Assembly (NCBI RefSeq): GCF_029490015.1
Contig: NZ_CP120468.1
Coordinates: 1,860,001-1,924,000, forward strand
Origin: Halobaculum limi
GTDB lineage: Archaea > Halobacteriota > Halobacteria > Halobacteriales > Haloferacaceae
DNA length: 64,000 nt
Direction of reading: 5' to 3'
Shown: in pieces, positions 1 to 64,000 of the stretch
How positions within the stretch are numbered: the first letter of the stretch is position 1
How the letters are laid out: the number at the start of each line of letters is the position of its first letter
Notes under the pieces: generated by a model
The model's input: only the letters and a program-made list of their open reading frames with translations
Told to the model about the DNA's origin: nothing
Database searches by the model: none
Made by a program: the position numbers and the translations under genes

Positions 1-995
1 GCGACCGCGAACTCGATGCCCGGCGCGGGGTCGTAGTTCAGCAGTTCGATGTCGTCGAACGCGAGTTCGTCTAAGGGCTTGTCGGCGACCCGCAACTCGG
101 GTTTCTCACGGGGTGTCCGCGCGAGTTGCCGGAGGAGGCCGGGGACGTGGTCTTTCTTCTCGTCACCGTCGGCTTCCGCGGGCGCGGCCGACTCCACCCA
201 GTTGGCGGCCGCGCGGTAGTCGGCGGGGGAGTCCGCGTCGGCGACGCGCCGTGCGAACTGCTCGCGGTTCGCGCCGTACCAGTCACCGCGCTCGCCGGTG
301 CCGCAGTAGACGTGTGCGTCGACGACGCTGTGGGCGAACGTCCCCGGTTCGAAGCCGGTTCGCTGCGCGACGGCGGTGAGGAGGATGGAGTAGGCGGCGA
401 TGTTGAACGGAATCCCGAGCGCCAGATCGCCCGAGCGCTGGGTGAGATGGAGGTTGAGGCGGTCGCCCTGTACGTTGAAGACGAACGTGTAGTGACACGG
501 CGGGAGCGTCGAGACGGTCGCGTTCGCGGGGTGCCACGCGTTCACGACGATGCGGCGCGACTGGGGGTTCTCGCGGAGGGTGTCGAGGACGTACGCGAGT
601 TGGTCGAACGTTCGCTCGTCGTCGTTCACCCAGCGTTGGGTGTCGTCGGGCCACGTCTCCCCCTCCAGTCCTTCCTCTGGGATCGGGTAGCGTCGCCAGA
701 AGCGGCCGTAGGCGGTGTCGAGGCGCCCCTCGTCGTCGGCCCACGCGTCCCAGATACCCGTCTTCTCGCGGAGGTCGCGGATGTGCTCCTCGCCCGAGAG
801 ATACCACAGGAGTTCGTGGATGAGCGACCGCCATCGAAATCCCGAGAGGTCTTTCGTCGTCAAAAGTGGGAACCCGTCCGCGAGGTCGGCCTCGTAGTGT
901 GCTGAGAACGTCGAGAGCGTGTCCACGCCCGTTCGGTTCGGCTTGTAGGTGCCGTCCCGAAGCGCGTCCTCGACGGTCGAGAGGTACTGCTGCAT
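1..995 (-). CDS. thyA: Thymidylate synthase ThyA (3' end runs off the window)
   Basis: Makes dTMP from dUMP with methylenetetrahydrofolate as carbon donor and reductant. Read leftward from the ATG at 995, 331 codons are visible and no stop is reached, so the last residues lie outside the window. Family signatures are present: an N-terminal RTG phosphate-binding motif near residue 21, the catalytic cysteine at residue 167 in PPCHYTF, and the dUMP-binding stretch ALGIPFNIAAY. The C-terminus has the expected Y-P-x-x-I-like sequence, so probably only a few residues are missing. It is divergent from the MBL gene at 1094, with about 100 bases between them. Use of ThyA fits the folate genes mptE and folP found further right. 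The family call is firm. Confidence 0.95.
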   Translation of the reverse strand, partial: MQQYLSTVEDALRDGTYKPNRTGVDTLSTFSAHYEADLADGFPLLTTKDLSGFRWRSLIHELLWYLSGEEHIRDLREKTGIWDAWADDEGRLDTAYGRFWRRYPIPEEGLEGETWPDDTQRWVNDDERTFDQLAYVLDTLRENPQSRRIVVNAWHPANATVSTLPPCHYTFVFNVQGDRLNLHLTQRSGDLALGIPFNIAAYSILLTAVAQRTGFEPGTFAHSVVDAHVYCGTGERGDWYGANREQFARRVADADSPADYRAAANWVESAAPAEADGDEKKDHVPGLLRQLARTPREKPELRVADKPLDELAFDDIELLNYDPAPGIEFAV

Positions 996-1093
996 ACGCG
1001 AGAGGGACGGCCCGCAGTTGATAGAGGTACCGACCTGAGCAGACGAGCGTCGAAACGCGAACCCCCAAGACCCGCCGCCGTCTACTTCAGTCT

Positions 1094-1717
1094 ATGATCC
1101 ACAACCTCGCCGCCGGCGTCCAGGCGTTCACCAGCAACGCGTTCCTCGTCTCGGGACCGCCACGGGCGGACTCCCCGGCCGCGAACGACGACGGCGAGAC
1201 CGGGCGGCGCGTCCTCGTCGACACTGGCTCGAACTTCGATATTCTCCCGCTGATCCGCGAACGCGTCGACGACCTCGACGCCGTCGTCCTCACCCACACG
1301 CACCACGACCACGTCGGCAACGTCGAGGCGGTGTGTGACGCCTTCGGCGTCGAGACGTGGGGATTCGACACGGAGCAGCCGTCGGTCGACAACGAGATTC
1401 CCGACGAGGGAACCGTCGAGATGGGCCTCGGCACGTACGAGGCGCTCCACACGCCCGGCCACAAGGACGACCACCTCTGCCTGTACGACGGCGACGCAGG
1501 CGTGCTGTTCGCGGGCGATCTGATCTTCCAGAACGGCGGCTTCGGGCGGACGGACTTAGAGGAGGGCGACCGCCAAGCGCTCATCCGGAGCATCGACCGG
1601 GTTCGTGAGCGTGTCGGCGACGACTTCCGCGAGATGCACGTCGGCCACGGCCCGAGCGTCCTCGACGCGCCGTTCGACCACGTCGAACTCGCGGGGCGGG
1701 CGGCACGGATGCGGTAG
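1094..1717 (+). CDS. MBL-fold metallo-hydrolase (glyoxalase II-like)
   Basis: Metallo-beta-lactamase-fold hydrolase of 207 residues. The metal site is visible as HTHHDH at residues 68-73, then PGH near 121-123, the metal-bridging GD at 141-142 and a late GHG. These are the ligands of a binuclear zinc hydrolase. The layout resembles hydroxyacylglutathione hydrolase-like proteins (thioester hydrolases), but the substrate cannot be read from the sequence. An insertion rich in Pro, Asp and Glu at residues 21-38 lies between the first two strands. The gene begins with ATG right after the divergent thyA promoter region and is convergent with the P-loop gene that ends at 1730. The fold is certain; the reaction is not assigned. 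Confidence 0.88.
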   Translation: MIHNLAAGVQAFTSNAFLVSGPPRADSPAANDDGETGRRVLVDTGSNFDILPLIRERVDDLDAVVLTHTHHDHVGNVEAVCDAFGVETWGFDTEQPSVDNEIPDEGTVEMGLGTYEALHTPGHKDDHLCLYDGDAGVLFAGDLIFQNGGFGRTDLEEGDRQALIRSIDRVRERVGDDFREMHVGHGPSVLDAPFDHVELAGRAARMR

Positions 1718-1729
1718 CGTCGCCGCCGA

Positions 1730-2590
1730 CTACTCTTTCCGAGCCTGTGCCACCAGCGACTTGTAGGCGTCGGTGTACGTCTCCGCCACGGCGTCGGGTG
1801 CAGATCGCTGCCCGCCCGTCAGCGGGCAAAGCGCGTGCGTCGACACCGGGTCGAGCATCTCGGTCACACGCGAGACGCTCACTTCGAGCGTTCCATCTCC
1901 GCGGTCGCCGACCGCGGCGTCGCGTGCGATGGCCCACCGATCGCCGTCGTACACGCGGCAACGACCCGGGTCGACGGCTGCCACCGCGTCGAATCGAACG
2001 TCACGGAGTGGGAGTGCCACGTCGCCGTACGACTCGACGAGGGCCGTTGTTCCGTGCGCGTCGCCGCCGAGTGGTGACTCGCGAACCTGCGCCGCGAGTC
2101 GGTCGAGCGCCGGGAGGTGCAGGTCGCGTGCGGCCGTGTTTACCTCGCGAACCGACGAGACGCGCCGCGCGTCATCCAACGGGAGCGCACGCCGAATCGG
2201 GCTCGGCAGGTCGACCTCGCCGTTCACGACCCACTGGTCGCCCTCGGGTGTGGTGACGCGGTCGACGACGAACGACCGCCCGGATTCACCGAGGAGGCCG
2301 GTCGTGTCGGGCGTCGGTCGCCACAGGCGGTGGATCGGGTTCCGTGTCTCGTGAGGGGCGTCGCTCCCGGCGGCGTCGAGCAGTCGGGCGACGTCCTTGC
2401 CGTACAGTCGCCCCTCATCGATCGCTCGGCGCACGTCGTCGTGGTCGAACCAGTAGTCGTTGCCTGCGCGGGGCTTGTAGACGCGGAGGTCGTCCCCGCT
2501 ACGCTCGGCTCGGAGTCGGGCCGCGAGTCCGACCGCAAACGTCGTCTTCCCCGCGTCGACCCGGTCCGCGCCGACGACGAGGAGTCTCAC
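1730..2590 (-). CDS. BioD/CobQ-like P-loop ATPase of unknown function
   Basis: A 286-residue protein starting at a GTG (2590). This start gives an N-terminal strand (VRLLVVGAD) straight into a phosphate-binding loop, and the GTG overlaps the stop of the upstream gene (GTGA), so translation is probably coupled. The loop reads GADRVDAGKTT at residues 7-17. It lacks the first glycine of a classic Walker A and resembles the G-x-D-x-x-x-G-K-T loop of dethiobiotin synthetase and cobyrinic acid synthase-type enzymes. No biotin or cobalamin genes are nearby, and the rest of the protein is not recognisable. An upstream extension of the open frame to 2713 runs over the neighbouring gene and is not used. 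An ATP-dependent ligase or kinase role is only an inference. Confidence 0.75.
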   Translation of the reverse strand: MRLLVVGADRVDAGKTTFAVGLAARLRAERSGDDLRVYKPRAGNDYWFDHDDVRRAIDEGRLYGKDVARLLDAAGSDAPHETRNPIHRLWRPTPDTTGLLGESGRSFVVDRVTTPEGDQWVVNGEVDLPSPIRRALPLDDARRVSSVREVNTAARDLHLPALDRLAAQVRESPLGGDAHGTTALVESYGDVALPLRDVRFDAVAAVDPGRCRVYDGDRWAIARDAAVGDRGDGTLEVSVSRVTEMLDPVSTHALCPLTGGQRSAPDAVAETYTDAYKSLVAQARKE

Positions 2591-2895
2591 TGGTCGGCGG
2601 CGTCCCCGCTCGCACCGGGCAGGTCTTCGTCGCGTTTCAGGCCGTAGTAGCCCGGTTCCTCCTCGGAGCGCGGTTCTGCGATCACCAGATCCGTCGAGTG
2701 GACCATAATCCACGGAATCGCCCAGTCGAGGAGGACGTCTTCGGTCCCCTCGTCGATCTCGGCGTCCGGTTCGAGTCCCTGGAGGAGTCGCGCGGTCTCG
2801 TAGACCGTGTACATCTGGTCGGCCTCGAACAGTTCCTCGGGCGTGTAGAAGTCGCAGGGGAACAGGTCAGGAAAGTCGGCTTTCGGCGTGGGCAT
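2587..2895 (-). CDS. Small conserved haloarchaeal protein (possibly DUF5827-type)
   Basis: A 102-residue acidic protein with no membrane segment or signal peptide. It has a Tyr-rich central part (YTVYETARLLQGL near residues 49-61) and a Trp-containing stretch (LLDWAIPWIM). It looks like a conserved family limited to haloarchaea, perhaps the one catalogued as DUF5827, but that name is from memory. Its stop overlaps the GTG start of the P-loop ATPase downstream by four bases, so the two probably form one transcript and may act together. No catalytic motif was recognised. Confidence 0.7.
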   Translation of the reverse strand: MPTPKADFPDLFPCDFYTPEELFEADQMYTVYETARLLQGLEPDAEIDEGTEDVLLDWAIPWIMVHSTDLVIAEPRSEEEPGYYGLKRDEDLPGASGDAADQ

Positions 2896-2959
2896 ACTCG
2901 CCCGTTCGCCGGCGGCCCGCTAAAGCGCGGCGGGTCGCTCTCGTCGCAGGCCGTGCTCG

Positions 2960-3421
2960 TTACGTCGGCAGGTCGGCCTCGGTCCCGCACTCGGGGCACT
3001 CGAACGCCATCCCCTCCTCGGCGGGGATGGCCGCCAGCGCCTCGTGGCCACACTCGCGGCACTCCACCGGCACGCGAACCTCCGTCGAGTCGGCGGGTGC
3101 GCCCAGCGCCAGCGCCGCGACCGGGTCGTCGCCGTCGTTGTAGCCGGTCTGGTACTCGCCGGGCGCGAATCGGATCGCCTCGCGCTCGCTCACCTCCACG
3201 GTTCCCTCCTCGGTGTCGAACGTCGCCGTCCCGTCGAGGACCACGAACAGTTCCTCCTGGTCGAGGTGGGTGTGTTTCCCGCCAGAGAATCGTTCACCTG
3301 GGTCGAGTCGGTAGTGGTTGATGGCGAGGTCGTCCGCACCCAGTGGGCCGCTGAGGCGGCGCACGGCCACGTCATTGCCGAATCCGCTCGGATCCACGTC
3401 GTCGATGGCGATGTGCTCCAT
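2960..3421 (-). CDS. Cupin-domain protein with C-terminal zinc ribbon
   Basis: A 153-residue protein in two parts. Residues about 30-105 form a cupin barrel with the metal-binding motif GGKHTHLDQEE and the later PGEYQTGYN strand. Residues about 117-150 form a zinc ribbon with two CxxC pairs (CREC and CPEC). Single-domain cupins bind a metal and serve many roles, including isomerases, dioxygenases and sugar binding, so no reaction can be assigned. The zinc ribbon added to a stand-alone cupin suggests a contact with nucleic acid or a partner protein, which is inference. The gene stands alone between the small protein at 2587-2895 and the MBL gene. Confidence 0.82.
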   Translation of the reverse strand: MEHIAIDDVDPSGFGNDVAVRRLSGPLGADDLAINHYRLDPGERFSGGKHTHLDQEELFVVLDGTATFDTEEGTVEVSEREAIRFAPGEYQTGYNDGDDPVAALALGAPADSTEVRVPVECRECGHEALAAIPAEEGMAFECPECGTEADLPT

Positions 3422-3490
3422 CGGCGGATACGGCGGACGGAAGTCACCTAACTCATTCGGCGACGGATCGGTGGGACAGTTCGACCGCGA

Positions 3491-4186
3491 TCAGTCGAGA
3501 TACTCGGCCGCCAGCGACTCGTACACCGCTTTGATGTCGTCGGTTCCGGCCTCGACCGTGCCGCCGTGGAAACAGTGGACCGTCTCCACGTCCAGTTCCG
3601 CGAGTCGGCCGACAGACTTGGCCGCCGCGGGGAAGTCGGGCGTGAACTGCTCGGCGGGACCGCTCAGTTCCCCACCCTCGCCGCGGAGGGCGTCGCCCGC
3701 GAGGAGGAGTCCGGCGTCGGGGAAGTGGAACGCGAGGTGGCCGGGCGCGTGGCCGGGCGTGAACACTGCTCGCATCGGCCCCGCGTCCGTGCGGAAGGTG
3801 ACGCCGTCCTGTAGTTCCACGTCGACCGGCGCGGACGGATACCGCTCGTCGTCCTCGGCCGTCTTCAGGGGGAACGACCGGCCGTCGACGAAGGGCGCGG
3901 CGGCCTCGTGCGCGTACACGGCCGGGTCGTCGGCACGGTCGAGGACCGCCGAGAGCGACCCGGCGTGGTCGCCGTCGTGGTGCGTGAGGACGACGCCGCG
4001 AACGTCTGCGATGTCGAGGTCACAGTCGGCGAGCGCCTGCCCGATGTCGTCTACTTGCCCTGGGACGCCGGTGTCGACGAGGAGGACGCCCTTGGGCGTC
4101 TCGACGGCGGTCGGGCGGAGCACGACGTCGCCGTCTGGTCGGTCGATGGTCAGTTCGAGTACGTGGACGCCGTCGGCGAGTGGCAT
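3491..4186 (-). CDS. MBL-fold metallo-hydrolase
   Basis: A 231-residue metallo-beta-lactamase-fold protein, the second in this window. The start is the ATG at 4186. The same frame is open much further upstream, but only as an antisense artefact of the sod gene. Motifs are THHDGDH for the metal site, TPGHAPGH, the GD bridging aspartate (LLLAGDAL) and a C-terminal CFHGG. The THHDGDHAGS pattern is typical of flavodoxin-free hydrolases in the glyoxalase II and quorum-quenching branch, whose substrates vary. It shares little with the MBL protein at 1094 beyond the fold. The gap to sod is 172 bases, so it may have its own promoter. Confidence 0.86.
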   Translation of the reverse strand: MPLADGVHVLELTIDRPDGDVVLRPTAVETPKGVLLVDTGVPGQVDDIGQALADCDLDIADVRGVVLTHHDGDHAGSLSAVLDRADDPAVYAHEAAAPFVDGRSFPLKTAEDDERYPSAPVDVELQDGVTFRTDAGPMRAVFTPGHAPGHLAFHFPDAGLLLAGDALRGEGGELSGPAEQFTPDFPAAAKSVGRLAELDVETVHCFHGGTVEAGTDDIKAVYESLAAEYLD

Positions 4187-4358
4187 ATCTATCACTCGTT
4201 CGCGGGAGCCGTAAGTGCGGGTGCCGCGGCAGTCGCGGCGCGTGCGGTGGCGTCGCCGTCGCTGTCGCTGTCGGCGAAGCGTCGAAAGAAACGTCGTGGT
4301 CTGCTCGGACCCCTCCGGGTCCGTTCGTCGGAGCGCGGACGTGTGTCCGCGTGCGACC

Positions 4359-4961
4359 TTACTCGAACAGTTCGACGGCCTGCTCGTAGCGGGCCGAGGG
4401 CTCCTCCCAGTCGACGACCTCGAAGAACGCGGAGATGAAGTCGCCGCGTGCCGGGCCGTAGTCGTAGTAGTAGGAGTGCTCCCAGACGTCGAGTGCGAGG
4501 ACGGGGTGACCGCCCCAGATTGCGCCCTGGTCGTGCTTGTCGACGACCACGTTGCGCAGCTGGTTCGAGAACGTGTCGTACACGAGCAGGGCCCAGCCGG
4601 ATGCGTTGCCGGCGGCGGCCTCGAACTCGCCCTTCCACGCCTCGTAGGAGCCGAAGTCCTCGGCGATGCGGTCCGCGAGCGCACCCGACGGCTCGTCGCC
4701 GCCCTCGGGGCTCATGTTCTGCCAGAACAGGTCGTGCAGGATGTGACCCGAGGAGTTGTGGGTCACGTTGCGGATGGCACCCGCGGAAGAGGAGAAGTCA
4801 CCCTCCTCGCGGTTCTCCGCGAGCGTCTCCTCGGCGGAGTTCCAGCCGTTGACGTAGCCCTGGTGATGGGTGTCGTGGTGCCACGTCAGGACCTGTTCGG
4901 AGATGTGGGGTTCGAGTGCGTCGTAATCGTACGGCAGTGGGTCGAGTTCGTAGTCGCTCAT
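4359..4961 (-). CDS. sod: Superoxide dismutase (Mn/Fe type)
   Basis: Converts superoxide to oxygen and hydrogen peroxide in the cytoplasm. The protein has 200 residues, the normal family length. All four metal ligands are in place: H28 in WHHDTHH, H76 in LHDLFW, and D158 and H162 in DVWEHSYY. The N-terminal hairpin and C-terminal alpha/beta domain are both complete. Haloarchaeal enzymes of this family usually carry manganese, but the sequence does not decide between Mn and Fe. A GGAGG lies 9 bases before the ATG, and an AT-rich TTTAAC box lies about 40 bases upstream. The gene is divergent from the MFS transporter. Confidence 0.97.
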   Translation of the reverse strand: MSDYELDPLPYDYDALEPHISEQVLTWHHDTHHQGYVNGWNSAEETLAENREEGDFSSSAGAIRNVTHNSSGHILHDLFWQNMSPEGGDEPSGALADRIAEDFGSYEAWKGEFEAAAGNASGWALLVYDTFSNQLRNVVVDKHDQGAIWGGHPVLALDVWEHSYYYDYGPARGDFISAFFEVVDWEEPSARYEQAVELFE

Positions 4962-4970
4962 GATAGTATC

Positions 4971-4975
4971 CCTCC
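4971..4975 (-). promoter_or_regulatory. Shine-Dalgarno site of sod
   Basis: GGAGG on the minus strand, 9 bases from the sod start codon. Many haloarchaeal transcripts are leaderless, so a well-spaced site suggests a leadered message here. A candidate TATA element (CTTTAAC on the minus strand, about 5000-5006) lies at a suitable distance. Confidence 0.55.
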
Positions 4976-5226
4976 GGCTACAACATTGGCGTGAGAGCTG
5001 TTAAAGATTGAGAAGTCGACTGGTAGCACTTGACAAGACCCTTTCGTTCGCCGTCTAAGCGCCTGCTTGCGATCTGTCGGCTCGGCGGATTCACTGTACT
5101 GGCGTTCGATTCACCTCGAGTTCGCGATGTTGTCAGCATAGCAACGAGTGACTACAATCCCTCCAACTCGCGGCTTGCCTCGCCGGTACCGACGGAAGCA
5201 GGCCCCGGTGGAACGCACACGACAAC

Positions 5227-6384
5227 GTGCGCGAGTGGCGCGGCGTCGGACTCGTCGGTGGCTGGCAGGTGGCCGCGAGCATCTGCTTTTACGCCGTGTT
5301 CGCGACGACGGCCTTCTTGCGTGCCGATTTCGGCCTCACCCGCTTTCGAACCGGGCTGGCAGTGACGGCGGTCATCGGCGGCTACACCGCCGCGCTGTTC
5401 GTTGCCGGTGCGGTCGTCGACGCGTACGGCGAGCGACCGCCGATGGTCGGCGGTCTCCTGTTGATGGCTGCCGGGTGTGTCGCCGTCGCGTTCGTGCCGA
5501 CGTACCCGCTGGTACTCGCGTCGCTGGTGTTCGTCGGCGTCGCCTACGCGACGGCGATGCCGGCGACGAACCGGGCCGTCCTCGTCGTCGCACCCGCGGG
5601 CCAACGAAACCTCGCGATGAACGTGAAACAGGTCGGCGTCACCGTCGGGTCGGGCCTCTCGGCAGGTCTGATCACGGTCGCCGGCACGAACGCCGACTGG
5701 GAAGCGGGCTTCCTCGTCGCCGCGGGCGTCGCCTGTGTGGTCGCTGCGGTGTTCGCGTGGGGCTACGACGGGAAGGAAGGCTCCGGGACGCTCGCATTCC
5801 CAGACATTCGGGGGCTGTTGGCCGGGTCGGGCTATCGTGGCCTCCTCCTCTCGGGCTTCTTCCTCGGCGCGGCGGTGTTCACGACGACTGGCTACGTCGT
5901 CCTCTATATGACCGACTCCGTGTTGGCGTCGGCCGCCGTCGCCGGTGGGACGCTGGCGGCGATACAGGTGACGGGAAGCCTCGGTCGGCTCGGCGGCGGG
6001 ACCATCGCTGATCGGTTGCAACTGTCCGCGTCGGTTGCGAACGCGCGGGTGTTGCTCGTCCAGTCGGTCGTCACGGCGGTCGGGTTCGTCGCCATCACGC
6101 TCGTCGGTGGGCCGTTGGTCGCGGCGGTCGCGTTCACGCTTCTCGGCTTCTTCGTCCTCGGATTTCCGGGGATGTACTACGGCTGTCTCACCGCCCTCGT
6201 CGACGACGACGAGGTTGGCGCGGCGACGGCGGGCGGGCAGACGGCTATCAACCTCGGGGGATTGCTCGCGCCGCCCGCGTTTGGGTATCTCGCCGACAGC
6301 GTCGGCTACGACCTCGGGTGGTACGGCCTCGCTGTGTGCGCGGCGCTGGCGGCGGTTGCGCTCGCACCGTTGGTTCGTGAGTGA
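5227..6384 (+). CDS. MFS transporter
   Basis: A 385-residue integral membrane protein with about 12 hydrophobic helices, split into two sets of six by a charged loop (WGYDGKEGSG, near residues 178-187). The cytoplasmic loop between helices 2 and 3 carries the MFS signature region, here DAYGERPP. The length and layout match the major facilitator superfamily, which moves small solutes or drugs by proton coupling. The substrate is unknown. The GTG start at 5227 places a short basic N-terminus before the first helix. An upstream start cannot be excluded, because the divergent region from sod is 265 bases long. Confidence 0.88.
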   Translation: MREWRGVGLVGGWQVAASICFYAVFATTAFLRADFGLTRFRTGLAVTAVIGGYTAALFVAGAVVDAYGERPPMVGGLLLMAAGCVAVAFVPTYPLVLASLVFVGVAYATAMPATNRAVLVVAPAGQRNLAMNVKQVGVTVGSGLSAGLITVAGTNADWEAGFLVAAGVACVVAAVFAWGYDGKEGSGTLAFPDIRGLLAGSGYRGLLLSGFFLGAAVFTTTGYVVLYMTDSVLASAAVAGGTLAAIQVTGSLGRLGGGTIADRLQLSASVANARVLLVQSVVTAVGFVAITLVGGPLVAAVAFTLLGFFVLGFPGMYYGCLTALVDDDEVGAATAGGQTAINLGGLLAPPAFGYLADSVGYDLGWYGLAVCAALAAVALAPLVRE

Positions 6385-6491
6385 GGGAGGTGAACGGCGG
6401 GGTCCCGCTGTTCGACTCAGTTGGGGTTCGATCCGTTTGCTCTGTGGACGCTGTTGATTCGACGTGAGTTTACTGAAAACGGCTGATAGAG

Positions 6492-6499
6492 AGCGTGCT
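6492..6499. repeat. Target-site duplication, left copy
   Basis: AGCGTGCT, directly repeated at 8017-8024. The two copies abut the inverted repeats exactly, as expected for an 8-bp duplication made on insertion. Confidence 0.93.
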
Positions 6500-6516
6500 G
6501 GCTCTGTTGAAACCCT
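6500..6516. repeat. Terminal inverted repeat, left
   Basis: GGCTCTGTTGAAACCCT. It matches the reverse complement of the right end in 16 of 17 positions, differing only at the base after the AAA. Confidence 0.92.
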
Positions 6517-6646
6517 ATTGAGTCAACACTTCCATGCTGAGATCGTCATTAGGTAGGTGTGCATATTTTCTACAACTGGCTTATGAGCAAGTAGACGGAA
6601 TTTCGTCGGACTCCCACTTGCGAGTGTGCAGTCGATAAGGAGGTGT

Positions 6647-7072
6647 TCACCGGGTCTGTGCGACCGACTGACGCCAGTAGTAGCCGACGACCGGGCCGAG
6701 GACAACGATAGCACCGACCACGACCGCTGTGTTGATGAGGGCGTTCTCCGAAAGTTCGGTTGTGGCTCGGAGCAGGTCAGCGATCAGGGCTGTTACGAGA
6801 ATGACGAGTATCAGCAAGACCACCCCTCGTACTGAGTAGAGGCGGCTGTCTGATCCGAGGAGCGGCCGGTCACCACGAATCAAGCGAGGTATAACATCGA
6901 CTGCTGCGAAGACTCCAAGACTGAGTATCAGTGTAACCGCGACCCGCAGGTAGAGATGAAGGTCTGGCGCGAGTGCCGTGGTAGCGAGTACTCCGTTGGT
7001 GAGTCCATATAGAAGTAAGAAGGCGAGTGCACGGCCAGCATCGACCCATGTCTGCTCAGAGACCATACCCAT
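6647..7072 (-). CDS. Four-helix membrane protein, IS passenger gene
   Basis: A 141-residue protein with four predicted membrane helices, at about residues 14-34, 41-62, 80-101 and 111-133. Short charged loops separate them, the largest being RLIRGDRPLLGSDSR between helices 2 and 3. It has no transposase motif and no signal peptide beyond the first helix. It lies wholly inside the ends of the insertion sequence, downstream of and codirectional with the transposase, 70 bases away. It is therefore either a true passenger gene or host DNA trapped by an earlier event. The intact frame and sensible membrane topology suggest it is still expressed or only recently acquired. No family was recognised. 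Confidence 0.7.
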   Translation of the reverse strand: MGMVSEQTWVDAGRALAFLLLYGLTNGVLATTALAPDLHLYLRVAVTLILSLGVFAAVDVIPRLIRGDRPLLGSDSRLYSVRGVVLLILVILVTALIADLLRATTELSENALINTAVVVGAIVVLGPVVGYYWRQSVAQTR

Positions 7073-7084
7073 TATTGTCCATTT

Positions 7085-7100
7085 CAGGTAATAATACCTG
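7085..7100. promoter_or_regulatory. Small inverted repeat before the passenger gene
   Basis: CAGGTA-ATAA-TACCTG, a perfect 6-bp inverted repeat with a 4-base loop, 12 bases upstream of the passenger start and 42 bases beyond the transposase stop. It could be an operator for the passenger gene or a stem that limits read-through from the transposase. The sequence does not decide between these. Confidence 0.4.
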
Positions 7101-7142
7101 TTTACAGACTGTGGTGCTGCATCTAATCTCTACATCTAACGT

Positions 7143-7964
7143 TCAGAGTGTCTTGTCGATGTTGTGTGTGAGACTACCGACAACGAGTTCACGGAACTGC
7201 TTCCACCAGTATCGTGAGCGGACGAATGCGCCATATTTCCGTTTGAGACTGGAGTTCACCGTCTCATTCTGACTCCGTAGACCGTAGAGGTCGGCGTCCA
7301 GTCGAGCATTCCACGCCTTGTGGAGCGACGAAAATTCTCGGTGCTTGATGAGGGGACGAACACCAGCGTCACGGGCTAACGCGCGAACCTTCTGGTCGTC
7401 GTAACCCTTGTCACCGAGGAGGATTGCCACATTCTCGGCATTGCGCTTGATGAGCGACGGAGCGATCTGTGAGTCGTGTTTTCTGGTCGTCGTCACGTGG
7501 AGATCGAGGATAGCATTCGCTCTCGTGTCTACGAGCAGTGTCACTTTCAACTGCTGAATCGTCAGCTTCGTTCGCTTCGTGTAGTGTTTCGAGGCGTGAC
7601 TCCGGTCGAAGCCGGAAGCGTCGATCCCAACGACACCGTTAGTCGGGAGAAGCATGATCGAGAGGTTGAGCAGGACACGCCAGACTGCCATATCAAGCCG
7701 GTTGAACGCTTTACACAACGTTGAGGGCGACGGGAGTTCGTCTAGATTAATGGCTTTCCGAATGCGGGGCATCTCGATGAGTTCGTCGAGAAGCGTCCTG
7801 TAAGTCGTGTTCTTCCGAACTTTGAGACAGAGGAGAACGATGTGCTGGTGGAGTGTGTACCGGCGTTTGGAGAACTTCGATGAGTAGGGAGCGACAGCTC
7901 GGCGTGCCAAGTGGATCGCTTGCTCAACGAACCGGAGCAACCGCGATTTCGGGAGGGCTTCCAT
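7143..7964 (-). CDS. IS5-family DDE transposase
   Basis: A 273-residue transposase that cuts and moves the surrounding element. The three catalytic acids fit a DDE pattern: D115 in GIDASGFDR, D185 in LLGDKGYDD and E234 in RSQNETVNSS, spaced 69 and 48 residues apart. The DKGYDD and R-x-x-x-E-x-x-x-S surroundings are those of the IS5/IS4 superfamily. The N-terminal basic part with an HTH-like stretch (residues about 40-90) would bind the inverted repeats. The frame is intact from ATG at 7964 to the stop at 7143, and the start lies 52 bases inside the right end. It is less GC-rich than its neighbours, as expected for a mobile gene. Confidence 0.93.
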   Translation of the reverse strand: MEALPKSRLLRFVEQAIHLARRAVAPYSSKFSKRRYTLHQHIVLLCLKVRKNTTYRTLLDELIEMPRIRKAINLDELPSPSTLCKAFNRLDMAVWRVLLNLSIMLLPTNGVVGIDASGFDRSHASKHYTKRTKLTIQQLKVTLLVDTRANAILDLHVTTTRKHDSQIAPSLIKRNAENVAILLGDKGYDDQKVRALARDAGVRPLIKHREFSSLHKAWNARLDADLYGLRSQNETVNSSLKRKYGAFVRSRYWWKQFRELVVGSLTHNIDKTL

Positions 7965-7999
7965 CTGGTCAGATTACCGGGTGTACCTGTAACTCCCTG

Positions 8000-8016
8000 A
8001 GGATTTCAACAGAGCC
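8000..8016. repeat. Terminal inverted repeat, right
   Basis: Reverse complement reads GGCTCTGTTGAAATCCT, pairing with the left end with one mismatch. Confidence 0.92.
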
Positions 8017-8024
8017 AGCGTGCT
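8017..8024. repeat. Target-site duplication, right copy
   Basis: AGCGTGCT, identical to 6492-6499. Confidence 0.93.
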
Positions 8025-8165
8025 GTATATGTCCGAACAAAATTCTACCAGTTCGACGGGATTGAGACCGACCGCGACGAGGAACTTGTTCGCCCGGAAC
8101 GCCAGGCCACTCCCGTCTCCGTCGATCTTGACGGCTTCCGACAGATCGTCTCGGCGCTGGAGATA

Positions 8166-8475
8166 TCTTCGATCACGTTGTGGTTGATCACGGTATTCGC
8201 CGTGGCCGGCTCGGCGAGATGGAACCGCTCGTCGAGGCCCTTGGAGGTGACCTCAAAGTAATCGACACGGCGCGACGGTTCGTCGATGAGACCGCCGACG
8301 GTGGTTGAGGCGATCATTCCGACGCCTCCAGTTTCTCGGCGCGGTCGAGTTCGCGACGAACACGTTCGAGTTCGGGGGCGCTGCCGAACTCGACGAGCGG
8401 GGCTAAGGCGAGCGCTCGAACGAACGGATCGGTGCCGATGCGTGTGTGAGCTGGGCCGCCCGTGAGGAGCTGATC
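8166..8475 (-). pseudogene. Remnants of two coupled genes on the minus strand
   Basis: Two short coding remnants overlap by four bases (ATGA at 8314-8317), the usual mark of a real haloarchaeal gene pair. The first (8475 to 8314, 53 residues) ends DPFVRALALAPLVEFG...KLEASE and has no start codon, so its N-terminus is gone. The second begins at the ATG at 8317 with MIASTTVGGLIDEP and reads well for about 50 residues until about 8166, where it turns into the antisense of the plus-strand ORF fragment. The abrupt change of coding strand at about 8160-8166 marks a recombination junction. Neither product was recognised. The rest of 8476-8665 shows no convincing complete gene. Confidence 0.4.
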
Positions 8476-8665
8476 TCACTGGTGGCCCGCCTCGAGGTGG
8501 AGATGGATCTGGTCAGGGCGCACGTGCTTGCGATGGACACACCACCTGCGGCGCAGTTCGGCCGGCGAGTGCGGACGGCGAGCACCACCTGAGGTGATGC
8601 CGACCAGCCATCCGATCTCCGAAGGTGCATCGCCTGTCAGGCGACCATCCTTGGGAGAGCGGCCG

Positions 8666-10492
8666 CTAGATCCCCTCGTGGTGGACCTCCTGCCTGTCGT
8701 ACACCGGCGTGGGGATATCCTCATAGCGTGCCTTCAACTGCAGCGCCAGATACAGCGAGTAGTGGCGTGACTGGTGCAGGTTGCCACCGTGGAACCACAG
8801 TTGTTCCACCTGCGTCGGCTTCCACATGTTGCGCTCCTCGCCCTCCCACGGTCCGGGGTCTTTGGGCGTATCTGAGCCGAGCCCCCAGACCTTCCCCGCC
8901 TGCCGCGCCGTCTCCTCATCCACTAGGCCGGCCACCCAGCCGTTCATCGAGCCGTACCCCGTGGCGTACACGACAAGGTCGGCGGGGAGTTCGGTGCCAT
9001 CTTCCAGCAGGATCGCATCCTCGGTGAACTCAGTTACCTGCCCATTGGCCACCTCGATCTCTCCGTCGATAATGAGCTGACTGGCGCCGGTGTCGATGTA
9101 GTAGCCCGAGCCACGGCGGAGGTACTTCATGAACAGCCCCGAGTCGTCGGGACCAAAGTCGATCATGAAGCCAGCGTCCTCGAGCGCCTCGTAAAACTCG
9201 GCGTCGATCTCCCTCATTTTGTCATATTTGGGTTTTTCGAACTCGTTCATAATGCGGTACGGGACGGATGCGAAGATCATGTCCGCCCGGTGGGTGTCGA
9301 TGCCGTTCTCGACGGCTCGCTCGGAGTACAGATCACCGAGTCCGTGCTCCAGCAGTGTGTCCGTCTTGACGACGTGCGTCGATGACCGCTGCACCATCGT
9401 CACGTCGGCGCCGACCTCCCAGAGCCCCTCACAGATGTCGTGGGCTGAGTTGTTCGAGCCCACCACTACCACGGACTTGCCTTCATACTCCTCGTCGGGG
9501 CCGGGGTGCGCGGATGAGTGGTGTACCTCGCCGTTGAAGCGCTCCTCGCCGTCGAGGTCGGGTACGTTGGGCTTGCCGCTCATTCCCGTCGCCATCACGA
9601 GCTCCTGTGGGCGCAGCACGAGCTCCTCACCGTCGCGGTTGACCTCGACCTCCCAGGTGCCCGTCTCCTCGTCGTACTGTGCACTGGTGGCCTCGGTCTT
9701 CGACCAGTAGTTCAGCTCCATCACCTTCGTGTACATTTCCAGCCAATCGCCGAGCTTGTCTTTCGGTGAGAACACCGGCCAGTTGTCGGGGAACTTGATA
9801 TACGGGAGGTGGTCGTACCAGACAGGGTCGTGCAGCGCGAGCCCCTTGTACCGGTTGCGCCAGGAGTCGCCCGGCCGGTCGTTCTTCTCGACGATGATCG
9901 TGGGCACGCCGAGCTGGCGGAGCCGTGCACCGAGTGCGATGCCGCCCTGTCCCCCACCGACGATCACGGTGTGCGGCTGTTCGGTGTACCCCAGGTTCTC
10001 CAGTTCCTCTTCACGGCGCTCTGTCCACGTCTTGCGGTCTGCGTCCGCAACCGGCTCTGCGCCAATCGGTCGGTCTCTGCCCTTGGGCTCCTCGTGCCCC
10101 TTCAGCTCCGTCAGTGCGGTCAGGAAGGTCCACGCACCGCCATCTTTCAGCCGGACGACACCCTCACCACGACCCACCTCGGTCTCGAAGGTGAACCAGG
10201 CGGTGATGATCCCATCTTCCTCCTCCGCCGGCTCGCTAAGCTCGAAGTCCGACGGACCGGTGTGCGCGAGTGTCTCCTCGAGCATATCCTCGACGCCACT
10301 GGGATTCTCCACCGTCTTGATGTTCCAGGTAAACGCGACCAGGTCGCGCCAGTAGCTCTCCGCACAGAACATCTCCGCCGCAGCGGCGGCATCCTCCCGG
10401 CGCATCGCATCCTCGAGATCCTCCAGGTACGCCTGTGCCGTCTCGGTCGCATAGTCGATGTCGCCATCGGACATCTGCTCTGGCGAACTCAT
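8666..10492 (-). CDS. Flavin-containing monooxygenase with N-terminal NTF2-like domain
   Basis: A 608-residue oxygenase of the FMO/Baeyer-Villiger superfamily, which uses FAD and NADPH to insert oxygen into organic substrates. Residues about 10-135 look like an NTF2/SnoaL-type cone domain (helices, then WFTFETEV and GAWTFLTALTEL strands). FAD binding is at GGGQGG (179-184) and NADPH binding at a second Rossmann loop, VVVVGSNNSAHD. Between them FNGEVHHSSAHP resembles the FxGxxxHxxxW fingerprint, and an ATGYG motif closes the flavin domain. The same architecture is seen in 4-hydroxyacetophenone monooxygenase-like proteins. A GGAGGAG site lies 8 bases before the ATG. Position beside IS and nuclease debris suggests it was gained by transfer; the substrate is unknown. 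Confidence 0.88.
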   Translation of the reverse strand: MSSPEQMSDGDIDYATETAQAYLEDLEDAMRREDAAAAAEMFCAESYWRDLVAFTWNIKTVENPSGVEDMLEETLAHTGPSDFELSEPAEEEDGIITAWFTFETEVGRGEGVVRLKDGGAWTFLTALTELKGHEEPKGRDRPIGAEPVADADRKTWTERREEELENLGYTEQPHTVIVGGGQGGIALGARLRQLGVPTIIVEKNDRPGDSWRNRYKGLALHDPVWYDHLPYIKFPDNWPVFSPKDKLGDWLEMYTKVMELNYWSKTEATSAQYDEETGTWEVEVNRDGEELVLRPQELVMATGMSGKPNVPDLDGEERFNGEVHHSSAHPGPDEEYEGKSVVVVGSNNSAHDICEGLWEVGADVTMVQRSSTHVVKTDTLLEHGLGDLYSERAVENGIDTHRADMIFASVPYRIMNEFEKPKYDKMREIDAEFYEALEDAGFMIDFGPDDSGLFMKYLRRGSGYYIDTGASQLIIDGEIEVANGQVTEFTEDAILLEDGTELPADLVVYATGYGSMNGWVAGLVDEETARQAGKVWGLGSDTPKDPGPWEGEERNMWKPTQVEQLWFHGGNLHQSRHYSLYLALQLKARYEDIPTPVYDRQEVHHEGI

Positions 10493-10640
10493 CGGTCCAC
10501 CTCCTCCGCCGCGGTGGTCGCCACAGCGGGTGTCGGGACCGATTGCAGTTCAGGTTGGTCGGCTCGGTCAGTAGAGAACATCATATTTCTGAAGTACTGC
10601 CTCTACTTAATTATTATTCATAAAGATTTGTCATCCATAC

Positions 10641-11049
10641 CGGCTCAGTTGCAAGGTTTGGATTGTGACGGTGGAGATCGTTACGCAATTCAAAGCCATC
10701 ATATCTTCCCGCGAGCCCAGTTAGAACGGGCAGGATACGATTCGGGGAACAACCACCACGACAGGGAGCGTGTGAATGAAATCGCGAACCGTGTCCCGCT
10801 CACCCAATCGGGAAACCTCGACATATTCGATTCACGACCGACTGAGTATCTCCCAACCGTCCGCGAGAATCAGCTAGGTGCGCTGGAACCCGCGTTTATT
10901 CCGCTAGACGAACGGCTCTGGAAAAGTAGAACTACGAGGAGTTCCTCGGCAAGCGACGGCAACTCATCGCGGAGGGCATCAACGACTATCTGGACGGACT
11001 CGTGGAGGACTCATTTCTTCGTCTTACCACGGACCAGTCCATAATGTAG
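10641..11049 (+). pseudogene. Remnant of a DUF1524/HNH nuclease (GmrSD-like C-terminus)
   Basis: A decayed C-terminal fragment. From about 10641 one frame reads to SHHIFPRAQLE at 10694, the HHIFP signature of HNH/DUF1524 nucleases, then VNEIANRVPLTQSGNLDIF, which matches the N-x-x-x-N-L-x-L region of that family. At about 10922-10932 the frame breaks and resumes in another frame at 10933 as YEEFLGKRRQLIAEGINDYLDGL, ending at the TAG at 11047-11049. The N-terminal part, DUF262 in full-length members, is absent. Full-length proteins of this kind act as modification-dependent restriction enzymes. This copy should be inactive. Confidence 0.65.
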
Positions 11050-11402
11050 TGGGTACTCGTGGTTACAACCCTTATTGATTGATCGCTCTTGGTTCAGCCC
11101 CGTTCGGCATCCGGAAAGTAGCGTCCACGCTCAGCTATCAATTCGTCAGTCTTAGGCACTTCAGCTCGCTGTTGCCGGTGTACACGGCTAGAATATGCGA
11201 TGTGACCGAATGCCCCGATTGGAGTGCACTAGTCCAGATTACCGGTGTCGTATTCGATGCTGTATGGACCCTCTGCATCTCGCACGCTCATTCTGACAGC
11301 TTCTGAATAGATCGAGTATCGAAGTGAGATAGTGCTCCTCCGTATCTATCGCTCGAACGGAACCAACTCCCTTGCTGTGCGTGTTACGAGAGCCGTCCCG
11401 TC
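11050..11402. other. Gene-free interval
   Basis: No ORF with haloarchaeal codon or amino-acid character on either strand. The GC content is lower than in the core genome, and no tRNA or repeat was seen. It is probably decayed accessory DNA at the right border of the island. Confidence 0.5.
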
Positions 11403-12026
11403 CTACTCCACACCCTCGATGGGCGTCGGTTCGTACGCCTCGTGTTGACGGGTGTACTCCATTGTCGTCGCCACCGACTCTGCGACGTCGATGCCCGCTT
11501 CGCGTTCGACGATGTGCAGCGCTAGGTCGATACCGGAAGTGACGCCGCCGGCGGTGAGCACGTCGTCGTCGTCGACGACGCGTTCCTCACGCACCTCGGC
11601 GTCCGTCTCGCGGAGGTCGTCGAGCGCGGAGGCGTGCGTGACCGCGGGCCGACCGTCGAGGATACCCGCTTTCGAGAGGAGCATCCCGCCGGTACAGACG
11701 GAGGCGACGGTCGCGCCCGCGTCGTGGTGGGCCGCCACCGCGTCCGGAATCGCGCCGCGTTCGTACTCCGCCCACGCGCCGGCGTCGCTACGGTCGTTCC
11801 ACCCGCCGCCGGGGACGACGAGCAAGTCGAGGTCGCCGGGCGCTTGGAGTTCGCCCTCGGCCTCGACGCGCATCCCGTGGCTCGCGGTGACGAGTCCGGG
11901 GCCGTCGAGCGAGACGAGTCGGGTGTGGAAGTCTGCGCCGGCGCTCTCGGCGTTGCGGAACACCTCGAACGGGCCGACCGCGTCGAGTTCGTCGAACCCC
12001 TCGTACAGCAAGACTGCGACGTTCAT
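11403..12026 (-). CDS. DJ-1/PfpI family protein
   Basis: A 207-residue glutamine-amidotransferase-like protein. The nucleophile elbow is at VCTGG with C111, preceded by the conserved acid E16-like region (GFDELDAVGPFE) and the VVPGGG strand. GPFEVFR near the N-terminus is typical of the branch that includes isonitrile hydratase and the N-terminal domain of AraC-like regulators. Here there is no DNA-binding domain, so it is a stand-alone enzyme or chaperone-like protein. Members include proteases, hydratases and deglycases; the reaction is not assigned. It is divergent from the tiny zinc protein at 12114. Confidence 0.88.
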   Translation of the reverse strand: MNVAVLLYEGFDELDAVGPFEVFRNAESAGADFHTRLVSLDGPGLVTASHGMRVEAEGELQAPGDLDLLVVPGGGWNDRSDAGAWAEYERGAIPDAVAAHHDAGATVASVCTGGMLLSKAGILDGRPAVTHASALDDLRETDAEVREERVVDDDDVLTAGGVTSGIDLALHIVEREAGIDVAESVATTMEYTRQHEAYEPTPIEGVE

Positions 12027-12113
12027 ATCCGTCCGTTCGGACGCCGGGGTGAAAGCCGTATCCCGACCGACGCGGCGGCAAGCGTTTTCGGCGAGCGTTC
12101 ACACGGCGGGCGT

Positions 12114-12254
12114 ATGGGAGCGTGTCCCCACTGCGAGACGGAACTCAGAGAAGTCGTCGAGAGCGACACCGACGCGCAATACAACGGCGACGCGACGGTG
12201 TGGGAGTGTGCCGCCTGCGGGGCGATACTCGGCGTCACCGAGGTCGGCGTCTGA
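12114..12254 (+). CDS. Very small zinc-ribbon protein
   Basis: A 46-residue protein with two CxxC pairs, CPHC at residues 4-7 and CAAC near residues 33-36, enough to bind one zinc ion. Small zinc-finger proteins of this size are common and conserved in haloarchaea and are often missed by annotation. The acidic linker (EVVESDTDAQYNGD) is typical of the group. The ATG at 12114 is used; the frame opens further left only as antisense to the DJ-1 gene. It is convergent with the photolyase gene. Function unknown; a regulatory role is only inference. Confidence 0.72.
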   Translation: MGACPHCETELREVVESDTDAQYNGDATVWECAACGAILGVTEVGV

Positions 12255-12287
12255 ATCACAGCGGGTCGCGACGACGGTGGTGCTCGC

Positions 12288-13718
12288 TCAGTCGGCGTCG
12301 ACTTCCTCCCCGCGGGCGCGTTTGAACATCGCGATGGCCGCCTCGCGCATCTCCGAGTGGTCAACGACCGGGTCGGGGTACTGCGGCGCGAGTTGGCGGC
12401 GGCGACCGACCGACAGTTCGTGCCACGAGTGGACGTTGTCGGCGGAGACGCTCGCCAGTTCGGGGACGTACTCCTTGATGTACTCGGCGTCGGGGTCGTA
12501 GCGCTCCCCTTGCGTCATCGGGTTGAAGATGCGGAAGTACGGTTGGGCGTCCGTGCCCGTCGAGGCGGCCCACTGCCACCCGCCGTTGTCGTTGGCGGTG
12601 TCGTGGTCCGCCAAGTGGTCCTTGAAGTGCTCGTAGCCGTGGCGCCAGTCGAGGAGCAGATCCTTCGTCAGGAACGACGCGACGATCATCCGCACGCGGT
12701 TGTGCATATACGCCTCCTCGCGGAGTTGGCGCATCCCGGCGTCGACGATTGGGTAGCCCGTCTTCCCCTCTTTCCACGCCTGGAGGTGTTCGTCGGCGTC
12801 CTCACCCTCGCGCCACCCGATGTCGTTCTCGTACTGCTTGTAGTTCGACGTGACCACTTCGGGATTGGCCCACAGGACCTGGGTGTAGAACTCCCGCCAC
12901 GCGAGTTGCGACTGGAACTCCTCGACCGACTCCACGGCGTCGTCGTCGCCGTCGGCTTCCGCGGTCGCTTTCGCTTCCTCGGTGGCCGCGTACACCTCAC
13001 GGATTCCGATGGTCCCCCACTTGAGGTCCGTCGAGAGGCGGGAGGTAGCGTCTTTCGTCGGGTAGTCGCGGTCTTCGTCGTAGCGGTAGACGGCGTCCTC
13101 ACAGAACGCCGCGAGGCGGTCGCGGGCGGCTTCGGTTCCAGCCTGCTGGACGGTTGCCTCGGGCTCTGAGAAGCCCAGATCCTCGATGCTCGGGAGAGGG
13201 TCGCCCGACACGTCTGCGAGGTCTGCGGCCGTCGGCGCGTCGAACGCGGCGGCCTTCTCGCGGTCGCGCCACTTCTTCCAGAAATAGGTGTACACCGCGT
13301 ACGGCTCTCCTTTGTTCGTCGTGATCGTTCCGGGTTCGTGGTGGACGGCGTCGTGGTGCGTCTCGCGGTGGACGCCTTCGGCGTCGAGTGCCCGGCGAAC
13401 ACGGGCGTCTCGTTCGCGGGCGAGTCCGGAGTAGTCCTCGTTCCAGACGACCGCCTCGGCGTCGAACTCGGCGGCGATGCGGGGGAGTTCCTCGGCGGGG
13501 TCGCCGTGGGCGACGACCAGATCGGAGTCGCGGTCGCGGTACTCCTCGCGCAACACTGCAAGTGCGTCGAGCATAAACCGGACACGGGGGTCGGCGGCGT
13601 GTTCGAGGACGGCGTCGTCGAAGACGAACACCGGCACGACCGTATCCGCGTCGGCGGCCGCCGCGAGGCCACGATTGTCGCTGACGCGGAGGTCCCGACG
13701 GTGCCAGAACAGGCGCAT
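12288..13718 (-). CDS. phr: Deoxyribodipyrimidine photolyase (class I CPD type)
   Basis: Repairs cyclobutane pyrimidine dimers with blue light. The protein has 476 residues, the normal class I length. It starts at the ATG at 13718, giving MRLFWHRRDLRVSDN, the conserved beginning of the antenna-binding alpha/beta domain. A GTG at 13730 is an alternative start only four codons upstream. The C-terminal FAD domain shows WREFYTQVLW, then YPIVDAGMRQL, RVRMIVASFLTKDLLLDW and the signature NGGWQWAASTGTDAQPYFRIFNP, which separates photolyases from DASH proteins. Together with the DASH gene at 54973 this window carries two members of the family. Confidence 0.95.
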   Translation of the reverse strand: MRLFWHRRDLRVSDNRGLAAAADADTVVPVFVFDDAVLEHAADPRVRFMLDALAVLREEYRDRDSDLVVAHGDPAEELPRIAAEFDAEAVVWNEDYSGLARERDARVRRALDAEGVHRETHHDAVHHEPGTITTNKGEPYAVYTYFWKKWRDREKAAAFDAPTAADLADVSGDPLPSIEDLGFSEPEATVQQAGTEAARDRLAAFCEDAVYRYDEDRDYPTKDATSRLSTDLKWGTIGIREVYAATEEAKATAEADGDDDAVESVEEFQSQLAWREFYTQVLWANPEVVTSNYKQYENDIGWREGEDADEHLQAWKEGKTGYPIVDAGMRQLREEAYMHNRVRMIVASFLTKDLLLDWRHGYEHFKDHLADHDTANDNGGWQWAASTGTDAQPYFRIFNPMTQGERYDPDAEYIKEYVPELASVSADNVHSWHELSVGRRRQLAPQYPDPVVDHSEMREAAIAMFKRARGEEVDAD

Positions 13719-13772
13719 AGGATCGCCCACGGGCGTCGCGATAGTAACCCTGTTGGCAGTCGTGGGGGCGGT

Positions 13773-14447
13773 TCAGATCGGATCGATCTGGTCGCGCCGT
13801 CCGTTGAGGACGGCGAACTGCTCTCCGCGACGCCGTTCGAGGAGGTGGAGGAGTCGCTCGGCCCAGCGGAGTTTCTGCATCTTCATCGGGGCCACGTCGG
13901 CGTCGTCGAAGTCCCACCCTGGAAACACGAGAGCCGCCGCCCCGCAGTGGTCTGCGAGGAACGCCGCGCGGTCGCCGTCGGTGAAGCCGCCGACGTTGGC
14001 GACGGCGTCGACCGGCGCGGCCTGCGTCGTGACGAGCGTGTGAGCGGCATCGTAGCGGGGTAACCACTCGTCGACGAGGTCGCCGTTGTCGCCGTGCGCG
14101 TGCGCGACGACGACTTCACCGCGGTCTGTTCGTTCGAGGCCGGTCTCGGGGTTCTTGTCCAAGTCGGTCACCATCGCGTCGACGGCGATTCCCAGATCAG
14201 CGAGGCGGTCGGTCGCCGTCGACGCGGCGAACACGCGGTCGGCCTCGCGCGCGAGGTGGGCGTCAGCCTCCAGCGACGGTCCCGCGCCGGCGACGGCGAC
14301 GGTCGCGCCGGTACAGTCGAGGCAGGCGAACGCGAACGGGGTGGCGAACGCCGCGGCACGGTCGCGAACCGCCTCGTCGGCCGCTCTGTCGAACCCGAAG
14401 TCGGCGAGGATCGCCTCGTAGATCGGTTCCCAGTCGGTGAACTCCAT
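13773..14447 (-). CDS. mptE: 6-hydroxymethyl-7,8-dihydropterin pyrophosphokinase MptE
   Basis: Archaeal enzyme that activates 6-hydroxymethyldihydropterin with ATP, the step before dihydropteroate synthase in folate or methanopterin synthesis. The protein has 224 residues and belongs to the DUF115 family, unrelated to bacterial FolK. Visible motifs are the glycine loop GAGPSLE at 54-60, the conserved VTDLDKNPE at 93-101 and HAHGDN. Its position immediately downstream of folP on the same strand, 127 bases away, supports the role. An AT-containing box (about 14474-14482) before the start may be a promoter. The family assignment is strong and the pathway role follows from characterised archaeal homologues. 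Confidence 0.9.
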   Translation of the reverse strand: MEFTDWEPIYEAILADFGFDRAADEAVRDRAAAFATPFAFACLDCTGATVAVAGAGPSLEADAHLAREADRVFAASTATDRLADLGIAVDAMVTDLDKNPETGLERTDRGEVVVAHAHGDNGDLVDEWLPRYDAAHTLVTTQAAPVDAVANVGGFTDGDRAAFLADHCGAAALVFPGWDFDDADVAPMKMQKLRWAERLLHLLERRRGEQFAVLNGRRDQIDPI

Positions 14448-14574
14448 GGTTGTGACTACGACTGTAGCGACTCAGTAATACGGGATCGGGCCGGTAAGCG
14501 CACCAGAGTACCCCTACCCGCGGTGCCCTTCCGGCTTCCATCGTCAGATATCGACCGATTGGGTATAAGTTTTC

Positions 14575-15720
14575 TTACTCTGTCGGACGCTCGACCGACG
14601 CCAACGCGGCGTCCAAGGCCTCAGAGACGCCGCGTGCGGCATCTGCGGTCGCAGCGATTCCCCGCGTATTCCCCAGCAACAGCGCCGTCGTCGCGGCCTC
14701 GCCTGCGACGACGACGGCCGACGAGTCGGCGGCCCCCGCGCGGAGTGCCCCGAGTTGTTCGGCGTCGAGACCGTCGAATTCGTACACTCGCGCGACTGCG
14801 TCGGCCGCGGCTGTCGCGTCACCGCCCACGCGGTCGATGTGCCGGCGAGCGTCGCCGGTGGTCGTCACGTCGAGTTCTTCCACCGACACGTCGTCGTCGT
14901 AGCGGGCGCGGTCGCGAGCGAACTCCTTGCCGATGAGCGCCGCGTCGCGCGTCTCTCGCACGTCGTGCGTGCGGACGATGTGTGCGCCGCGTTCGACGGC
15001 CATCGACGTGGCCGCCAGCGAGACGGGAAGCGCCTCCTCGGTGGTCCGGTCGGCGACGCTCCGGAGGAAGTTCTTCCGGTTGATCGAGACGAGGAGCGGT
15101 CGCCCGTAGCCGCGGAACTCCCGCAGGCGGTGGAACGTCTCGCGGTCGTCTGCGATGGTCTTCTCCTCGGACCACCCGCCGAACGCTGGGTCGAGGATGG
15201 TCTTGTCGGTGAAGCCGTTGAGCGACAGCGCCTCGTAGATGTCGTCGACGTCCTCGATAGCACCCGGTCGTTCCAGATCCGGCGGCGAGGCCATCTTGGC
15301 GACGGCGGCATCGTACTCTTCACAGACACGGGGCATCTCGGAGTCGGCGAACCCACAGATGTCGTTGACCATGTCGAACCCGCGGTTCAACGCCTCCGCT
15401 GCGACCTCGTGATAGCGCGTCTCGATGGAGAAGACGGCGTCACCGGAGACGCTCTCGATAGTCTCGATGGCCGTGTCGAGGCGCTCCAGTTCCCCCTCCG
15501 CAGAGAGCACCTCGAACTTCTTGTTCGCAGATTCCAAGCCGACGTCGACGATGTCTGCGCCCTCGTCGATGAGTTCCTCGTCGACGTACTGGGCGGCTTC
15601 GCCGGGGTCGTCGTACACGCTGGGGTCGTACGGCGACTCCTTCGAGACGTTCAACACGCCCATGATCCGTGGGGGATGGTCGTCACCGATCTCGAGGCCC
15701 GCAGCGTCGACTGTTCGCAT
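14575..15720 (-). CDS. folP: Dihydropteroate synthase (archaeal form)
   Basis: Joins activated hydroxymethylpterin to p-aminobenzoate or a relative. I use the ATG at 15720 (381 residues) because it starts just before the first barrel strand; the frame runs open to 15777 without a better start. Pterin-barrel motifs are present in archaeal form: GVLNVSKESPYDP at 21-33 in place of the bacterial NxTPDSFSDGG, VNDICGF, the substrate-binding SINRKNFLR and HDVRE near the end of the barrel. The protein is about 100 residues longer than bacterial DHPS, with an Ala-rich C-terminal tail. It is not fused to FolC, unlike some haloarchaeal relatives. It precedes mptE. Confidence 0.9.
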   Translation of the reverse strand: MRTVDAAGLEIGDDHPPRIMGVLNVSKESPYDPSVYDDPGEAAQYVDEELIDEGADIVDVGLESANKKFEVLSAEGELERLDTAIETIESVSGDAVFSIETRYHEVAAEALNRGFDMVNDICGFADSEMPRVCEEYDAAVAKMASPPDLERPGAIEDVDDIYEALSLNGFTDKTILDPAFGGWSEEKTIADDRETFHRLREFRGYGRPLLVSINRKNFLRSVADRTTEEALPVSLAATSMAVERGAHIVRTHDVRETRDAALIGKEFARDRARYDDDVSVEELDVTTTGDARRHIDRVGGDATAAADAVARVYEFDGLDAEQLGALRAGAADSSAVVVAGEAATTALLLGNTRGIAATADAARGVSEALDAALASVERPTE

Positions 15721-15869
15721 AGGGATCGCCACGGGAGCCGCGTGTTTCGGTGTTGTGGTCCCGGCGGGGACGAACACGGCGACGAGACGGCGGCCGACTC
15801 GGCGCTCGACGCCGTCGAGACGGTCCCGGAACGCGCCGTTTATGCCCGCCGCGGCGCAACGCCGGGGTA

Positions 15870-16460
15870 ATGGGAAAGGTGAGCATCGGCCTGCGCGGCT
15901 GGCGCTTCGACGAGGACGACCTCTTCACCGACGCGGGCGGGTGGAGACCGCTGGAGGAGATTCCGAAAGACCCCCGCCACCGCCTCGTTCGCCTACAAGT
16001 CGTGATGGGCAAGCCCTGTGACGCCTGCTATCTGATCCACGGCGAGGAAGAGAAGAAGCGGTGCAACCCCGCGGCCATCGTCTACGGCGAACCGCTTGAC
16101 GAGGTGTTGCTGTGTGACGACCACGAGGCCGACTTCCTCTACTGGTTCCGCGAACAGGGCGGCAAGACTATCGCGGGCGAGGAGACGTTCCGCGACGCCT
16201 TCCACGAGTGGTTCGACGACGGCGGCCGCGCGCCCGACGGCTACGGCGGGATGGAGTACGTCGAGGAGGCGCCCGAAGACCTGCCGGACCTGCGCGACCC
16301 CGAAGACCTGTACGAGGACGACGATCTCCTCGTCGACGAACGTCCGGACTTCGAGGACGGCGACGACGCTGACGACGCGGATGCCGACACGAGTGACGGC
16401 GATGGCGACGACGACCTCGACGTAGACGACCTCGACCTCGACCGCGAGTACCCCTCATGA
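15870..16460 (+). CDS. Conserved haloarchaeal protein with Cys-rich centre and acidic tail
   Basis: A 196-residue protein starting at the ATG at 15870. The first 100 residues are well ordered, opening with KVSIGLRGWRFDEDD. Four cysteines (C50, C53, C65, C82) and H85 could hold a zinc ion: CDAC, then KRCNP, then LLCDDH. The last 60 residues are almost all Asp, Glu and Gly and are probably disordered. Its stop overlaps the start of the tRNA methyltransferase by four bases (ATGA), so it may work in tRNA or RNA metabolism. I do not recognise a characterised family; a DUF5815-type label is possible from memory only. Confidence 0.72.
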   Translation: MGKVSIGLRGWRFDEDDLFTDAGGWRPLEEIPKDPRHRLVRLQVVMGKPCDACYLIHGEEEKKRCNPAAIVYGEPLDEVLLCDDHEADFLYWFREQGGKTIAGEETFRDAFHEWFDDGGRAPDGYGGMEYVEEAPEDLPDLRDPEDLYEDDDLLVDERPDFEDGDDADDADADTSDGDGDDDLDVDDLDLDREYPS

Positions 16461-17275
16461 GCGACGGGGAGCGCAGTGACGGCGACGACGACACCGACCA
16501 CGGCGACCACGCAGACCGCGAGTTCGTCGTCGTCGTCGTCGAACCGGAGACGCCGGGCAACGTCGGCACCATCGCTCGCGCGATGAAGAACTTCGGGCTG
16601 ACCGACCTCAAACTGGTCGACCCGCCCGAGATCGACCGCGACAGCGAGGCGTACGGCTTCGCCGGCCACGCCCGCGAGGACGTGTTGCCGAACGCCGACA
16701 CCGTCACCCTCGACGAGATTGTCGAGAACTACCACACGGTCGGGACGACCGCGATCACCGGCGAGGACGCCCGCCGGCACGTCCGCTTCCCGTTCAAGAC
16801 GCCCGCCGAACTCCGCGAGTCGCTGGCGACGGTCGACTCCGACACCGCCCTGGTGTTCGGCCGGGAGGGGACTGGTCTCAACAACGAGGAACTGGAGCAG
16901 TTGGACGAACTCATCTCGATCCCCGCGAACCCCGAGTACCCGGTGATGAATCTCGGACAGGCGGCGACGGTGACGCTGTACGAACTCCGGTCGCTGTTCC
17001 TCGACGAGTACCAGTTACCCGAAGTCGAGCACGAACGCGCCCCCGAACCGGAGATCGAACGCTTCTACGAGCAGTTCGGCGCGTTCCTCGACCACGCGGA
17101 GTCGCGCGACCACAAGCGCACCCGCAGTCAACGGCTGATCCGGCGACTCGTCGGTCGGGCACACCCCACGAGCAAGGAGATGACGACGCTCACAGGCGTG
17201 TTCCGGCGGGCGACAGACCTGTTGGAGCGAACTGACCACGCCGACCGCGAACGCGCCGAGGACGAAGCACGGTAA
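16457..17275 (+). CDS. trmJ: TrmJ-like tRNA 2'-O-methyltransferase (SpoU family)
   Basis: SPOUT-class enzyme that transfers methyl from SAM to a ribose 2'-OH, most likely position 32 of tRNA as in archaeal TrmJ. It has 272 residues. All three knot motifs are visible: PETPGNVGTIARAMKNFG (motif 1, from residue 30), FGREGTGLNNEE (motif 2, 134-145) and MNLGQAATVTLYEL (motif 3, from 164). A 20-residue acidic leader precedes the domain, and a helical C-terminal extension (about 190-270) is typical of TrmJ dimers. Coupled by overlap to the upstream Cys-rich protein. The exact nucleotide target is inferred from the family. Confidence 0.88.
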   Translation: MSDGERSDGDDDTDHGDHADREFVVVVVEPETPGNVGTIARAMKNFGLTDLKLVDPPEIDRDSEAYGFAGHAREDVLPNADTVTLDEIVENYHTVGTTAITGEDARRHVRFPFKTPAELRESLATVDSDTALVFGREGTGLNNEELEQLDELISIPANPEYPVMNLGQAATVTLYELRSLFLDEYQLPEVEHERAPEPEIERFYEQFGAFLDHAESRDHKRTRSQRLIRRLVGRAHPTSKEMTTLTGVFRRATDLLERTDHADRERAEDEAR

Positions 17276-17332
17276 AGGCGGCGTCGTCGGCGTTCCTGTC
17301 CGTGACTGCGCTGTGATCTGTCGACCCTCTCG

Positions 17333-17821
17333 CTACTCTACGTCGTCGGCTTCGTTGTCTCCCGCGTCGGTTACGGGGCCGTCCTCCCGGCGCAGGTACA
17401 TCACGTTCCCCACCATCGAGAACACCTCCTCGTCGTCCTGATTGAACGTCTTCGTCCGGGCGCGGACCAGTCCACGCTCGGGCCGTTCGGGCACCTTCTC
17501 GATCACCTCGTTTTCGATCCGGAGCGTGTCGCCCGGACGGACGGGGACGCGCCAGCGCAAGTCGTCGACGCCTTTCGCGCCGACGGTCGCAGCGTCCGAG
17601 AGGTGGCCGTCCACGAGCAGTCGCATCGTCATCGCGGCGGTGTGCCACCCGGAGGCGATGAGGCCGCCGTAGGGCGACTCCTCGCGTGCGCGGTCGGCGT
17701 CGACGTGGAACCACTGCGGGTCGTACTGCTGTGCGAACTCCTGCACCTCGTCGTGCGTCACCTCGTAGGAACCGAACTGCTCGACGGTCCCTACCTCGAC
17801 GTCTTCGAAGAAGATTGGCAT
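17333..17821 (-). CDS. MaoC-like hot-dog dehydratase
   Basis: A 162-residue single hot-dog protein of the MaoC family, usually an enoyl-CoA hydratase or a related thioester enzyme. The start is the ATG at 17821. The hydratase-2 motif is clear: FAQQYDPQWFHVDADRA, with D34 and H39 as the catalytic pair, followed by PYGGLIASGWHT. The C-terminus is a short acidic tail. The gene is convergent with the trmJ-like gene and divergent from gltX. Haloarchaeal genomes carry many such genes for fatty-acid and polyhydroxyalkanoate metabolism, and no neighbour fixes the substrate. Confidence 0.85.
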   Translation of the reverse strand: MPIFFEDVEVGTVEQFGSYEVTHDEVQEFAQQYDPQWFHVDADRAREESPYGGLIASGWHTAAMTMRLLVDGHLSDAATVGAKGVDDLRWRVPVRPGDTLRIENEVIEKVPERPERGLVRARTKTFNQDDEEVFSMVGNVMYLRREDGPVTDAGDNEADDVE

Positions 17822-17907
17822 AGCCGCCGGTCCACGGCGAAGCATATGAATCCCGGTGTGTGCGGCGGTGATTAGGATGGTATTACCCCCCGAACGGCCG
17901 ACACCAC

Positions 17908-17925
17908 GACGTGAAATGACGTGAA
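17908..17925. repeat. Short direct repeat in the divergent promoter region
   Basis: GACGTGAA occurs twice, 10 bp apart from start to start, one helical turn. It lies in the 297-base divergent interval between the MaoC gene and gltX, in a zone suitable for promoters. A regulator site is possible, but chance cannot be excluded. Confidence 0.25.
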
Positions 17926-18118
17926 CGGTCGATGTGCATATGTCGTCGACTGTCGTTATGTTGACTGCCCCTACCCGGGTGTGCCTACGCACCCTCCGGC
18001 CGTGGCGAGGAGACCTCTGGGGGAGGCCCGTCGCCGCGGCCTGCTGTTACACCGACCAGCCGTGCGTCTCCGCCCAAATCCGGACGCGTTTTGGGGCCGG
18101 GCGGAGAAGCGACGCCCA

Positions 18119-19891
18119 ATGGACGACGACCTCGAAGAGCGTGTGCGCGCTGAGGCGCGAAAGCACGCGCTCTACAACGCGTTGAAACACGGCTCCGACC
18201 CGGACGTGGGTGCGATTATGGGCCCGCTGATGGGCGAGAACCCCGACTTCCGACCGCACGGCGACGCCATCCCCGGCGTCGTCGCGCCGGTCGTCGGCGA
18301 GGTGAGTGGGATGGACACCGAGGAGCGACGCGAGCGACTCGCGGAACTCGACCCAGAACTCGTCGAGGAACTCGACGCCGAAGACGAGGAGGACGACCAG
18401 GTGCTCCCCGACCTCCCGAACGCCGACGAGTACGACGAGATTCGGATGCGCCTCGCGCCCAATCCCAACGGCCCGTGGCACCTCGGCTCCGCCCGAATGC
18501 CCGCCGTCATCGGGACGTACAAAGACATGTACGACGGGTGGATGCTCTGCCGGTTCGACGACACCGACCCCGAGACGAAGCGCCCGGACTTGGACGCCTA
18601 CGACGAGATTCTCGACGCCATCGGCTACCTCGGGTTCGAACCCGACGAGGTGCTGAAGGCCAGCGACCGCGTCGAGACGTACTACGACCACGCACGCGAC
18701 CTCATCGAGAAGGGCGGCGCGTACACCTGTTCGTGTCCCGCCGAGCACTTCCGCGGCCTGAAGGCCGACGGCGAACCGTGTGACCACCGCGACAAGGACG
18801 TCGAGACGGTCCACGAGGAGTTCGAGGCGATGGTCGACGGCGAGTACAGCGACGGCGAGATGGTGCTCCGCGTCAAGACCGACATCCACCACAAGAACCC
18901 CGCGCTCCGCGACTTCGTCGCGTTCCGGATGGTCGACACGCCTCACCCCCGCGAAGAGGCCGAAGACTACCGTGCGTGGCCGATGCTCGACTTCCAGTCG
19001 GGCATCGACGACCACCTCACGGGCGTCACCCACATCATCCGCGGCATCGACCTGCAGGACTCCGCCAAGCGCCAGCGGTTCGTCTACGATTACTTCGGCT
19101 GGGAGTACCCCGAGGTCGTCCACTGGGGCCACGTCCAGATCGACGCCTACGACGTGCCGATGTCCACCTCGACGATCAAAGCGAAGGTCGACTCGGGCGA
19201 GTTGACTGGCTGGGACGACCCCCGCGCACCCACGCTCGCGTCGGTGAAGCGCCGCGGCATTCGCGGTGAAGCCATCGTCGACGCGATGGTCGAACTCGGC
19301 GTCTCGACGAGCAACGTTGACCTCGCGATGTCGAGCATCTACGCGAACAACCGCGACCTCATCGACGACGACACCGACCGGCGGTTCCTCGTTCGCGACC
19401 CGAGCGGGTCCGCCGTCGACGACGGCGCTCGTCTCCCCGCCGCCGCACCGGCGTCGCTCTCTCTCGGTGAAGACGTGCCCGACGTGGGCCACCCGCCGCT
19501 ACACCCCAACCACGAGGACCGCGGCGACCGCGACGTGCCTGCCAGCGAGTCGGTCCTCCTCGAAGCCGACGACGTTCCCGCCGACGGCGAGCGCGTGTGG
19601 CTGAAGGGCCTCGGCTGTCTCCGCCGCGACGGCGACGAACTGGACTGGGTCGGCACCGACATCTCACTCGTGCGTGAGGAGAACGTCCCCGTCGTCCACT
19701 GGGTCGGCGCGGGCGACGACGAACACGTGCGCGTGCGGATGCGAACGATGGACGGCGACGTGGTGGGATACGCAGAACCCGGCTACGCCGACTACGACGC
19801 CGACGACCTCGTGCAGTTCGAGCGTGTCGGCTTCGCCCGGTTCGACAGCGAGAGCGATGACGAGTTGCTCGCCTTCTACGCCCACCCGTAA
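18119..19891 (+). CDS. gltX: Glutamyl-tRNA synthetase (archaeal type)
   Basis: Class I synthetase that charges tRNA-Glu, and in organisms with GatDE also charges tRNA-Gln with glutamate. It has 590 residues from the ATG at 18119; the same frame is open upstream but without coding character. The HIGH motif appears as HLGS at 121-124 within APNPNGPWHLGSAR. The KMSKS loop is the altered form MSTSTI, common in archaeal GluRS. The all-beta C-terminal anticodon domain (about 420-590) is of GlnRS type, as in archaea and eukaryotes. An N-terminal extension of about 100 mostly acidic residues precedes the catalytic core. GatE at 62082 and tRNA-Glu at 56477 complete the indirect pathway seen here. Confidence 0.95.
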   Translation: MDDDLEERVRAEARKHALYNALKHGSDPDVGAIMGPLMGENPDFRPHGDAIPGVVAPVVGEVSGMDTEERRERLAELDPELVEELDAEDEEDDQVLPDLPNADEYDEIRMRLAPNPNGPWHLGSARMPAVIGTYKDMYDGWMLCRFDDTDPETKRPDLDAYDEILDAIGYLGFEPDEVLKASDRVETYYDHARDLIEKGGAYTCSCPAEHFRGLKADGEPCDHRDKDVETVHEEFEAMVDGEYSDGEMVLRVKTDIHHKNPALRDFVAFRMVDTPHPREEAEDYRAWPMLDFQSGIDDHLTGVTHIIRGIDLQDSAKRQRFVYDYFGWEYPEVVHWGHVQIDAYDVPMSTSTIKAKVDSGELTGWDDPRAPTLASVKRRGIRGEAIVDAMVELGVSTSNVDLAMSSIYANNRDLIDDDTDRRFLVRDPSGSAVDDGARLPAAAPASLSLGEDVPDVGHPPLHPNHEDRGDRDVPASESVLLEADDVPADGERVWLKGLGCLRRDGDELDWVGTDISLVREENVPVVHWVGAGDDEHVRVRMRTMDGDVVGYAEPGYADYDADDLVQFERVGFARFDSESDDELLAFYAHP

Positions 19892-19970
19892 CGACGACTG
19901 ACCGGGTCACGCTCGACCGCACGAACCAGGTTCCTTCTCCGTTCGCTGTGTCTCGCTCATCGCTCCTACA

Positions 19971-19986
19971 CTACCGCCAACGGTAG
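19971..19986. promoter_or_regulatory. Palindrome upstream of mmsA
   Basis: CTACCG-CCAA-CGGTAG, a perfect 6-bp inverted repeat with a 4-base centre, ending 31 bases before the mmsA start. Its place near the expected transcription start makes it a candidate operator for a dimeric repressor. Confidence 0.4.
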
Positions 19987-20017
19987 CTACTTCCCACGAG
20001 GTGTGTGAACGATCACT

Positions 20018-21487
20018 ATGGTTGAGCAGATCGCAGACGGCGAGGTGGCACACAACTACGTCGCCGGCGAGTGGCGCGAGGCGACCGGCGAGGAGTCGCT
20101 GGACGTGGAGAACCCGGCGACGACGGAGACGATGGGCTCCGTCCGATTCTCGTCGGCCACCGACGAGGACGAAGCCATCGCGCGGGCGAACGAGGCGTTC
20201 GAGACGTGGTCGAGCACCGCCGTCGAGGAGCGCATCCAGCCGTTGTTCCGACTGAAAGCGCTGTTGGAGGAGCACCAGGAGTCGCTGGCGGAGGTACTCG
20301 TCACCGAACACGGGAAGACGAAGGCGGAGGCGATGGGGGAGATTCGCCGCGGTATCGAGAACGTCGAGGTCGCCTGCGGCATCCCGACGATGATGCAGGC
20401 GGGTCACCTCCCGCACGCCGCGCCCAACATCGACGAGACGGCGGTACGCCAACCGCTGGGCACGGTCGTCGCGGTGACGCCGTTCAACTTCCCCGCCATG
20501 ATCCCGCTGTGGTTCCTGCCGTACGCGGTGGCGACGGGCAACACGTTCGTCCTCAAGCCGAGTGAGCGTGATCCGTTCACGGCGAATCGGATCGCCGCCC
20601 TCGTCGACGAGGCGGGCTTCCCGGACGGCGTCCTCAACGTCGTCCACGGCGGCCCGGACACGGTGAATCGCCTCATCACCCACGACGGCATCGAGGCGGT
20701 ATCGTTCGTCGGGTCGACGCCCATCGCGAAACACGTCTACGAGACTGCGGCGGGGGCGGGCAAGCGCGTGCAGGCACAGGGTGGCGCGAAGAACCACGTC
20801 GTCGTGAGCGCGAACGCGGACCTGGAGTACGCCGCCGAGCAGACGTGTTCCTCCGCGTTCGCCAACGCCGGCCAGCGGTGTCTCGCCAATCCGGTCGCCG
20901 TCGTCGAGGACGCGGTGTACGACGAGTTCGTCGAGCATCTCGTCGAGAAGGTGGAGTCACTGGAGGTCGGGCCAGGGTTGGAAGACGAGACAGATATGGG
21001 GCCGCTCGTGTCCGGCCCACACCGCGACTCGGTGCTGGAGTACGTCGAGACGGGCATCGAGGAGGGTGCGGAGGTGATCCTCGACGGGCGCGAACGCGAC
21101 GTTCCCGAGACGGGCTATCACCTCGGCCCGACCGTCTTCGGCGACGTGGACCCGGACGCGACGGTCGCCCGCGAGGAGATATTCGGACCGGTGCTCGCAC
21201 TCATCCGCGCGGACAACTTCGACGACGCCGTCTCACTGGTCAACCGCTCTGAGTTCGGCAACGCGGCGTCGTTGTTCACCCGTGACGGCGGCGAAGCACG
21301 GCGATTCCGTCTCGACATCGACGCAGGCAACGTCGGCGTCAACGTCGGGACGGCCGCGGCGATGGCGTTCTTCCACTTCGGCGGCGACAAGGATTCGTTC
21401 TTTGGCGACCTCCACGCGCAGGGCGACGACGCCGTTCGATTCTACACCGACGAGACGGTGTACATCGAGCGGTGGCCCGAGGAGTGA
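20018..21487 (+). CDS. mmsA: Methylmalonate-semialdehyde dehydrogenase (CoA-acylating)
   Basis: Oxidises methylmalonate or malonate semialdehyde to propionyl- or acetyl-CoA with NAD and CoA, in valine, thymine and inositol breakdown. It has 489 residues, the usual length. Catalytic C288 sits in NAGQRC, the oxyanion N157 in PFNFP and the NAD-binding K180 in LKPSE. The glutamate of typical aldehyde dehydrogenases is replaced by the GGAKNH stretch (255-260), a hallmark of the CoA-dependent MmsA group. The C-terminal FFGDLHAQGDDAVRFYT also marks this group. No other valine-pathway genes are adjacent. A palindrome upstream may control it. Confidence 0.92.
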   Translation: MVEQIADGEVAHNYVAGEWREATGEESLDVENPATTETMGSVRFSSATDEDEAIARANEAFETWSSTAVEERIQPLFRLKALLEEHQESLAEVLVTEHGKTKAEAMGEIRRGIENVEVACGIPTMMQAGHLPHAAPNIDETAVRQPLGTVVAVTPFNFPAMIPLWFLPYAVATGNTFVLKPSERDPFTANRIAALVDEAGFPDGVLNVVHGGPDTVNRLITHDGIEAVSFVGSTPIAKHVYETAAGAGKRVQAQGGAKNHVVVSANADLEYAAEQTCSSAFANAGQRCLANPVAVVEDAVYDEFVEHLVEKVESLEVGPGLEDETDMGPLVSGPHRDSVLEYVETGIEEGAEVILDGRERDVPETGYHLGPTVFGDVDPDATVAREEIFGPVLALIRADNFDDAVSLVNRSEFGNAASLFTRDGGEARRFRLDIDAGNVGVNVGTAAAMAFFHFGGDKDSFFGDLHAQGDDAVRFYTDETVYIERWPEE

Positions 21488-21544
21488 AGGCGTCGTCGCA
21501 CGACCACGAATCTCGATGACAGCTTGACGGTCGCTCGGGGGAAC

Positions 21545-21552
21545 TATTTAAT
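21545..21552 (+). promoter_or_regulatory. TATA box of the histidine kinase gene
   Basis: TATTTAAT, 23 bases before the ATG at 21576. This spacing puts the transcription start at or next to the start codon, so the message is probably leaderless, as is common in haloarchaea. Confidence 0.55.
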
Positions 21553-21575
21553 CGACGCGGCGTGGTACCCTCAGT

Positions 21576-23117
21576 ATGACTACCGACGAGGACGAATCCA
21601 CGGGTCCCTCCACCGATCAGACCGTGGACAGGGGGGCCCTGCTCGACCCCGCGCTCCTCGACCGGATGACGGACGCGTTCTTCGCCGTCGATTCGGAGTG
21701 GCGATTCACCTACCTCAACGACCGCGGCAGAGAGGTCATCACTGACGCCGCGGTGGGCGGTGCCGAGGGCGACCTCATCGGTCAGGATATGTGGGAAGTG
21801 ATCCCGGACGCGGTCGACGGCGAGTTCTACGAGCGCTACCACGAGGCGATGGAGGCCCAGAAACCGGTGGAGTTCACGTCGTACTACGGCCCACTGGCGA
21901 CGTGGTTCGACGTGCGGGCGTACCCGTCGGCCTCGGGGCTGTCGGTGTTCTTCCAAGACGTCACCGAGGAACACCAGCGTATCGAACAACTCCAGGCGCG
22001 TGAGGAGGCGTTGCGCACCATCACCGAGACGATGGCAGACAGCGACCGGACGTTCGAACAGCAAGTCGACGGGTTGCTCGCGGTCGGTCAAGAGGTGTTG
22101 GGGACGGAGTTCGGAACGCTGTCGCGCATCCGTGACGAGACGTACGTCTTCGAGGTGGTGCGTGGCCTCGACGGCGTCGTCGAGGTCGGCGACGAACTCG
22201 ACCTCTCGACGACCAACTGCGAACGGGTCGTCATCTCCGAGGAGTCGCTGGCCCTCAACGACATCGGCGAACAGGACACAGAACTCGCGTCTCGGGCGGG
22301 CAACGTCGAGATGGGAGTCAACTGCTATCTCGGCGCGCCGGTCACGGTGAACGGGAGCGTGTACGGCACGTTCTGCTTCTACGACCTCGTCGCCCGTGAG
22401 GATCCGTTCGAGGACTGGCAGGTTGCACTGGTGGAATTGATGGCGGAGTGGATATCCTCGGCGCTGGAGCGACAGGTCATCGAAGAGGACCTCCGCCGGC
22501 AGAACGACCGCCTCGAAGAGTTTGCGGCCATCGTCAGCCACGACCTACGGAACCCCCTCGCGGTCGCCAAGGGGCAGACCGAGTTGGCCGTCGCGGACCG
22601 AGGCGACGACGACCGACTCGAGAAGGCGATGCGAGCACACGACCGGATGGAGCGGATCATCTCAGACATGTTGACGATGGCCCGGAGTGGCACCGTCGTC
22701 GAGGACCCGGAAGCGGTCGACCTCTCGACGGCTGCGCTTCAAGCGTGGGGAACCGCCGACACGGCGCAGGCGACGGTCGACGCCGACGACGCGCCGACGG
22801 TTATGGCCGACGAGAGTCGCTTGGCCCAACTCCTTGAGAACCTGTTTCGCAACGCCGTCGAACACGGCGGCGAGTCGGTGACGGTGACTGTCGAAGCGAC
22901 CCCCGACGGCTTCGCCGTGAGCGACGACGGCCCCGGTATCCCCGAGGACGACCGCGAGGACGTGTTCGACCACGGCTTCTCGACCAGAGACGACGGAACC
23001 GGCTTCGGCCTCAGCATCGTCCGGGAGATTGCGGAGGCACACGGGTGGACCGTCTCGGTCGGCGAGGCGGCCACCGGTGGGGCACGCTTCGAGTTCGGCG
23101 ACGTCGACCTCGCGTGA
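21576..23117 (+). CDS. PAS-GAF sensor histidine kinase
   Basis: A 513-residue cytoplasmic sensor with no membrane helix. Domains in order: PAS at about 24-135, GAF at about 150-305, a dimerisation/phosphoacceptor domain with SHDLRNPL (H322), then an HATPase domain with the N box ENLFRNAVEH (N426), G1 DDGPGIP (450-456) and G2 GTGFGLSI (474-481). It should autophosphorylate on H322 in response to a ligand or redox signal sensed by PAS or GAF. No response regulator lies beside it, so it is an orphan kinase. The C-terminus ends soon after the last strand of the ATPase domain. The signal is unknown. Confidence 0.93.
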   Translation: MTTDEDESTGPSTDQTVDRGALLDPALLDRMTDAFFAVDSEWRFTYLNDRGREVITDAAVGGAEGDLIGQDMWEVIPDAVDGEFYERYHEAMEAQKPVEFTSYYGPLATWFDVRAYPSASGLSVFFQDVTEEHQRIEQLQAREEALRTITETMADSDRTFEQQVDGLLAVGQEVLGTEFGTLSRIRDETYVFEVVRGLDGVVEVGDELDLSTTNCERVVISEESLALNDIGEQDTELASRAGNVEMGVNCYLGAPVTVNGSVYGTFCFYDLVAREDPFEDWQVALVELMAEWISSALERQVIEEDLRRQNDRLEEFAAIVSHDLRNPLAVAKGQTELAVADRGDDDRLEKAMRAHDRMERIISDMLTMARSGTVVEDPEAVDLSTAALQAWGTADTAQATVDADDAPTVMADESRLAQLLENLFRNAVEHGGESVTVTVEATPDGFAVSDDGPGIPEDDREDVFDHGFSTRDDGTGFGLSIVREIAEAHGWTVSVGEAATGGARFEFGDVDLA

Positions 23118-23209
23118 GGCAGCGTCGAGAGAGAACCGATCATCACTGGCTGTGTCGGTCGTTCACACGGTCGTGACGCCCTCACACGGTCGACTCACCT
23201 TTCGTGACG

Positions 23210-23217
23210 CTTAAGTA
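23210..23217 (+). promoter_or_regulatory. Candidate TATA element before tRNA-Ser and the ribosomal cluster
   Basis: CTTAAGTA within the 198-base gap between the histidine kinase and tRNA-Ser. It lies about 100 bases before the tRNA, so a 5' leader would be made and removed. It may serve both the tRNA and rps13. Confidence 0.35.
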
Positions 23218-23315
23218 CAGCCTCCGAGTTACACCGAACGCAGACACTGTAGGGGCGGCCGGCCCCGAGTCCGGAGCCGTGATGGCTCACGTGGCGACGA
23301 TACAGCACATACGGT

Positions 23316-23399
23316 GTTGCGGTAGCCAAGCCTGGCCCAAGGCGCTGGGTTGCTAACTCAGTGGCGCAAGCCTCCGGGGTTCGAATCCCCGCCGCAACG
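23316..23399 (+). tRNA. tRNA-Ser (anticodon GCT)
   Basis: 84 bases. The acceptor stem pairs GTTGCGG with CCGCAAC, with discriminator G. The anticodon loop contains GCT, reading AGC and AGT codons. The long variable arm (GGCGCAAGCC) is as expected for serine, and the T arm reads GGGTTCGAATCCC. CCA is not encoded. It ends 20 bases before rps13. Confidence 0.95.
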
Positions 23400-23418
23400 C
23401 TGTCCACACAGACAAGAT

Positions 23419-23946
23419 ATGAGTGCAGAAGAACCAGAGAATGCGCCCGACGCTGAGGAGGACGACGAGGACCTCCAGTACTTCGTCCGCATCGGCCAGA
23501 CGGACCTGGACGGGACGAAGAGCGTCGAGCGCAGTCTCAGTGATATGAACGGCATCGGCCAGCGCACCGCGCGCCTGGTGGCCGAGGCCGCCGACGTGGA
23601 TCGAACCGCCACGTTCGGTCGCCTCGATCAGGACGACATCGACTCGGTCGTCGACGTCGTCGAGAACTTCTCCGACCACGTCCCCGAGTGGATGGTCAAC
23701 CGGCAGAAGGACTTCTTCACCGGCGAGACCGCTCACATCGTGGGCTCGGACCTCAACGAGAAGCGCCGCCACGACATCAACCGGATGAAGATGATCGACT
23801 CCTACAAAGGCATCCGCCACAAGCGGGGCCAGAAGGTTCGCGGACAGCGGACCAAGTCCACGGGTCGTACCGAGGGCACCATCGGGGTCAACGTCGAAGA
23901 GATCCGCGAAGAACAGGCGGAAGAAGCAGCGGGTGAAGACGAATGA
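23419..23946 (+). CDS. rps13: Ribosomal protein uS13
   Basis: 30S head protein that contacts the P-site tRNA and bridges to the large subunit. It has 175 residues from the ATG at 23419. It starts with an acidic leader typical of haloarchaea, followed by YFVRIGQTDLDGTK, the GIGQRTA helix and the basic GQRTKSTGR tail. The last 20 residues are an acidic extension. First gene of the S13-S4-S11-RpoD cluster, with its stop overlapping the rps4 start by four bases. Confidence 0.96.
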   Translation: MSAEEPENAPDAEEDDEDLQYFVRIGQTDLDGTKSVERSLSDMNGIGQRTARLVAEAADVDRTATFGRLDQDDIDSVVDVVENFSDHVPEWMVNRQKDFFTGETAHIVGSDLNEKRRHDINRMKMIDSYKGIRHKRGQKVRGQRTKSTGRTEGTIGVNVEEIREEQAEEAAGEDE

Positions 23947-24467
23947 GCACCGGCACCTCCACCAAGCGGTACGAGACGCCGAATCACCCGTACCAGGGCG
24001 AGCGTATCGACGAGGAGTCGGACCTGCTCTCCCGCTACGGCCTGAAGAACAAAGAGGAACTGTGGCGTGCGCAGTCTGAACTGCGCCGCTACCGCCGTGA
24101 GGCCCGAAGCCTCATCGGCGACGCGCAGGGCGACGTCGACGCCGCTAACGAGGCCGGCGCCGACTTCGTCGCGCGGCTTCAGCGCCTCGGCATCCTCGAC
24201 GACACCGACTCGATCACGGACGTCCTGTCGCTGGACGTGACGGACGTGCTCGAACGCCGTCTCCAGACGGTCGCGTACCGCAAGGGCCTCGGCAACACGG
24301 TCAAGCAGGCACGACAGTTCATCCTGCACGGCCACGTCGTCGTCGGCGACGCACGCGTCACTCGACCGTCGTACAAGGTCGAGACCGTCGAGGAGGACCT
24401 CGTCGCATTCGACGAGATCAGTCCGCTCGCAGACGAACTTCACCCCGAACGCGCGGAGGGTCAGTAA
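23943..24467 (+). CDS. rps4: Ribosomal protein uS4
   Basis: Primary 16S-binding protein of the 30S body. It has 174 residues, with the archaeal N-terminal form (YETPNHPYQGERIDEES), then YGLKNKEELWR and the S4 RNA-binding domain near residues 103-165 (LERRLQTVAYRKG... RQFILHGHVVVG). Coupled by overlap to rps13 and ending right at the rps11 start, so made as part of one transcript. Confidence 0.96.
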   Translation: MSTGTSTKRYETPNHPYQGERIDEESDLLSRYGLKNKEELWRAQSELRRYRREARSLIGDAQGDVDAANEAGADFVARLQRLGILDDTDSITDVLSLDVTDVLERRLQTVAYRKGLGNTVKQARQFILHGHVVVGDARVTRPSYKVETVEEDLVAFDEISPLADELHPERAEGQ

Positions 24468-24863
24468 ATGAGTGAATCCGAATCCGGCGAGGGTCGCTGG
24501 GCCATCGCCAACGTGTTCTCGTCGTTCAACAACACCCTCATCACGGTGACCGACATCACCGGGGCCGAGACGCTGATCAAGTCCTCGGGTGGTGCCGTGG
24601 TGAAGCAGAACCGCGACGAAGCGTCGCCGTACGCGGCCATGCAGATGGCCGAGGGCGTCGCCGAGGAACTGCTCGCACAGGGCATCGAAGGCGTCCACGT
24701 CCGCATCCGCGGACCGGGCGGCAACGCACAGAAGTCCCCCGGGCCGGGCGCACAGCCGACGATCCGTGCGCTCGCCCGTGCCGGACTTGAGATCGGCCGT
24801 ATCGAGGACGTCACGCCGATCCCGCACGACGGAACGCGCGCGCCCAAGAAGAACCGCCTGTAA
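24468..24863 (+). CDS. rps11: Ribosomal protein uS11
   Basis: 30S platform protein. It has 131 residues, with the conserved [13 protein letters not shown] strand pair, [19 protein letters not shown] and the basic end [15 protein letters not shown]. It starts with no gap after rps4 and lies two bases from rpoD, the usual archaeal order. Confidence 0.97.
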
Positions 24864-24865
24864 CC

Positions 24866-25615
24866 ATGGCAGACGACTTCGACGTCGAGGTAGTCACGCA
24901 CGACGACCGCTCCGCCAGACTCCTCGTCCGTGGGCTGACGCCCGCGGTCGCGAACGGACTTCGGCGGACGATGCTGTCGGAAGTGCCGACGTTCTCGATC
25001 GACACCGTTCGGTTCGTCGAGAACTCGTCGGTGATGTTCGACGAGATGGTCGGCCTGCGTCTGGGCCTCGTCCCGCTGACGACGCCGCTTGACGACTACG
25101 AGGTCGGCGACACCGTCACCCTCGCGCTCGACGTCGAGGGGCCCGCGACGGCGTACTCGGGCGACATCGAGACGTCCGACGATCTCGTACAGCCAGCCGA
25201 CGAGAACGTCCCCATCATCGAACTGAAAGAGGGACAGCGGCTGGAGTTCGAGGCCGACGCGGTGCTCGACTCCGGGAAGGAACACGCGAAACACCAGGGC
25301 GGCGTGGCAGTCGGCTACCGCCACCTGCAACGTGTCGAGGTCGTCGGCGACGCCGACGAGTTCGACGAGGAGGAGCCGAACATCCTCCGCGGCGTCATCG
25401 AGACCGAGGACGGCGAACTGGTCCACACGGACGAGTTCGGCGCCGACCTCACGAATCGGTACCCCGGTAAGGAACTGGAGGTCACCGACGTGCCTAGCGC
25501 GTTCGTCTTCCACATCGAATCCGACGGGTCCCTGCCCGTCGAGGAACTCACTCTCCGTGCGGTCCAGTCGCTTCGCGACCGCGCGGACGAACTCGCAGAG
25601 AAAGTCGCAGTTTAA
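24866..25615 (+). CDS. rpoD: RNA polymerase subunit D (Rpo3)
   Basis: Archaeal counterpart of bacterial alpha and eukaryotic Rpb3; dimerises with subunit L to start polymerase assembly. It has 249 residues. The N-terminal dimerisation region contains [24 protein letters not shown], the family signature. The protein has no cysteine at all, so the Fe-S cluster domain found in many archaeal D subunits cannot be formed here; this fits what is known for haloarchaea. It is followed by tRNA-Leu and the rpl18e operon. Confidence 0.96.
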
Positions 25616-25759
25616 CGACAATGAGTCCGTCCCACACCCACCTTCGACCGTTCGCCCGTACGGCGTTCCCGCCCGGCCAGCAGGGGCGCCGTCACCGCCT
25701 CGCACAGGCGGGGTGGACCGAAGGGGTTAACCGATGGGACGGCAAACGACGGGACGCGA

Positions 25760-25844
25760 GCAGGGGTAGCCCAGTCTGGCCAACGGCGCAGCGTTCAGGG
25801 CGCTGTCCTGTAGAGGTTCGCAGGTTCAAATCCTGCCCCCTGCA
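25760..25844 (+). tRNA. tRNA-Leu (anticodon CAG)
   Basis: 85 bases. Acceptor GCAGGGG pairs with CCCCTGC, with discriminator A. The anticodon arm CAGCG-TTCAGGG-CGCTG gives CAG, reading CTG codons. The long variable arm fits leucine, and the T arm is GCAGGTTCAAATCCTGC. It sits between rpoD and rpl18e, a position known from other haloarchaea. Confidence 0.95.
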
Positions 25845-25955
25845 CTCCCGTTCTCTCACCACATTCGACTCGGTCACGACCGGACCCGGCACACCCGTAC
25901 GGCGACGTGTGGGCGCTGCCGGCGGCTCGCGACCGAGTCCACATCACTCCACTCA

Positions 25956-25961
25956 GGAGGT
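25956..25961 (+). promoter_or_regulatory. Shine-Dalgarno site of rpl18e
   Basis: GGAGGT, 6 bases before the ATG at 25968, a strong and well-spaced site at the head of the second half of the ribosomal cluster. Confidence 0.6.
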
Positions 25962-25967
25962 ACTCGT

Positions 25968-26324
25968 ATGAGTAGTAGCAAGACCAATCCGAGACTTCAG
26001 AACCTCATCGCCGAACTGAAGTCGGTCGCGCGGTCGTCCGATGCCAACGTCTGGCAGGACGTCGCCGACCGGCTCGAAAAGCCGCGGCGCACGCACGCGG
26101 AGGTCAACCTCGGCCGCATCGAGCGGTACGCAAACGAGGACGAGACCGTCGTCGTGCCGGGCAAGGTGCTCGGCTCGGGCGTGCTCCGTAAGGACGTCAC
26201 CGTCGCCGCCGTCGACTTCTCCGGCACCGCCGAGACGAAGATCGACCAGGCTGGCGAAGCCGTCCGGCTGGAGGAAGCGCTGTCGAACAACCCCGAAGGG
26301 ACCAACGTCCGGGTGATCCGATGA
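25968..26324 (+). CDS. rpl18e: Ribosomal protein eL18 (L18e)
   Basis: 50S protein with no bacterial counterpart under this name; relative of uL15. It has 118 residues, starting [18 protein letters not shown], with [10 protein letters not shown] and the [11 protein letters not shown] loop that binds 23S rRNA. First gene after tRNA-Leu, overlapping rpl13 by four bases. Confidence 0.95.
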
Positions 26325-26788
26325 GCCTCGCAGAGTTCGAACCCGACGTCGTCGTCGACGGACGTGACGCCATTATGGGTCGCGTCGCGTCGAAGGTCGC
26401 ACAGCGCGCGCTCGACGGCGAGCGCGTCGCAATCGTGAACGCCGAGCGCGCAGTCATCACTGGCGACTCGGAGTTCACCGTCGAGAAGTACCGCACTCGC
26501 GCGAACCTCGGCTCCGACTCCGGGCCGTACTACCCGAAGCGGCCGGACCGCATCTTCAAGCGGTCCGTCCGCGGGATGCTGCCGTACAAGACCACGAAGG
26601 GTCGCGAGGCGTTCGAGAACGTCCGCGTGTACGTCGGTAACCCGTTCGAGTCGGAGACGACCTCGCCCGACGAGGACGCACCGGAGGCCGAGGTGCTGGA
26701 AGGCACCTCGCTCGACCGACTGTCGAACATCAAGTTCACCACCCTCGGTGAGATCTCCGAGGATCTGGGGGCCAACGTCACATGGTAA
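26321..26788 (+). CDS. rpl13: Ribosomal protein uL13
   Basis: Early-assembling 50S protein. It has 155 residues, with [14 protein letters not shown] at the N-terminus, [13 protein letters not shown] and the [22 protein letters not shown] core. A short acidic insert (about 110-130) is a haloarchaeal trait. It overlaps both rpl18e and rps9. Confidence 0.96.
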
Positions 26789-27180
26789 CGAACACGTCTG
26801 GAAAGAAGAAGACGGCCGTCGCCCGTGCCACCGTCACCGACGGTGAGGGGCGCGTACGTATCGACTCCCAGCCCGTCGAGCTGGTCGAACCCGAGATGGC
26901 ACGCCTGAAGATGCTGGAGCCGTTCCGCATCGCCGGCGAGGACCTCCGCGACGAGGTCGACATCGACGTCTCCGTCAGCGGCGGCGGCTTCGCGGGGCAG
27001 GCCGACGCGGCCCGCACCGCCATCGCACGCGGCCTGGTGCAGCATCGCAACGACGCCGAACTTCGCGACGCCTTCATGGAGTTCGACCGCACCCTGCTGG
27101 TGAACGACTCCCGGCAGAGCGAACCGAAGAAGTGGGGCGGGCCCGGCGCACGCGCTCGCTACCAGAAGTCGTACCGCTGA
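26782..27180 (+). CDS. rps9: Ribosomal protein uS9
   Basis: 30S head protein whose C-terminal tail reaches the P-site tRNA. It has 132 residues, starting inside the end of rpl13. Motifs are [34 protein letters not shown] and the conserved tail [11 protein letters not shown] ending in arginine, the residue that touches tRNA. Confidence 0.97.
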
Positions 27181-27192
27181 GGTGATCCACCC

Positions 27193-27387
27193 ATGATGAT
27201 CCCTGTCCGGTGTTTCACGTGCGGCAACGTCATCGGTGAACACTGGGAGGAGTTCAAGGCCCGCGCCCGCGAGGGCGACGAGGACCCCGCAGAAGTCCTC
27301 GACGAACTGGGCGTCAGCCGCCACTGCTGCCGGCGGATGATGGTGAGCCACACCGACCTCGTAGACGTCGTCTCACCGTACCAATGA
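27193..27387 (+). CDS. rpoN: RNA polymerase subunit N (Rpo10)
   Basis: Zinc-binding assembly subunit matching Rpb10. It has 64 residues with the typical ligands C7 and C10 (RCFTCG) and the adjacent C45-C46 (HCCRRM). A GAGGTGA sequence precedes the ATG. Overlaps rpoK by four bases. Confidence 0.97.
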
Positions 27388-27566
27388 GCGGAAACCTCGA
27401 ATACAACCGATACGAGAAGGCTCGCATCCTCGGCGCACGAGCGCTGCAGTTGGCGTACGGTGCGCCGGTGCTCGTGGACACCGACCAGTCTGAGCCGATC
27501 CTCATCGCGGCCGAGGAGTACGACGCCGGTGTGCTACCGTTCACCGTCCGGCGGGGGATGCGATGA
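27384..27566 (+). CDS. rpoK: RNA polymerase subunit K (Rpo6)
   Basis: Matches Rpb6 and bacterial omega, which clamps the largest subunit. It has 60 residues. The core [21 protein letters not shown] and the PFTVRRG end are diagnostic. Overlaps eno by four bases, so rpoN, rpoK and eno are probably translated in series. Confidence 0.96.
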
Positions 27567-28774
27567 CGCTGATCGGCTCCGTGTCGCTGCGTCGCGTCCT
27601 CGACTCCCGGGGCAACCCGACCGTCGAGGCGGACGTGCTCACCCAGTCGGGCGGCTTCGGCCGCGCGGCCGCCCCCTCGGGGGCGTCGACGGGCGAGTAC
27701 GAAGCCATCGAACTCCCGCCCAACGAGGCTATCGCGGCGGCCCGTCAGCACGCGGTGCCGCGACTCGAAGGGACCGTCCACGCGGGCAACCAGCGCGACG
27801 TCGACGCCGCGCTGCACGCCGCTGACGGCACCGAGGACTTCTCGGAGATCGGCGCCAACAGCGCCGTCGCCATCTCGATGGCGGCTGCGAAAGCCGGCGC
27901 AGACGTGCTGGGCGCACCGCTGTTCCAGCACCTCGGCGGCACGTTCCGTGACGCCGACCGGTCGTTCCCGATCCCGCTGGGCAACGTCGTCGGCGGGGGC
28001 GAACACGCCGCCGACGCGACCCACATCCAGGAGTTCCTCTCGGCACCCGTCGGTGCGCCGTCGGTGGCGGAGGCGGTCTTCGCCAACGCCGACGTGCACG
28101 CCGAAGTCGCCGAGATTCTCGACGACCGCGGCATCGCCGCCGCGAAGGGCGACGAGGGTGCGTGGGCGCCCGCCGTCGACGACAGCGAGGCGTTCGACAT
28201 CGTCGACGAGGCGACCGACCGCGTCGCCGACGCACTCGGCTTCGAGATCAAGTTCGGCCTCGACGTGGCCGCCTCGGAACTGTACGACGCAGACGACGAG
28301 GTCTACCGCTACGGCGACGTCGAGCGCACGCCCGACGAACAGGTCGAGTATATGGCCGAGTTGGTCGAGGAGTACGACCTGGCGTACGTCGAGGATCCGC
28401 TCGACGAGAACGACTTCGAGGGCTTCGCAGACCTGACCGAGCGTGTGGGCGACCAGACGCTGATCTGTGGTGACGACCTGTTCGTCACCAACACCGAGCG
28501 CCTCTCGACTGGGATCGACGTGGGTGCAGCCAACAGCATCCTGATCAAGCCGAATCAGATCGGGTCGCTGTCGGACGCGTTCGACGCCGTCGAACTGGCC
28601 CAGCGCAACGGGCTGGACGCGGTCGTCTCCCACCGCTCGGGCGAGACCGAAGACACCACCATCGCACACCTCGCCGTGGCGACCGACGCCTCGTTCATCA
28701 AGACGGGGACGGTCGGAGGCGAGCGAACCGCCAAGCTGAACGAACTCATCCGCATCGCGGAGGAGGCAGTATGA
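27563..28774 (+). CDS. eno: Enolase
   Basis: Interconverts 2-phosphoglycerate and phosphoenolpyruvate. It has 403 residues. Visible sites are the N-terminal DSRGNPTVE, the flap loop [10 protein letters not shown], the magnesium ligands in [11 protein letters not shown] and GDDLFVTN, the catalytic lysine in KPNQIGS and the phosphate-binding SHRSGET. Position inside the ribosomal cluster between rpoK and rps2 is standard in archaea. Confidence 0.97.
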
Positions 28775-29553
28775 GCGAAAGCGAGAACGACGCAGACACC
28801 GAAGAGGCGGCCGACGCCGAGGAGGAGGTCGAACAGACCCCGCCCGCGGCCGAGGAGTCGCCCGACGAATCTGAGGCACAGCCGACGGAAACCGACGAGA
28901 CGGTCGACGCCGACGAGGCGGAGGCCGCCGACGAGAGCCCCCGCTTCGACGAGGACGTCATGCCCGACGACGAGGCGGACCTGCTCATCCCCGTCGAGGA
29001 CTACCTCTCGGCGGGTGTCCACATCGGTACCCAGCAGAAGACCAAGGACATGGAGCGGTTCATCCACCGCGTCCGCGACGACGGCCTGTACGTCCTCGAC
29101 GTGAGTCGGACGGACAGCCGCATCCGCACCGCGGCGGACTTCCTGTCCAACTACGACCCCGAGCAGGTGCTCGTCACCTCCTCGCGGCAGTACGGTCGCT
29201 TCCCCGCCGAGAAGTTCGCCGACGCAATCGGCGCACGCGCCCGCACCGGGCGCTTCATCCCGGGGACGCTGACGAACCCCGAGTACGCCGGCTACATCGA
29301 GCCGGACGTCGTGGTCGTCACCGACCCCATCGGTGACGCACAGGCGGTCAAGGAGGCCATCACGGTCGGCATCCCCGTCATCGCGATGTGTGACTCGAAC
29401 AACCAAGTGAGCAACGTCGACCTCGTCATCCCGACGAACAACAAGGGTCGCCGTGCCCTGTCGGTCGTCTACTGGCTGCTGGCCAACGAGACGCTCGACC
29501 GCCGCGGTGCAGAGCCCGGCTACGCCCTCGAGGACTTCGAGGCCGAACTGTAA
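28771..29553 (+). CDS. rps2: Ribosomal protein uS2
   Basis: 30S protein at the head-body junction. It has 260 residues, about 60 of them an Asp/Glu-rich N-terminal extension that is likely disordered. The core starts near [17 protein letters not shown], with [23 protein letters not shown] and the [11 protein letters not shown] motif. Last gene of the cluster; its start overlaps the eno stop. Confidence 0.96.
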
Positions 29554-29622
29554 GCCGGCTCCGATTTTCGGGTACTCTTCGTCTTCACCGCCACCAGCGG
29601 TGGGGCCGCCCTCACTCGAGTG

Positions 29623-29991
29623 TCACTCCTCCAGCAACTGCTCGGCCGCTTCGAGCGTCGGTGCCCAGCGGTCGGCCCCGGAGACGGCTCTTCCCTCACC
29701 GACGCGGACGACGGTCGTCGCACCGGCGATACGGAGAAACGTCTCCCACTCGCTCAGCGCCGCGAGGGCGTCGCCACCGGCGACGAACTTGCGGACGTCG
29801 ATGAGGACGGCGAAGCTACCAGCACACCGTTCGGCGGCGTGGCGAGCCTCTGCCATCGCGGCCACGACAGTCGGGACGTCGAACACACCGACGAGGTCGA
29901 CCCGCAACCGCGTTCCGTCGGGACTGCTGTCCACACGGGGCGTCGGTTCGGGGTGGCTCGTCGAACTCATAGGCGTGTGATACTGTGCCAT
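29623..29991 (-). CDS. STAS/SpoIIAA-like domain protein
   Basis: A 122-residue single-domain protein. It begins with a short polar leader, then RLRVDLVGVFDVPTVVAAMAEA and FAVLIDVRKF, a strand-helix pattern and Asp position that resemble STAS or SpoIIAA-like domains. No kinase or membrane partner is nearby. Such domains bind nucleotides or protein partners and act in signalling. It is convergent with rps2, separated by 69 bases. The domain call is moderate and the function unknown. Confidence 0.6.
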   Translation of the reverse strand: MAQYHTPMSSTSHPEPTPRVDSSPDGTRLRVDLVGVFDVPTVVAAMAEARHAAERCAGSFAVLIDVRKFVAGGDALAALSEWETFLRIAGATTVVRVGEGRAVSGADRWAPTLEAAEQLLEE

Positions 29992-30364
29992 TCGACATAA
30001 TTCCGACGGTCAATTTATCGAAATAGAAATCTAGTCTGTCAGTGAGTGAGACCGATCACGGCGTAGCAGGGTGCTACCGTGGTTCATCGAACTGAGACAC
30101 GGCTCGCGGAAAGCGGGGAGACTCGCGGGCACGAGCGAAACACACGGCACGGCTGTCACACGGTGCGTGTCCTCTTTCCCCTCGCTCGCACACCACGAAC
30201 GCGGTGATGCGACGGCAGCACGCGGGACGCCGCGTCGCCCGCATCACGGCGTTCACCGCGATAGCAAATTGAATAAAAGTGCCGGTCGGATTCTCGATCG
30301 CGAGTCTCAGCGAGCCGGCGCGGAGTCGAAACGGCTGTTAGGCGGGCGGTGATGGGTGTCGAGT
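29992..30364. other. Divergent intergenic region between the STAS-like gene and mvk
   Basis: 373 bases with no convincing ORF. The left end is AT-rich and holds a TATA-like GATAAATTG on the minus strand for the STAS-like gene. Near 30263-30276 an AT-rich run ending GAATAAAAG may be the mvk promoter on the plus strand, which would leave a leader of about 65 bases. No tRNA or long repeat was seen. Confidence 0.4.
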
Positions 30365-31381
30365 ATGACCACCTCTAGTGCGCCGGGGAAGGTGTACCTC
30401 TTCGGCGAGCACGCCGTCGTGTACGGCGAGCCCGCGGTGCCGTGCGCCATCGAGCGTCGCGCCCGCGTCACCGCCGAACCACGCGAGGACGGTCGCGTCC
30501 GCGTCGACGCCGCCGACCTCTCGCTGGACGGCTTCACCGTCACGTGGGGCGGCGACATCGACGACCGGCCGGACATCGACGTGCCCGCCTCGCTCGTCGA
30601 GGCGGCGATGGAGTACATCGACGCCGCCGTCGCCCAGGCCCGTGATGCCGCGGACGCGCCCGACGCTGGCTTCGACATCACCGTCGAGTCGGACATCCCA
30701 CTGGGCGCTGGACTCGGCTCGTCGGCGGCCGTCGTCGTCGCCGGCATCGACGCGGCGACGCGGGCGCTCGGCACCGAACTTGACCCCGAAGAGGTCGCCC
30801 GCCGCGCGTACGAGGCCGAACACGAGGTTCAGGACGGACAGGCGTCGCGGGCGGACACGTTCTGTTCGGCGATGGGTGGGGCCGTCCGCGTCGAGGGTGA
30901 CGACACTCGCACCATCGACGCGCCGGCGCTCCCGTTCGTCGTCGGCTACGACGGCGGCGCGGGCGACACCGGGAAACTCGTCGCGGGCGTGCGTGCCCTG
31001 CGCGAGCAACACGCGTTCGCCGCCGACACCGTCGAGACCATCGGCGACCTCACTCGGGAAGGCGAACGTCTACTGGCTGACGCCGACCCCGAGTCCGACC
31101 CCGACGCGGACCTACTCGACTCGCTGGGCGAACTGATGGACTTCAATCACGGGCTACTGGAGGCGCTGGGCGTCTCCGCTCGCTCGCTCGACGCGATGGT
31201 GTGGGCGGCCCGCGAGGCGGACGCTGCGGGCGCGAAACTCACCGGTGCTGGCGGTGGCGGCTGTATCGTCGCGCTGGATCCGACTCCAGACACGGAGCGT
31301 GCGCTCGGCTTCGCCGCCGAGTGCGAGCAGGCGTTCCGCGCGGAGTTGGCGACCGAGGGCGTGCGCGTGGAGGAGGCGTAG
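30365..31381 (+). CDS. mvk: Mevalonate kinase
   Basis: GHMP kinase that phosphorylates mevalonate at the 5-position, feeding archaeal membrane-lipid synthesis. It has 338 residues from the ATG at 30365; a GTG three codons upstream is the alternative. Motifs are SAPGKVYLFGEHAVVYG at the N-terminus, the ATP loop PLGAGLGSS (112-120) and the C-terminal LTGAGGGGC. Mevalonate kinases as a group have the GEHAVV version of motif 1, which separates them from other GHMP enzymes. The stop is immediately followed by the ipk ATG. Confidence 0.95.
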   Translation: MTTSSAPGKVYLFGEHAVVYGEPAVPCAIERRARVTAEPREDGRVRVDAADLSLDGFTVTWGGDIDDRPDIDVPASLVEAAMEYIDAAVAQARDAADAPDAGFDITVESDIPLGAGLGSSAAVVVAGIDAATRALGTELDPEEVARRAYEAEHEVQDGQASRADTFCSAMGGAVRVEGDDTRTIDAPALPFVVGYDGGAGDTGKLVAGVRALREQHAFAADTVETIGDLTREGERLLADADPESDPDADLLDSLGELMDFNHGLLEALGVSARSLDAMVWAAREADAAGAKLTGAGGGGCIVALDPTPDTERALGFAAECEQAFRAELATEGVRVEEA

Positions 31382-32116
31382 ATGGTCGTCGTACTGAAAC
31401 TCGGCGGGTCGGTCATCACCGAGAAGGACCGTCCAGAGACGCTCGACGGCGACTCGCTCGCGGCACTCGCAGACGCCATCGCAGCCGCCGGCACCGAGGG
31501 CCTCGTCGTCGTCCACGGCGGCGGGTCGTTCGGCCACCACCACGCCGCCGACTACGGCGTCTCGACGACGGAAGGGACCCACGACATCGAGGCGCTGATG
31601 GCGATTCACGGCGCGATGAAGACACTCAACCAGTTCGTCCTCTCGCGACTCCACGAGCGAGACGTCCCCGCGCTCCCGGTTCATCCGCTGTCGGCGGCTG
31701 CCCGCGACGGGAACGCCGACCTGACGCTGATGACCGAGCAGGTGGCGACGATGCTCGAGGAGGGGTTCGTGCCCGTCCTCCACGGCGACGGCGTCGCGCA
31801 CGCTGGCGAGGGCGTCACCGTCGTCTCCGGCGACGAACTCGTGACGGAACTGGCGACGGCGCTGGACGCCGACCGCGTCGGCCTCTGCTCGACGGTTCCG
31901 GGTGTCCTCGACGGCGACGACAAGGTGATCCCCGTCATCGACGACTTCGAGGCGGTGGCGGACCTCCTCGGCGTCAGCGACGCGACGGACGTGACCGGCG
32001 GGATGGGCGCGAAGGTGCGGGAACTGCTCGGTCTCGGCTCTCCGGCGTACGTGTTCGGTCCCGACGCCGTCGACGGCTTCCTCGCCGGCGACGACGTGGG
32101 CACGCGAATCGAGTAG
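31382..32116 (+). CDS. ipk: Isopentenyl phosphate kinase
   Basis: Converts isopentenyl phosphate to isopentenyl diphosphate, the last step of the archaeal version of the mevalonate route. It has 244 residues of the amino-acid-kinase fold. It starts LKLGGSVITEKD, then HGGGSFGHHHA with H52 as the expected catalytic histidine, and ends with VTGGMGAKVRE. It follows mvk with no gap, so the two steps are co-produced. Which enzyme removes the carboxyl group in between cannot be seen in this window. Confidence 0.94.
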   Translation: MVVVLKLGGSVITEKDRPETLDGDSLAALADAIAAAGTEGLVVVHGGGSFGHHHAADYGVSTTEGTHDIEALMAIHGAMKTLNQFVLSRLHERDVPALPVHPLSAAARDGNADLTLMTEQVATMLEEGFVPVLHGDGVAHAGEGVTVVSGDELVTELATALDADRVGLCSTVPGVLDGDDKVIPVIDDFEAVADLLGVSDATDVTGGMGAKVRELLGLGSPAYVFGPDAVDGFLAGDDVGTRIE

Positions 32117-32133
32117 TCGTCGAATCTCGCTTT

Positions 32134-33030
32134 TCAGTCGAACTGTCGCCGGAGCGCCGCCCTGATCGGTCCTCGCTGGACGAGGAGGAACGCAACGAGG
32201 ATACACGCGAACCCGGCGACGGTGTTGCCCGCGAGCGTCTCCTCGAGGACGAGAAAGCCGAACAGCGCCGCAAAGGGTGGGATCGCGTACTCGAGGAGTC
32301 CGGTCCGGATCGGACCGAGTCGGTCGAGCAGTCGGAAGTACAGGAGGAAGCCACCTGCACCGGGGACGACCGCGAGGTACAGCAGCCACGCGACTCCAGC
32401 CTGTGTCGGATCGAGGCCGCCGATGGGTTGCCCGAGGGCGACGGCGGCGACGTGGAGGAGACCAGCGCCGACGAGTGCCATCCACGCCTGTAAGGCGAGC
32501 GGTCCCAGCGTCGCGTCGTCCTCGCGGGTCGTCACCGCGCCCGCGACCCACGCGACCGCAGAGCCGAACACGAACAGCGCCCCGAGGTTGCCCGCCAGCG
32601 TCCCGAGGTCGGGGTCGGCGATGAGGACGAGGCCGCCGAAGCCGACGAGGACGCCGACCGTGCCGACGGCGTCGAGTCGCTCGTCCGAGCGAAGTGCGCG
32701 CGTCGCCATCGGCGTCAACACGGGAATGAGGCCGAGCAGGGTGGCGGCGACGGCGCTCGTCACGTACTGCTGGCCGGTGAACAACAGCGCGTGGTGGAGC
32801 CCGATGCTGAACGCCCCGCCGGTGAGGATGGGTGTGATGTCGCCCCACCCGGTCGGACGCAGGCGACGACCGCCCGCGACGGCGACGACGACGAGCACTG
32901 CGGCCGCGACGTCGAAGCGGAGCGCCGCCAGCAAGACGGGCGGGAAGTCGGCAAGCGCCGCCTTCGTCGCGACGAACGCCGTCCCCCACAGCGCCGCGAG
33001 CGCTAAGAACCCCGCAGTGTCGCGGTTCAC
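32134..33030 (-). CDS. EamA/DMT-family transporter
   Basis: A 298-residue membrane protein with about ten helices in two EamA repeats. The first repeat shows ALWGTAFVATKAAL and RFDVAA, and the second AVVPGAGGFLLYFRLLDRLGP and PPFAALFGFLVLEE, the usual signature residues of drug/metabolite exporters. The last helix is followed by a short basic tail. The substrate is unknown. It is convergent with ipk and lies between the isoprenoid genes and the RNase Z-like gene. Confidence 0.9.
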   Translation of the reverse strand: MNRDTAGFLALAALWGTAFVATKAALADFPPVLLAALRFDVAAAVLVVVAVAGGRRLRPTGWGDITPILTGGAFSIGLHHALLFTGQQYVTSAVAATLLGLIPVLTPMATRALRSDERLDAVGTVGVLVGFGGLVLIADPDLGTLAGNLGALFVFGSAVAWVAGAVTTREDDATLGPLALQAWMALVGAGLLHVAAVALGQPIGGLDPTQAGVAWLLYLAVVPGAGGFLLYFRLLDRLGPIRTGLLEYAIPPFAALFGFLVLEETLAGNTVAGFACILVAFLLVQRGPIRAALRRQFD

Positions 33031-33106
33031 GGACGGGTCGGTGAACTCGCGCCGAGCGCCAGTCGCTCGCGGCAGGACGGGGCCGACCGTGGTCGCACGC
33101 GCCTGC

Positions 33107-33928
33107 TCACAGTTCGAACCGGAGACCGTCGCGGGCCACGCGCACGTCGCCGTCGAAGTGCCGCCGGACGGACTCGATCATCTCCTCGTGGTGGCCTTCG
33201 GTGTGGGGATACAGGTGCGTGAGGTACACGCGGTCGATGTCGCGGCCCGCCAGCGCCTCGCCCAACTGTGACGGCGTCGGGTGGTTGTCCACGTCCACCT
33301 CGTCGGGGAACGAACAGTCGTGGGCGAGTACGCGCGCCCCGTCTGCGAAGTTCGCGAGGCCGGTGAACGCCTCCGAATCACCGGAGAAGACGAAGTCGCC
33401 AGTGGTGTCCGCGTCCGCATCCGGGTCTTCTGGATTGTCGCGCTCTCCGTCGTCCGCGTCGCTCCCGCGGTCGCTGAAGCGATACGCGAGACACGGCTTC
33501 GAGTGGCGCGTCTCGAACGCCTCGACATCGAGGCCCGCCAGCGAGAACTCGCTCCCCGGATGAACTTCGCGGACGCTCAGGTCCGCCCGGCCGTCGAGGT
33601 ACTCGTACTCGCCGACGGCGAGAAGGTCGTCGAGCAGCGCCTTCGTCCCGGGCGGGCCGACGACGTGCAGGCGCTCCTCGCCGGCGAGCCATCGCGCCTT
33701 CAACAGCGGAAGCAGGTCCGCGACGTGGTCGAGGTGGTGGTGCGTCAGGAGGACCGTGGACACTGCCTCGTAGCCGGGGTCGGTCTGAGCGAGGCGGTGG
33801 AGGACGCCCGAGCCACAGTCGACGAGGAGGGGGCTTCGGTCGCCCGGTGCGGCCTCCACGAGCAGGCCGGTCTGGACGCGGTCGGCGACGGGCATCGCCG
33901 CACCGGTCCCCAGAAACGTGACGCGCAT
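33107..33928 (-). CDS. RNase Z-like MBL-fold hydrolase
   Basis: A 273-residue MBL protein of the RNase Z/ElaC branch. It starts at the ATG at 33928 with MRVTFLGTGAAMP, the typical opening of this branch. The metal site is HHHLDH at 63-68; later come VFSGDSEAFTGL, LAHDCSF and the terminal LTHLYPHTEGH. An acidic insert of about 30 residues (near 155-185) replaces part of the central region. True tRNA 3'-endonucleases usually have a long flexible arm; this is not obvious here, so it could be tRNase Z or a related phosphodiesterase. Divergent from the helicase gene. Confidence 0.82.
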   Translation of the reverse strand: MRVTFLGTGAAMPVADRVQTGLLVEAAPGDRSPLLVDCGSGVLHRLAQTDPGYEAVSTVLLTHHHLDHVADLLPLLKARWLAGEERLHVVGPPGTKALLDDLLAVGEYEYLDGRADLSVREVHPGSEFSLAGLDVEAFETRHSKPCLAYRFSDRGSDADDGERDNPEDPDADADTTGDFVFSGDSEAFTGLANFADGARVLAHDCSFPDEVDVDNHPTPSQLGEALAGRDIDRVYLTHLYPHTEGHHEEMIESVRRHFDGDVRVARDGLRFEL

Positions 33929-34040
33929 ACGTCGAACTCCGTACGGGCCGTGGGAAGGGATTGCGGTTCCACGGCGGTACGGGCACACGGGGGGCGCTGT
34001 GCCCACAACCCACTTACCCACACGACTCCTTGCGACTACG

Positions 34041-36827
34041 ATGACCGACGGTCGGGACCTGTTGGCTTCGACGGCCGCAGACTACGACTTCGATCCCGCG
34101 ACCGTCACTATCGAGGACGGCGAGGTTCTCGACCGTCTGGAACCGAGCGTTCGCGAGTGGTGGGTCGAGCAGTTCGGCGCGTACGTCCCCGGCAACGGCG
34201 GCTTCTTCACGCCGCCACAGCGAGAGGCCATCCCGCTCATCGACGACCGCGAGAACGCGCTGGTGTGCTCGCCCACGGGGTCGGGCAAGACGCTCGCCAG
34301 TTTCACCGCCATCCTCAACGACCTGTTCCGCCGCGAGCGAGCGGACCCGGAGGGCCTCGACAACAGCGTCTACTGTCTGTACGTCTCGCCGCTGAAGTCG
34401 CTCGCGAACGACATCACCCGCAACCTCGCAGACCCCATCGAGGGCATCACGGCGAACCTCACGGCGCGTGGCCACGACACCGACCTTCGGCAGGCCATCC
34501 GCCACGGCGACACTCCCGACAGCGAGCGTCAGGCGATGCTCGAAGAGACGCCGCACGTCCTCAACACGACGCCCGAGACGCTCGCCATCCTGCTCAACTC
34601 GCCGAAGTTCAAGGAGAAACTCCGCACCGTCGAGTACGTCGTCGTCGACGAGATACACTCGCTGGCGGAGAACAAGCGCGGCACCCACCTCGCGGTGTCG
34701 CTGGAGCGTCTGGAACGACTGTGTGAGGGGTCACCGACTCGGATCGGCTGTTCGGCCACCGTCGAACCGCTGTCGACGATGGCGGAGTTTCTCGTAGGTG
34801 GAGAGTACGACGCCGACGCCGGCACGTGGGAGCCACGCGAGTACGAACTCGTCGACACCCGGTTCGTCCGAGAGTTCGACCTTCGCTTGGAGTGTCCGAC
34901 TGACGACCTCATCGACACGCCCCGAGAGGTGGTGAACGACCGCTTCTACGACCGCCTCCACGAATTGATCGACGACCACGAGAACACGCTCGTGTTCACG
35001 AACACCCGGTCGGGAGCGGAACGCGTGCTCTCGAACCTCCGCGAAGGCTACGGCTACGACGAGGAGACGAGTGGTTGTCACCACGGGTCGATGTCGAAGG
35101 AGCAACGCGAGCGAATCGAGGAGAAACTCAAGGCCGGCGACATCGACGTCGTGACGACCTCTACGTCGTTGGAGTTGGGTATCGATATGCCCCACATCGA
35201 CCTCGTCGTGCAGGTCGGGTCGCCGAAGTCGGTCGCCTCACTCCTCCAGCGAGTGGGCCGTGCGGGCCACCGTCTCGGACAGACCGTCGAGGGCCGGGTG
35301 ATCGCACTCGACCGCGACGAACTCGTCGAGTGTACGGTGATGCTGAAGAAGGCCGAGGAGGGGTTCGTCGACCGCGTGTTCGTCCCCGAGGACGCCCAGG
35401 ACGTCGCCGCCCAACAGGTGTACGGGATGGCGATCAACGGCGTAAAACGCGAGGCCGACGTCCTCGACACGCTCCGGTCGGCGTACCCCTACCGGAACTA
35501 CACCGACGCCGACTGGGAGCAGTTGTGCCGGTACCTCACCGCCGACTACCCGGGGATGGAGGAGAAGAACGTGTACGCGAAGGTGTGGCGCGACACGAAC
35601 GACGCGCCCGATGGCGAGTACCACTACGAGGAGTTCGACGTGGACGAACCGCTGATCGGAAAGCGGGGCCGACTCGCTCGCGTCATCTACATGACGAACA
35701 TCGGGACCATCCCCGACTCGTTCACCATCGACGTGTTCGTGCGCGGCAGCGACGAGTGGGTGGGCCAACTCGACGAGGCGTACCTCGACACCTTGGAGAA
35801 GGGCGACGTGTTCCAGTTGGGCGGCGGCACCTACCAGTTCTCCTACCGCCGCGGGTCGAAGGTGTACGTCGACCCCTCCAGTCAGCGGCCGACCGTGCCC
35901 TCGTGGTTCTCCGAACGCCTGCCGCTGAGTTACGATCTGGGTCGGGAGATACTTGAGTTTCAGGAGGGAGTGATGGACCGACTCGCGGAGGGCGGGCCCG
36001 CCGAGGCACGGCACTGGCTTCGACGCTTCCCCCTCGACGAGAACACGGTCCGCGCAATCACGCGGATGTTCGACGAACAGCGACGGTTCCTCGGCGACGA
36101 GGGTGTGTCGACACCCGACCGTCTCGTCGTCGAACAGGTGCTCGACCGCGCGGAGTACCGCCGTCACTACCACGTCCACAGCAACTACGGCCGGCAGTTC
36201 AACGACGGTCTCTCGCGTATCGTCGCCTACCGCTGTTCCCGACGCGCGAACACGAACGTCGCTGTCGCCGTCGCGGACAACGGGTTCACGGTCACGATGC
36301 CGCTGAACCGGAAGGTCGACGTCGCCGACGTGGTCGCGTCAATCGACGCCGACGACGTGTACCCCGACCTGCGGGCGTCGCTCGACGGGACGGACCTCCT
36401 GAAGCGCTACTTCCGGATCAACGCGACGCGGTCGCTGATGATCCTCAAGCGGTACAAGGGGTACGAGAAGTCCGCCGCCCAACAGCAGGTGTCCTCTGAG
36501 ATGCTCATCTCGTTCGCGGAGGATCTGGACTCCTTTGCGGTGTTGGAGGAGACGTACCGCGAAATCGTCGAGGACAAACTGAATCTCACCGGCATCCGTG
36601 AAGTGGTCGAGGCGGTGCAAACCGGCGACGTCGAGGTCGTCCACCACGAGGTGGAGACACCGTCACCGCGGGCGTTCGGCCTCGCGACGCTGATGGCCAG
36701 CGACGTGGTCCTCGCCGACGACGAGGACGCGGTGTTGGAAGAGTTCCACGCCCGCGTGAAGGAGGAGTTGGGCGAGGACGCCGACGCGGGCGTCCTCGCG
36801 GACGGACCCTCGACAGAGAGCGAGTAA
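34041..36827 (+). CDS. Lhr-family superfamily 2 helicase
   Basis: A 928-residue ATP-dependent helicase of the Lhr type, used in DNA repair and replication-fork handling. It starts at the ATG at 34041; the frame is open to 33918 but overlaps the RNase Z gene. Motifs are the Q-like FTPPQREAIP, Walker A PTGSGKT (78-84), motif II DEIH (203-206), GCSATV and the motif VI region LLQRVGRAGH. The C-terminal half (about 420-900) holds the winged-helix and Lhr-specific beta-barrel modules. Length and order match archaeal Lhr core proteins. Its substrate preference cannot be read from sequence. Confidence 0.92.
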   Translation: MTDGRDLLASTAADYDFDPATVTIEDGEVLDRLEPSVREWWVEQFGAYVPGNGGFFTPPQREAIPLIDDRENALVCSPTGSGKTLASFTAILNDLFRRERADPEGLDNSVYCLYVSPLKSLANDITRNLADPIEGITANLTARGHDTDLRQAIRHGDTPDSERQAMLEETPHVLNTTPETLAILLNSPKFKEKLRTVEYVVVDEIHSLAENKRGTHLAVSLERLERLCEGSPTRIGCSATVEPLSTMAEFLVGGEYDADAGTWEPREYELVDTRFVREFDLRLECPTDDLIDTPREVVNDRFYDRLHELIDDHENTLVFTNTRSGAERVLSNLREGYGYDEETSGCHHGSMSKEQRERIEEKLKAGDIDVVTTSTSLELGIDMPHIDLVVQVGSPKSVASLLQRVGRAGHRLGQTVEGRVIALDRDELVECTVMLKKAEEGFVDRVFVPEDAQDVAAQQVYGMAINGVKREADVLDTLRSAYPYRNYTDADWEQLCRYLTADYPGMEEKNVYAKVWRDTNDAPDGEYHYEEFDVDEPLIGKRGRLARVIYMTNIGTIPDSFTIDVFVRGSDEWVGQLDEAYLDTLEKGDVFQLGGGTYQFSYRRGSKVYVDPSSQRPTVPSWFSERLPLSYDLGREILEFQEGVMDRLAEGGPAEARHWLRRFPLDENTVRAITRMFDEQRRFLGDEGVSTPDRLVVEQVLDRAEYRRHYHVHSNYGRQFNDGLSRIVAYRCSRRANTNVAVAVADNGFTVTMPLNRKVDVADVVASIDADDVYPDLRASLDGTDLLKRYFRINATRSLMILKRYKGYEKSAAQQQVSSEMLISFAEDLDSFAVLEETYREIVEDKLNLTGIREVVEAVQTGDVEVVHHEVETPSPRAFGLATLMASDVVLADDEDAVLEEFHARVKEELGEDADAGVLADGPSTESE

Positions 36828-36929
36828 GCGAGGCGTCCGTCCACGTCGACGCGACAGACCGCGGGACGACGGTGCCAACTCGTCGCGGGCGACCCCACAG
36901 GGTTTAGGCCCGGCGTCCGAACGCGGGGT

Positions 36930-37388
36930 ATGGAATCGCTGAACCCGCGCGTCCGCCTCGCGTGGATCGTCGGCGCGCTGATTCCCGGCGTGATCATCTC
37001 GGTCGTCGGGGTGATCGCGACGCGTATCGGTGCGCCGGTCTCACTTCCGTGGGTGGTCGGCGTCGCGGCCGCAGTCGTCCTCCTCGGCGTCGTCGCCGTG
37101 TTCTTCCGCTACCGCGTCTGGCGCTTCGAGGTGCGCGACGACTCGCTGTACATCGTACGCGGAGTGTTCACCCGCGTCGACACCTCCGTGCCGTACGTCC
37201 GCGTCCAGCACATCGACACGCGCCGCGGACCCGTCGAACGGACGCTCGGCCTCGCGTCGGTCGTCGTCTACACCGCTGGCTCTCGCGGTGCCGACATCAC
37301 CATCCCCGGCCTGACGCCCGACCGAGCCAGCGCCCTCCGCGAACAGTTGCGCGACTTGGCGACCGAATCGGAGTTCGACGCCGTCTGA
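36930..37388 (+). CDS. bPH2-domain membrane protein (YdbS-like)
   Basis: A 152-residue protein with two membrane helices near residues 9-31 and 37-58, then a bacterial PH-like (bPH2) domain, with WRFEVRDDSLYIVRGVFTRVDTSVPYVRVQHID and ERTLGLASVVVYTAG as its two signatures. The role of these proteins is not known; bacterial relatives are linked to envelope stress. The stop shares one base with the next gene's start, and both carry the same domain, so they should act in one complex. Confidence 0.85.
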   Translation: MESLNPRVRLAWIVGALIPGVIISVVGVIATRIGAPVSLPWVVGVAAAVVLLGVVAVFFRYRVWRFEVRDDSLYIVRGVFTRVDTSVPYVRVQHIDTRRGPVERTLGLASVVVYTAGSRGADITIPGLTPDRASALREQLRDLATESEFDAV

Positions 37389-39268
37389 TGCGCCGACTCC
37401 ATCCCGCATCCGCGGCGGTGAGCGGCCTCCGTTCGGGCGGCCAACTCGCGCTGTTCGCGCTGTTCGCGGCCACCGCGTCGTTCGGCATGGGTGGCGGCGG
37501 CATCTCGCCACTCGTGGCCGTCGCCGCGCCGGCGGCGTTCGTCGTCGGCTTCGCCGCCGCGATGGTTCGGTGGTATCGCTTCGAGTACGAGGTCCAATCG
37601 GAACACCTGATCGTCCGCTCGGGCGTCCTCTCGCGACAGGAACGAGAGATCCCGCTTCGCCGCATTCAGAACGTCGACGTCCGGCGGAGCGTCCTCCAGC
37701 GAGCGCTCGGCTTGGCGACCGTCCGGGTCGAGACCGCTGGCGGGAGTTCGACCGAAGCGACGCTCGACGCCGTCGCCGTGAGTGAGGCCACTCGGCTTCG
37801 GGACGAACTCGGTCGTGGTGGGCGCGACGGTCGAGACGGCCGCCGCGGTGCCACCACCGGTGTGAGCGACGCCGAGGAGTCCGCATCGACGGATACGCCG
37901 ACCGAGGGCGACACGACCGAACCGGGGACAGCGAGTTCGACGCCCCGGCAGGAGACGCTGTACGAACTCACCGGCCGCGAGTTCGCCACGCTGTGTGCGG
38001 TGTCGTTCCGCCCGAGCGCGGTGATCGCACCGTTCGTCGGCGCGAGCCTGTTCGACGACCTGATCATCGACGGGGGTCGCCTGCTCGTCAGACTGGGGAT
38101 CATCAATGTCGACCTCGACCCCAACGGGATTCCAGTGTTGCCGGCGATGGACCTGCTGTATCTCGCGCTCCTCGGTGTCGTCTCGTTCCTACTGGTCGTG
38201 TGGGTCGTGAGCGCCCTCTTGACGTTCGTTCGCTACTACGGCTTCCGCCTCGACCGCGTCGGCGACGAACTCCGGTACGAGCGCGGTCTCCTCGGGCGCT
38301 ACAGCGGGACCGTCCCACTGTCGAAAGTGCAGACCGTCACCGTCTCCGAGAACGCCGCGATGCGCCGCCTTGGCTACGCCAGCCTCTCGGTCGACACCGC
38401 GGGGGCGACCCCAGGGTCGAACAACGGCGACGGCGGCACCGAGACTGCGGTGCCGTTGGACACCCGGAGCCGGGTCGTCGCGTTGGCGGACGACGTCCGT
38501 GCGGAACTCGACCCCGAGTCGACGACCGATGAGGTACTCGACGACGCGTTCGCTCCCGAGACGGTCGAGCGCCCACCGAAGCGCGCACGCCGTCGCTACG
38601 TCGTCCGGTACGCACTGGGGTCGCTGCTCGTGACCGCCATCGCCGTCGGCGTCGACCGATTGTTCGTCGACCTCCCGACCGGTGTGCCGTTGCTCCCGCT
38701 GGTCGGCCTCGCCGTCGCACCGATCGCAGGTCACCTGACGTGGGTGAATCGGGGCCACGCGACCGTCGGCGACGGATACGTAACCAGAACCGGCGTGTTC
38801 CGTCGACACACGCGGCTGATCCCGTACTTCCGGCTTCAGACCGTGTTCGTCTCGCGGACGGTGTTCCAGCGTCGCCGCGATCTGGCGTCTGTGACGGGCG
38901 ATTCGGCGTCAGCGTCGGGACTACTCGGTGGCGACGCGACCGCGCACGACGTCGACGCCGACGACGCGGACGCACTCCGTGAGGAACTGCTCGCTCGACT
39001 GCGAGCGGACCTCGCGCGGCGGCGACGTGCGCGCCGCCAGCGTCGTACGATGGCCGAAGAAGCGGAGCGAGACGGGGACGATCAACCGACCTCCGCGGAC
39101 ACGGTAGCCACAACAGACGACGACACGGCCGAGTCTCCGGTCGACTCCTTCGAGTGGACGACAGGTGGTGGGACGAGCGTCGACGACGAGCGCCCGGACA
39201 CCACCCCCGAGGGCGACGACCTCGACGACTCCGACGACGACTCGGAAGACCCCGACCGCACGGACTGA
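37388..39268 (+). CDS. Multi-bPH2 membrane protein (YdbT-like)
   Basis: A 626-residue membrane protein starting at the ATG at 37388. Three bPH2 repeats are visible: one after the first helix pair (RYEFEYEV-type strand, ERQEIPLRRIQNVDV-like region, near 60-140), one in the middle (RYYGFRLDRVGDELRYERGLLGRYSGTVPLSKVQTV, near 275-350) and one near the C-terminus (GYVTRTGVFRRHTRLIPYFRLQTV, near 465-495). Helix pairs precede each repeat. Linkers and the last 110 residues are very acidic. It follows its smaller partner with a one-base overlap, as ydbS-ydbT do in bacteria. Confidence 0.84.
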   Translation: MRRLHPASAAVSGLRSGGQLALFALFAATASFGMGGGGISPLVAVAAPAAFVVGFAAAMVRWYRFEYEVQSEHLIVRSGVLSRQEREIPLRRIQNVDVRRSVLQRALGLATVRVETAGGSSTEATLDAVAVSEATRLRDELGRGGRDGRDGRRGATTGVSDAEESASTDTPTEGDTTEPGTASSTPRQETLYELTGREFATLCAVSFRPSAVIAPFVGASLFDDLIIDGGRLLVRLGIINVDLDPNGIPVLPAMDLLYLALLGVVSFLLVVWVVSALLTFVRYYGFRLDRVGDELRYERGLLGRYSGTVPLSKVQTVTVSENAAMRRLGYASLSVDTAGATPGSNNGDGGTETAVPLDTRSRVVALADDVRAELDPESTTDEVLDDAFAPETVERPPKRARRRYVVRYALGSLLVTAIAVGVDRLFVDLPTGVPLLPLVGLAVAPIAGHLTWVNRGHATVGDGYVTRTGVFRRHTRLIPYFRLQTVFVSRTVFQRRRDLASVTGDSASASGLLGGDATAHDVDADDADALREELLARLRADLARRRRARRQRRTMAEEAERDGDDQPTSADTVATTDDDTAESPVDSFEWTTGGGTSVDDERPDTTPEGDDLDDSDDDSEDPDRTD

Positions 39269-39269
39269 C

Positions 39270-40493
39270 TCAAACGAGGAGCGTCGTCAGCGCGTCGGGG
39301 ACGACGAGGACGCGACTGCCGGGGTCGACCGCGTCGGCGACGGAGTCGGCGGCGTAGAGCAGACAGTCGGTGGCGACTTCGGGGTGTTCGCTGTTCGTGA
39401 TCCACACCTCGTGGTCGCGCATTGCACGCGCGAGGACGAACGCGCGTTGTGCGCCCGGTTCGTACCCCTCGCGCATCTCCTCGAACACCGCGTTCGCCGA
39501 CTCACCCGCAGACAGTCGCTCGTAGAAGCGTCGCTCGCCACGGCCGTCACCGGCCCCCTCCGGAAGTCGGGCCGGGAGGACGACACGGCCACCCGAGCGG
39601 ACGGGGTTGTTCGCACCCAGGAGGACGTAGGTGGCCGCGCGACTCGTCTGGTACAGATTGGCGTCTTTCGGCGCGGGGACACCGCCGACGACAGCGTCGT
39701 ACTCGCCCGAGACTGTGACCGAGAGGGCTTCGCGAGCGGTCTCGGCCAGGTCACGGACGACCGAACGAGGCTCCCCGGCGGCCGCCCCGAGGATGCCCGC
39801 TGGGCCGTGGGTGACGTTGAGGCAGAAGTCCGGCCCCGCGAGGTCGCCCGCGCGGTCGAGAAACTCGCGGAACGGGTTGTCGTCGATCCGACCGAGGCGA
39901 ACGCCGGAGCGGGCGAGCATCTCGGGGCCGTGTGTGTGCCGGATGATTGGTTCGCCGCCCGCGCCGATGACGACGGTCTTCGCGCCGCCGGAAAAGCCCG
40001 CGTACTGGTGAGGTTCGACCATCCCCGTCGCGAGGACGGTGTCGGCCTCGACGACGGCGGGGTTGACGAGGACGGGGACGCCGTCGACCGTCCCCACTTC
40101 GACGGCCGAATCAGGGTCGTGGTTCTGTGCGAGGTCGGCGTACGGCCCCAGCCCCGATTCGATCTCTGCGTCGGTCATCGGTCGATGGAGGCCGAGGCCG
40201 AGAATAATCGTGACTTGGTCGCGGTCGGCAGGGATCCGATCGAGCATCGCGTCGACCAGTTGCTCGTCGGGTGTCGCCCGCGTCACGTCGGTCACGACGA
40301 CACACACCTGGTCGTCAGCGTCGACGACCGACTCGATGGGCGGGCCGTGCGGGTCGTCGAGCGCCGCCTCCGCCGCCGCCCGCGGGTCGACCGCCTCCCC
40401 GCCCGCGGGCACCGCAACGTCCACCTCGCAGTCGGGCAGCGTCACCAAAATCGTCCCCGTCCCCAGCGGGAGTTCGTATTCGTCGTCAGACAT
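39270..40493 (-). CDS. LarA-type nickel-pincer racemase/epimerase
   Basis: A 407-residue member of the LarA family, which uses a nickel-pincer nucleotide to racemise or epimerise 2-hydroxyacids. Key positions seen: TDVTRATPD (N-terminal substrate region), H103 in LGLHRPMTD, H162 in EPHQYAGFSGGAK with the cofactor lysine K172, and H186/H188 in RHTHGP. These correspond to the nickel and catalytic ligands of lactate racemase. No larB, larC or larE genes for making the cofactor are in this window. The substrate may be lactate or another hydroxyacid. Convergent with the bPH2 operon, two bases apart. Confidence 0.85.
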   Translation of the reverse strand: MSDDEYELPLGTGTILVTLPDCEVDVAVPAGGEAVDPRAAAEAALDDPHGPPIESVVDADDQVCVVVTDVTRATPDEQLVDAMLDRIPADRDQVTIILGLGLHRPMTDAEIESGLGPYADLAQNHDPDSAVEVGTVDGVPVLVNPAVVEADTVLATGMVEPHQYAGFSGGAKTVVIGAGGEPIIRHTHGPEMLARSGVRLGRIDDNPFREFLDRAGDLAGPDFCLNVTHGPAGILGAAAGEPRSVVRDLAETAREALSVTVSGEYDAVVGGVPAPKDANLYQTSRAATYVLLGANNPVRSGGRVVLPARLPEGAGDGRGERRFYERLSAGESANAVFEEMREGYEPGAQRAFVLARAMRDHEVWITNSEHPEVATDCLLYAADSVADAVDPGSRVLVVPDALTTLLV

Positions 40494-40539
40494 CTCTGTG
40501 ATCAGCGGTCGCGGCGCGAGGGCAAAAGCACTCGCTGCT

Positions 40540-43251
40540 CTATCGGCGTGCCCACGCCAGCATCCGGGCGTAGAAGGGGTCGGAGGCGAGCGCCTCGGCG
40601 TCGCCGACGAGACACAGCGCCTTCTTCGCCCGCGTGAGGGCGACGTTGACGCGGCGGGGGTCGTCGAACACCGGCGAGTCGAGGTCGCCGGTGGCGACGA
40701 ACGAGACGACGATTACCTCCTTGCTCGACCCCTGGAAGCGGTCGACCGTGTCGACGGTCACGTTCGTCCGACGACCGATCTCTGCGACCTGCGCGCGAAA
40801 CGGCGCGATGACACCGATGTCGTCGGGGTCGACGCCGGCGGCGACGTAGGCGTCGACGATGTCGGCCACGCGGTCGGCTTCGATGGGATTGGCGTTGCCC
40901 TCGTGCGTGCCGTCGGGGTCGACGAAACTCACCGGATTGCGGAGTTCGGGTGGCAAGTCTGCGGTATCGACGCCCAGATCCGCGAGTGTCTGCCCGGCCA
41001 CTTCCGGCGTGGCGGGTCGGAGTGCACCGTCGTAGAACTCCGTGGAGGAGAACGCCTGAATGCGCTGGCTCATTCGGTACTGGCGGTCGAGCATCACGCC
41101 CGCGTCGGGGTGGTCGTCGATGAGGCGCTCGAACAGCGACTCCGAGAGGTCGTTCTCCGCGCGGACGACCGGCGGAAGTTGCTCGTGGTCGCCCACGAGG
41201 ACAAACCGATCTGCGCGGTTGATTGCGGCGAGCGTGCTCGGTTCGGTGAGTTGTGAGGCTTCGTCGACGACGGCCACGTCGAACTCCTGTTCGCGCATCG
41301 TCCGCGACCCACACGAGGAGGTGGTTGCGGCGACGACGTCCGCATCGTTGAGCGTCGCCGCGCGGTCGTTCGGGTCGCCGCGGGTGACGAGGCGAAGATC
41401 CTGCATATCGCCGCGGACACCCGTCTTCGTCCCGACCCGGAGGACGCCGTCGTCGGGTTCGGTGCCCATCCCTTGGTCGCGGAGGGCCTCCAGTGCGTTG
41501 TCGACGGCGCGGTTCGTGAACGCCGACAGGAGGACGCGGTCGCCGTCGGCGACGAGCGTCCGAACGATCTGTGCGATGGTGTACGTCTTGCCCGTTCCCG
41601 GCGGCCCGTGGACGAGTGCGAAGTCTTCGGCGTTGACCGCGCGGTTCACCGCGTCGTTCTGTGCGTCGTTATTGTCGATGTAGGTGGTGTCGTCGTCGCG
41701 GAACGCGGGGTCACGGCGGCCGAACAGCACGTCCTTCCGGTCGGGGTCGCCCTTGAGGACGAAGTCGTGGACGGCGGTGTGCATCCGCGAGACGGACAGT
41801 TCCGAGGGGTACACGTCGAGGCGACTCACCTCGATCCGTTCGTCCGTCTCGACGACGACGCGGTCGCCGAGTTCGACGATGCGGCCGAGTTCCGCGTCGC
41901 CAGCGGTGGGGTCGCCATCGGACGCGAGGGCGATGTCGCCCTCGCGGAGTTTCGAGACGGCGTCCGACTCCTTGCGGGCGGTGATCCGCCAGCGACCGTC
42001 GCCGATGGGGTCGGCCGACTCGAAGGTGAGATCGATGAGTGCGCGGTCGTCTGCGGCGCGTTCCTCGGCGGACTGCTCCCACAGTTTGCGGTACTCGGCG
42101 TGCGTCTCGCGGCGCTCCTCCTCGATGGCGTGGTAGGTGCGCTCGAAGTAGTCACGCTCCTCCTCGGGAAGCGGTGTGCCGATTTGTCCCGCCTTCGACT
42201 CCTGTCCGAGGCGACCCGAGACGACCATACAGGTGTCCTGCTCGAAGCAGTACTCGCACTTGGCGTCCGCCTCGTAGCCCGTCGGGACGGACATCTCGAA
42301 CTCGGTCGCGGCGATTTCGTTGCGCTGGCGGACGACGAAATCGAGGAAGCCCTTGCCGACGGAGAACTCCTTCGCGGGCGAGAGGTCGCCCGACTCCTCG
42401 CCGCGGTCGAGTGCGGTGTTCTTCGTGTACAGCAGGGTGCCGGTGTCGGCGCCGACGCCGCGTTCCCGGAGGAGCAGGGCGTAGCAGGCCGCCTGAACCT
42501 TGTCCTGGAAGCGAGGCTCGCGGTTGGTGTTCTTGCCCGTCTTGAGTTCGACCGGTTGCCCGCGGCGGATGGCGTCGGCGCGCCCCTTCACGCCGAAAGT
42601 GGGCGAGATGAGCGTGCGCTCGGAGCGCCACTCGGAGTCGTCGGGGTCGCCGTCCCACCCCGTGAGGGAGGCACTCTCCCCGTCGTCGGCCGTAATCGTC
42701 CCCTGGCTGAGCCACCCCTCGATGGCGGCGGCGTTGCGACGCACCTCGTTGGCGACCTCCTCGCGTTCGCGCCCTAGCAAGCCGAGTTCAAGTCCCGCCT
42801 CGCCGACGCGGTCGGCGATGGAGTCCTCCAGGTCGACGCCGCGAAGCAGGTCGCCGAACACCTCGTGGACGACCGTCCCTTTGACGACGGGGTAGTTGAG
42901 CGGGATGCCAGAGAGTTTGTTCAGGTAGTACATCCGCGGGCACTGCACCCACGAGCGGATGTCGGTCACGTCGACGAGGAAGTCGGGTTCGAGGACGACG
43001 TAGGACTCTTTCGAGGTGGTGTACCCCTCGTCGCCGTCGTAGTCGTTGCGCTCGGCGTCGGTGACGAGCAGTTCCATCCCCACCTCGGCGTGGTCGGCGG
43101 TGTGGGTCCACTTCCCCCACAGCGTCACCGTGACGGGGTCGCTCGTGCCACCATCGGGCCGCACGGAGAGTTCCGCGAGGTCCGACTCGCCGTACTTGGT
43201 GCTCACCTGTCGAACCTCCCCGACGTCGACGATGGGGCCGCGAACGTTCAC
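40540..43251 (-). CDS. Dna2-like nuclease-helicase with Cas4-type Fe-S nuclease domain
   Basis: A 903-residue protein starting at the GTG at 43251, where conserved sequence begins. N-terminal residues 1-70 look like an OB fold. Residues about 95-345 form a RecB/Cas4-like nuclease: C104 in WVQCPRMYY, H129, D226 in GRADAI, E235 and K237 in ELKTGK, and C332, C335 and C341. The four cysteines match an iron-sulfur cluster. The C-terminal half is a superfamily 1B helicase with GPPGTGKT (549-556), DEAS (663-666), DHEQLPP and RVNVALTRAK. This matches eukaryotic and archaeal Dna2, which processes flaps and resected ends. The Okazaki-fragment partner FEN1 is also in this window. Confidence 0.9.
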   Translation of the reverse strand: MNVRGPIVDVGEVRQVSTKYGESDLAELSVRPDGGTSDPVTVTLWGKWTHTADHAEVGMELLVTDAERNDYDGDEGYTTSKESYVVLEPDFLVDVTDIRSWVQCPRMYYLNKLSGIPLNYPVVKGTVVHEVFGDLLRGVDLEDSIADRVGEAGLELGLLGREREEVANEVRRNAAAIEGWLSQGTITADDGESASLTGWDGDPDDSEWRSERTLISPTFGVKGRADAIRRGQPVELKTGKNTNREPRFQDKVQAACYALLLRERGVGADTGTLLYTKNTALDRGEESGDLSPAKEFSVGKGFLDFVVRQRNEIAATEFEMSVPTGYEADAKCEYCFEQDTCMVVSGRLGQESKAGQIGTPLPEEERDYFERTYHAIEEERRETHAEYRKLWEQSAEERAADDRALIDLTFESADPIGDGRWRITARKESDAVSKLREGDIALASDGDPTAGDAELGRIVELGDRVVVETDERIEVSRLDVYPSELSVSRMHTAVHDFVLKGDPDRKDVLFGRRDPAFRDDDTTYIDNNDAQNDAVNRAVNAEDFALVHGPPGTGKTYTIAQIVRTLVADGDRVLLSAFTNRAVDNALEALRDQGMGTEPDDGVLRVGTKTGVRGDMQDLRLVTRGDPNDRAATLNDADVVAATTSSCGSRTMREQEFDVAVVDEASQLTEPSTLAAINRADRFVLVGDHEQLPPVVRAENDLSESLFERLIDDHPDAGVMLDRQYRMSQRIQAFSSTEFYDGALRPATPEVAGQTLADLGVDTADLPPELRNPVSFVDPDGTHEGNANPIEADRVADIVDAYVAAGVDPDDIGVIAPFRAQVAEIGRRTNVTVDTVDRFQGSSKEVIVVSFVATGDLDSPVFDDPRRVNVALTRAKKALCLVGDAEALASDPFYARMLAWARR

Positions 43252-43358
43252 TGTACGAGAGGGGTTGGCGCTCGGGAAAAACGGTGTCGGTGTCGGGGGT
43301 GTCGCGGCGGGCGACTGCCGACTCAGCGACCGCCGACCCCGCCGGGAACCGAAAGCGT

Positions 43359-44177
43359 TCATCGGCGTCGAGAGGAGTTCTCTCGCTCTGCCAGCGCCGC
43401 GTCGACCCACGCCGGTCGCGGGACGGTCGTGGCCGAGACGTTCGACAGACCGAACTGCGCAGTCACCCACACAGTCGGGCCGAACTCCGTCGTCCGATAC
43501 CTGACCGTCGCGGCGTCGACGATGCCGCTCGGAGTGACGAACACGCTGACCGTGAGATTTCGCCGAAGCGGAACCGACGGTTCGCGGACGTCTCCGAGAG
43601 TGAGGCGGTGGAGCGTCTGCCCGTCTCGGGTGACTGTGCCGTCGTACGCGAGCGTGTACGGCCCGAGGAGGTCCGCGAGCGTCGACGCGCCCGTGGCGTC
43701 GTACCCGCGTCTGGAGGGCACCTCCGTGTCGACGACCACAGAGGCCGCGTCGCCGTCGAACCGCTGGACCGTGAGCGTGTCGTTGCGCCAGACGGAGCGG
43801 TTCCCGCCGACCGTCGCCACGTTCGCGCCCCAGTCGCCCTCAACGGTCGTCGTTCGGTACAGCCGGATCGGGTCCGCTCGCGTTCGCTCGACGACGTGTG
43901 CGCGGACCGTTCCGTTCGGCGTGACGTATCGACGGTCGAGGTCGTGCGTCAGCGAGCGGTCGGATAGCGCCGACTGGTGGGTCGCGAGGAGCGTCTGGAG
44001 GTCGACGCGGGCTTCGGAGACGCCCGGCGGGAGGTCGCTGGCATCGGGCGTCGGCGACGCCGTTGGCGTCTCCGCGAGCGCGGGATTGACCGTCCGTGGC
44101 TCGCCACCGGGGGCACCTCCGCTACACCCCGCGACGACGAGACACAGACACGCGAGCACCGCGAGCCGCGGGTGCAT
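43359..44177 (-). CDS. Lipoprotein, copy A of a tandem pair
   Basis: A 272-residue exported lipoprotein. The signal peptide ends in the lipobox LVVAGC with C18 as the lipid site. A Pro/Thr-rich linker (NPALAETPTASPTP) follows, then a beta-rich domain with repeated R-T-T and W-R-N-D segments. The C-terminal motif FGLSNVSATTVPRPAWV is shared with the next gene at 44265-45095. It should sit on the outside of the membrane. Function unknown; the pair looks like a local duplication. No other secretion or binding partner is adjacent. Confidence 0.8.
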   Translation of the reverse strand: MHPRLAVLACLCLVVAGCSGGAPGGEPRTVNPALAETPTASPTPDASDLPPGVSEARVDLQTLLATHQSALSDRSLTHDLDRRYVTPNGTVRAHVVERTRADPIRLYRTTTVEGDWGANVATVGGNRSVWRNDTLTVQRFDGDAASVVVDTEVPSRRGYDATGASTLADLLGPYTLAYDGTVTRDGQTLHRLTLGDVREPSVPLRRNLTVSVFVTPSGIVDAATVRYRTTEFGPTVWVTAQFGLSNVSATTVPRPAWVDAALAERENSSRRR

Positions 44178-44264
44178 ACGACGCTGTATGTGGAGGTGAC
44201 GGATAACGAATCTGGTGGGACTGGCGGTGTCGGCGGCGACGTGTCCCTTCCAGTGCGGGACTGC

Positions 44265-45095
44265 TCAGGATTCGCCGGTCGCGTTCGCCAGCGTGTCGGC
44301 TACCCACGCGGGCCGCGGGACGGTCGTGTTCGAGACGTTCGACAGGCCGAACCGGACGGTCACCGTCGCTGGCTCCCGGTCGGGACCGTAGCGGTCGTTG
44401 TGGTACTGGACCGTCGCGGCGCGGACGACGCCCGCGTCTGTCGCCAGCACACGAATCGAGACGTTCTCGATGTTCGGATTGCTCGTGGCGTCGTCGGCCG
44501 CTCGGAGGACGTGTAGCGAGTCACCCTCGACGACGGTCCCACCGGCGTATTCGAGGTCGAACCGCACGAGTGCCGATACGAGGAGGTCTCTCCCCGACGG
44601 ATCGACGGCGATAGACCGCGGAAGCGACTCCGACTGCACGCTCGTCTCGGCGCTGCCGTTCGTCAACTGCTGGCGGACGACCGTGACCGAGTCGTTGCGC
44701 CAGTACGAGCGGTTCACCGACTGGTTCCGGAGAAGCCGGAAGGGCCACGTCGTCGCTCGAATCTCGACGTACTGTTGGTCGCGGTCGGACCACGTCGTGA
44801 CGGTCGGATCGTGCGCGAGCGTGCCGTTGTCGTAGACGACGACTGTGCTCCTCCGGACGGTCACCGAACGATTCGCGAGAGCGTTCTGGTGGGCGGCGGC
44901 CAGCGTCGTCACCGAGACGTCGGAGTCGGTGACGCCGGGTGGCCCGTCCCAGCGTTCGGGCGTCGGGGAGGTGGTCGGCGTCTCCCCGAGCGCGGGATTC
45001 ACTGTTCGAGTGTCGTCGCTCGTCGGACTCACCGCGCCGCCGCATCCGGCGAGGACGACGCACAGACAGACCAGCAGGACACGTGGAGGGCGCAT
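44265..45095 (-). CDS. Lipoprotein, copy B of a tandem pair
   Basis: A 276-residue lipoprotein with lipobox VVLAGC at C18 and the same layout as copy A: NPALGETPTTSPTP linker, YWRNDSVTV in mid-domain and FGLSNVSNTTVPRPAWV at the end. Many N-x-S/T sites suggest N-glycosylation. The two copies differ widely between these anchors, so the duplication is old or the copies are diverging. Same strand, 87 bases apart, probably one transcript. Confidence 0.8.
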   Translation of the reverse strand: MRPPRVLLVCLCVVLAGCGGAVSPTSDDTRTVNPALGETPTTSPTPERWDGPPGVTDSDVSVTTLAAAHQNALANRSVTVRRSTVVVYDNGTLAHDPTVTTWSDRDQQYVEIRATTWPFRLLRNQSVNRSYWRNDSVTVVRQQLTNGSAETSVQSESLPRSIAVDPSGRDLLVSALVRFDLEYAGGTVVEGDSLHVLRAADDATSNPNIENVSIRVLATDAGVVRAATVQYHNDRYGPDREPATVTVRFGLSNVSNTTVPRPAWVADTLANATGES

Positions 45096-45148
45096 CGAGC
45101 GAGGCTACCGAGCGAGCACACCTAATCGTTAGGCCGCGACGGCCGTCC

Positions 45149-45601
45149 TTAGCCGTCCTCCGGTTCCAACGTCACCTTCGTCAGCGTTCGGTCGAGGTAG
45201 CACACCTCGTGTGGCGGGTCGCCGTGGACCTCGGCGATACGGTACTCTTCGTCGAAGTCTGCACCGAGTGGCTCACACAGTTCGTGACTCGGACAGTCGA
45301 CGTGGGGGCACGGGCCTTCCAGTTTCGCCCGCGACCCCGCGTACGCGCCCCGGGATGCGACGTTTGCGGTGATGGGTGCGGGTTCGACCTCGACGGCGCG
45401 GACGCTCCCGTCGGCGTGGACCGCACAGTCCAGGCGTTGGGTGCCGTCGCGAACGTCGGTCACCCGGTAGCGGTTCCCCTCGGTGAGATTGAGACACTGC
45501 GTGCGATACGGACAGCCAGCACACGCACTCGCTTCCCCCTGAAAGACGAACTCGGTCCCCTCCTCCGCGAGACGTGTCCCGATGAGTGTGACTGTAGGCA
45601 T
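45149..45601 (-). CDS. UPF0179 family protein
   Basis: A 150-residue archaeal protein with eight cysteines in pairs: C27, C30 and C36 (SACAGCPYRTQC), C59, then C98, C103 and C109 (CPHVDCPSHELC) and C134. The spacing suggests a metal or Fe-S site. The family UPF0179 is conserved across euryarchaeota, and its function is not known. It stands between the lipoprotein pair and the blue-copper gene on the same strand. Confidence 0.85.
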   Translation of the reverse strand: MPTVTLIGTRLAEEGTEFVFQGEASACAGCPYRTQCLNLTEGNRYRVTDVRDGTQRLDCAVHADGSVRAVEVEPAPITANVASRGAYAGSRAKLEGPCPHVDCPSHELCEPLGADFDEEYRIAEVHGDPPHEVCYLDRTLTKVTLEPEDG

Positions 45602-45649
45602 AGGTGTCGCTTCCTCGGGAGCGGTGTTAACGGCGTCGGCGACCGTGGT

Positions 45650-46261
45650 TCACTCGCCTTCGTAGTCGCCGCCGTACTTGAGGAAGAAGTACACGAACGC
45701 GACGATGGCCGCGAACGTCGTCGCCGTGGCGACGCCGAGGGTGAGTGCGCTCTCGGGCACACTGGGCCCAGCGGGCGTCTCGGCTTGCCCCTGCGCCTCC
45801 GACGACACCGTGAGCGACGCGACCATCCCGACCGTCTCGTGCGGGACACAGAAGTACTCGTACTCGCCTTCCGTCTCGAACGTGTAACTGTACGACTCGC
45901 CGCCAGGGATGTCTCCCTCCGGGTACTCCTGTCTGGCGGACTGTTCGTCGGAGAAGTCACCGGACGCGAAGTACGTCGCTCCCTCGGGAATCTGGTCCGC
46001 GTACGCCGTCACCGAGTGACCGATTTCGCCGACGTTCTCCCAGACCACTGTCGTTCCCGGAGTGATAGTCACGGCGTCCGGTTCGAACACGAGTTCGTCC
46101 GTCATATCGATGACCTGCTCTCCCCCACCAGTCTCGGTCCCCGTCTCCTGTCCGGTTGCCCGACCTGCAGCAACCGCCGCTCCGGTCGTCGCTGCCGTTC
46201 CGCGGATAAACGTTCGTCGCGAGAGGGGACGTTCTGTGGTCGATGTCATCCTCTTGATCAT
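45650..46261 (-). CDS. Halocyanin-like blue-copper protein, membrane anchored
   Basis: A 203-residue electron carrier on the outer face of the membrane. The N-terminus carries a twin-arginine export motif (SRRTFIRG, residues 14-21). The cupredoxin domain has the copper ligands H82, C138, H141 and M146 (FCVPHETVGM). A C-terminal helix at about 172-194 anchors it, unlike halocyanins held by an N-terminal lipid. The ATG at 46249 (residue 5) is an equally good start. It should shuttle electrons in the respiratory chain; the partner is unknown. Confidence 0.86.
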   Translation of the reverse strand: MIKRMTSTTERPLSRRTFIRGTAATTGAAVAAGRATGQETGTETGGGEQVIDMTDELVFEPDAVTITPGTTVVWENVGEIGHSVTAYADQIPEGATYFASGDFSDEQSARQEYPEGDIPGGESYSYTFETEGEYEYFCVPHETVGMVASLTVSSEAQGQAETPAGPSVPESALTLGVATATTFAAIVAFVYFFLKYGGDYEGE

Positions 46262-46336
46262 TCGTGTCAGAGAGGATAGTGGTTTCCATCAGGCCGATTC
46301 CATCCGACTGTGGCGGACGGCCCGTTCCGACAGAAG

Positions 46337-46780
46337 TTACTCCGCGCGGATCAGGCGGTCGAGTTCGTCGAGGTACTCCTCACGCGGGACCTGATAGGCG
46401 TCGCGGTAGTCGATGTCGCCGGCGTCGAACGCCGCCGCGACGCGGTGAACCTCCTTGACGGCGGCGGCCCGGTCGTCGAACGTGCGGGCGGTCACCTCGA
46501 CTTCCGGTTCGAGAAACAGCGTGACGTGCCAGTCGTCGGTCTGTCGTTGTCCCGCGCCGGGTCGGGCGCGGCGTGACCCGTTCGTGAGGTACAGCGTCGG
46601 CAGACACGGCGGCGGGAACTGCCCGCCGTCGAACACGTCCGGGCGATAGACGACGATGGCACGACCGTCCGTCTCCTCAGTCCAGACGCGCCACCCGTCC
46701 GCCAACGTCGACTCGGCGATGGACGTACCTTCACTGTCTTCTACGGTCGGGTCGGCATCGTCGTCGCCGGTGTCGGTCAT
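46337..46780 (-). CDS. Conserved haloarchaeal hypothetical protein
   Basis: A 147-residue soluble protein. An acidic leader (residues 1-25) is followed by a compact domain with GWRVWTEETDGRAIVVYRPDVFDGG, DDWHVTLFLEPE and a C-terminal helical end VPREEYLDELDRLI. There is no cysteine cluster, signal or membrane segment. It appears restricted to haloarchaea, but I do not recognise a characterised member. It stands alone, divergent from the prkA operon. Confidence 0.68.
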   Translation of the reverse strand: MTDTGDDDADPTVEDSEGTSIAESTLADGWRVWTEETDGRAIVVYRPDVFDGGQFPPPCLPTLYLTNGSRRARPGAGQRQTDDWHVTLFLEPEVEVTARTFDDRAAAVKEVHRVAAAFDAGDIDYRDAYQVPREEYLDELDRLIRAE

Positions 46781-47194
46781 ACTCTCGATTGGACGGGCGA
46801 CGGCTTAGACGCCACGCTCGCCGCCCGTCTACACTACCCTCGCGTACACGACCGAAAGGACACGTTGCCGACGAATCCAGTGAAACTACCGCGCGAGGGA
46901 GCGCTGATAGTGTGTGTGAACCGGCGACAGGGTTATACGTGTTAACAACTACCATAACATATAGTCTCGGTCCGACCACGGGACGGAGGCAACGACCCCC
47001 ACCGATCGCCCTCACGACGAGTTCTGTTGGAGACGAGCAACCGCCGGTCCCCCGCGGTCGAGTGGTATGATAAGACATAGCGATCCAGCGGCACTTGGGT
47101 CGGTAGTCCCCGGCGGGGCGGGCGTCGGGGGCGAAGCCTGGGTGCCCGCGGCGCGGGATCGTGCGTGGTCGTCCCCGCACACGTGGCCCCACAC
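46781..47194 (+). promoter_or_regulatory. Long upstream region of the prkA operon
   Basis: 414 bases between divergent genes. An unusually AT-rich block at 46931-46966 contains two TATA-like elements (TTATAC at 46933 and CATAACATATAG at 46953), which would leave a leader of about 200 bases. A second AT-rich spot lies at 47066-47080. A 43-codon ORF (ATG 47067) ends with a TGA that overlaps the prkA1 ATG. The GC-rich stretch 47085-47160 could fold, but no known riboswitch was recognised. Confidence 0.45.
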
Positions 47195-49309
47195 ATGAGT
47201 GACCAGACCGACAACGCGGACGGAACCGCACCAGGGGAGGTAGCGAGTACACACACGCTGGAGGAACTCAGTAACGAGTACAAGCGCTCGGTCCCAGCAG
47301 ACCTCCGAGAGGCCAAGTCGTTCGACTGGTATCTCGCAGAGGTGGTGGCCGACCCCCGAATCGCACGCAACGCCCACCAACGCGTCGCCGATATGTTCGA
47401 CCACTACGGGACGCGCTACGACACCGACGCCGGCGTCGTCGAGTACCTTCTCGCCTCCGAGGACCCACTCCACGACGGCGAGAACACCTTCTACGGACGA
47501 GAGGTGCACGAGTCGATCCACGAGTTCGTCAACAAGGTGAAATCCGGTGCTCGCGGTCTCGGCCCCGAGAAACGGATCAAACTGCTCCTCGGTCCGGTCG
47601 GGTCGGGGAAGAGCCACTTCGACTGGCTCGTGCGCCGGTACTTCGAGGACTACACCCGCACCGACGACGGCCGGATGTACACCTTCCGGTGGACCGACCT
47701 CTGCTCGGTCATCGAGGATCAAGACCCCGCAGACGACACCGTTCGCTCGTCGATGAACCAGGATCCGCTGGTCTTGGTCCCGCAGGAGCAACGCGACGAG
47801 GTGATCGCACAGATGAACGAGCGTCTCGACGCGCCGTACACCATCCGCAACGAGCAGAGCCTCGACCCCGCCTCGGGCTTCTACATGGACGAACTCCTCG
47901 CACACTACGAGGACGACCTCCAAGCGGTCTTGGAGAACCACATCGAGATCATCCGCCTCGTCGCCGACGAGAACCAGCGCCGCTGTATCGAGACGTTCGA
48001 GCCGAAAGACAAGAAAAACCAAGACGAGACGGAGTTGACCGGCGACGTCAACTACTCGAAACTCGCCGTGTACGGCGAGAACGACCCGCGAGCGTTCGAC
48101 TACGCCGGCGCGTTCTGTAACGCCAACCGCGGCATCTTCTCGGGCGAGGAGTTGCTGAAACTCCAGCGGGAGTTCCTCTACGACTTCCTGCACGCCTCCC
48201 AAGAGCAGACGATCAAGCCGCGCAACAACCCGCGGATCGACATCGACCAGGTGATCGTCGGCCGGACGAATATGCCCGAGTACCGCGACAAGAAGGGCGA
48301 CGAGAAGATGGAAGCGTTCAACGACCGCACGAAGCGGATCGACTACCCGTACGTCCTCGAGTACGCACAGGAAGCGGAGATCTACCGGAAGATGCTCCGC
48401 AACGCCGACGTCCCCGATATCCACATCGAACCGCACGCGATGGAGATGGCGGGGCTGTTCGGCGTGCTCACCCGGATCGAAGAGCCGACCGACGAGTCCG
48501 TCTCGTTGCTCCAGAAGGCGAAGGCGTACAACGGCGAGGTCGACGAGACCGACGAGATCGACGAGCGCAAACTCCGCGAGAACGGCGACCAGGTCGCCGA
48601 CATCGCAGAAGGGATGGAGGGCGTCTCCGCCCGCTTCATCGGCGACGAGATCGCCGAGGCGATTATGGACTCCCGCCACCGCGGCCGAGACTACCTTTCG
48701 CCGCTGGCGGTGTTCAAACACTTCGAGAACAACCTCGAGAACCACGGGTCGATCCCGGAGGAGAAACTCGACACGTACCACCGCTACCTCGAACTCGTGC
48801 GCGAGGAGTACAAAGAGCGAGCCATCGAGGACGTCCGCCACGCGCTGGCGTACGACATCGACGAAATCCGTCGTCAGGGCGAGAAGTACATGGATCACGT
48901 GATGGCGTACATCGACGACACGACCGTCGAGGACGACCTCACGGGTCGCGAGCAGGAACCCGACGAGACGTTCCTGCGGTCGGTTGAAGAGAAACTCGAG
49001 GTGCCAAGCGACCGCAAGGACGACTTCCGCCAGGAGGTCGCCAACTGGGTGACGCGTCGCGCCCGCGAGGGGTCGAGTTTCGACCCGCAGGACAACGAGC
49101 GCCTCCGCCGTGCCCTCGAACGCAAACTGTGGGAGGACAAGAAGCACAACATCAACTTCTCGGCGTTGGTGTCGGCGGGCGAACTCGACGACGACGAGCG
49201 GTCGGCGTGGGTCGACGCCCTGACCGAACAGGGCTACTCCGAGGACGGGGCCCGAGAGGTACTGGAGTTCGCTGGCGCGGAGGTCGCCAAGAGCGAACTC
49301 GAGGACTGA
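47195..49309 (+). CDS. prkA1: PrkA-type AAA+ serine protein kinase, copy 1
   Basis: A 704-residue member of the PrkA/YeaG family, AAA+ ATPases that also phosphorylate proteins on serine. It starts at the ATG at 47195. Walker A is GPVGSGKS (133-140). The conserved region AFCNANRGIFSGEELLKLQ and the sensor region VIVGRTNMPEYRD follow, then a C-terminal kinase-like part with LSPLAVFKHFENN and ARFIGDEIAEAIMD. This arrangement matches bacterial PrkA. The stop is two bases from the next gene. In bacteria PrkA works with YeaH and SpoVR, both encoded here downstream. Confidence 0.88.
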   Translation: MSDQTDNADGTAPGEVASTHTLEELSNEYKRSVPADLREAKSFDWYLAEVVADPRIARNAHQRVADMFDHYGTRYDTDAGVVEYLLASEDPLHDGENTFYGREVHESIHEFVNKVKSGARGLGPEKRIKLLLGPVGSGKSHFDWLVRRYFEDYTRTDDGRMYTFRWTDLCSVIEDQDPADDTVRSSMNQDPLVLVPQEQRDEVIAQMNERLDAPYTIRNEQSLDPASGFYMDELLAHYEDDLQAVLENHIEIIRLVADENQRRCIETFEPKDKKNQDETELTGDVNYSKLAVYGENDPRAFDYAGAFCNANRGIFSGEELLKLQREFLYDFLHASQEQTIKPRNNPRIDIDQVIVGRTNMPEYRDKKGDEKMEAFNDRTKRIDYPYVLEYAQEAEIYRKMLRNADVPDIHIEPHAMEMAGLFGVLTRIEEPTDESVSLLQKAKAYNGEVDETDEIDERKLRENGDQVADIAEGMEGVSARFIGDEIAEAIMDSRHRGRDYLSPLAVFKHFENNLENHGSIPEEKLDTYHRYLELVREEYKERAIEDVRHALAYDIDEIRRQGEKYMDHVMAYIDDTTVEDDLTGREQEPDETFLRSVEEKLEVPSDRKDDFRQEVANWVTRRAREGSSFDPQDNERLRRALERKLWEDKKHNINFSALVSAGELDDDERSAWVDALTEQGYSEDGAREVLEFAGAEVAKSELED

Positions 49310-49310
49310 G

Positions 49311-51596
49311 ATGACCGACTACCTCGCGCGTGCCGACGAGGCGCTGGAAGGGGCGTACGAGCCGCCGCGCTCGCTCGGCGAGTTCGTCGAGTTGGCGTTC
49401 GAGCGACCCATCGTCGCCGCGCACGCCGCCAAGTACCTCCTCGCGGCCATCGAGTCGATGGGCACCCGAACCGTCGTCGAGGAAGGGACCGAACGCGAAC
49501 GCTACCGCTTCTTCGACGACCCGAACAACGACGGTGAACACGCCGTCCTCGGTAACACGGGCGTGCTCAACGCGTTCGTCGACGACCTCCGAACCGTCGC
49601 CGCCGGTCGGGGGAAAGAAGAGAAAATCCACTGGTTCGACGGACCGACTGCGACCGGGAAGTCCGAACTCAAGCGCTGTCTCATCAACGGTCTCAACGCC
49701 TACTCCAAGACGGAGGCGGGCCGTCGATACACCGTCGAGTGGAACATCGCCGCCCGTGATGACGACCGAAGCCTGAGTTACGCGACCGGCGACGACGCGG
49801 ACGACGACTGGTACGAGTCGCCCGTGCAGGCGAACCCGCTGGCGGTGTTCCCCGACGAAGTGCGCCGCGACCTCGTCGCCGCTCTCAACGCCGAACACAA
49901 CGATCACATCCCTATCCGGGTCGACACGGATCTGGACCCGTTCAGCCGCGAGGCGTTCGACGCCCTCGAAGAGCGGTACCGCCGTGCGGGTCGCCGGGAT
50001 CTGTTCTCGGCGACGACCGACCGCAAACACCTCCGGGTGAAGAACTACGTCGTCGACGTGGGCAGGGGAATCGGCGTCCTCCACGCCGAAGACGACGGCA
50101 GTCCGAAGGAGCGACTCGTCGGGTCGTGGATGCCGGGGATGCTCCGGGAACTCAACTCTCGCGGGCGGAAAGACCCTCGCGCGTTCAGTTACGACGGCGT
50201 TCTCTCACAGGGGAACGGCCTCCTCACCGTCGTCGAGGACGCCAGCCAACACGCCGACCTCCTCCGGAAACTGCTGAACGTCCCCGACGAGAAGCGGGTC
50301 AAACTCGACAAGGGCATCGGGATGGACTTGGACACCCAGTTGGTCGTCATCTCCAACCCCGACTTGGAGGCGGAGTTAGAGCAGTTCGCCGACCGCAACG
50401 ACCGCGACCCGCTGAAGGCGCTCAAGCGCCGACTCGACCGCCACGAGTTCCGCTACCTCACCAGCGTCTCGCTGGAGACGGAACTCATCCACCGCGAGTT
50501 GACCGACGAGACCGCCGTCTGGGCGAACGCCGTCGACCAGACGGACCCGGTACAGGCACACGAACAACTCCGTGAGCGGATGGCGCGGCCGCTGACCGTC
50601 CAGATGCGCGACGATCGCGGGACCATTCGTGATCGGGAACTCGCGCCGCACGCACTCGAGGCGGCCGCGACGTACGCCGTCGTCAGTCGCCTCGACACCG
50701 AAGACCTGCCCACGTCGGTCGGCCTCATCGACAAGGCGCTATTGTTCGACCGCGGGTCGATCCGCGAGGGCAACGACCGAGTCGACGCCGACGACTTCGA
50801 GTTCGACGGCGACGACGGCAAACACGGCATCCCAGTGACGTACACGCGCGACGTCATCGCGGACCTTCTCCACGGCGAGACCGACCGCGCTCACCCCGAG
50901 TTACCCGTCGAGGACGTCCTCACGCCCGAGGACGTGTTGCACGCGATGGCCGAGGGACTGGCAGACGCGCCGGTGTTCTCACGGGCGGAGATTGCCGAGT
51001 ACGAGACGCGCCTCGCGACCGTGAAAGACCACGTGTTCGAACTACAGGAGGCGGACGTCCTCGACGCCGTCCTCGCGGACAAGGGCGTCGCCGAGGAGAC
51101 CGTCGAGGAGTACGTCGAACACGTGTTCGCGTGGGACGGCGACACGCAGATCCAGACGGACCGTGGTGAGATCGACGCCGACCCGCTCTTGATGAAGGTG
51201 TTCGAGACGGAGCACCTCGGGCGGTTCGACGACGACGACTACGCAGGCAACGAGCCATCCGCGGACGTCGAGGCGTTCCGACGCGAGACGGTGATCACCG
51301 CGCTGAATCGCTACGCGTGGGAGAACCGCGACGACGACTTCGCAATCGCCGACGTCGACCTGTCGGCGGTTCCCGTCATTCGGGCGGTGCTAGAGGCGCA
51401 CTCGTGGGAGGACGTCCACCGCATCTACGACGACTTGGATCCCAGCCAGTGGGACGACCCACCGGCGAACACCGAGACCGCGCGGGTGAAAGCGCGGACC
51501 ATCGAGCACATGACCACCGAACAGGGCTACAGCGAGGCGTCGGCCGAACTGGCGAGCAGACACGTGATGCGCGAGGTGAAAGGCCGATGGGACTGA
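49311..51596 (+). CDS. prkA2: PrkA-type AAA+ protein kinase, copy 2 (divergent)
   Basis: A 761-residue second PrkA-like protein, only distantly similar to copy 1. Walker A is GPTATGKS (111-118). [18 protein letters not shown] matches the ANxG region of copy 1, and [13 protein letters not shown] its sensor. Two inserts not in copy 1 include an acidic segment near residues 485-505. The C-terminal half again resembles a kinase domain ([21 protein letters not shown]). The two copies probably form a mixed or paired complex. It overlaps yeaH by 10 bases, so production is tightly coupled. Confidence 0.85.
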
Positions 51597-52918
51597 GAGA
51601 AGACCTCGAACGGTTCCGTGAGATCGGCGACCAGCGACGGCCCGACCTCGCGGAGTTCATCCGCGAGGGTGACCTCTCTGGTTCCTCGCGCAACCAAGTT
51701 CGGATCCCGGTGAAACTGGTCGACCTCCCCTCCTTCGAGTACGACCAGCGAGAGATGGGCGGCGTCGGACAGGGACAGGGCGGCACGCCCCAACCCGGTC
51801 AGCCAGTCGACGTGCCGGGCGACCCCGGCGACGCCGACGGTGAGGGCGACGAGGACGGCGACCCCGGCGAGGAGGGCGGCGAACACGGCTACTACGAGAT
51901 GGACCCCGCGGAGTTCGCACAGGAACTCGACGAGGAACTCGGCTTGGACCTCGAACCGAAGGGGAAACGCGTCGTCGAGGAGGTGGAGGGCGACTTCACC
52001 GAACTCACTCGCGCCGGGCCAAACTCCACGCTGGACTTCGAGCAACTGTTCAAGCGCGGCCTCAAGCGAAAACTCGCGACCGACTTCGACGAGGCGTACG
52101 TCCGCGAGGCCTGTCGTGTCGAGGGCGCGAGCGCCCGCGACGTGTTCGAGTTCTGCCGCGCAGAGAACGTCCTCGTCTCGCTCGCGTGGATCCGCGAGAC
52201 GATGAACGACCTCGAGGCGGACGGGGAGTCACTCGATGAGTATCCCGACTTCGAGGCGTTCGCCGCCGAGAACGAACGCGAGAGCGCCCTCACGCGCATC
52301 CGCCGTGACGGTCTCCAGAGCGTCCCGTTCCGCCGCGAGGACGAGCGCTACCGCCAACCAGAGATCATCGAGAAGCGACAGAAGAACGTCGTCGTCGTCA
52401 ACATCCGCGACGTGAGCGGGTCGATGCGCAAGACGAAGCGCGAACTCGTCGAGCGCACGTTCACACCCTTGGACTGGTATCTCACCGGGAAGTACGACGA
52501 GGCGGAGTTCCGCTATATCGCCCACGACGCCGAGGCGTGGGAGGTCGAACGCGGAGAGTTCTTCGGCATCCGCTCTGGTGGCGGCACGCGCATCTCCAGC
52601 GCGTACGAACTCGCCGCCGAGATACTGGAGGAGTACCCGTGGAGCGAGTGGAACCGCTACGTGTTCGCCGCGGGCGACTCGGAGAACTCCAGCAACGACA
52701 CCGTCGAGAACGTCGTGCCGATGATGCGCGACATTCCCGCGAACCTCCACGCGTACGTGGAGACGCAACCCGGCGGCAACACGATCAACGCGACACACGC
52801 CGAGGAGGTGGAGCGCGAACTGGCGGACATGGACAACGTCGTCGTCACCCGGCTATCCGGCCCCGACGACGTCACCGACGCGATTCGCGACATCCTCTCG
52901 ACGGAGGGCAACGCATGA
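51587..52918 (+). CDS. yeaH: YeaH/DUF444 protein with VWA-like domain
   Basis: A 443-residue protein of the YeaH (DUF444) family. It starts at the ATG at 51587, inside the end of prkA2. Residues about 55-100 are a flexible Gly/Asp/Pro-rich stretch. The C-terminal half is von Willebrand A-like, with a metal site DVSGS at 275-279 (NIRDVSGSM) and [11 protein letters not shown] later. Such domains bind partner proteins through a metal ion. Always found beside PrkA and SpoVR genes; its exact role is not known. Overlaps the spoVR gene by four bases. Confidence 0.9.
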
Positions 52919-54903
52919 TACACGACGACCGAATCACGACCAGACGCGTCGCCACGGAGTTGGAAGAACCGGTCGCTCGCGCCCGCGAGTTGGCGCACAA
53001 ACTGGGCCTCCAGCCGTACCCGGTGAACTACTGGGTGGTGACGCACGAGGAAATGAACCAACTCATCGCCTACGACGGGTTCCAGACGCGGTACCCGCAC
53101 TGGCGGTGGGGGATGAAGTACGACCGCCAACGCAAGCAGGACACCTTCGGGATGGGCAAGGCGTTCGAAATCGTCAACAACGACAACCCCTGCCACGCCT
53201 TCCTCCAGGAGTCGAACACGCTGGCCGACCAGAAGGCGGTCATCACCCACGTCGAGGCGCACGCCGACTTCTTCCGCAACAACGAGTGGTTCGGTCGGTT
53301 CGCGGGCGACCGTGAGGACCCCGACGCCGCGGCGATGCTGGAGCGACACGCCGCCACCATCGCGAACTACATCGACGACCCCGAGGTGGACCGGGGCGAC
53401 GTGGAACGCCTCATCGACGCCGTCCTCTGTGTCGAGGACGCCATCGACCAGTACCGGGCGCTCGCCGCCGAGCGTGGCGGCGAAGACCCTGAGGAGACCC
53501 TGATCGACATCGAGGAGCGCCTCGACCGCCTCGGCCTCTCTCCGGAGGTGCGCGACCAGGTGTTCGACCAAGCGTGGATTGACGACCAGCGGGCGACCGA
53601 GCACCTGCCGGAGCCACGCCCGGACGTCCTCGCGTACCTCCGCGAACACGGTAAGCGGTTCGACGAGGAGGAGGGGAAAGCCGTCGACCGCGAACCGTGG
53701 ATGGACGAGGTAATCGAGTTACTGCGGAGAGAGGCGTACTACTTCGCCCCACAGCGCCTGACGAAGGTGATGAACGAGGGGTGGGCGAGTTACTGGGAGT
53801 CGCTGATGATGGGCGACGAGCGGTTCGCCGGCGACGACGAGTTCGTCACCTACGCCGACCACATGAGCCGCGTCCTCGCGTCGCCGGGACTCAACCCCTA
53901 CGCGCTGGGGCTCGCCATCTGGCAGTACGTCGAGAACACCGCCAACCGTCGCGAGGTGGTCGACAAACTCCTGCGCGTCGAGGGCGTCACGTGGCGGAAC
54001 TTCCACGACACGGTCGACTTCGACGTGGTTGCCGACGTGTTAGAGCCAGACCCGGCCATCGCGGGCCTCACGAGCGAGACGCTCGACGACCTCGACCCTG
54101 ACGACCCAAGGGTCGACGCAGAGGCACTCGAACGCGCCCGCGAGGGCGACCTCGATGCCGACGCGTACCCGTGGGCGGTGCTCACGTACGAGGGCCTGTG
54201 CGAGCGCCACTTCTCGCTTGCCAAGCCCGCGAATCGCGGCTTCTGCTCGCGGGTCGGGCGCTCGGAGTTGGAGCGCCTCGCACGGTACATGTTCGACGAC
54301 GAGGTGTACTCCGACGTCGAGTCTGCGCTGGCGGACGTCGACTACGGCGCTGGCTGGGACCGGATGCGCGAGGTGCGCGAGAGCCACAACGACGTGACGT
54401 TCATCGACGAGTTCCTCACGCAGGAGTTCGTCGTCGAGGGGAACTACTTCACCTACGAGTACTCCCACGGGACGGGCGGCTACCGCGTCGCCAGCGTCGA
54501 CCCCGACGACGTGAAGAAGAAACTCCTGCTCCGGTTCACGAACTTCGGGAAGCCCACCATCGCAGTGTACGACGGCAACTACGACAACCGCGGCGAACTC
54601 CTCTTGGGCCACCGCTACAACGGCGTCGCACTCGACATCCCGCAGGCGACGAAGACGCTCGAACGCGTCTTCGAGTTGTGGGGTCGCCCGGTGAACCTCG
54701 CGACCATCGTCACCGAGTACGACGACCACGAACTGGAGGTCGCGCGGCGTCGCGGCCGCGAACCGACGGGCGAGGAGGTCGCGATCCGCCTGCGCTACGA
54801 CGGCGAGGAGGTGGAGCGCCACGCCCTCGAACAGGAACTGGCCGAACAGATCGCGGCCGACGACATCGACTACGACACCAAGCCCGAAGAGTGGCTGGCC
54901 TGA
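52915..54903 (+). CDS. spoVR: SpoVR family protein
   Basis: A 662-residue SpoVR/YcgB-type protein, about 150 residues longer than typical bacterial members. It starts at the ATG at 52915 by overlap with yeaH. Family features are [32 protein letters not shown] near the N-terminus, [20 protein letters not shown] and DEFLTQEFV. In Bacillus SpoVR affects the spore cortex; in non-spore-formers its function is unknown. Haloarchaea do not sporulate or make murein, so the role here must be different. Last gene of the operon. Confidence 0.92.
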
Positions 54904-54972
54904 GTCGACGGAGTCTACACGTTTTCCCGGCTGGCGAACGGCTTGAAGTCGCTCGCGCCCGTACCCGATCCG

Positions 54973-56433
54973 ATGACAGCCGACACCGCCGTCGTCTGGT
55001 TCCGGCGCGACTGCAGACTCCACGACAACGAGGCGCTCGCGGAAGCCGTCGACGCCGACGAGGTGCTCCCCGTCTACGCGTTCGACCCTCGCGAGTACGG
55101 CGAGCGTGCGTTCGGCGGCCGCGACTCCTTCCGCTTCGAGAAGACTGGGCCGTACCGCACCCGATTCCGGCGGGAGGCGATCACCGACCTTCGTGAGCGA
55201 CTCCGCGACCGCGGGAGCGACCTCATCGTTCGCCACGAGAAGCCCGAAGTCGTCGTCCCGGCGGTCGCGAAGGCCGTCGACGCAGACATCGTTCACTTCC
55301 AGACGCTCCCGACGCCCGAAGAGGTCGCCGTCGAGAACACCGTTCGCAAGCAACTGCGCGGCCTCGGCGTCACGCCCTCGCGCCACTGGACGCACACGCT
55401 GTATCACCTGAACGATCTGCCAGTGGAGTACACCGAGATAGCGGACACATACACCAGTTTCCGCAAGACCGTCGAGAACCGCGCGACCGTTCGGGAACCT
55501 CTTCCAAGTCCCGACGACGCGTTGCCGTCGGCCCCCGTCGACGCCGTCGGCGCGGGAGCGATTCCCACGAACGAAGACCTGGGCGTCGAGGACGCGACCT
55601 ACGACGACCGCGGGGTACTCACGTTCGAGGGCGGTGAGTCCGCGGGACTGAACCGTCTCGACCGCTACCTCTTCGAGGAAGACCGCCTCCGCGAGTACAA
55701 GCAGACGCGGAACGGGATGCTCGGTCAGGGCTTCTCCTCGAAGTTCTCTGTGTGGCTCAACGAGGGCTGTCTCTCCCCGAGACGAGTGCGCCGGGAGGTG
55801 AAACGGTACGAACGCGAGCGTGTCTCGAACGACTCGACGTACTGGCTGGTGTTCGAGTTGCTCTGGCGGGACTTCTTCCAGTTCCAGTTCGCCAAACACG
55901 GGTCGGCGTTCTTCACGCGCGAGGGCATCCGCGGCCGCGACGACATCGACTGGCGCGAGGACGACGAGCAGTTCCGCCGATGGGCCGACGGGGAGACGGG
56001 GATTCCGTTCGTCGACGCCGCGATGCGGGAACTCAACGAGACGGGGTATCAGAGCAACCGGGCGCGGCAGAACGCGGCGTCGTTCCTCGCGAACAACCTC
56101 CGCATCGACTGGCGGAGAGGGGCGGCGTACTTCGAGACGCAGTTGGTCGACTACGACCCCGCCTCCAACTACGGCAACTGGGCGTACATCGCGGGCGTCG
56201 GTAACGACAGCCGCGACCGCTACTTCAACATCCTCAAGCAGGCGAGCAAGTACGACTCCGCCGGCGAGTACGTGACACGCTGGCTTCCGGAACTCGCGGA
56301 CGTGCCGGCGGACGCAGTTCACGAGCCGTGGACGCTCACCGAAGCAGAACAAGCGGAGTACAGCGTCCAACTCGGCCTCGACTATCCGGAACCGATGATC
56401 GATCTAGAGGAGAGTTACCGAAAACTGCGGTGA
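54973..56433 (+). CDS. DASH-type cryptochrome/photolyase
   Basis: A 486-residue flavoprotein of the Cry-DASH group, which repairs dimers in single-stranded DNA or acts as a blue-light sensor. The ATG at 54973 gives the start MTADTAVVWFRRDCRLHDN. The FAD domain carries the DASH signature: GYQSNRARQNAASFLANNL, DWRRGAAYFETQLVDYD and SNYGNWAYIAGVGND. It is distinct from the CPD photolyase at 12288, whose matching segment is NGGWQWAAST. It lies 70 bases after spoVR, so it could share that transcript, but the gap and preceding stop allow its own promoter. Confidence 0.93.
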   Translation: MTADTAVVWFRRDCRLHDNEALAEAVDADEVLPVYAFDPREYGERAFGGRDSFRFEKTGPYRTRFRREAITDLRERLRDRGSDLIVRHEKPEVVVPAVAKAVDADIVHFQTLPTPEEVAVENTVRKQLRGLGVTPSRHWTHTLYHLNDLPVEYTEIADTYTSFRKTVENRATVREPLPSPDDALPSAPVDAVGAGAIPTNEDLGVEDATYDDRGVLTFEGGESAGLNRLDRYLFEEDRLREYKQTRNGMLGQGFSSKFSVWLNEGCLSPRRVRREVKRYERERVSNDSTYWLVFELLWRDFFQFQFAKHGSAFFTREGIRGRDDIDWREDDEQFRRWADGETGIPFVDAAMRELNETGYQSNRARQNAASFLANNLRIDWRRGAAYFETQLVDYDPASNYGNWAYIAGVGNDSRDRYFNILKQASKYDSAGEYVTRWLPELADVPADAVHEPWTLTEAEQAEYSVQLGLDYPEPMIDLEESYRKLR

Positions 56434-56476
56434 GGTCGTGGAGAGCGCCATCGCTCGCCGTTCAGTTCTCCAAGAA

Positions 56477-56551
56477 TGCTCGGTATGGGATTTGAACCCA
56501 TGTCGTCGGCTCGAAAGGCCAACATGATTGGCCGGACTACACCAACCGAGC
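56477..56551 (-). tRNA. tRNA-Glu (anticodon TTC)
   Basis: 75 bases on the minus strand. Acceptor GCTCGGT pairs with ACCGAGC, discriminator A. The anticodon arm TTGGC-CTTTCGA-GCCGA gives TTC, which reads GAA and, with wobble, GAG. The T arm is ATGGGTTCAAATCCCAT. CCA is not encoded. Substrate of the GluRS encoded at 18119. Confidence 0.94.
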
Positions 56552-56636
56552 GCATTCGTCAGTATCGCGCGGGACGTGTTAATCCCATCGAATCCGACCG
56601 CAGGCTACGCGACTGATTCCCACGGCGTCGTGTGGT

Positions 56637-57614
56637 TCAAGTCCACTCGTCGAGGCCGGTCTGGGTGAACCGCTCTTCGATCCGCTGGAAGCCTCGGTCG
56701 ACTTCGTCGGGGTCGACCTCCCACTCGTCGACGACGTACGCCCGGGCGGCGTCGACGTCCGGCGAGATGGTCGTATCGTAGTCGTAGTCGTCGGTGACCG
56801 GCGGTTCGAAGAAGAACTCGCGGATGCGGTCGGCGAAGTCGATGTGTGCGCCGCGGGCGTCGAGGACGCCGAACAGGTCGCCGTGTTCGCGCACGAGTTT
56901 CAGCGCCGTCTTCGGGCCGATGCCGGTGACACCCTCGTTGAAGTCCGTCCCGCACAGCATCGCCACGTCGACCAGTTGCTCGTAGGTGATGTCGTGGTCG
57001 GCCAGCGTCTCGTTCAGCCCCATCAACTCGGGGTTGCCCTTCGAGGTGAGTTGCCGGAGCGTGTACGGCCCGCCGAATAGGAGCGTGTCGTAGTCCTCGC
57101 TGCCGGTGTAGTCGACATCGCCGATGCGGTTCATGTACGCACACTGGGCCTCGCCCTCGGCGGGTGCCTCAACGACGGGTACGTCGAGACGGCGGAGGAG
57201 TTCCCGCGACGTCTCGTGAATAGTGTCGGTGAGTCGTTGGGTCCGCGCTTCTAGTCGTGCGGCCTCGACGGCGTCACCGCGCTCTTCGGCCTCCTGCTTG
57301 CGCTGTTCGGCCTTCTCGCGGGCCTCGCGACGCTTCGCCACCTCGTCGTCTTTCAGGTCGGTGACGCCGCCGTCGAAGACGAACACCGGCGTCAGGTCGT
57401 TGTCGAAGAACTTCGGCAACCCCTGGACGATGCCGATGAGGTTTGCCACCTCTTCGCCCGTGTCGGTCGTGTAGCGGTGGTCGCTGGTGAACTTCACCGT
57501 CGTCGTGAGGTAGCGGTACAGCCAGTTGTGTGCGTCCACCGCGACGACGCCCGAGACGTCCTCGAAGGCGACGTCCTCGATGTGTGCGATGTCTCGGAGG
57601 TCCGCGTTTCCCAT
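56637..57614 (-). CDS. fen: Flap endonuclease 1
   Basis: Cuts 5' flaps in Okazaki-fragment maturation and base-excision repair. It has 325 residues. Acidic metal ligands are seen at D27 (VDAHNWL), D81 (FVFDGG), the EAPAEGEAQ pair and [10 protein letters not shown]. The helix-hairpin-helix is [11 protein letters not shown]. The last residues, QTGLDEW, fit a PCNA-binding PIP box. A helical insert with many Glu, Lys and Arg residues (about 88-130) forms the arch. It stands alone, between tRNA-Glu and the GNAT genes. Confidence 0.96.
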
Positions 57615-57679
57615 TGTCGGCTACTGGGCCCAGTGGGGTTTGAACCTCCCGAGTCACCACGGGCCTGGCGCGAGCCTAG

Positions 57680-58261
57680 TCACGCATCACGCCCGTCCCA
57701 CTCCTCGCGAAGCAAGCCGTACTTCAGCAGGTCGTGCCACGCGCCGTCAGTGAAACTGTGTCGGCGGAGGCGACCCTCGCACTCGAACCCGAGCGATTCC
57801 AGCAGCGCACGGGAGGCGTCGTTGAAGGCGTACGCGCCCGCCGCAACCGCCGGAACTGCCCGCGTCTGAAACGTGTAGTCGACGGCGAGGCCCACCGACT
57901 CCGTCCCGTATCCCTCACCGTGTACCCCGGGGACGAGCCAAAAGCTCAGTTCCGGGCGCTTCCAGTCCACCGCGCCGACGGTGACGAGGCCGATGGGCCG
58001 CGTCGTTCCGGGGGTTGGATCGGCGTCCGGGTTGCAGGCGTCGGGACGCGGGCCCGCGTCGGGGCCGTCGAGACAGACGAGCAATCGCTGGTCGTCGTCC
58101 CCTTCGTAGGCGGTTTCGACGTCCTCACGGTTCCGCACGACGCTGCCGAGCGGATGTCGGATCGACGGCTCCGTCGATGCCCGCTGAACGAATTCGAGGT
58201 CCTCACGTTCGAGGGTCCGGAGGGTGACACGGTCGCCACGACGGATCAACGTGCCCGGCAT
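57680..58261 (-). CDS. GNAT N-acetyltransferase (RimJ/RimL-like)
   Basis: A 193-residue acetyltransferase of the RimJ-like branch, starting at the ATG at 58261. It shows RVTLRTLEREDLEFVQ at the N-terminus, WLVPGVHGEGYGTES as the acetyl-CoA loop and ALLESLGFECEGRLRRHSF at the C-terminus. Members acetylate ribosomal proteins or small molecules. It has an acidic insert near 75-95. Together with the gene on its left border it forms a pair of GNAT genes, 43 bases apart, on the same strand. Substrate unknown. Confidence 0.86.
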   Translation of the reverse strand: MPGTLIRRGDRVTLRTLEREDLEFVQRASTEPSIRHPLGSVVRNREDVETAYEGDDDQRLLVCLDGPDAGPRPDACNPDADPTPGTTRPIGLVTVGAVDWKRPELSFWLVPGVHGEGYGTESVGLAVDYTFQTRAVPAVAAGAYAFNDASRALLESLGFECEGRLRRHSFTDGAWHDLLKYGLLREEWDGRDA

Positions 58262-58304
58262 AGCGACGACGACTCGGAGGCGCGGGAAGTGTCTTCGGGC
58301 GGTG

Positions 58305-58898
58305 CTATTCGTCTCGACCCAGTTGCCTGACGACCGGTGGTGGCCCACGCTCACGTTTTCGTCGCGTGAACGCGCGTTCCTCCGGGCCGACGTCGTCGCG
58401 GTCGGCGATGGTCGCGAGGCCCTCGCGGTAGCGGTCGGCGTCGACCGTCGCTGGTCGGGCGGTCGGTCGTTCTAAGACCAACTCCGCGATGCCCGTCTCG
58501 CGACCGGTCCACGCGAACCCCGCCTTGTGCAGCGCCTCGTAACTGTACGCGTTGTTGACGGCGATGCGAGCGCGGTCGTAGCCCCGGTCGGCCGCTCGCG
58601 CGACGACGAACGCACAGAGGTCGGTTCCGATCCCCTCGCCACGACGGTTCCGGCGGACGGTGACGTACCGGAGCCACAACGTGTCCGAGTCCGTCCGGTC
58701 GGGACTGAACGCGACGACGCCGACCGGAGCGACGTACTCCCGTTTCGGGTTCGCGGGGAGAGTGAACGACTGTCCGGGGTCGAGCGCGACGGCCTTGCCG
58801 GTGCTCGACATCGCGAACTTGCCCGCGTAGGCGTACTCGCGGTGGTCGAGACGGAGGACGACGTCGTCGTCGGGCCAGCCGAGCAGTCGAAACTCCAC
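58305..58898 (-). CDS. GNAT N-acetyltransferase
   Basis: A 197-residue acetyltransferase. The acetyl-CoA-binding motif A is clear as VRRNRRGEGIGTDLCAFVV (residues about 81-99), followed by IAVNNAYSYEALHKAGFAW. The first 60 residues, with WPDDDVVLRLDH and a conserved GKF segment, and the basic C-terminus (FTRRKRERG) are specific to a haloarchaeal type. It is upstream of the second GNAT gene and 71 bases from the divergent methyltransferase. Substrate unknown. Confidence 0.84.
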   Translation of the reverse strand: MEFRLLGWPDDDVVLRLDHREYAYAGKFAMSSTGKAVALDPGQSFTLPANPKREYVAPVGVVAFSPDRTDSDTLWLRYVTVRRNRRGEGIGTDLCAFVVARAADRGYDRARIAVNNAYSYEALHKAGFAWTGRETGIAELVLERPTARPATVDADRYREGLATIADRDDVGPEERAFTRRKRERGPPPVVRQLGRDE

Positions 58899-58969
58899 GG
58901 CGACCCTACACGCTCGTCAGGTATCACTTCAGCGCCACGGCTTTCCCGTTCGGTTACCTCTCGACGGGT

Positions 58970-59611
58970 ATGTTCGGACACGGCGACGTGGGCTTTTTCG
59001 ACCGCATCGCCCCGCTGTACGACGTGGTTATGCCACGCGCGAAGCCCGAGGACCTCCGCGCGGGCATCGCGTTCGCACACCGACCCGTCGAGACGGTCCT
59101 CGACGTCGGCGGTGGGACCGGCCGCGCGAGTCGGACGCTTCGCGAACTGGGCATCGAGGCGACCGTCGTCGACTTCTCGCCGGGGATGCTCCGCCGAGCG
59201 CACGACGACGGCATCTCTGCCGTCCGTGGCGACGCCGGGCGGCTTCCCGTCCCCGACGGCGTGGTCGATGCGGTCGTCATCACCGACGCACTCCACCACT
59301 TCCCCGACCCTGCGGGCGCACTCGGAGAGGCCGCCCGCGTCATCGCGCCGGGCGGTGTCGTCGTGATTCGCGAGTTCGACCCGACGACTGCGCGGGGGCG
59401 ACTCCTCGAAGGCGTCGAATCGGTCGCGAGGATGGACTCGCAGTTCTTCGCGGCCGAGACGCTGGCGGGACTGCTCACCGAGGCGGGGCTTCGCGGCACC
59501 GTCGTCGACCCCGGTTTTGGCTACACGGTCGCCGGAGTCAAGCCGACGACGGCCGCAACACCGAACGCCGGCGACGCGGCGGGCGCGACGGACACGGAAC
59601 GCGGGCATTAA
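58970..59611 (+). CDS. Class I SAM-dependent methyltransferase
   Basis: A 213-residue methyltransferase. SAM binding is at LDVGGGTGR (44-52), the acidic loop VVDFSPGML, and DALHHFPDP as the later motif. The order matches the UbiE/MenG-like group, so quinone or lipid methylation is possible, but no menaquinone genes are near. The final 25 residues are low-complexity. It is divergent from the GNAT gene and is followed by a DUF3054 gene on the same strand. Confidence 0.86.
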   Translation: MFGHGDVGFFDRIAPLYDVVMPRAKPEDLRAGIAFAHRPVETVLDVGGGTGRASRTLRELGIEATVVDFSPGMLRRAHDDGISAVRGDAGRLPVPDGVVDAVVITDALHHFPDPAGALGEAARVIAPGGVVVIREFDPTTARGRLLEGVESVARMDSQFFAAETLAGLLTEAGLRGTVVDPGFGYTVAGVKPTTAATPNAGDAAGATDTERGH

Positions 59612-59635
59612 GCGGGCCCACGTGAACGGTAGGAT

Positions 59636-60070
59636 ATGGCAACTGATTCGGGTACGGACTCGTTTCTCGCGAACCGAATCGACGCGGCCGCGCTTCCGCT
59701 CGCGGTCGGCGACGTACTGGTGATCATCGCGTTCATCTACGCCGGCACGCTCCAGCACGGCACCGTCGGCTTCCCGCCCGCCGGCGTGGGCGGCATCATC
59801 AACCTGCTCGCGGTCGCCGCGCCGTTCCTGCTCGGCTGGGCGATTGCCGCCCCGCTCATCGGCGCGTACTCCGCCGGGGCCGTCGAGTCGGCGAAGGCGT
59901 CTGTTCCGCTGGCCGTTCGCTCGTGGATTCCGGCTGCCGTCATCGGCCTCCTCCTCCGGGCGACACCGTTCGTCGACGGCGGCGTCGCCGTCACCTTCGC
60001 GGTCGTGATGCTCGTCGTCGGATCTGTCTCGCTGGCCGTCTGGCGCTACGTCGCCGGGCGGTTCATCTGA
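59636..60070 (+). CDS. DUF3054 membrane protein
   Basis: A 144-residue protein with four membrane helices (about residues 18-40, 48-72, 92-110, 114-138). Sequence features FLLGWAIAAPLIGAY and PLAVRSWIPAAVIGLLLR agree with DUF3054, a family of small membrane proteins of unknown role in archaea and actinobacteria. It follows the methyltransferase by 24 bases, possibly one transcript. Confidence 0.82.
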   Translation: MATDSGTDSFLANRIDAAALPLAVGDVLVIIAFIYAGTLQHGTVGFPPAGVGGIINLLAVAAPFLLGWAIAAPLIGAYSAGAVESAKASVPLAVRSWIPAAVIGLLLRATPFVDGGVAVTFAVVMLVVGSVSLAVWRYVAGRFI

Positions 60071-60167
60071 GCGGCATCGGCGCTCGACTGAACACTCGCT
60101 TTCTGCGGACCGATAGCTGAACGAATAGCGACCGCACCCACTCGCGTCGCTCTTGAGTTAGCAAAGT

Positions 60168-60249
60168 CGGTGGGGCTGGGATTCGAACCCAGGAGGCTTG
60201 CGCCATCTGCTTTCAAGGCAGACGCAATAGGCCACTCTGCCACCCCACC
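60168..60249 (-). tRNA. tRNA-Ser (anticodon TGA)
   Basis: 82 bases on the minus strand. Acceptor GGTGGGG pairs with CCCCACC, discriminator G. The anticodon arm TCTGC-CTTGAAA-GCAGA gives TGA, reading TCA and related TCN codons. The long variable arm contains GGCGCAAGCC, the same as in tRNA-Ser(GCT) at 23316. CCA is not encoded. Confidence 0.94.
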
Positions 60250-60296
60250 ACGACTCACCCTACCGCGGTGGCCGTCTAAGACCTAACGGTCCCGAC

Positions 60297-61043
60297 TCAG
60301 CCGTCGACCACGATTTCCCCGCCGCGCACGCGGAGGCCGTGGTCGTGGACGAACGTCGCCGTGTGTTCGGGGACGACGCGTTCGGCGTCGATACGACCCC
60401 ACACGACCGGGAGCAGGTCTCGCAGGTCGGCGGCCGTCTCCACGCCGACGTGCATCGGGAGGAACTCGACGCTGTGGCCGGCGTCGCCCGCGCGGGCGAC
60501 GAGCGTCTCCAGTTCCGGCCCCTCGAAGGCGTCTTCGTAGTCGACGGGCGCGGTAAAGCCCGCGTAGTAGGTTCGCCCGCGCGTCGACGGCCCGAGGACG
60601 GTCTGGTTCTGTCGGAGTTTCATCGCCGCCGAATCGATGACTGGCCGGGTGAGCAACGGCGCGGTGCCGCGCGTGACGGCCACGGAGTCGACGCCCTCCT
60701 CGCGCAGGAGGTGGGTCGAAGTGTTACCCGCGCGTGCGGAGAACGTCGATCCCACCTGCTGTTCGAAGCGGGCCTCGGAGACATCGTCGAGCGTCTCGGC
60801 CGCGAGGCTCCGCAGTTCCGCCTCGCTGGCGGTGTCGGTGACGAACTCCTCGGGCAGGAGGTCGTCCGGCCGGAAGTTCACGAGGAGGTCGCCGCCGGAG
60901 CGTTCGACGGCGCGGAACGTGTCCCGGAGCGTGGCCGCGTACAGGTCCGCCGCCTGCTCGGCGGATAGCGGCGTCGTCTCGACGAGGTCTGGGAGCACGA
61001 GTCCGGAGCGTGGCGGGTCGGCGAGGACGGCGACGACGGTCAT
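60297..61043 (-). CDS. DUF2064-like nucleotidyl/glycosyltransferase-fold protein
   Basis: A 248-residue protein starting at the ATG at 61043. Near the N-terminus it shows LSAEQAADLYAATLRDTFRAV and GGDLLVNFRPDDLLP, which resemble the DUF2064 family with a GT-A fold, linked to sugar or nucleotide transfer. The C-terminal half has LPMHVGVETAADLRDLLPVVWGRI. Full-length for the group. No sugar genes lie nearby, and the reaction is unknown. It is divergent from the small membrane protein at 61104. Confidence 0.7.
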   Translation of the reverse strand: MTVVAVLADPPRSGLVLPDLVETTPLSAEQAADLYAATLRDTFRAVERSGGDLLVNFRPDDLLPEEFVTDTASEAELRSLAAETLDDVSEARFEQQVGSTFSARAGNTSTHLLREEGVDSVAVTRGTAPLLTRPVIDSAAMKLRQNQTVLGPSTRGRTYYAGFTAPVDYEDAFEGPELETLVARAGDAGHSVEFLPMHVGVETAADLRDLLPVVWGRIDAERVVPEHTATFVHDHGLRVRGGEIVVDG

Positions 61044-61103
61044 ACTCGACTTCTGGACCGCGACCTGCAAAGGGGTTATCAAACGTCCCAGCGCAGAGGC
61101 GGT

Positions 61104-61319
61104 ATGGATCTCACCGGCTCACTCGTCCGTCTCGGCTCGCTGGTCGCCGTCCTCGGGAGTCTCGCCGCGTTCGGACTCCTGTTCGTGAACCTCACCGCGG
61201 ACGGCGTTCCGCTCGTCGGACTGCTCGCGACGTTCCTGTTCGTCGTCGTCGCCGTCGTCGCCGCTATCGCGTGGGGTCGCCGACTCGCACTCGTGCGCGG
61301 GGAGACGCCGTACTGGTGA
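61104..61319 (+). CDS. Small two-helix membrane protein
   Basis: A 71-residue protein with two membrane helices (about residues 8-29 and 35-56) and a short basic end RRLALVRGETPYW. It is similar in style to many haloarchaeal small membrane proteins; no family recognised. The frame is intact and sits in a 334-base gap between divergent and convergent genes. Confidence 0.6.
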   Translation: MDLTGSLVRLGSLVAVLGSLAAFGLLFVNLTADGVPLVGLLATFLFVVVAVVAAIAWGRRLALVRGETPYW

Positions 61320-61377
61320 GTCGGCACGGTCGCACACACCCGCGCAAGTCTTCACGACACCTGAGTCTACGTCGCTG

Positions 61378-62010
61378 TTATCGGCTCCGCCGACCCTTCG
61401 TCTGCCGGTAATCCCGCGAGAAGACGTTCTCCAGTACGTGGTCGACGAACGCGTCCGCGTCGTCGTCGGTGAGCGTCTCTACGTCTTTCATCGGGAGCAG
61501 TTCGAACCCTCGCCCGCGAACCGTCGTCGCGTGTTCGGCCGTCGCGTCGAAGGAGTCGGGCGCGCGGGTGGTGTACTCCAGCGCGAGTGCTTGGAGGGGT
61601 CGCTGACCGACCGGGACGATGAGTTCGGGGTTGATCATTCGTACCTCCGCGTTGAGGAACGGCTCGCAGTTGCGCTCCTCCTCCTTGGTGGGCGAGCGTT
61701 CGGGGTGGCGACACCGCGTGAGATAGGTGGTGTAGACGTTCTGGAGGTCTGGTTCCTCCGCGTCGGGTGGTGACCGCGATAAGCCGAGGTCACCGAGCAC
61801 ACGCTGGATGCGTTCGCCATACTCGTCGCCAGTGAAGGGGACGCCCGTACGCTCGGCGCCCGCGGTCGGCGCTTCACCGAGGACCAGCACTTCCGCCTCC
61901 GCGTCGCCGTAGCCGTGGACGATACGCTCGCGACAGTCGACGAGCGCAGGGCAGTGTTGGCAGTCGGTGTCCATCCCGTAGGGGTTCGACAGTTCCTCCT
62001 GGTGCGGCAC
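61378..62010 (-). CDS. udg: Uracil-DNA glycosylase family protein (Fe-S type)
   Basis: A 210-residue member of the family 4/5-like UDG group, which removes uracil from DNA. Cysteines C17, C20, C100 and C115 (or C26 in place of one) could hold the 4Fe-4S cluster. Motif A is GEAPTAGAERTGVPFTG (45-61). The second active-site motif, usually HPS or HP-x-x-L, is absent; the aligned region reads ELLPMKDVE. It may therefore be a specialised glycosylase or a related nuclease-fold protein. Stands alone before gatE. Confidence 0.78.
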   Translation of the reverse strand: MPHQEELSNPYGMDTDCQHCPALVDCRERIVHGYGDAEAEVLVLGEAPTAGAERTGVPFTGDEYGERIQRVLGDLGLSRSPPDAEEPDLQNVYTTYLTRCRHPERSPTKEEERNCEPFLNAEVRMINPELIVPVGQRPLQALALEYTTRAPDSFDATAEHATTVRGRGFELLPMKDVETLTDDDADAFVDHVLENVFSRDYRQTKGRRSR

Positions 62011-62081
62011 TACACTGGAGTCGGAGACGCGGAAGAATAACGGTACGGGTCGGTCGGCAGATGAGAATACGCTGTCGGCGA

Positions 62082-63956
62082 TTACGCGCGCTTCTGAATC
62101 TCTTCGCGGAGCACGTCGCTGACGATTTCGCCGTCGGCCTTCCCGCGGAGCGCGCCCATCGCCTCGCCCATCAGGCCGGAGAACGCGCCCATCCCCTGGG
62201 TTTCGACTTGGTCGGCGTTGCGCTCGACCACCTCGACGACGGCCTCGCGAACCTCCTCCTCGTCGACGCCGGCGAGTCCAGCCTCCTCGACGGCCTCCTC
62301 GGCGGTGAGGTCGGGCTTGTCTGCGAGGACGGTGAGCACGTCGTTGACCCCCTCCTTCGCCAACTCGCCCGACTCGACGAGCGTGAACGTCGCCACGAGG
62401 TGGTCGTCAGTCAGCGACTCGACGGGCACGTCGTCGCGACGCAGTTCCGTCAGCGTCGACTCCAGCGTCGTCGCCGCGAACGTTGGGTCGACGCCGTCGG
62501 CGACGACCGACTCGAACAGTGGCATCCGGCGGCCGTACGCTACCTGCTCGGCGAGGCCGGCGTCGAGGCTGTACTCCTCCTGGTAGCGCTCGACCTTCTC
62601 GGTGAGCAGTTCGGGCGTCTCGACCTCGCTGGGGTCGGGTTCGACCGGCGGTACGTCAGTCTCGGGGTACAGGCGCGCGGCGCCGGGAAGCGGGCGGAGG
62701 TAGCGCGTCGTCCCGTCGTCATTTGCACCGCGCGTCTCCTCGGGGACGCCCTCGATGGCGACCGCGGCACGGTCGGCGGCCGCGTCGATGGCCAACTCCG
62801 CAGTCTCCCCGTCGTCGGCGACGAGGACGACCGCATCGTCGTCACCGGCGTCGACTGCCTCCCGGAGCGCTGTGACCTCCTCGGCCGTGACCCCGTACGC
62901 CGGGAGTTCGTCCGTGTGGAAGACACCGCCCGCGCCGTGCCGTTTGGCGTGGTCGGACAGTTCCGTGCCGAGGCGGCGGTCCGGTGCGATCTCACGGCCG
63001 ACGAGGCCGTCAAAGCCGTCGAGACGAACCGCGCGGACGACGCCACCCGAGTCGAGTGCGCCCGCGATGACGCCGGAGTCAGTGTCGGCGAACACGTCCG
63101 TCACGTTCGTCGGGTCGCCCACGGCCGCGTCACGGGTCTCCAGTTCGGCCGCGATGTCGACCAGTTCCTTCTGTCGCCGCACCTCTGTCTCGACGATCTC
63201 CGAGATCTGATCGAGCGCCTGCACGCCTTTGATCTCGACGCGTGCGCCCTCCGCGATGGAGACGTTCACGTCCTGGCGGATGGTTCCGAGGCCGCGTTTC
63301 ACTTTCCCCGTCGACCGCAGGAGCATCCCGATGCGCTCGGCGGCCTCCTGTGCCTGTGCGGGCGAGGAGATGTCCGGCTTCGTTCCGATTTCCACGAGGG
63401 GGATGCCCAGGCGGTCCAGCGAGTAGCGCACGCCGTCGTCGGTCTCTTCGACCCGCTTGGCCGACTCCTCTTCGAGCATCAGGTCCTCGATGCCGACCGG
63501 GCCGTCGTCAGTCTGGATCGCACCCTCCTGTGCGAGCAGCGTCGACCGCTGGAAGCCAGAGGTGTTCGAGCCGTCGATGACGATCTTCCGCATCACGTGC
63601 GCCTGGTCGACGACGTTCATATCGAGGAGGTCGGCGATCTGCATCGCGACCGCGAGTGCCTCCTCGTCGATCTCGTGGGGGGGTTCGTCGTCCTCCTCGA
63701 CGAGACAGGTGGTGTCGTACGCGAGGTACTCGAAGGTGCGGTCGACCTGTGACTCTTCGAGCGCAGCCTCGTCGATCTCGCCGAGTTCGGACTTCGTCGG
63801 ATGGAGATAGCGAGTGATGGTCCGCTCGGCGTCCTCGGGTTCGCGAAGCGTCGTCGGCGAGTTACAGAACAGTTTCGTCGCCGTGTCGAGTTGCTGGTGG
63901 ATCTCGAGGCCGGCGACGAGACCCAACTCCTCGGGATCGAACGAACGGTCGGTCAT
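62082..63956 (-). CDS. gatE: Glu-tRNA(Gln) amidotransferase subunit E
   Basis: Archaeal GatDE component that recognises Glu-tRNA(Gln) and activates it for amidation to Gln-tRNA(Gln). It has 624 residues. It opens with LGLVAGLEIHQQLDTATKLFC, the GatB/GatE signature. The central catalytic cradle shows RKIVIDGSNTSGFQRS and EIGTKPDISSP. An AspRS-like insert typical of GatE, absent from GatB, spans about 280-410. The C-terminal YqeY-like tail ends QGMGAFSGLMGEAMGALRGKADG. The gatD partner is not in the window. Start ATG 63956. Confidence 0.95.
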   Translation of the reverse strand: MTDRSFDPEELGLVAGLEIHQQLDTATKLFCNSPTTLREPEDAERTITRYLHPTKSELGEIDEAALEESQVDRTFEYLAYDTTCLVEEDDEPPHEIDEEALAVAMQIADLLDMNVVDQAHVMRKIVIDGSNTSGFQRSTLLAQEGAIQTDDGPVGIEDLMLEEESAKRVEETDDGVRYSLDRLGIPLVEIGTKPDISSPAQAQEAAERIGMLLRSTGKVKRGLGTIRQDVNVSIAEGARVEIKGVQALDQISEIVETEVRRQKELVDIAAELETRDAAVGDPTNVTDVFADTDSGVIAGALDSGGVVRAVRLDGFDGLVGREIAPDRRLGTELSDHAKRHGAGGVFHTDELPAYGVTAEEVTALREAVDAGDDDAVVLVADDGETAELAIDAAADRAAVAIEGVPEETRGANDDGTTRYLRPLPGAARLYPETDVPPVEPDPSEVETPELLTEKVERYQEEYSLDAGLAEQVAYGRRMPLFESVVADGVDPTFAATTLESTLTELRRDDVPVESLTDDHLVATFTLVESGELAKEGVNDVLTVLADKPDLTAEEAVEEAGLAGVDEEEVREAVVEVVERNADQVETQGMGAFSGLMGEAMGALRGKADGEIVSDVLREEIQKRA

Positions 63957-64000
63957 TGTCCGGACGTGTGGCGGCCGGGGAGAAAAAGGGTGTGAGTCGG

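Follow-up and report, generated by a model that had tools for sequence, protein, structure and literature searches.

What relation does a membrane-protein gene bear to the insertion sequence (IS) that encloses it at positions 6500-8016 of the window (the whole 64,000-nucleotide stretch of Halobaculum limi DNA analysed): is it a fixed part of that IS, a host gene trapped once, or one instance of something more general? Comparison with relatives of the transposase in other genomes leads us to a main reading, to which we assign a probability of roughly 0.85, that the element belongs to a haloarchaeal IS5-type group related to ISHla2 in which two short arms would surround an exchangeable payload.

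The window element and its passenger

The element is a complete IS of 1517 bp with intact ends and target-site duplication (TSD). The terminal repeats (GGCTCTGTTGAAACCCT and GGCTCTGTTGAAATCCT) match at 16 of 17 positions and the flanking 8-bp duplications at 8 of 8, confirming the length, the single mismatch and the exact duplication given in the preliminary description (Table 1). Chance is not a serious alternative for these ends and this duplication, because dozens of relatives show the same ends together with exact 8-bp duplications. A composite transposon was also considered and rejected, as the interval holds one transposase and one pair of ends and hence a single IS. A second 8-bp duplication directly past the transposase is absent, and no integrase gene was seen in the element. 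The IS is present as a single copy in its own genome. Within the genus no undisturbed empty site was found, the left flank aligning while the right flank is not syntenic; this right flank (8025-8660) has no clear intact gene and may be a remnant of an earlier rearrangement.

Table 1. Positions, in the window, of the element, its parts and the flanking duplications
Feature	Position	Strand	Remark
TSD AGCGTGCT, first copy	6492-6499		8/8 identical to second copy
Terminal inverted repeat, right end (cargo side)	6500-6516	+	16/17 against left end
Right arm, about 62 bp, 'A' type	6500-6562	+	kept in relatives whatever the cargo
Exchangeable cargo segment with one gene	6563-7125	-	different in nearly every relative
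Passenger gene	6647-7072	-	predicted four-helix membrane protein, 141 codons as read
AT-rich palindrome CAGGTAATAATACCTG	7085-7100		upstream of passenger gene
Conserved tail ACGTTAGATGTAGAGAT past transposase stop	7126-7142	-	inner edge of left arm
Transposase, IS5-family DDE	7143-7964	-	273 aa
Left arm, outer part	7965-8016	-	52 bp from inverted repeat to transposase ATG in nearly all relatives
Terminal inverted repeat, left end (transposase side)	8000-8016	-	
TSD AGCGTGCT, second copy	8017-8024		8/8 identical to first copy

The transposase passes the NCBIfam IS5 family model NF033579 (3.5e-63, 213.8 bits against a cut-off of 140) and matches Pfam DDE_Tnp_1 (PF01609, 2.3e-14). A single-ORF DDE transposase, inverted repeats and a TSD of fixed length, all of which the element has, place it in the IS5 family, and an 8-bp duplication is the rule for the ISH1 subgroup. 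The ISfinder isoform threshold is about 95% DNA/98% protein identity; at about 82% protein identity to the transposase of ISHla2 (IS5 family, Halorubrum lacusprofundi), the window element is not an ISHla2 isoform, and on sequence grounds the two are best regarded as one group but not one IS. Transposase relatives at E 1e-30 or better, close and distant pooled, were found in 294 of the 391 genomes surveyed.

As described previously, the passenger is an intact reading frame of 141 codons in the same direction as the transposase. Translation probably begins at the in-frame ATG at 7066, giving 139 aa, because conservation across all five homologues sets in at Met3, which is also the annotated start of the close homologue. 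The AlphaFold model has four main helices (mean pLDDT 80), in agreement with the earlier assignment as a four-helix membrane protein. Searches of the protein against Pfam and NCBIfam gave nothing above cut-off, and a fold search of the model in the PDB gave no match better than E 1.4. The nearest homologue, on a Halobaculum halophilum plasmid (L014), has 79% DNA identity over cargo positions 24-555 of 646, the match starting just past the conserved tail and stopping just short of the right arm; L014 may itself be what is left of a related element. The dN/dS of 0.24 against this homologue indicates that the passenger protein is under selection. Distant homologues lie outside this IS on three other haloarchaeal chromosomes (L096, 43%; L097, 35%; L015, 33%), that of L097 adjoining what look like ribosomal-protein genes, and the gene is rare overall (4 of 391 genomes). 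The small palindrome pointed out earlier at the head of the gene is real, but the 79%-identical homologue has a TTATAA box in its place. A functional hairpin at 7085-7100 was therefore rejected as not conserved, and given the TTATAA of the homologue the region is more likely a TATA-type promoter.

An exact TSD surrounds both genes, which supports the view that passenger and transposase moved as one unit; with its own transposase and an unrelated passenger within one exact TSD, the element qualifies as a transporter IS (tIS). To this extent the earlier reading of a genuine passenger inside the IS ends stands.

Exchange of payload among close relatives

A transposase scan of 84,980 species genomes returned 218 related places, of which the best 80 (78-94% identity) were kept; with 39 further loci added to these best 80 of 218, a total of 98 copies were delimited, a sample that favours close relatives. 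In nearly all of the approximately 80 close relatives, exactly 52 bp separate the left end from the transposase ATG, whereas the right end lies anywhere from 288 to 1934 bp past the stop. An exact 8-bp TSD links the left end to the distal right end in 33 of the 80 and in the window element (34 copies). Past the stop, conservation extends over some 16 bases; it returns some 62 bases short of the right end, and the DNA between differs. Alignment of the right ends of 55 copies gives ATTAGGTAGG as the inner motif of the right arm, and the tail at 7126-7142 resembles this motif in inverted orientation. Some right ends may be mis-assigned, since about half of the delimited copies have no matching TSD.

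The 98 delimited copies contain 73 unrelated cargos, with a different gene in nearly every lineage. Cargo is shared by 3 of 4 pairs whose transposases are 99% or more identical, by none of 5 pairs at 95-99% and by 1 of 54 at 90-95%, indicating that payload exchange outpaces transposase divergence. A single ancient passenger that had diverged past recognition was rejected, since cargos are unrelated even where transposases are 95-97% identical. None of the 98 delimited copies of the close group was found to be free of cargo. As a control, distant relatives (40-46% transposase identity) yielded 15 TSD-bounded copies of 925-940 bp without cargo, their right end lying 40-44 bp past the stop, with similar ends and the same 8-bp duplication. 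Two other relatives at 44-45% identity (L177 and L179; ends like GGCCTTGTTTAGAC) are longer, apparently by 650-820 bp of extra DNA, and in view of these, cargo-carrying may have arisen more than once.

These comparisons do not support the earlier suggestion that the membrane gene characterises this IS, since the slot is occupied by other genes in relatives that share its ends, and homologues of the gene also occur outside this IS. Likewise, the statement that passengers are uncommon in simple ISs holds for ISs generally but not for the group of the window element, in which they are nearly universal.

The payload also travels with the element. Identical cargos were found at sites with different duplications (L148/L149, L144/L145 and L142/L164), and a phosphatidylserine-decarboxylase-type gene is carried by a 1896-bp element that Natrinema hispanicum (L036) shares, at 98.6% identity, with a genome of another haloarchaeal family (G045), the match spanning the whole element and going no further. 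The architecture, target duplications, mobility as a unit and exchange of payload are thus directly visible in these copies. Two plasmids filed under different genera (L034 and L038; CP040680 and CP046867; Halostella pelagica and Salinibaculum litoreum) carry the same element at the same site, and are possibly shared or mislabelled.

The payload is usually one intact gene, in either orientation. Pfam confirmed cargos of SnoaL-like, alpha/beta hydrolase, PLP-dependent (threonine-synthase-like), O-methyltransferase, TrmO, phosphatidylserine decarboxylase, RibD_C, polyprenyl synthase, AI-2E transporter and maltose-acetyltransferase type, and many others are proteins of 55-200 aa with 2-5 predicted helices, or lipoproteins. 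Among the best cargo genes of 60-200 aa, 18 of 39 (46%) encode at least two hydrophobic helices, compared to 18 of 127 chromosomal genes (14%; Fisher p = 8e-5); this enrichment refers to the automated calls only, with one gene caller used on both sets, a crude helix count, and a codon-based caller that undercalls low-GC cargos (17 with missed genes). Reading 16 cargos by eye gave a hydrophobic best ORF in nearly all. The cargo of L167 resembles an archaeal type IV pilin-type gene and includes a proline/threonine-rich repeat. In the genus of the window, L008:1450-3711 is a 2262-bp element with variant ends GGCCTTGTTGAAA and a target duplication matching at 7 of 8 positions; its transposase is 71% identical, and its cargo consists of a gene for a 116-aa DUF3784-like membrane protein and an archaeal pilin-type gene.

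Transposase-less partners and a probable route of capture

Several relatives carry the same ends tens of times over in one genome. Transposase-less elements that combine such ends with exact 8-bp TSDs number at least 15, and nearly all of these hold one gene, often for a membrane protein of 50-90 residues, although some hold a few genes. They include L231 (2444 bp), L238 (462), L240 (341), L241 (373 and 477), L244 (369), L247 (329), L249 (385), L250 (417), L256 (2466) and L258 (1120), one element without a clear ORF (L242, 327 bp) and three more in L076, L079 and L080; in addition, L045 has an empty miniature of 125 bp. Their left arm is the autonomous left end joined to the post-stop tail with the transposase gene removed, which gives an architecture of arm, optional transposase, payload and arm. 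Mobile insertion cassettes (MICs) hold an ORF, and the relatives in L238, L240, L241, L244 and L250, with no transposase inside their ends, are of this kind, while the window element has an intact transposase and is not.

Two such elements lie in the window's own genome. L231 (G000 C2:203283-205726) has the exact duplication TCTTAGGC and a 349-aa soluble ORF, whereas L227 (C1:732833-733873), of 1041 bp with the same ends, has an imperfect (6/8) duplication. A family of two-helix passengers of about 63-64 aa, 36-72% identical, recurs in transposase-less elements of several genera (L241:826-1198, L079:1836-2233 and L227). Two genera (L233 and L261) share, at 99.9% identity, a transposase-less element of 1190 bp; its ends are similar, it encodes a 236-aa universal-stress-like protein and it has no matching duplication.

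Several observations bear on how cargo is acquired. Sites resembling the terminal repeat occur inside cargos 11 times, against 0.84 expected, and an internal end is kept in 9 of 73 cargos (about 12%), so that this evidence for a bypass route is direct for a minority of cargos. In L156, an apparent intermediate, the element's own right end lies 79 bp past the stop and carries one mutation; it is followed by a 153-aa membrane ORF and then by a second right end that shares its duplication with the left end. The cargo of L160 is 74-75% identical in DNA to a chromosomal polyprenyl-synthase gene found in most surveyed haloarchaea, and the homology begins at the same base (1183) in several genomes, that is, at a breakpoint. 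Finally, the cargos of L050 and L052 are 94% identical with a transposase dS of 0.75, and those of L066 and L090 have a dS of 0.14 against 0.43 for the transposases; cargos far more alike than their transposases imply that the two reassort.

These internal end remnants, the one intermediate and the one chromosomal donor support, at the level of sequence, capture by end bypass. According to this model, the left arm would comprise the outer terminal repeat, the transposase gene, optional in the family, and the conserved inner tail, and the right arm the terminal stretch of about 62 bp. The transposase would act on the paired ends, insert with an 8-bp stagger and move anything between the arms, in cis for the window element and in trans for the transposase-less relatives; both the cleavage chemistry and the action in trans are what we infer from the arrangement. 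Capture would occur when the near right end is bypassed or has decayed and a distal right end on the far side of a neighbouring gene takes its place, after which the internal end would be lost and payloads would reassort between elements by recombination. The window payload would then be a small membrane-protein gene of host origin that has its own promoter, is maintained by selection and most likely serves the host or the persistence of the element, not transposition itself.

Could an ordinary IS simply have trapped a neighbouring host gene once, with no system behind it? The rarity of the membrane gene and its homologues outside this IS are what such an event would leave, but all of the approximately 98 delimited close relatives have a filled slot while the distant relatives do not, and single-gene elements with the same ends exist without a transposase, making this very unlikely. 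The trapped host DNA that the preliminary description considered as an alternative is borne out in that host DNA appears to have been captured, but not as a one-off, an exchangeable gene being the rule in this IS group. It is scarcely credible that the right ends are mis-assigned altogether, the IS ending soon after the transposase and the distal repeats belonging to unrelated neighbouring elements. Some copies do have no TSD at the nearest distal end, and small elements with the same ends are common; however, exact 8-bp TSDs join distal and left ends in 34 close copies, the same cargos are found again at other sites flanked by other TSDs, and for the window element the exact TSD rules this explanation out.

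A payload required by the element is a less easily dismissed, though still doubtful, explanation. Small membrane proteins might act for the element itself, in persistence, addiction or membrane-linked regulation, and selection on the element would explain both the absence of cargo-free copies and the membrane-protein enrichment, a tentative account that also suits the shortest cargos (55-72 aa), which still encode two-helix proteins. Against it, roughly one cargo in four encodes a soluble enzyme or a regulator (SnoaL, TrmO, PLP enzyme, O-methyltransferase, acetyltransferase), which argues that there is no single required function, and cargo orientation is mixed. A dedicated, cassette-like recombination at the inverted motifs of GTTAGATA and GGTCAATA type that flank the cargo appears highly improbable. 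These motifs match better within a copy than between copies (5.43 vs 4.92 of 8; 0 of 2000 permutations), but the match tracks subgroup, so that shared ancestry explains it; moreover, the motif also forms the inner edge of both arms in transposase-less elements, which points to a candidate end-recognition site, and no recombinase gene was seen in the element. Returning to two arms around an exchangeable payload, we lean, with somewhat less assurance, towards the broader proposal of a haloarchaea-wide single-gene shuttle, in which an IS5-type transposase and short arms would routinely capture, exchange and spread single, mostly small membrane-protein, genes, with or without the transposase aboard.

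Relation to known systems

In its ends, as in its transposase, the window element resembles ISHla2. In the copies of Hrr. lacusprofundi (G120) the right end is found 319 bp beyond the stop, the transposase being followed by a 57-aa two-helix 'hypothetical' gene; this payload is unlike that of the window element, and ISHla2 is annotated as a plain IS. One of the relatives compared bears the ISHla2 annotation. Literature searches found no paper naming ISHla2. Searches with most subscription journals outside their scope likewise found no description of an archaeal IS5/ISHla2-like cargo system, and a report of one transposon passenger gene in Hrr. lacusprofundi (PMC10544981), which may or may not belong to the group of the window element, describes no system.

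ISs are usually seen as carrying a transposase alone, whereas this widespread haloarchaeal group is apparently always loaded, swaps its payload faster than the transposase diverges and seeds transposase-less gene cassettes. If the shuttle proposal is correct, it would give small membrane-protein genes a hitherto unrecognised means of spread among haloarchaea, and would explain some of the tiny 'hypothetical' genes next to IS5 transposases. It would also provide a natural series for the study of stepwise capture, from cargo-free relative through intermediate and loaded element to transposase-less cassette.

Pack-MULEs and other eukaryotic gene-capturing transposons place terminal repeats around host genes, mostly as gene fragments; the window group also encloses host genes in terminal repeats, but these are intact. 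The term tIS denotes IS copies with passenger genes unrelated to transposition (PMC3129680). Compared to these, the payload of the window group changes in almost every lineage and is usually one gene, small membrane proteins are over-represented among the cargos, and partners without a transposase exist alongside. MICs are IS-related, have no transposase gene of their own and can be activated by a cognate transposase (PMC3129680), a description that fits the transposase-less relatives, whereas the window element retains its transposase and is IS5-type and archaeal. The nearest precedent is the IS231 subgroup of IS4 in the Bacillus cereus group, which has a wide size range and various passengers in its extra DNA, a modularity said not yet to be known in other families (PMC2266710). 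IS231 belongs to another transposase family and another domain of life, and its extra DNA lies upstream of the transposase, in contrast with the downstream position in the window group. The shuttle, if real, would thus give an archaeal class, through capture by end bypass, a gene-cassette economy with modularity of the kind reported for bacterial IS231. Among passenger-carrying ISs, the window group is unusual in combining near-universal cargo with an archaeal host range, an IS5-type transposase and a richness in small membrane proteins.
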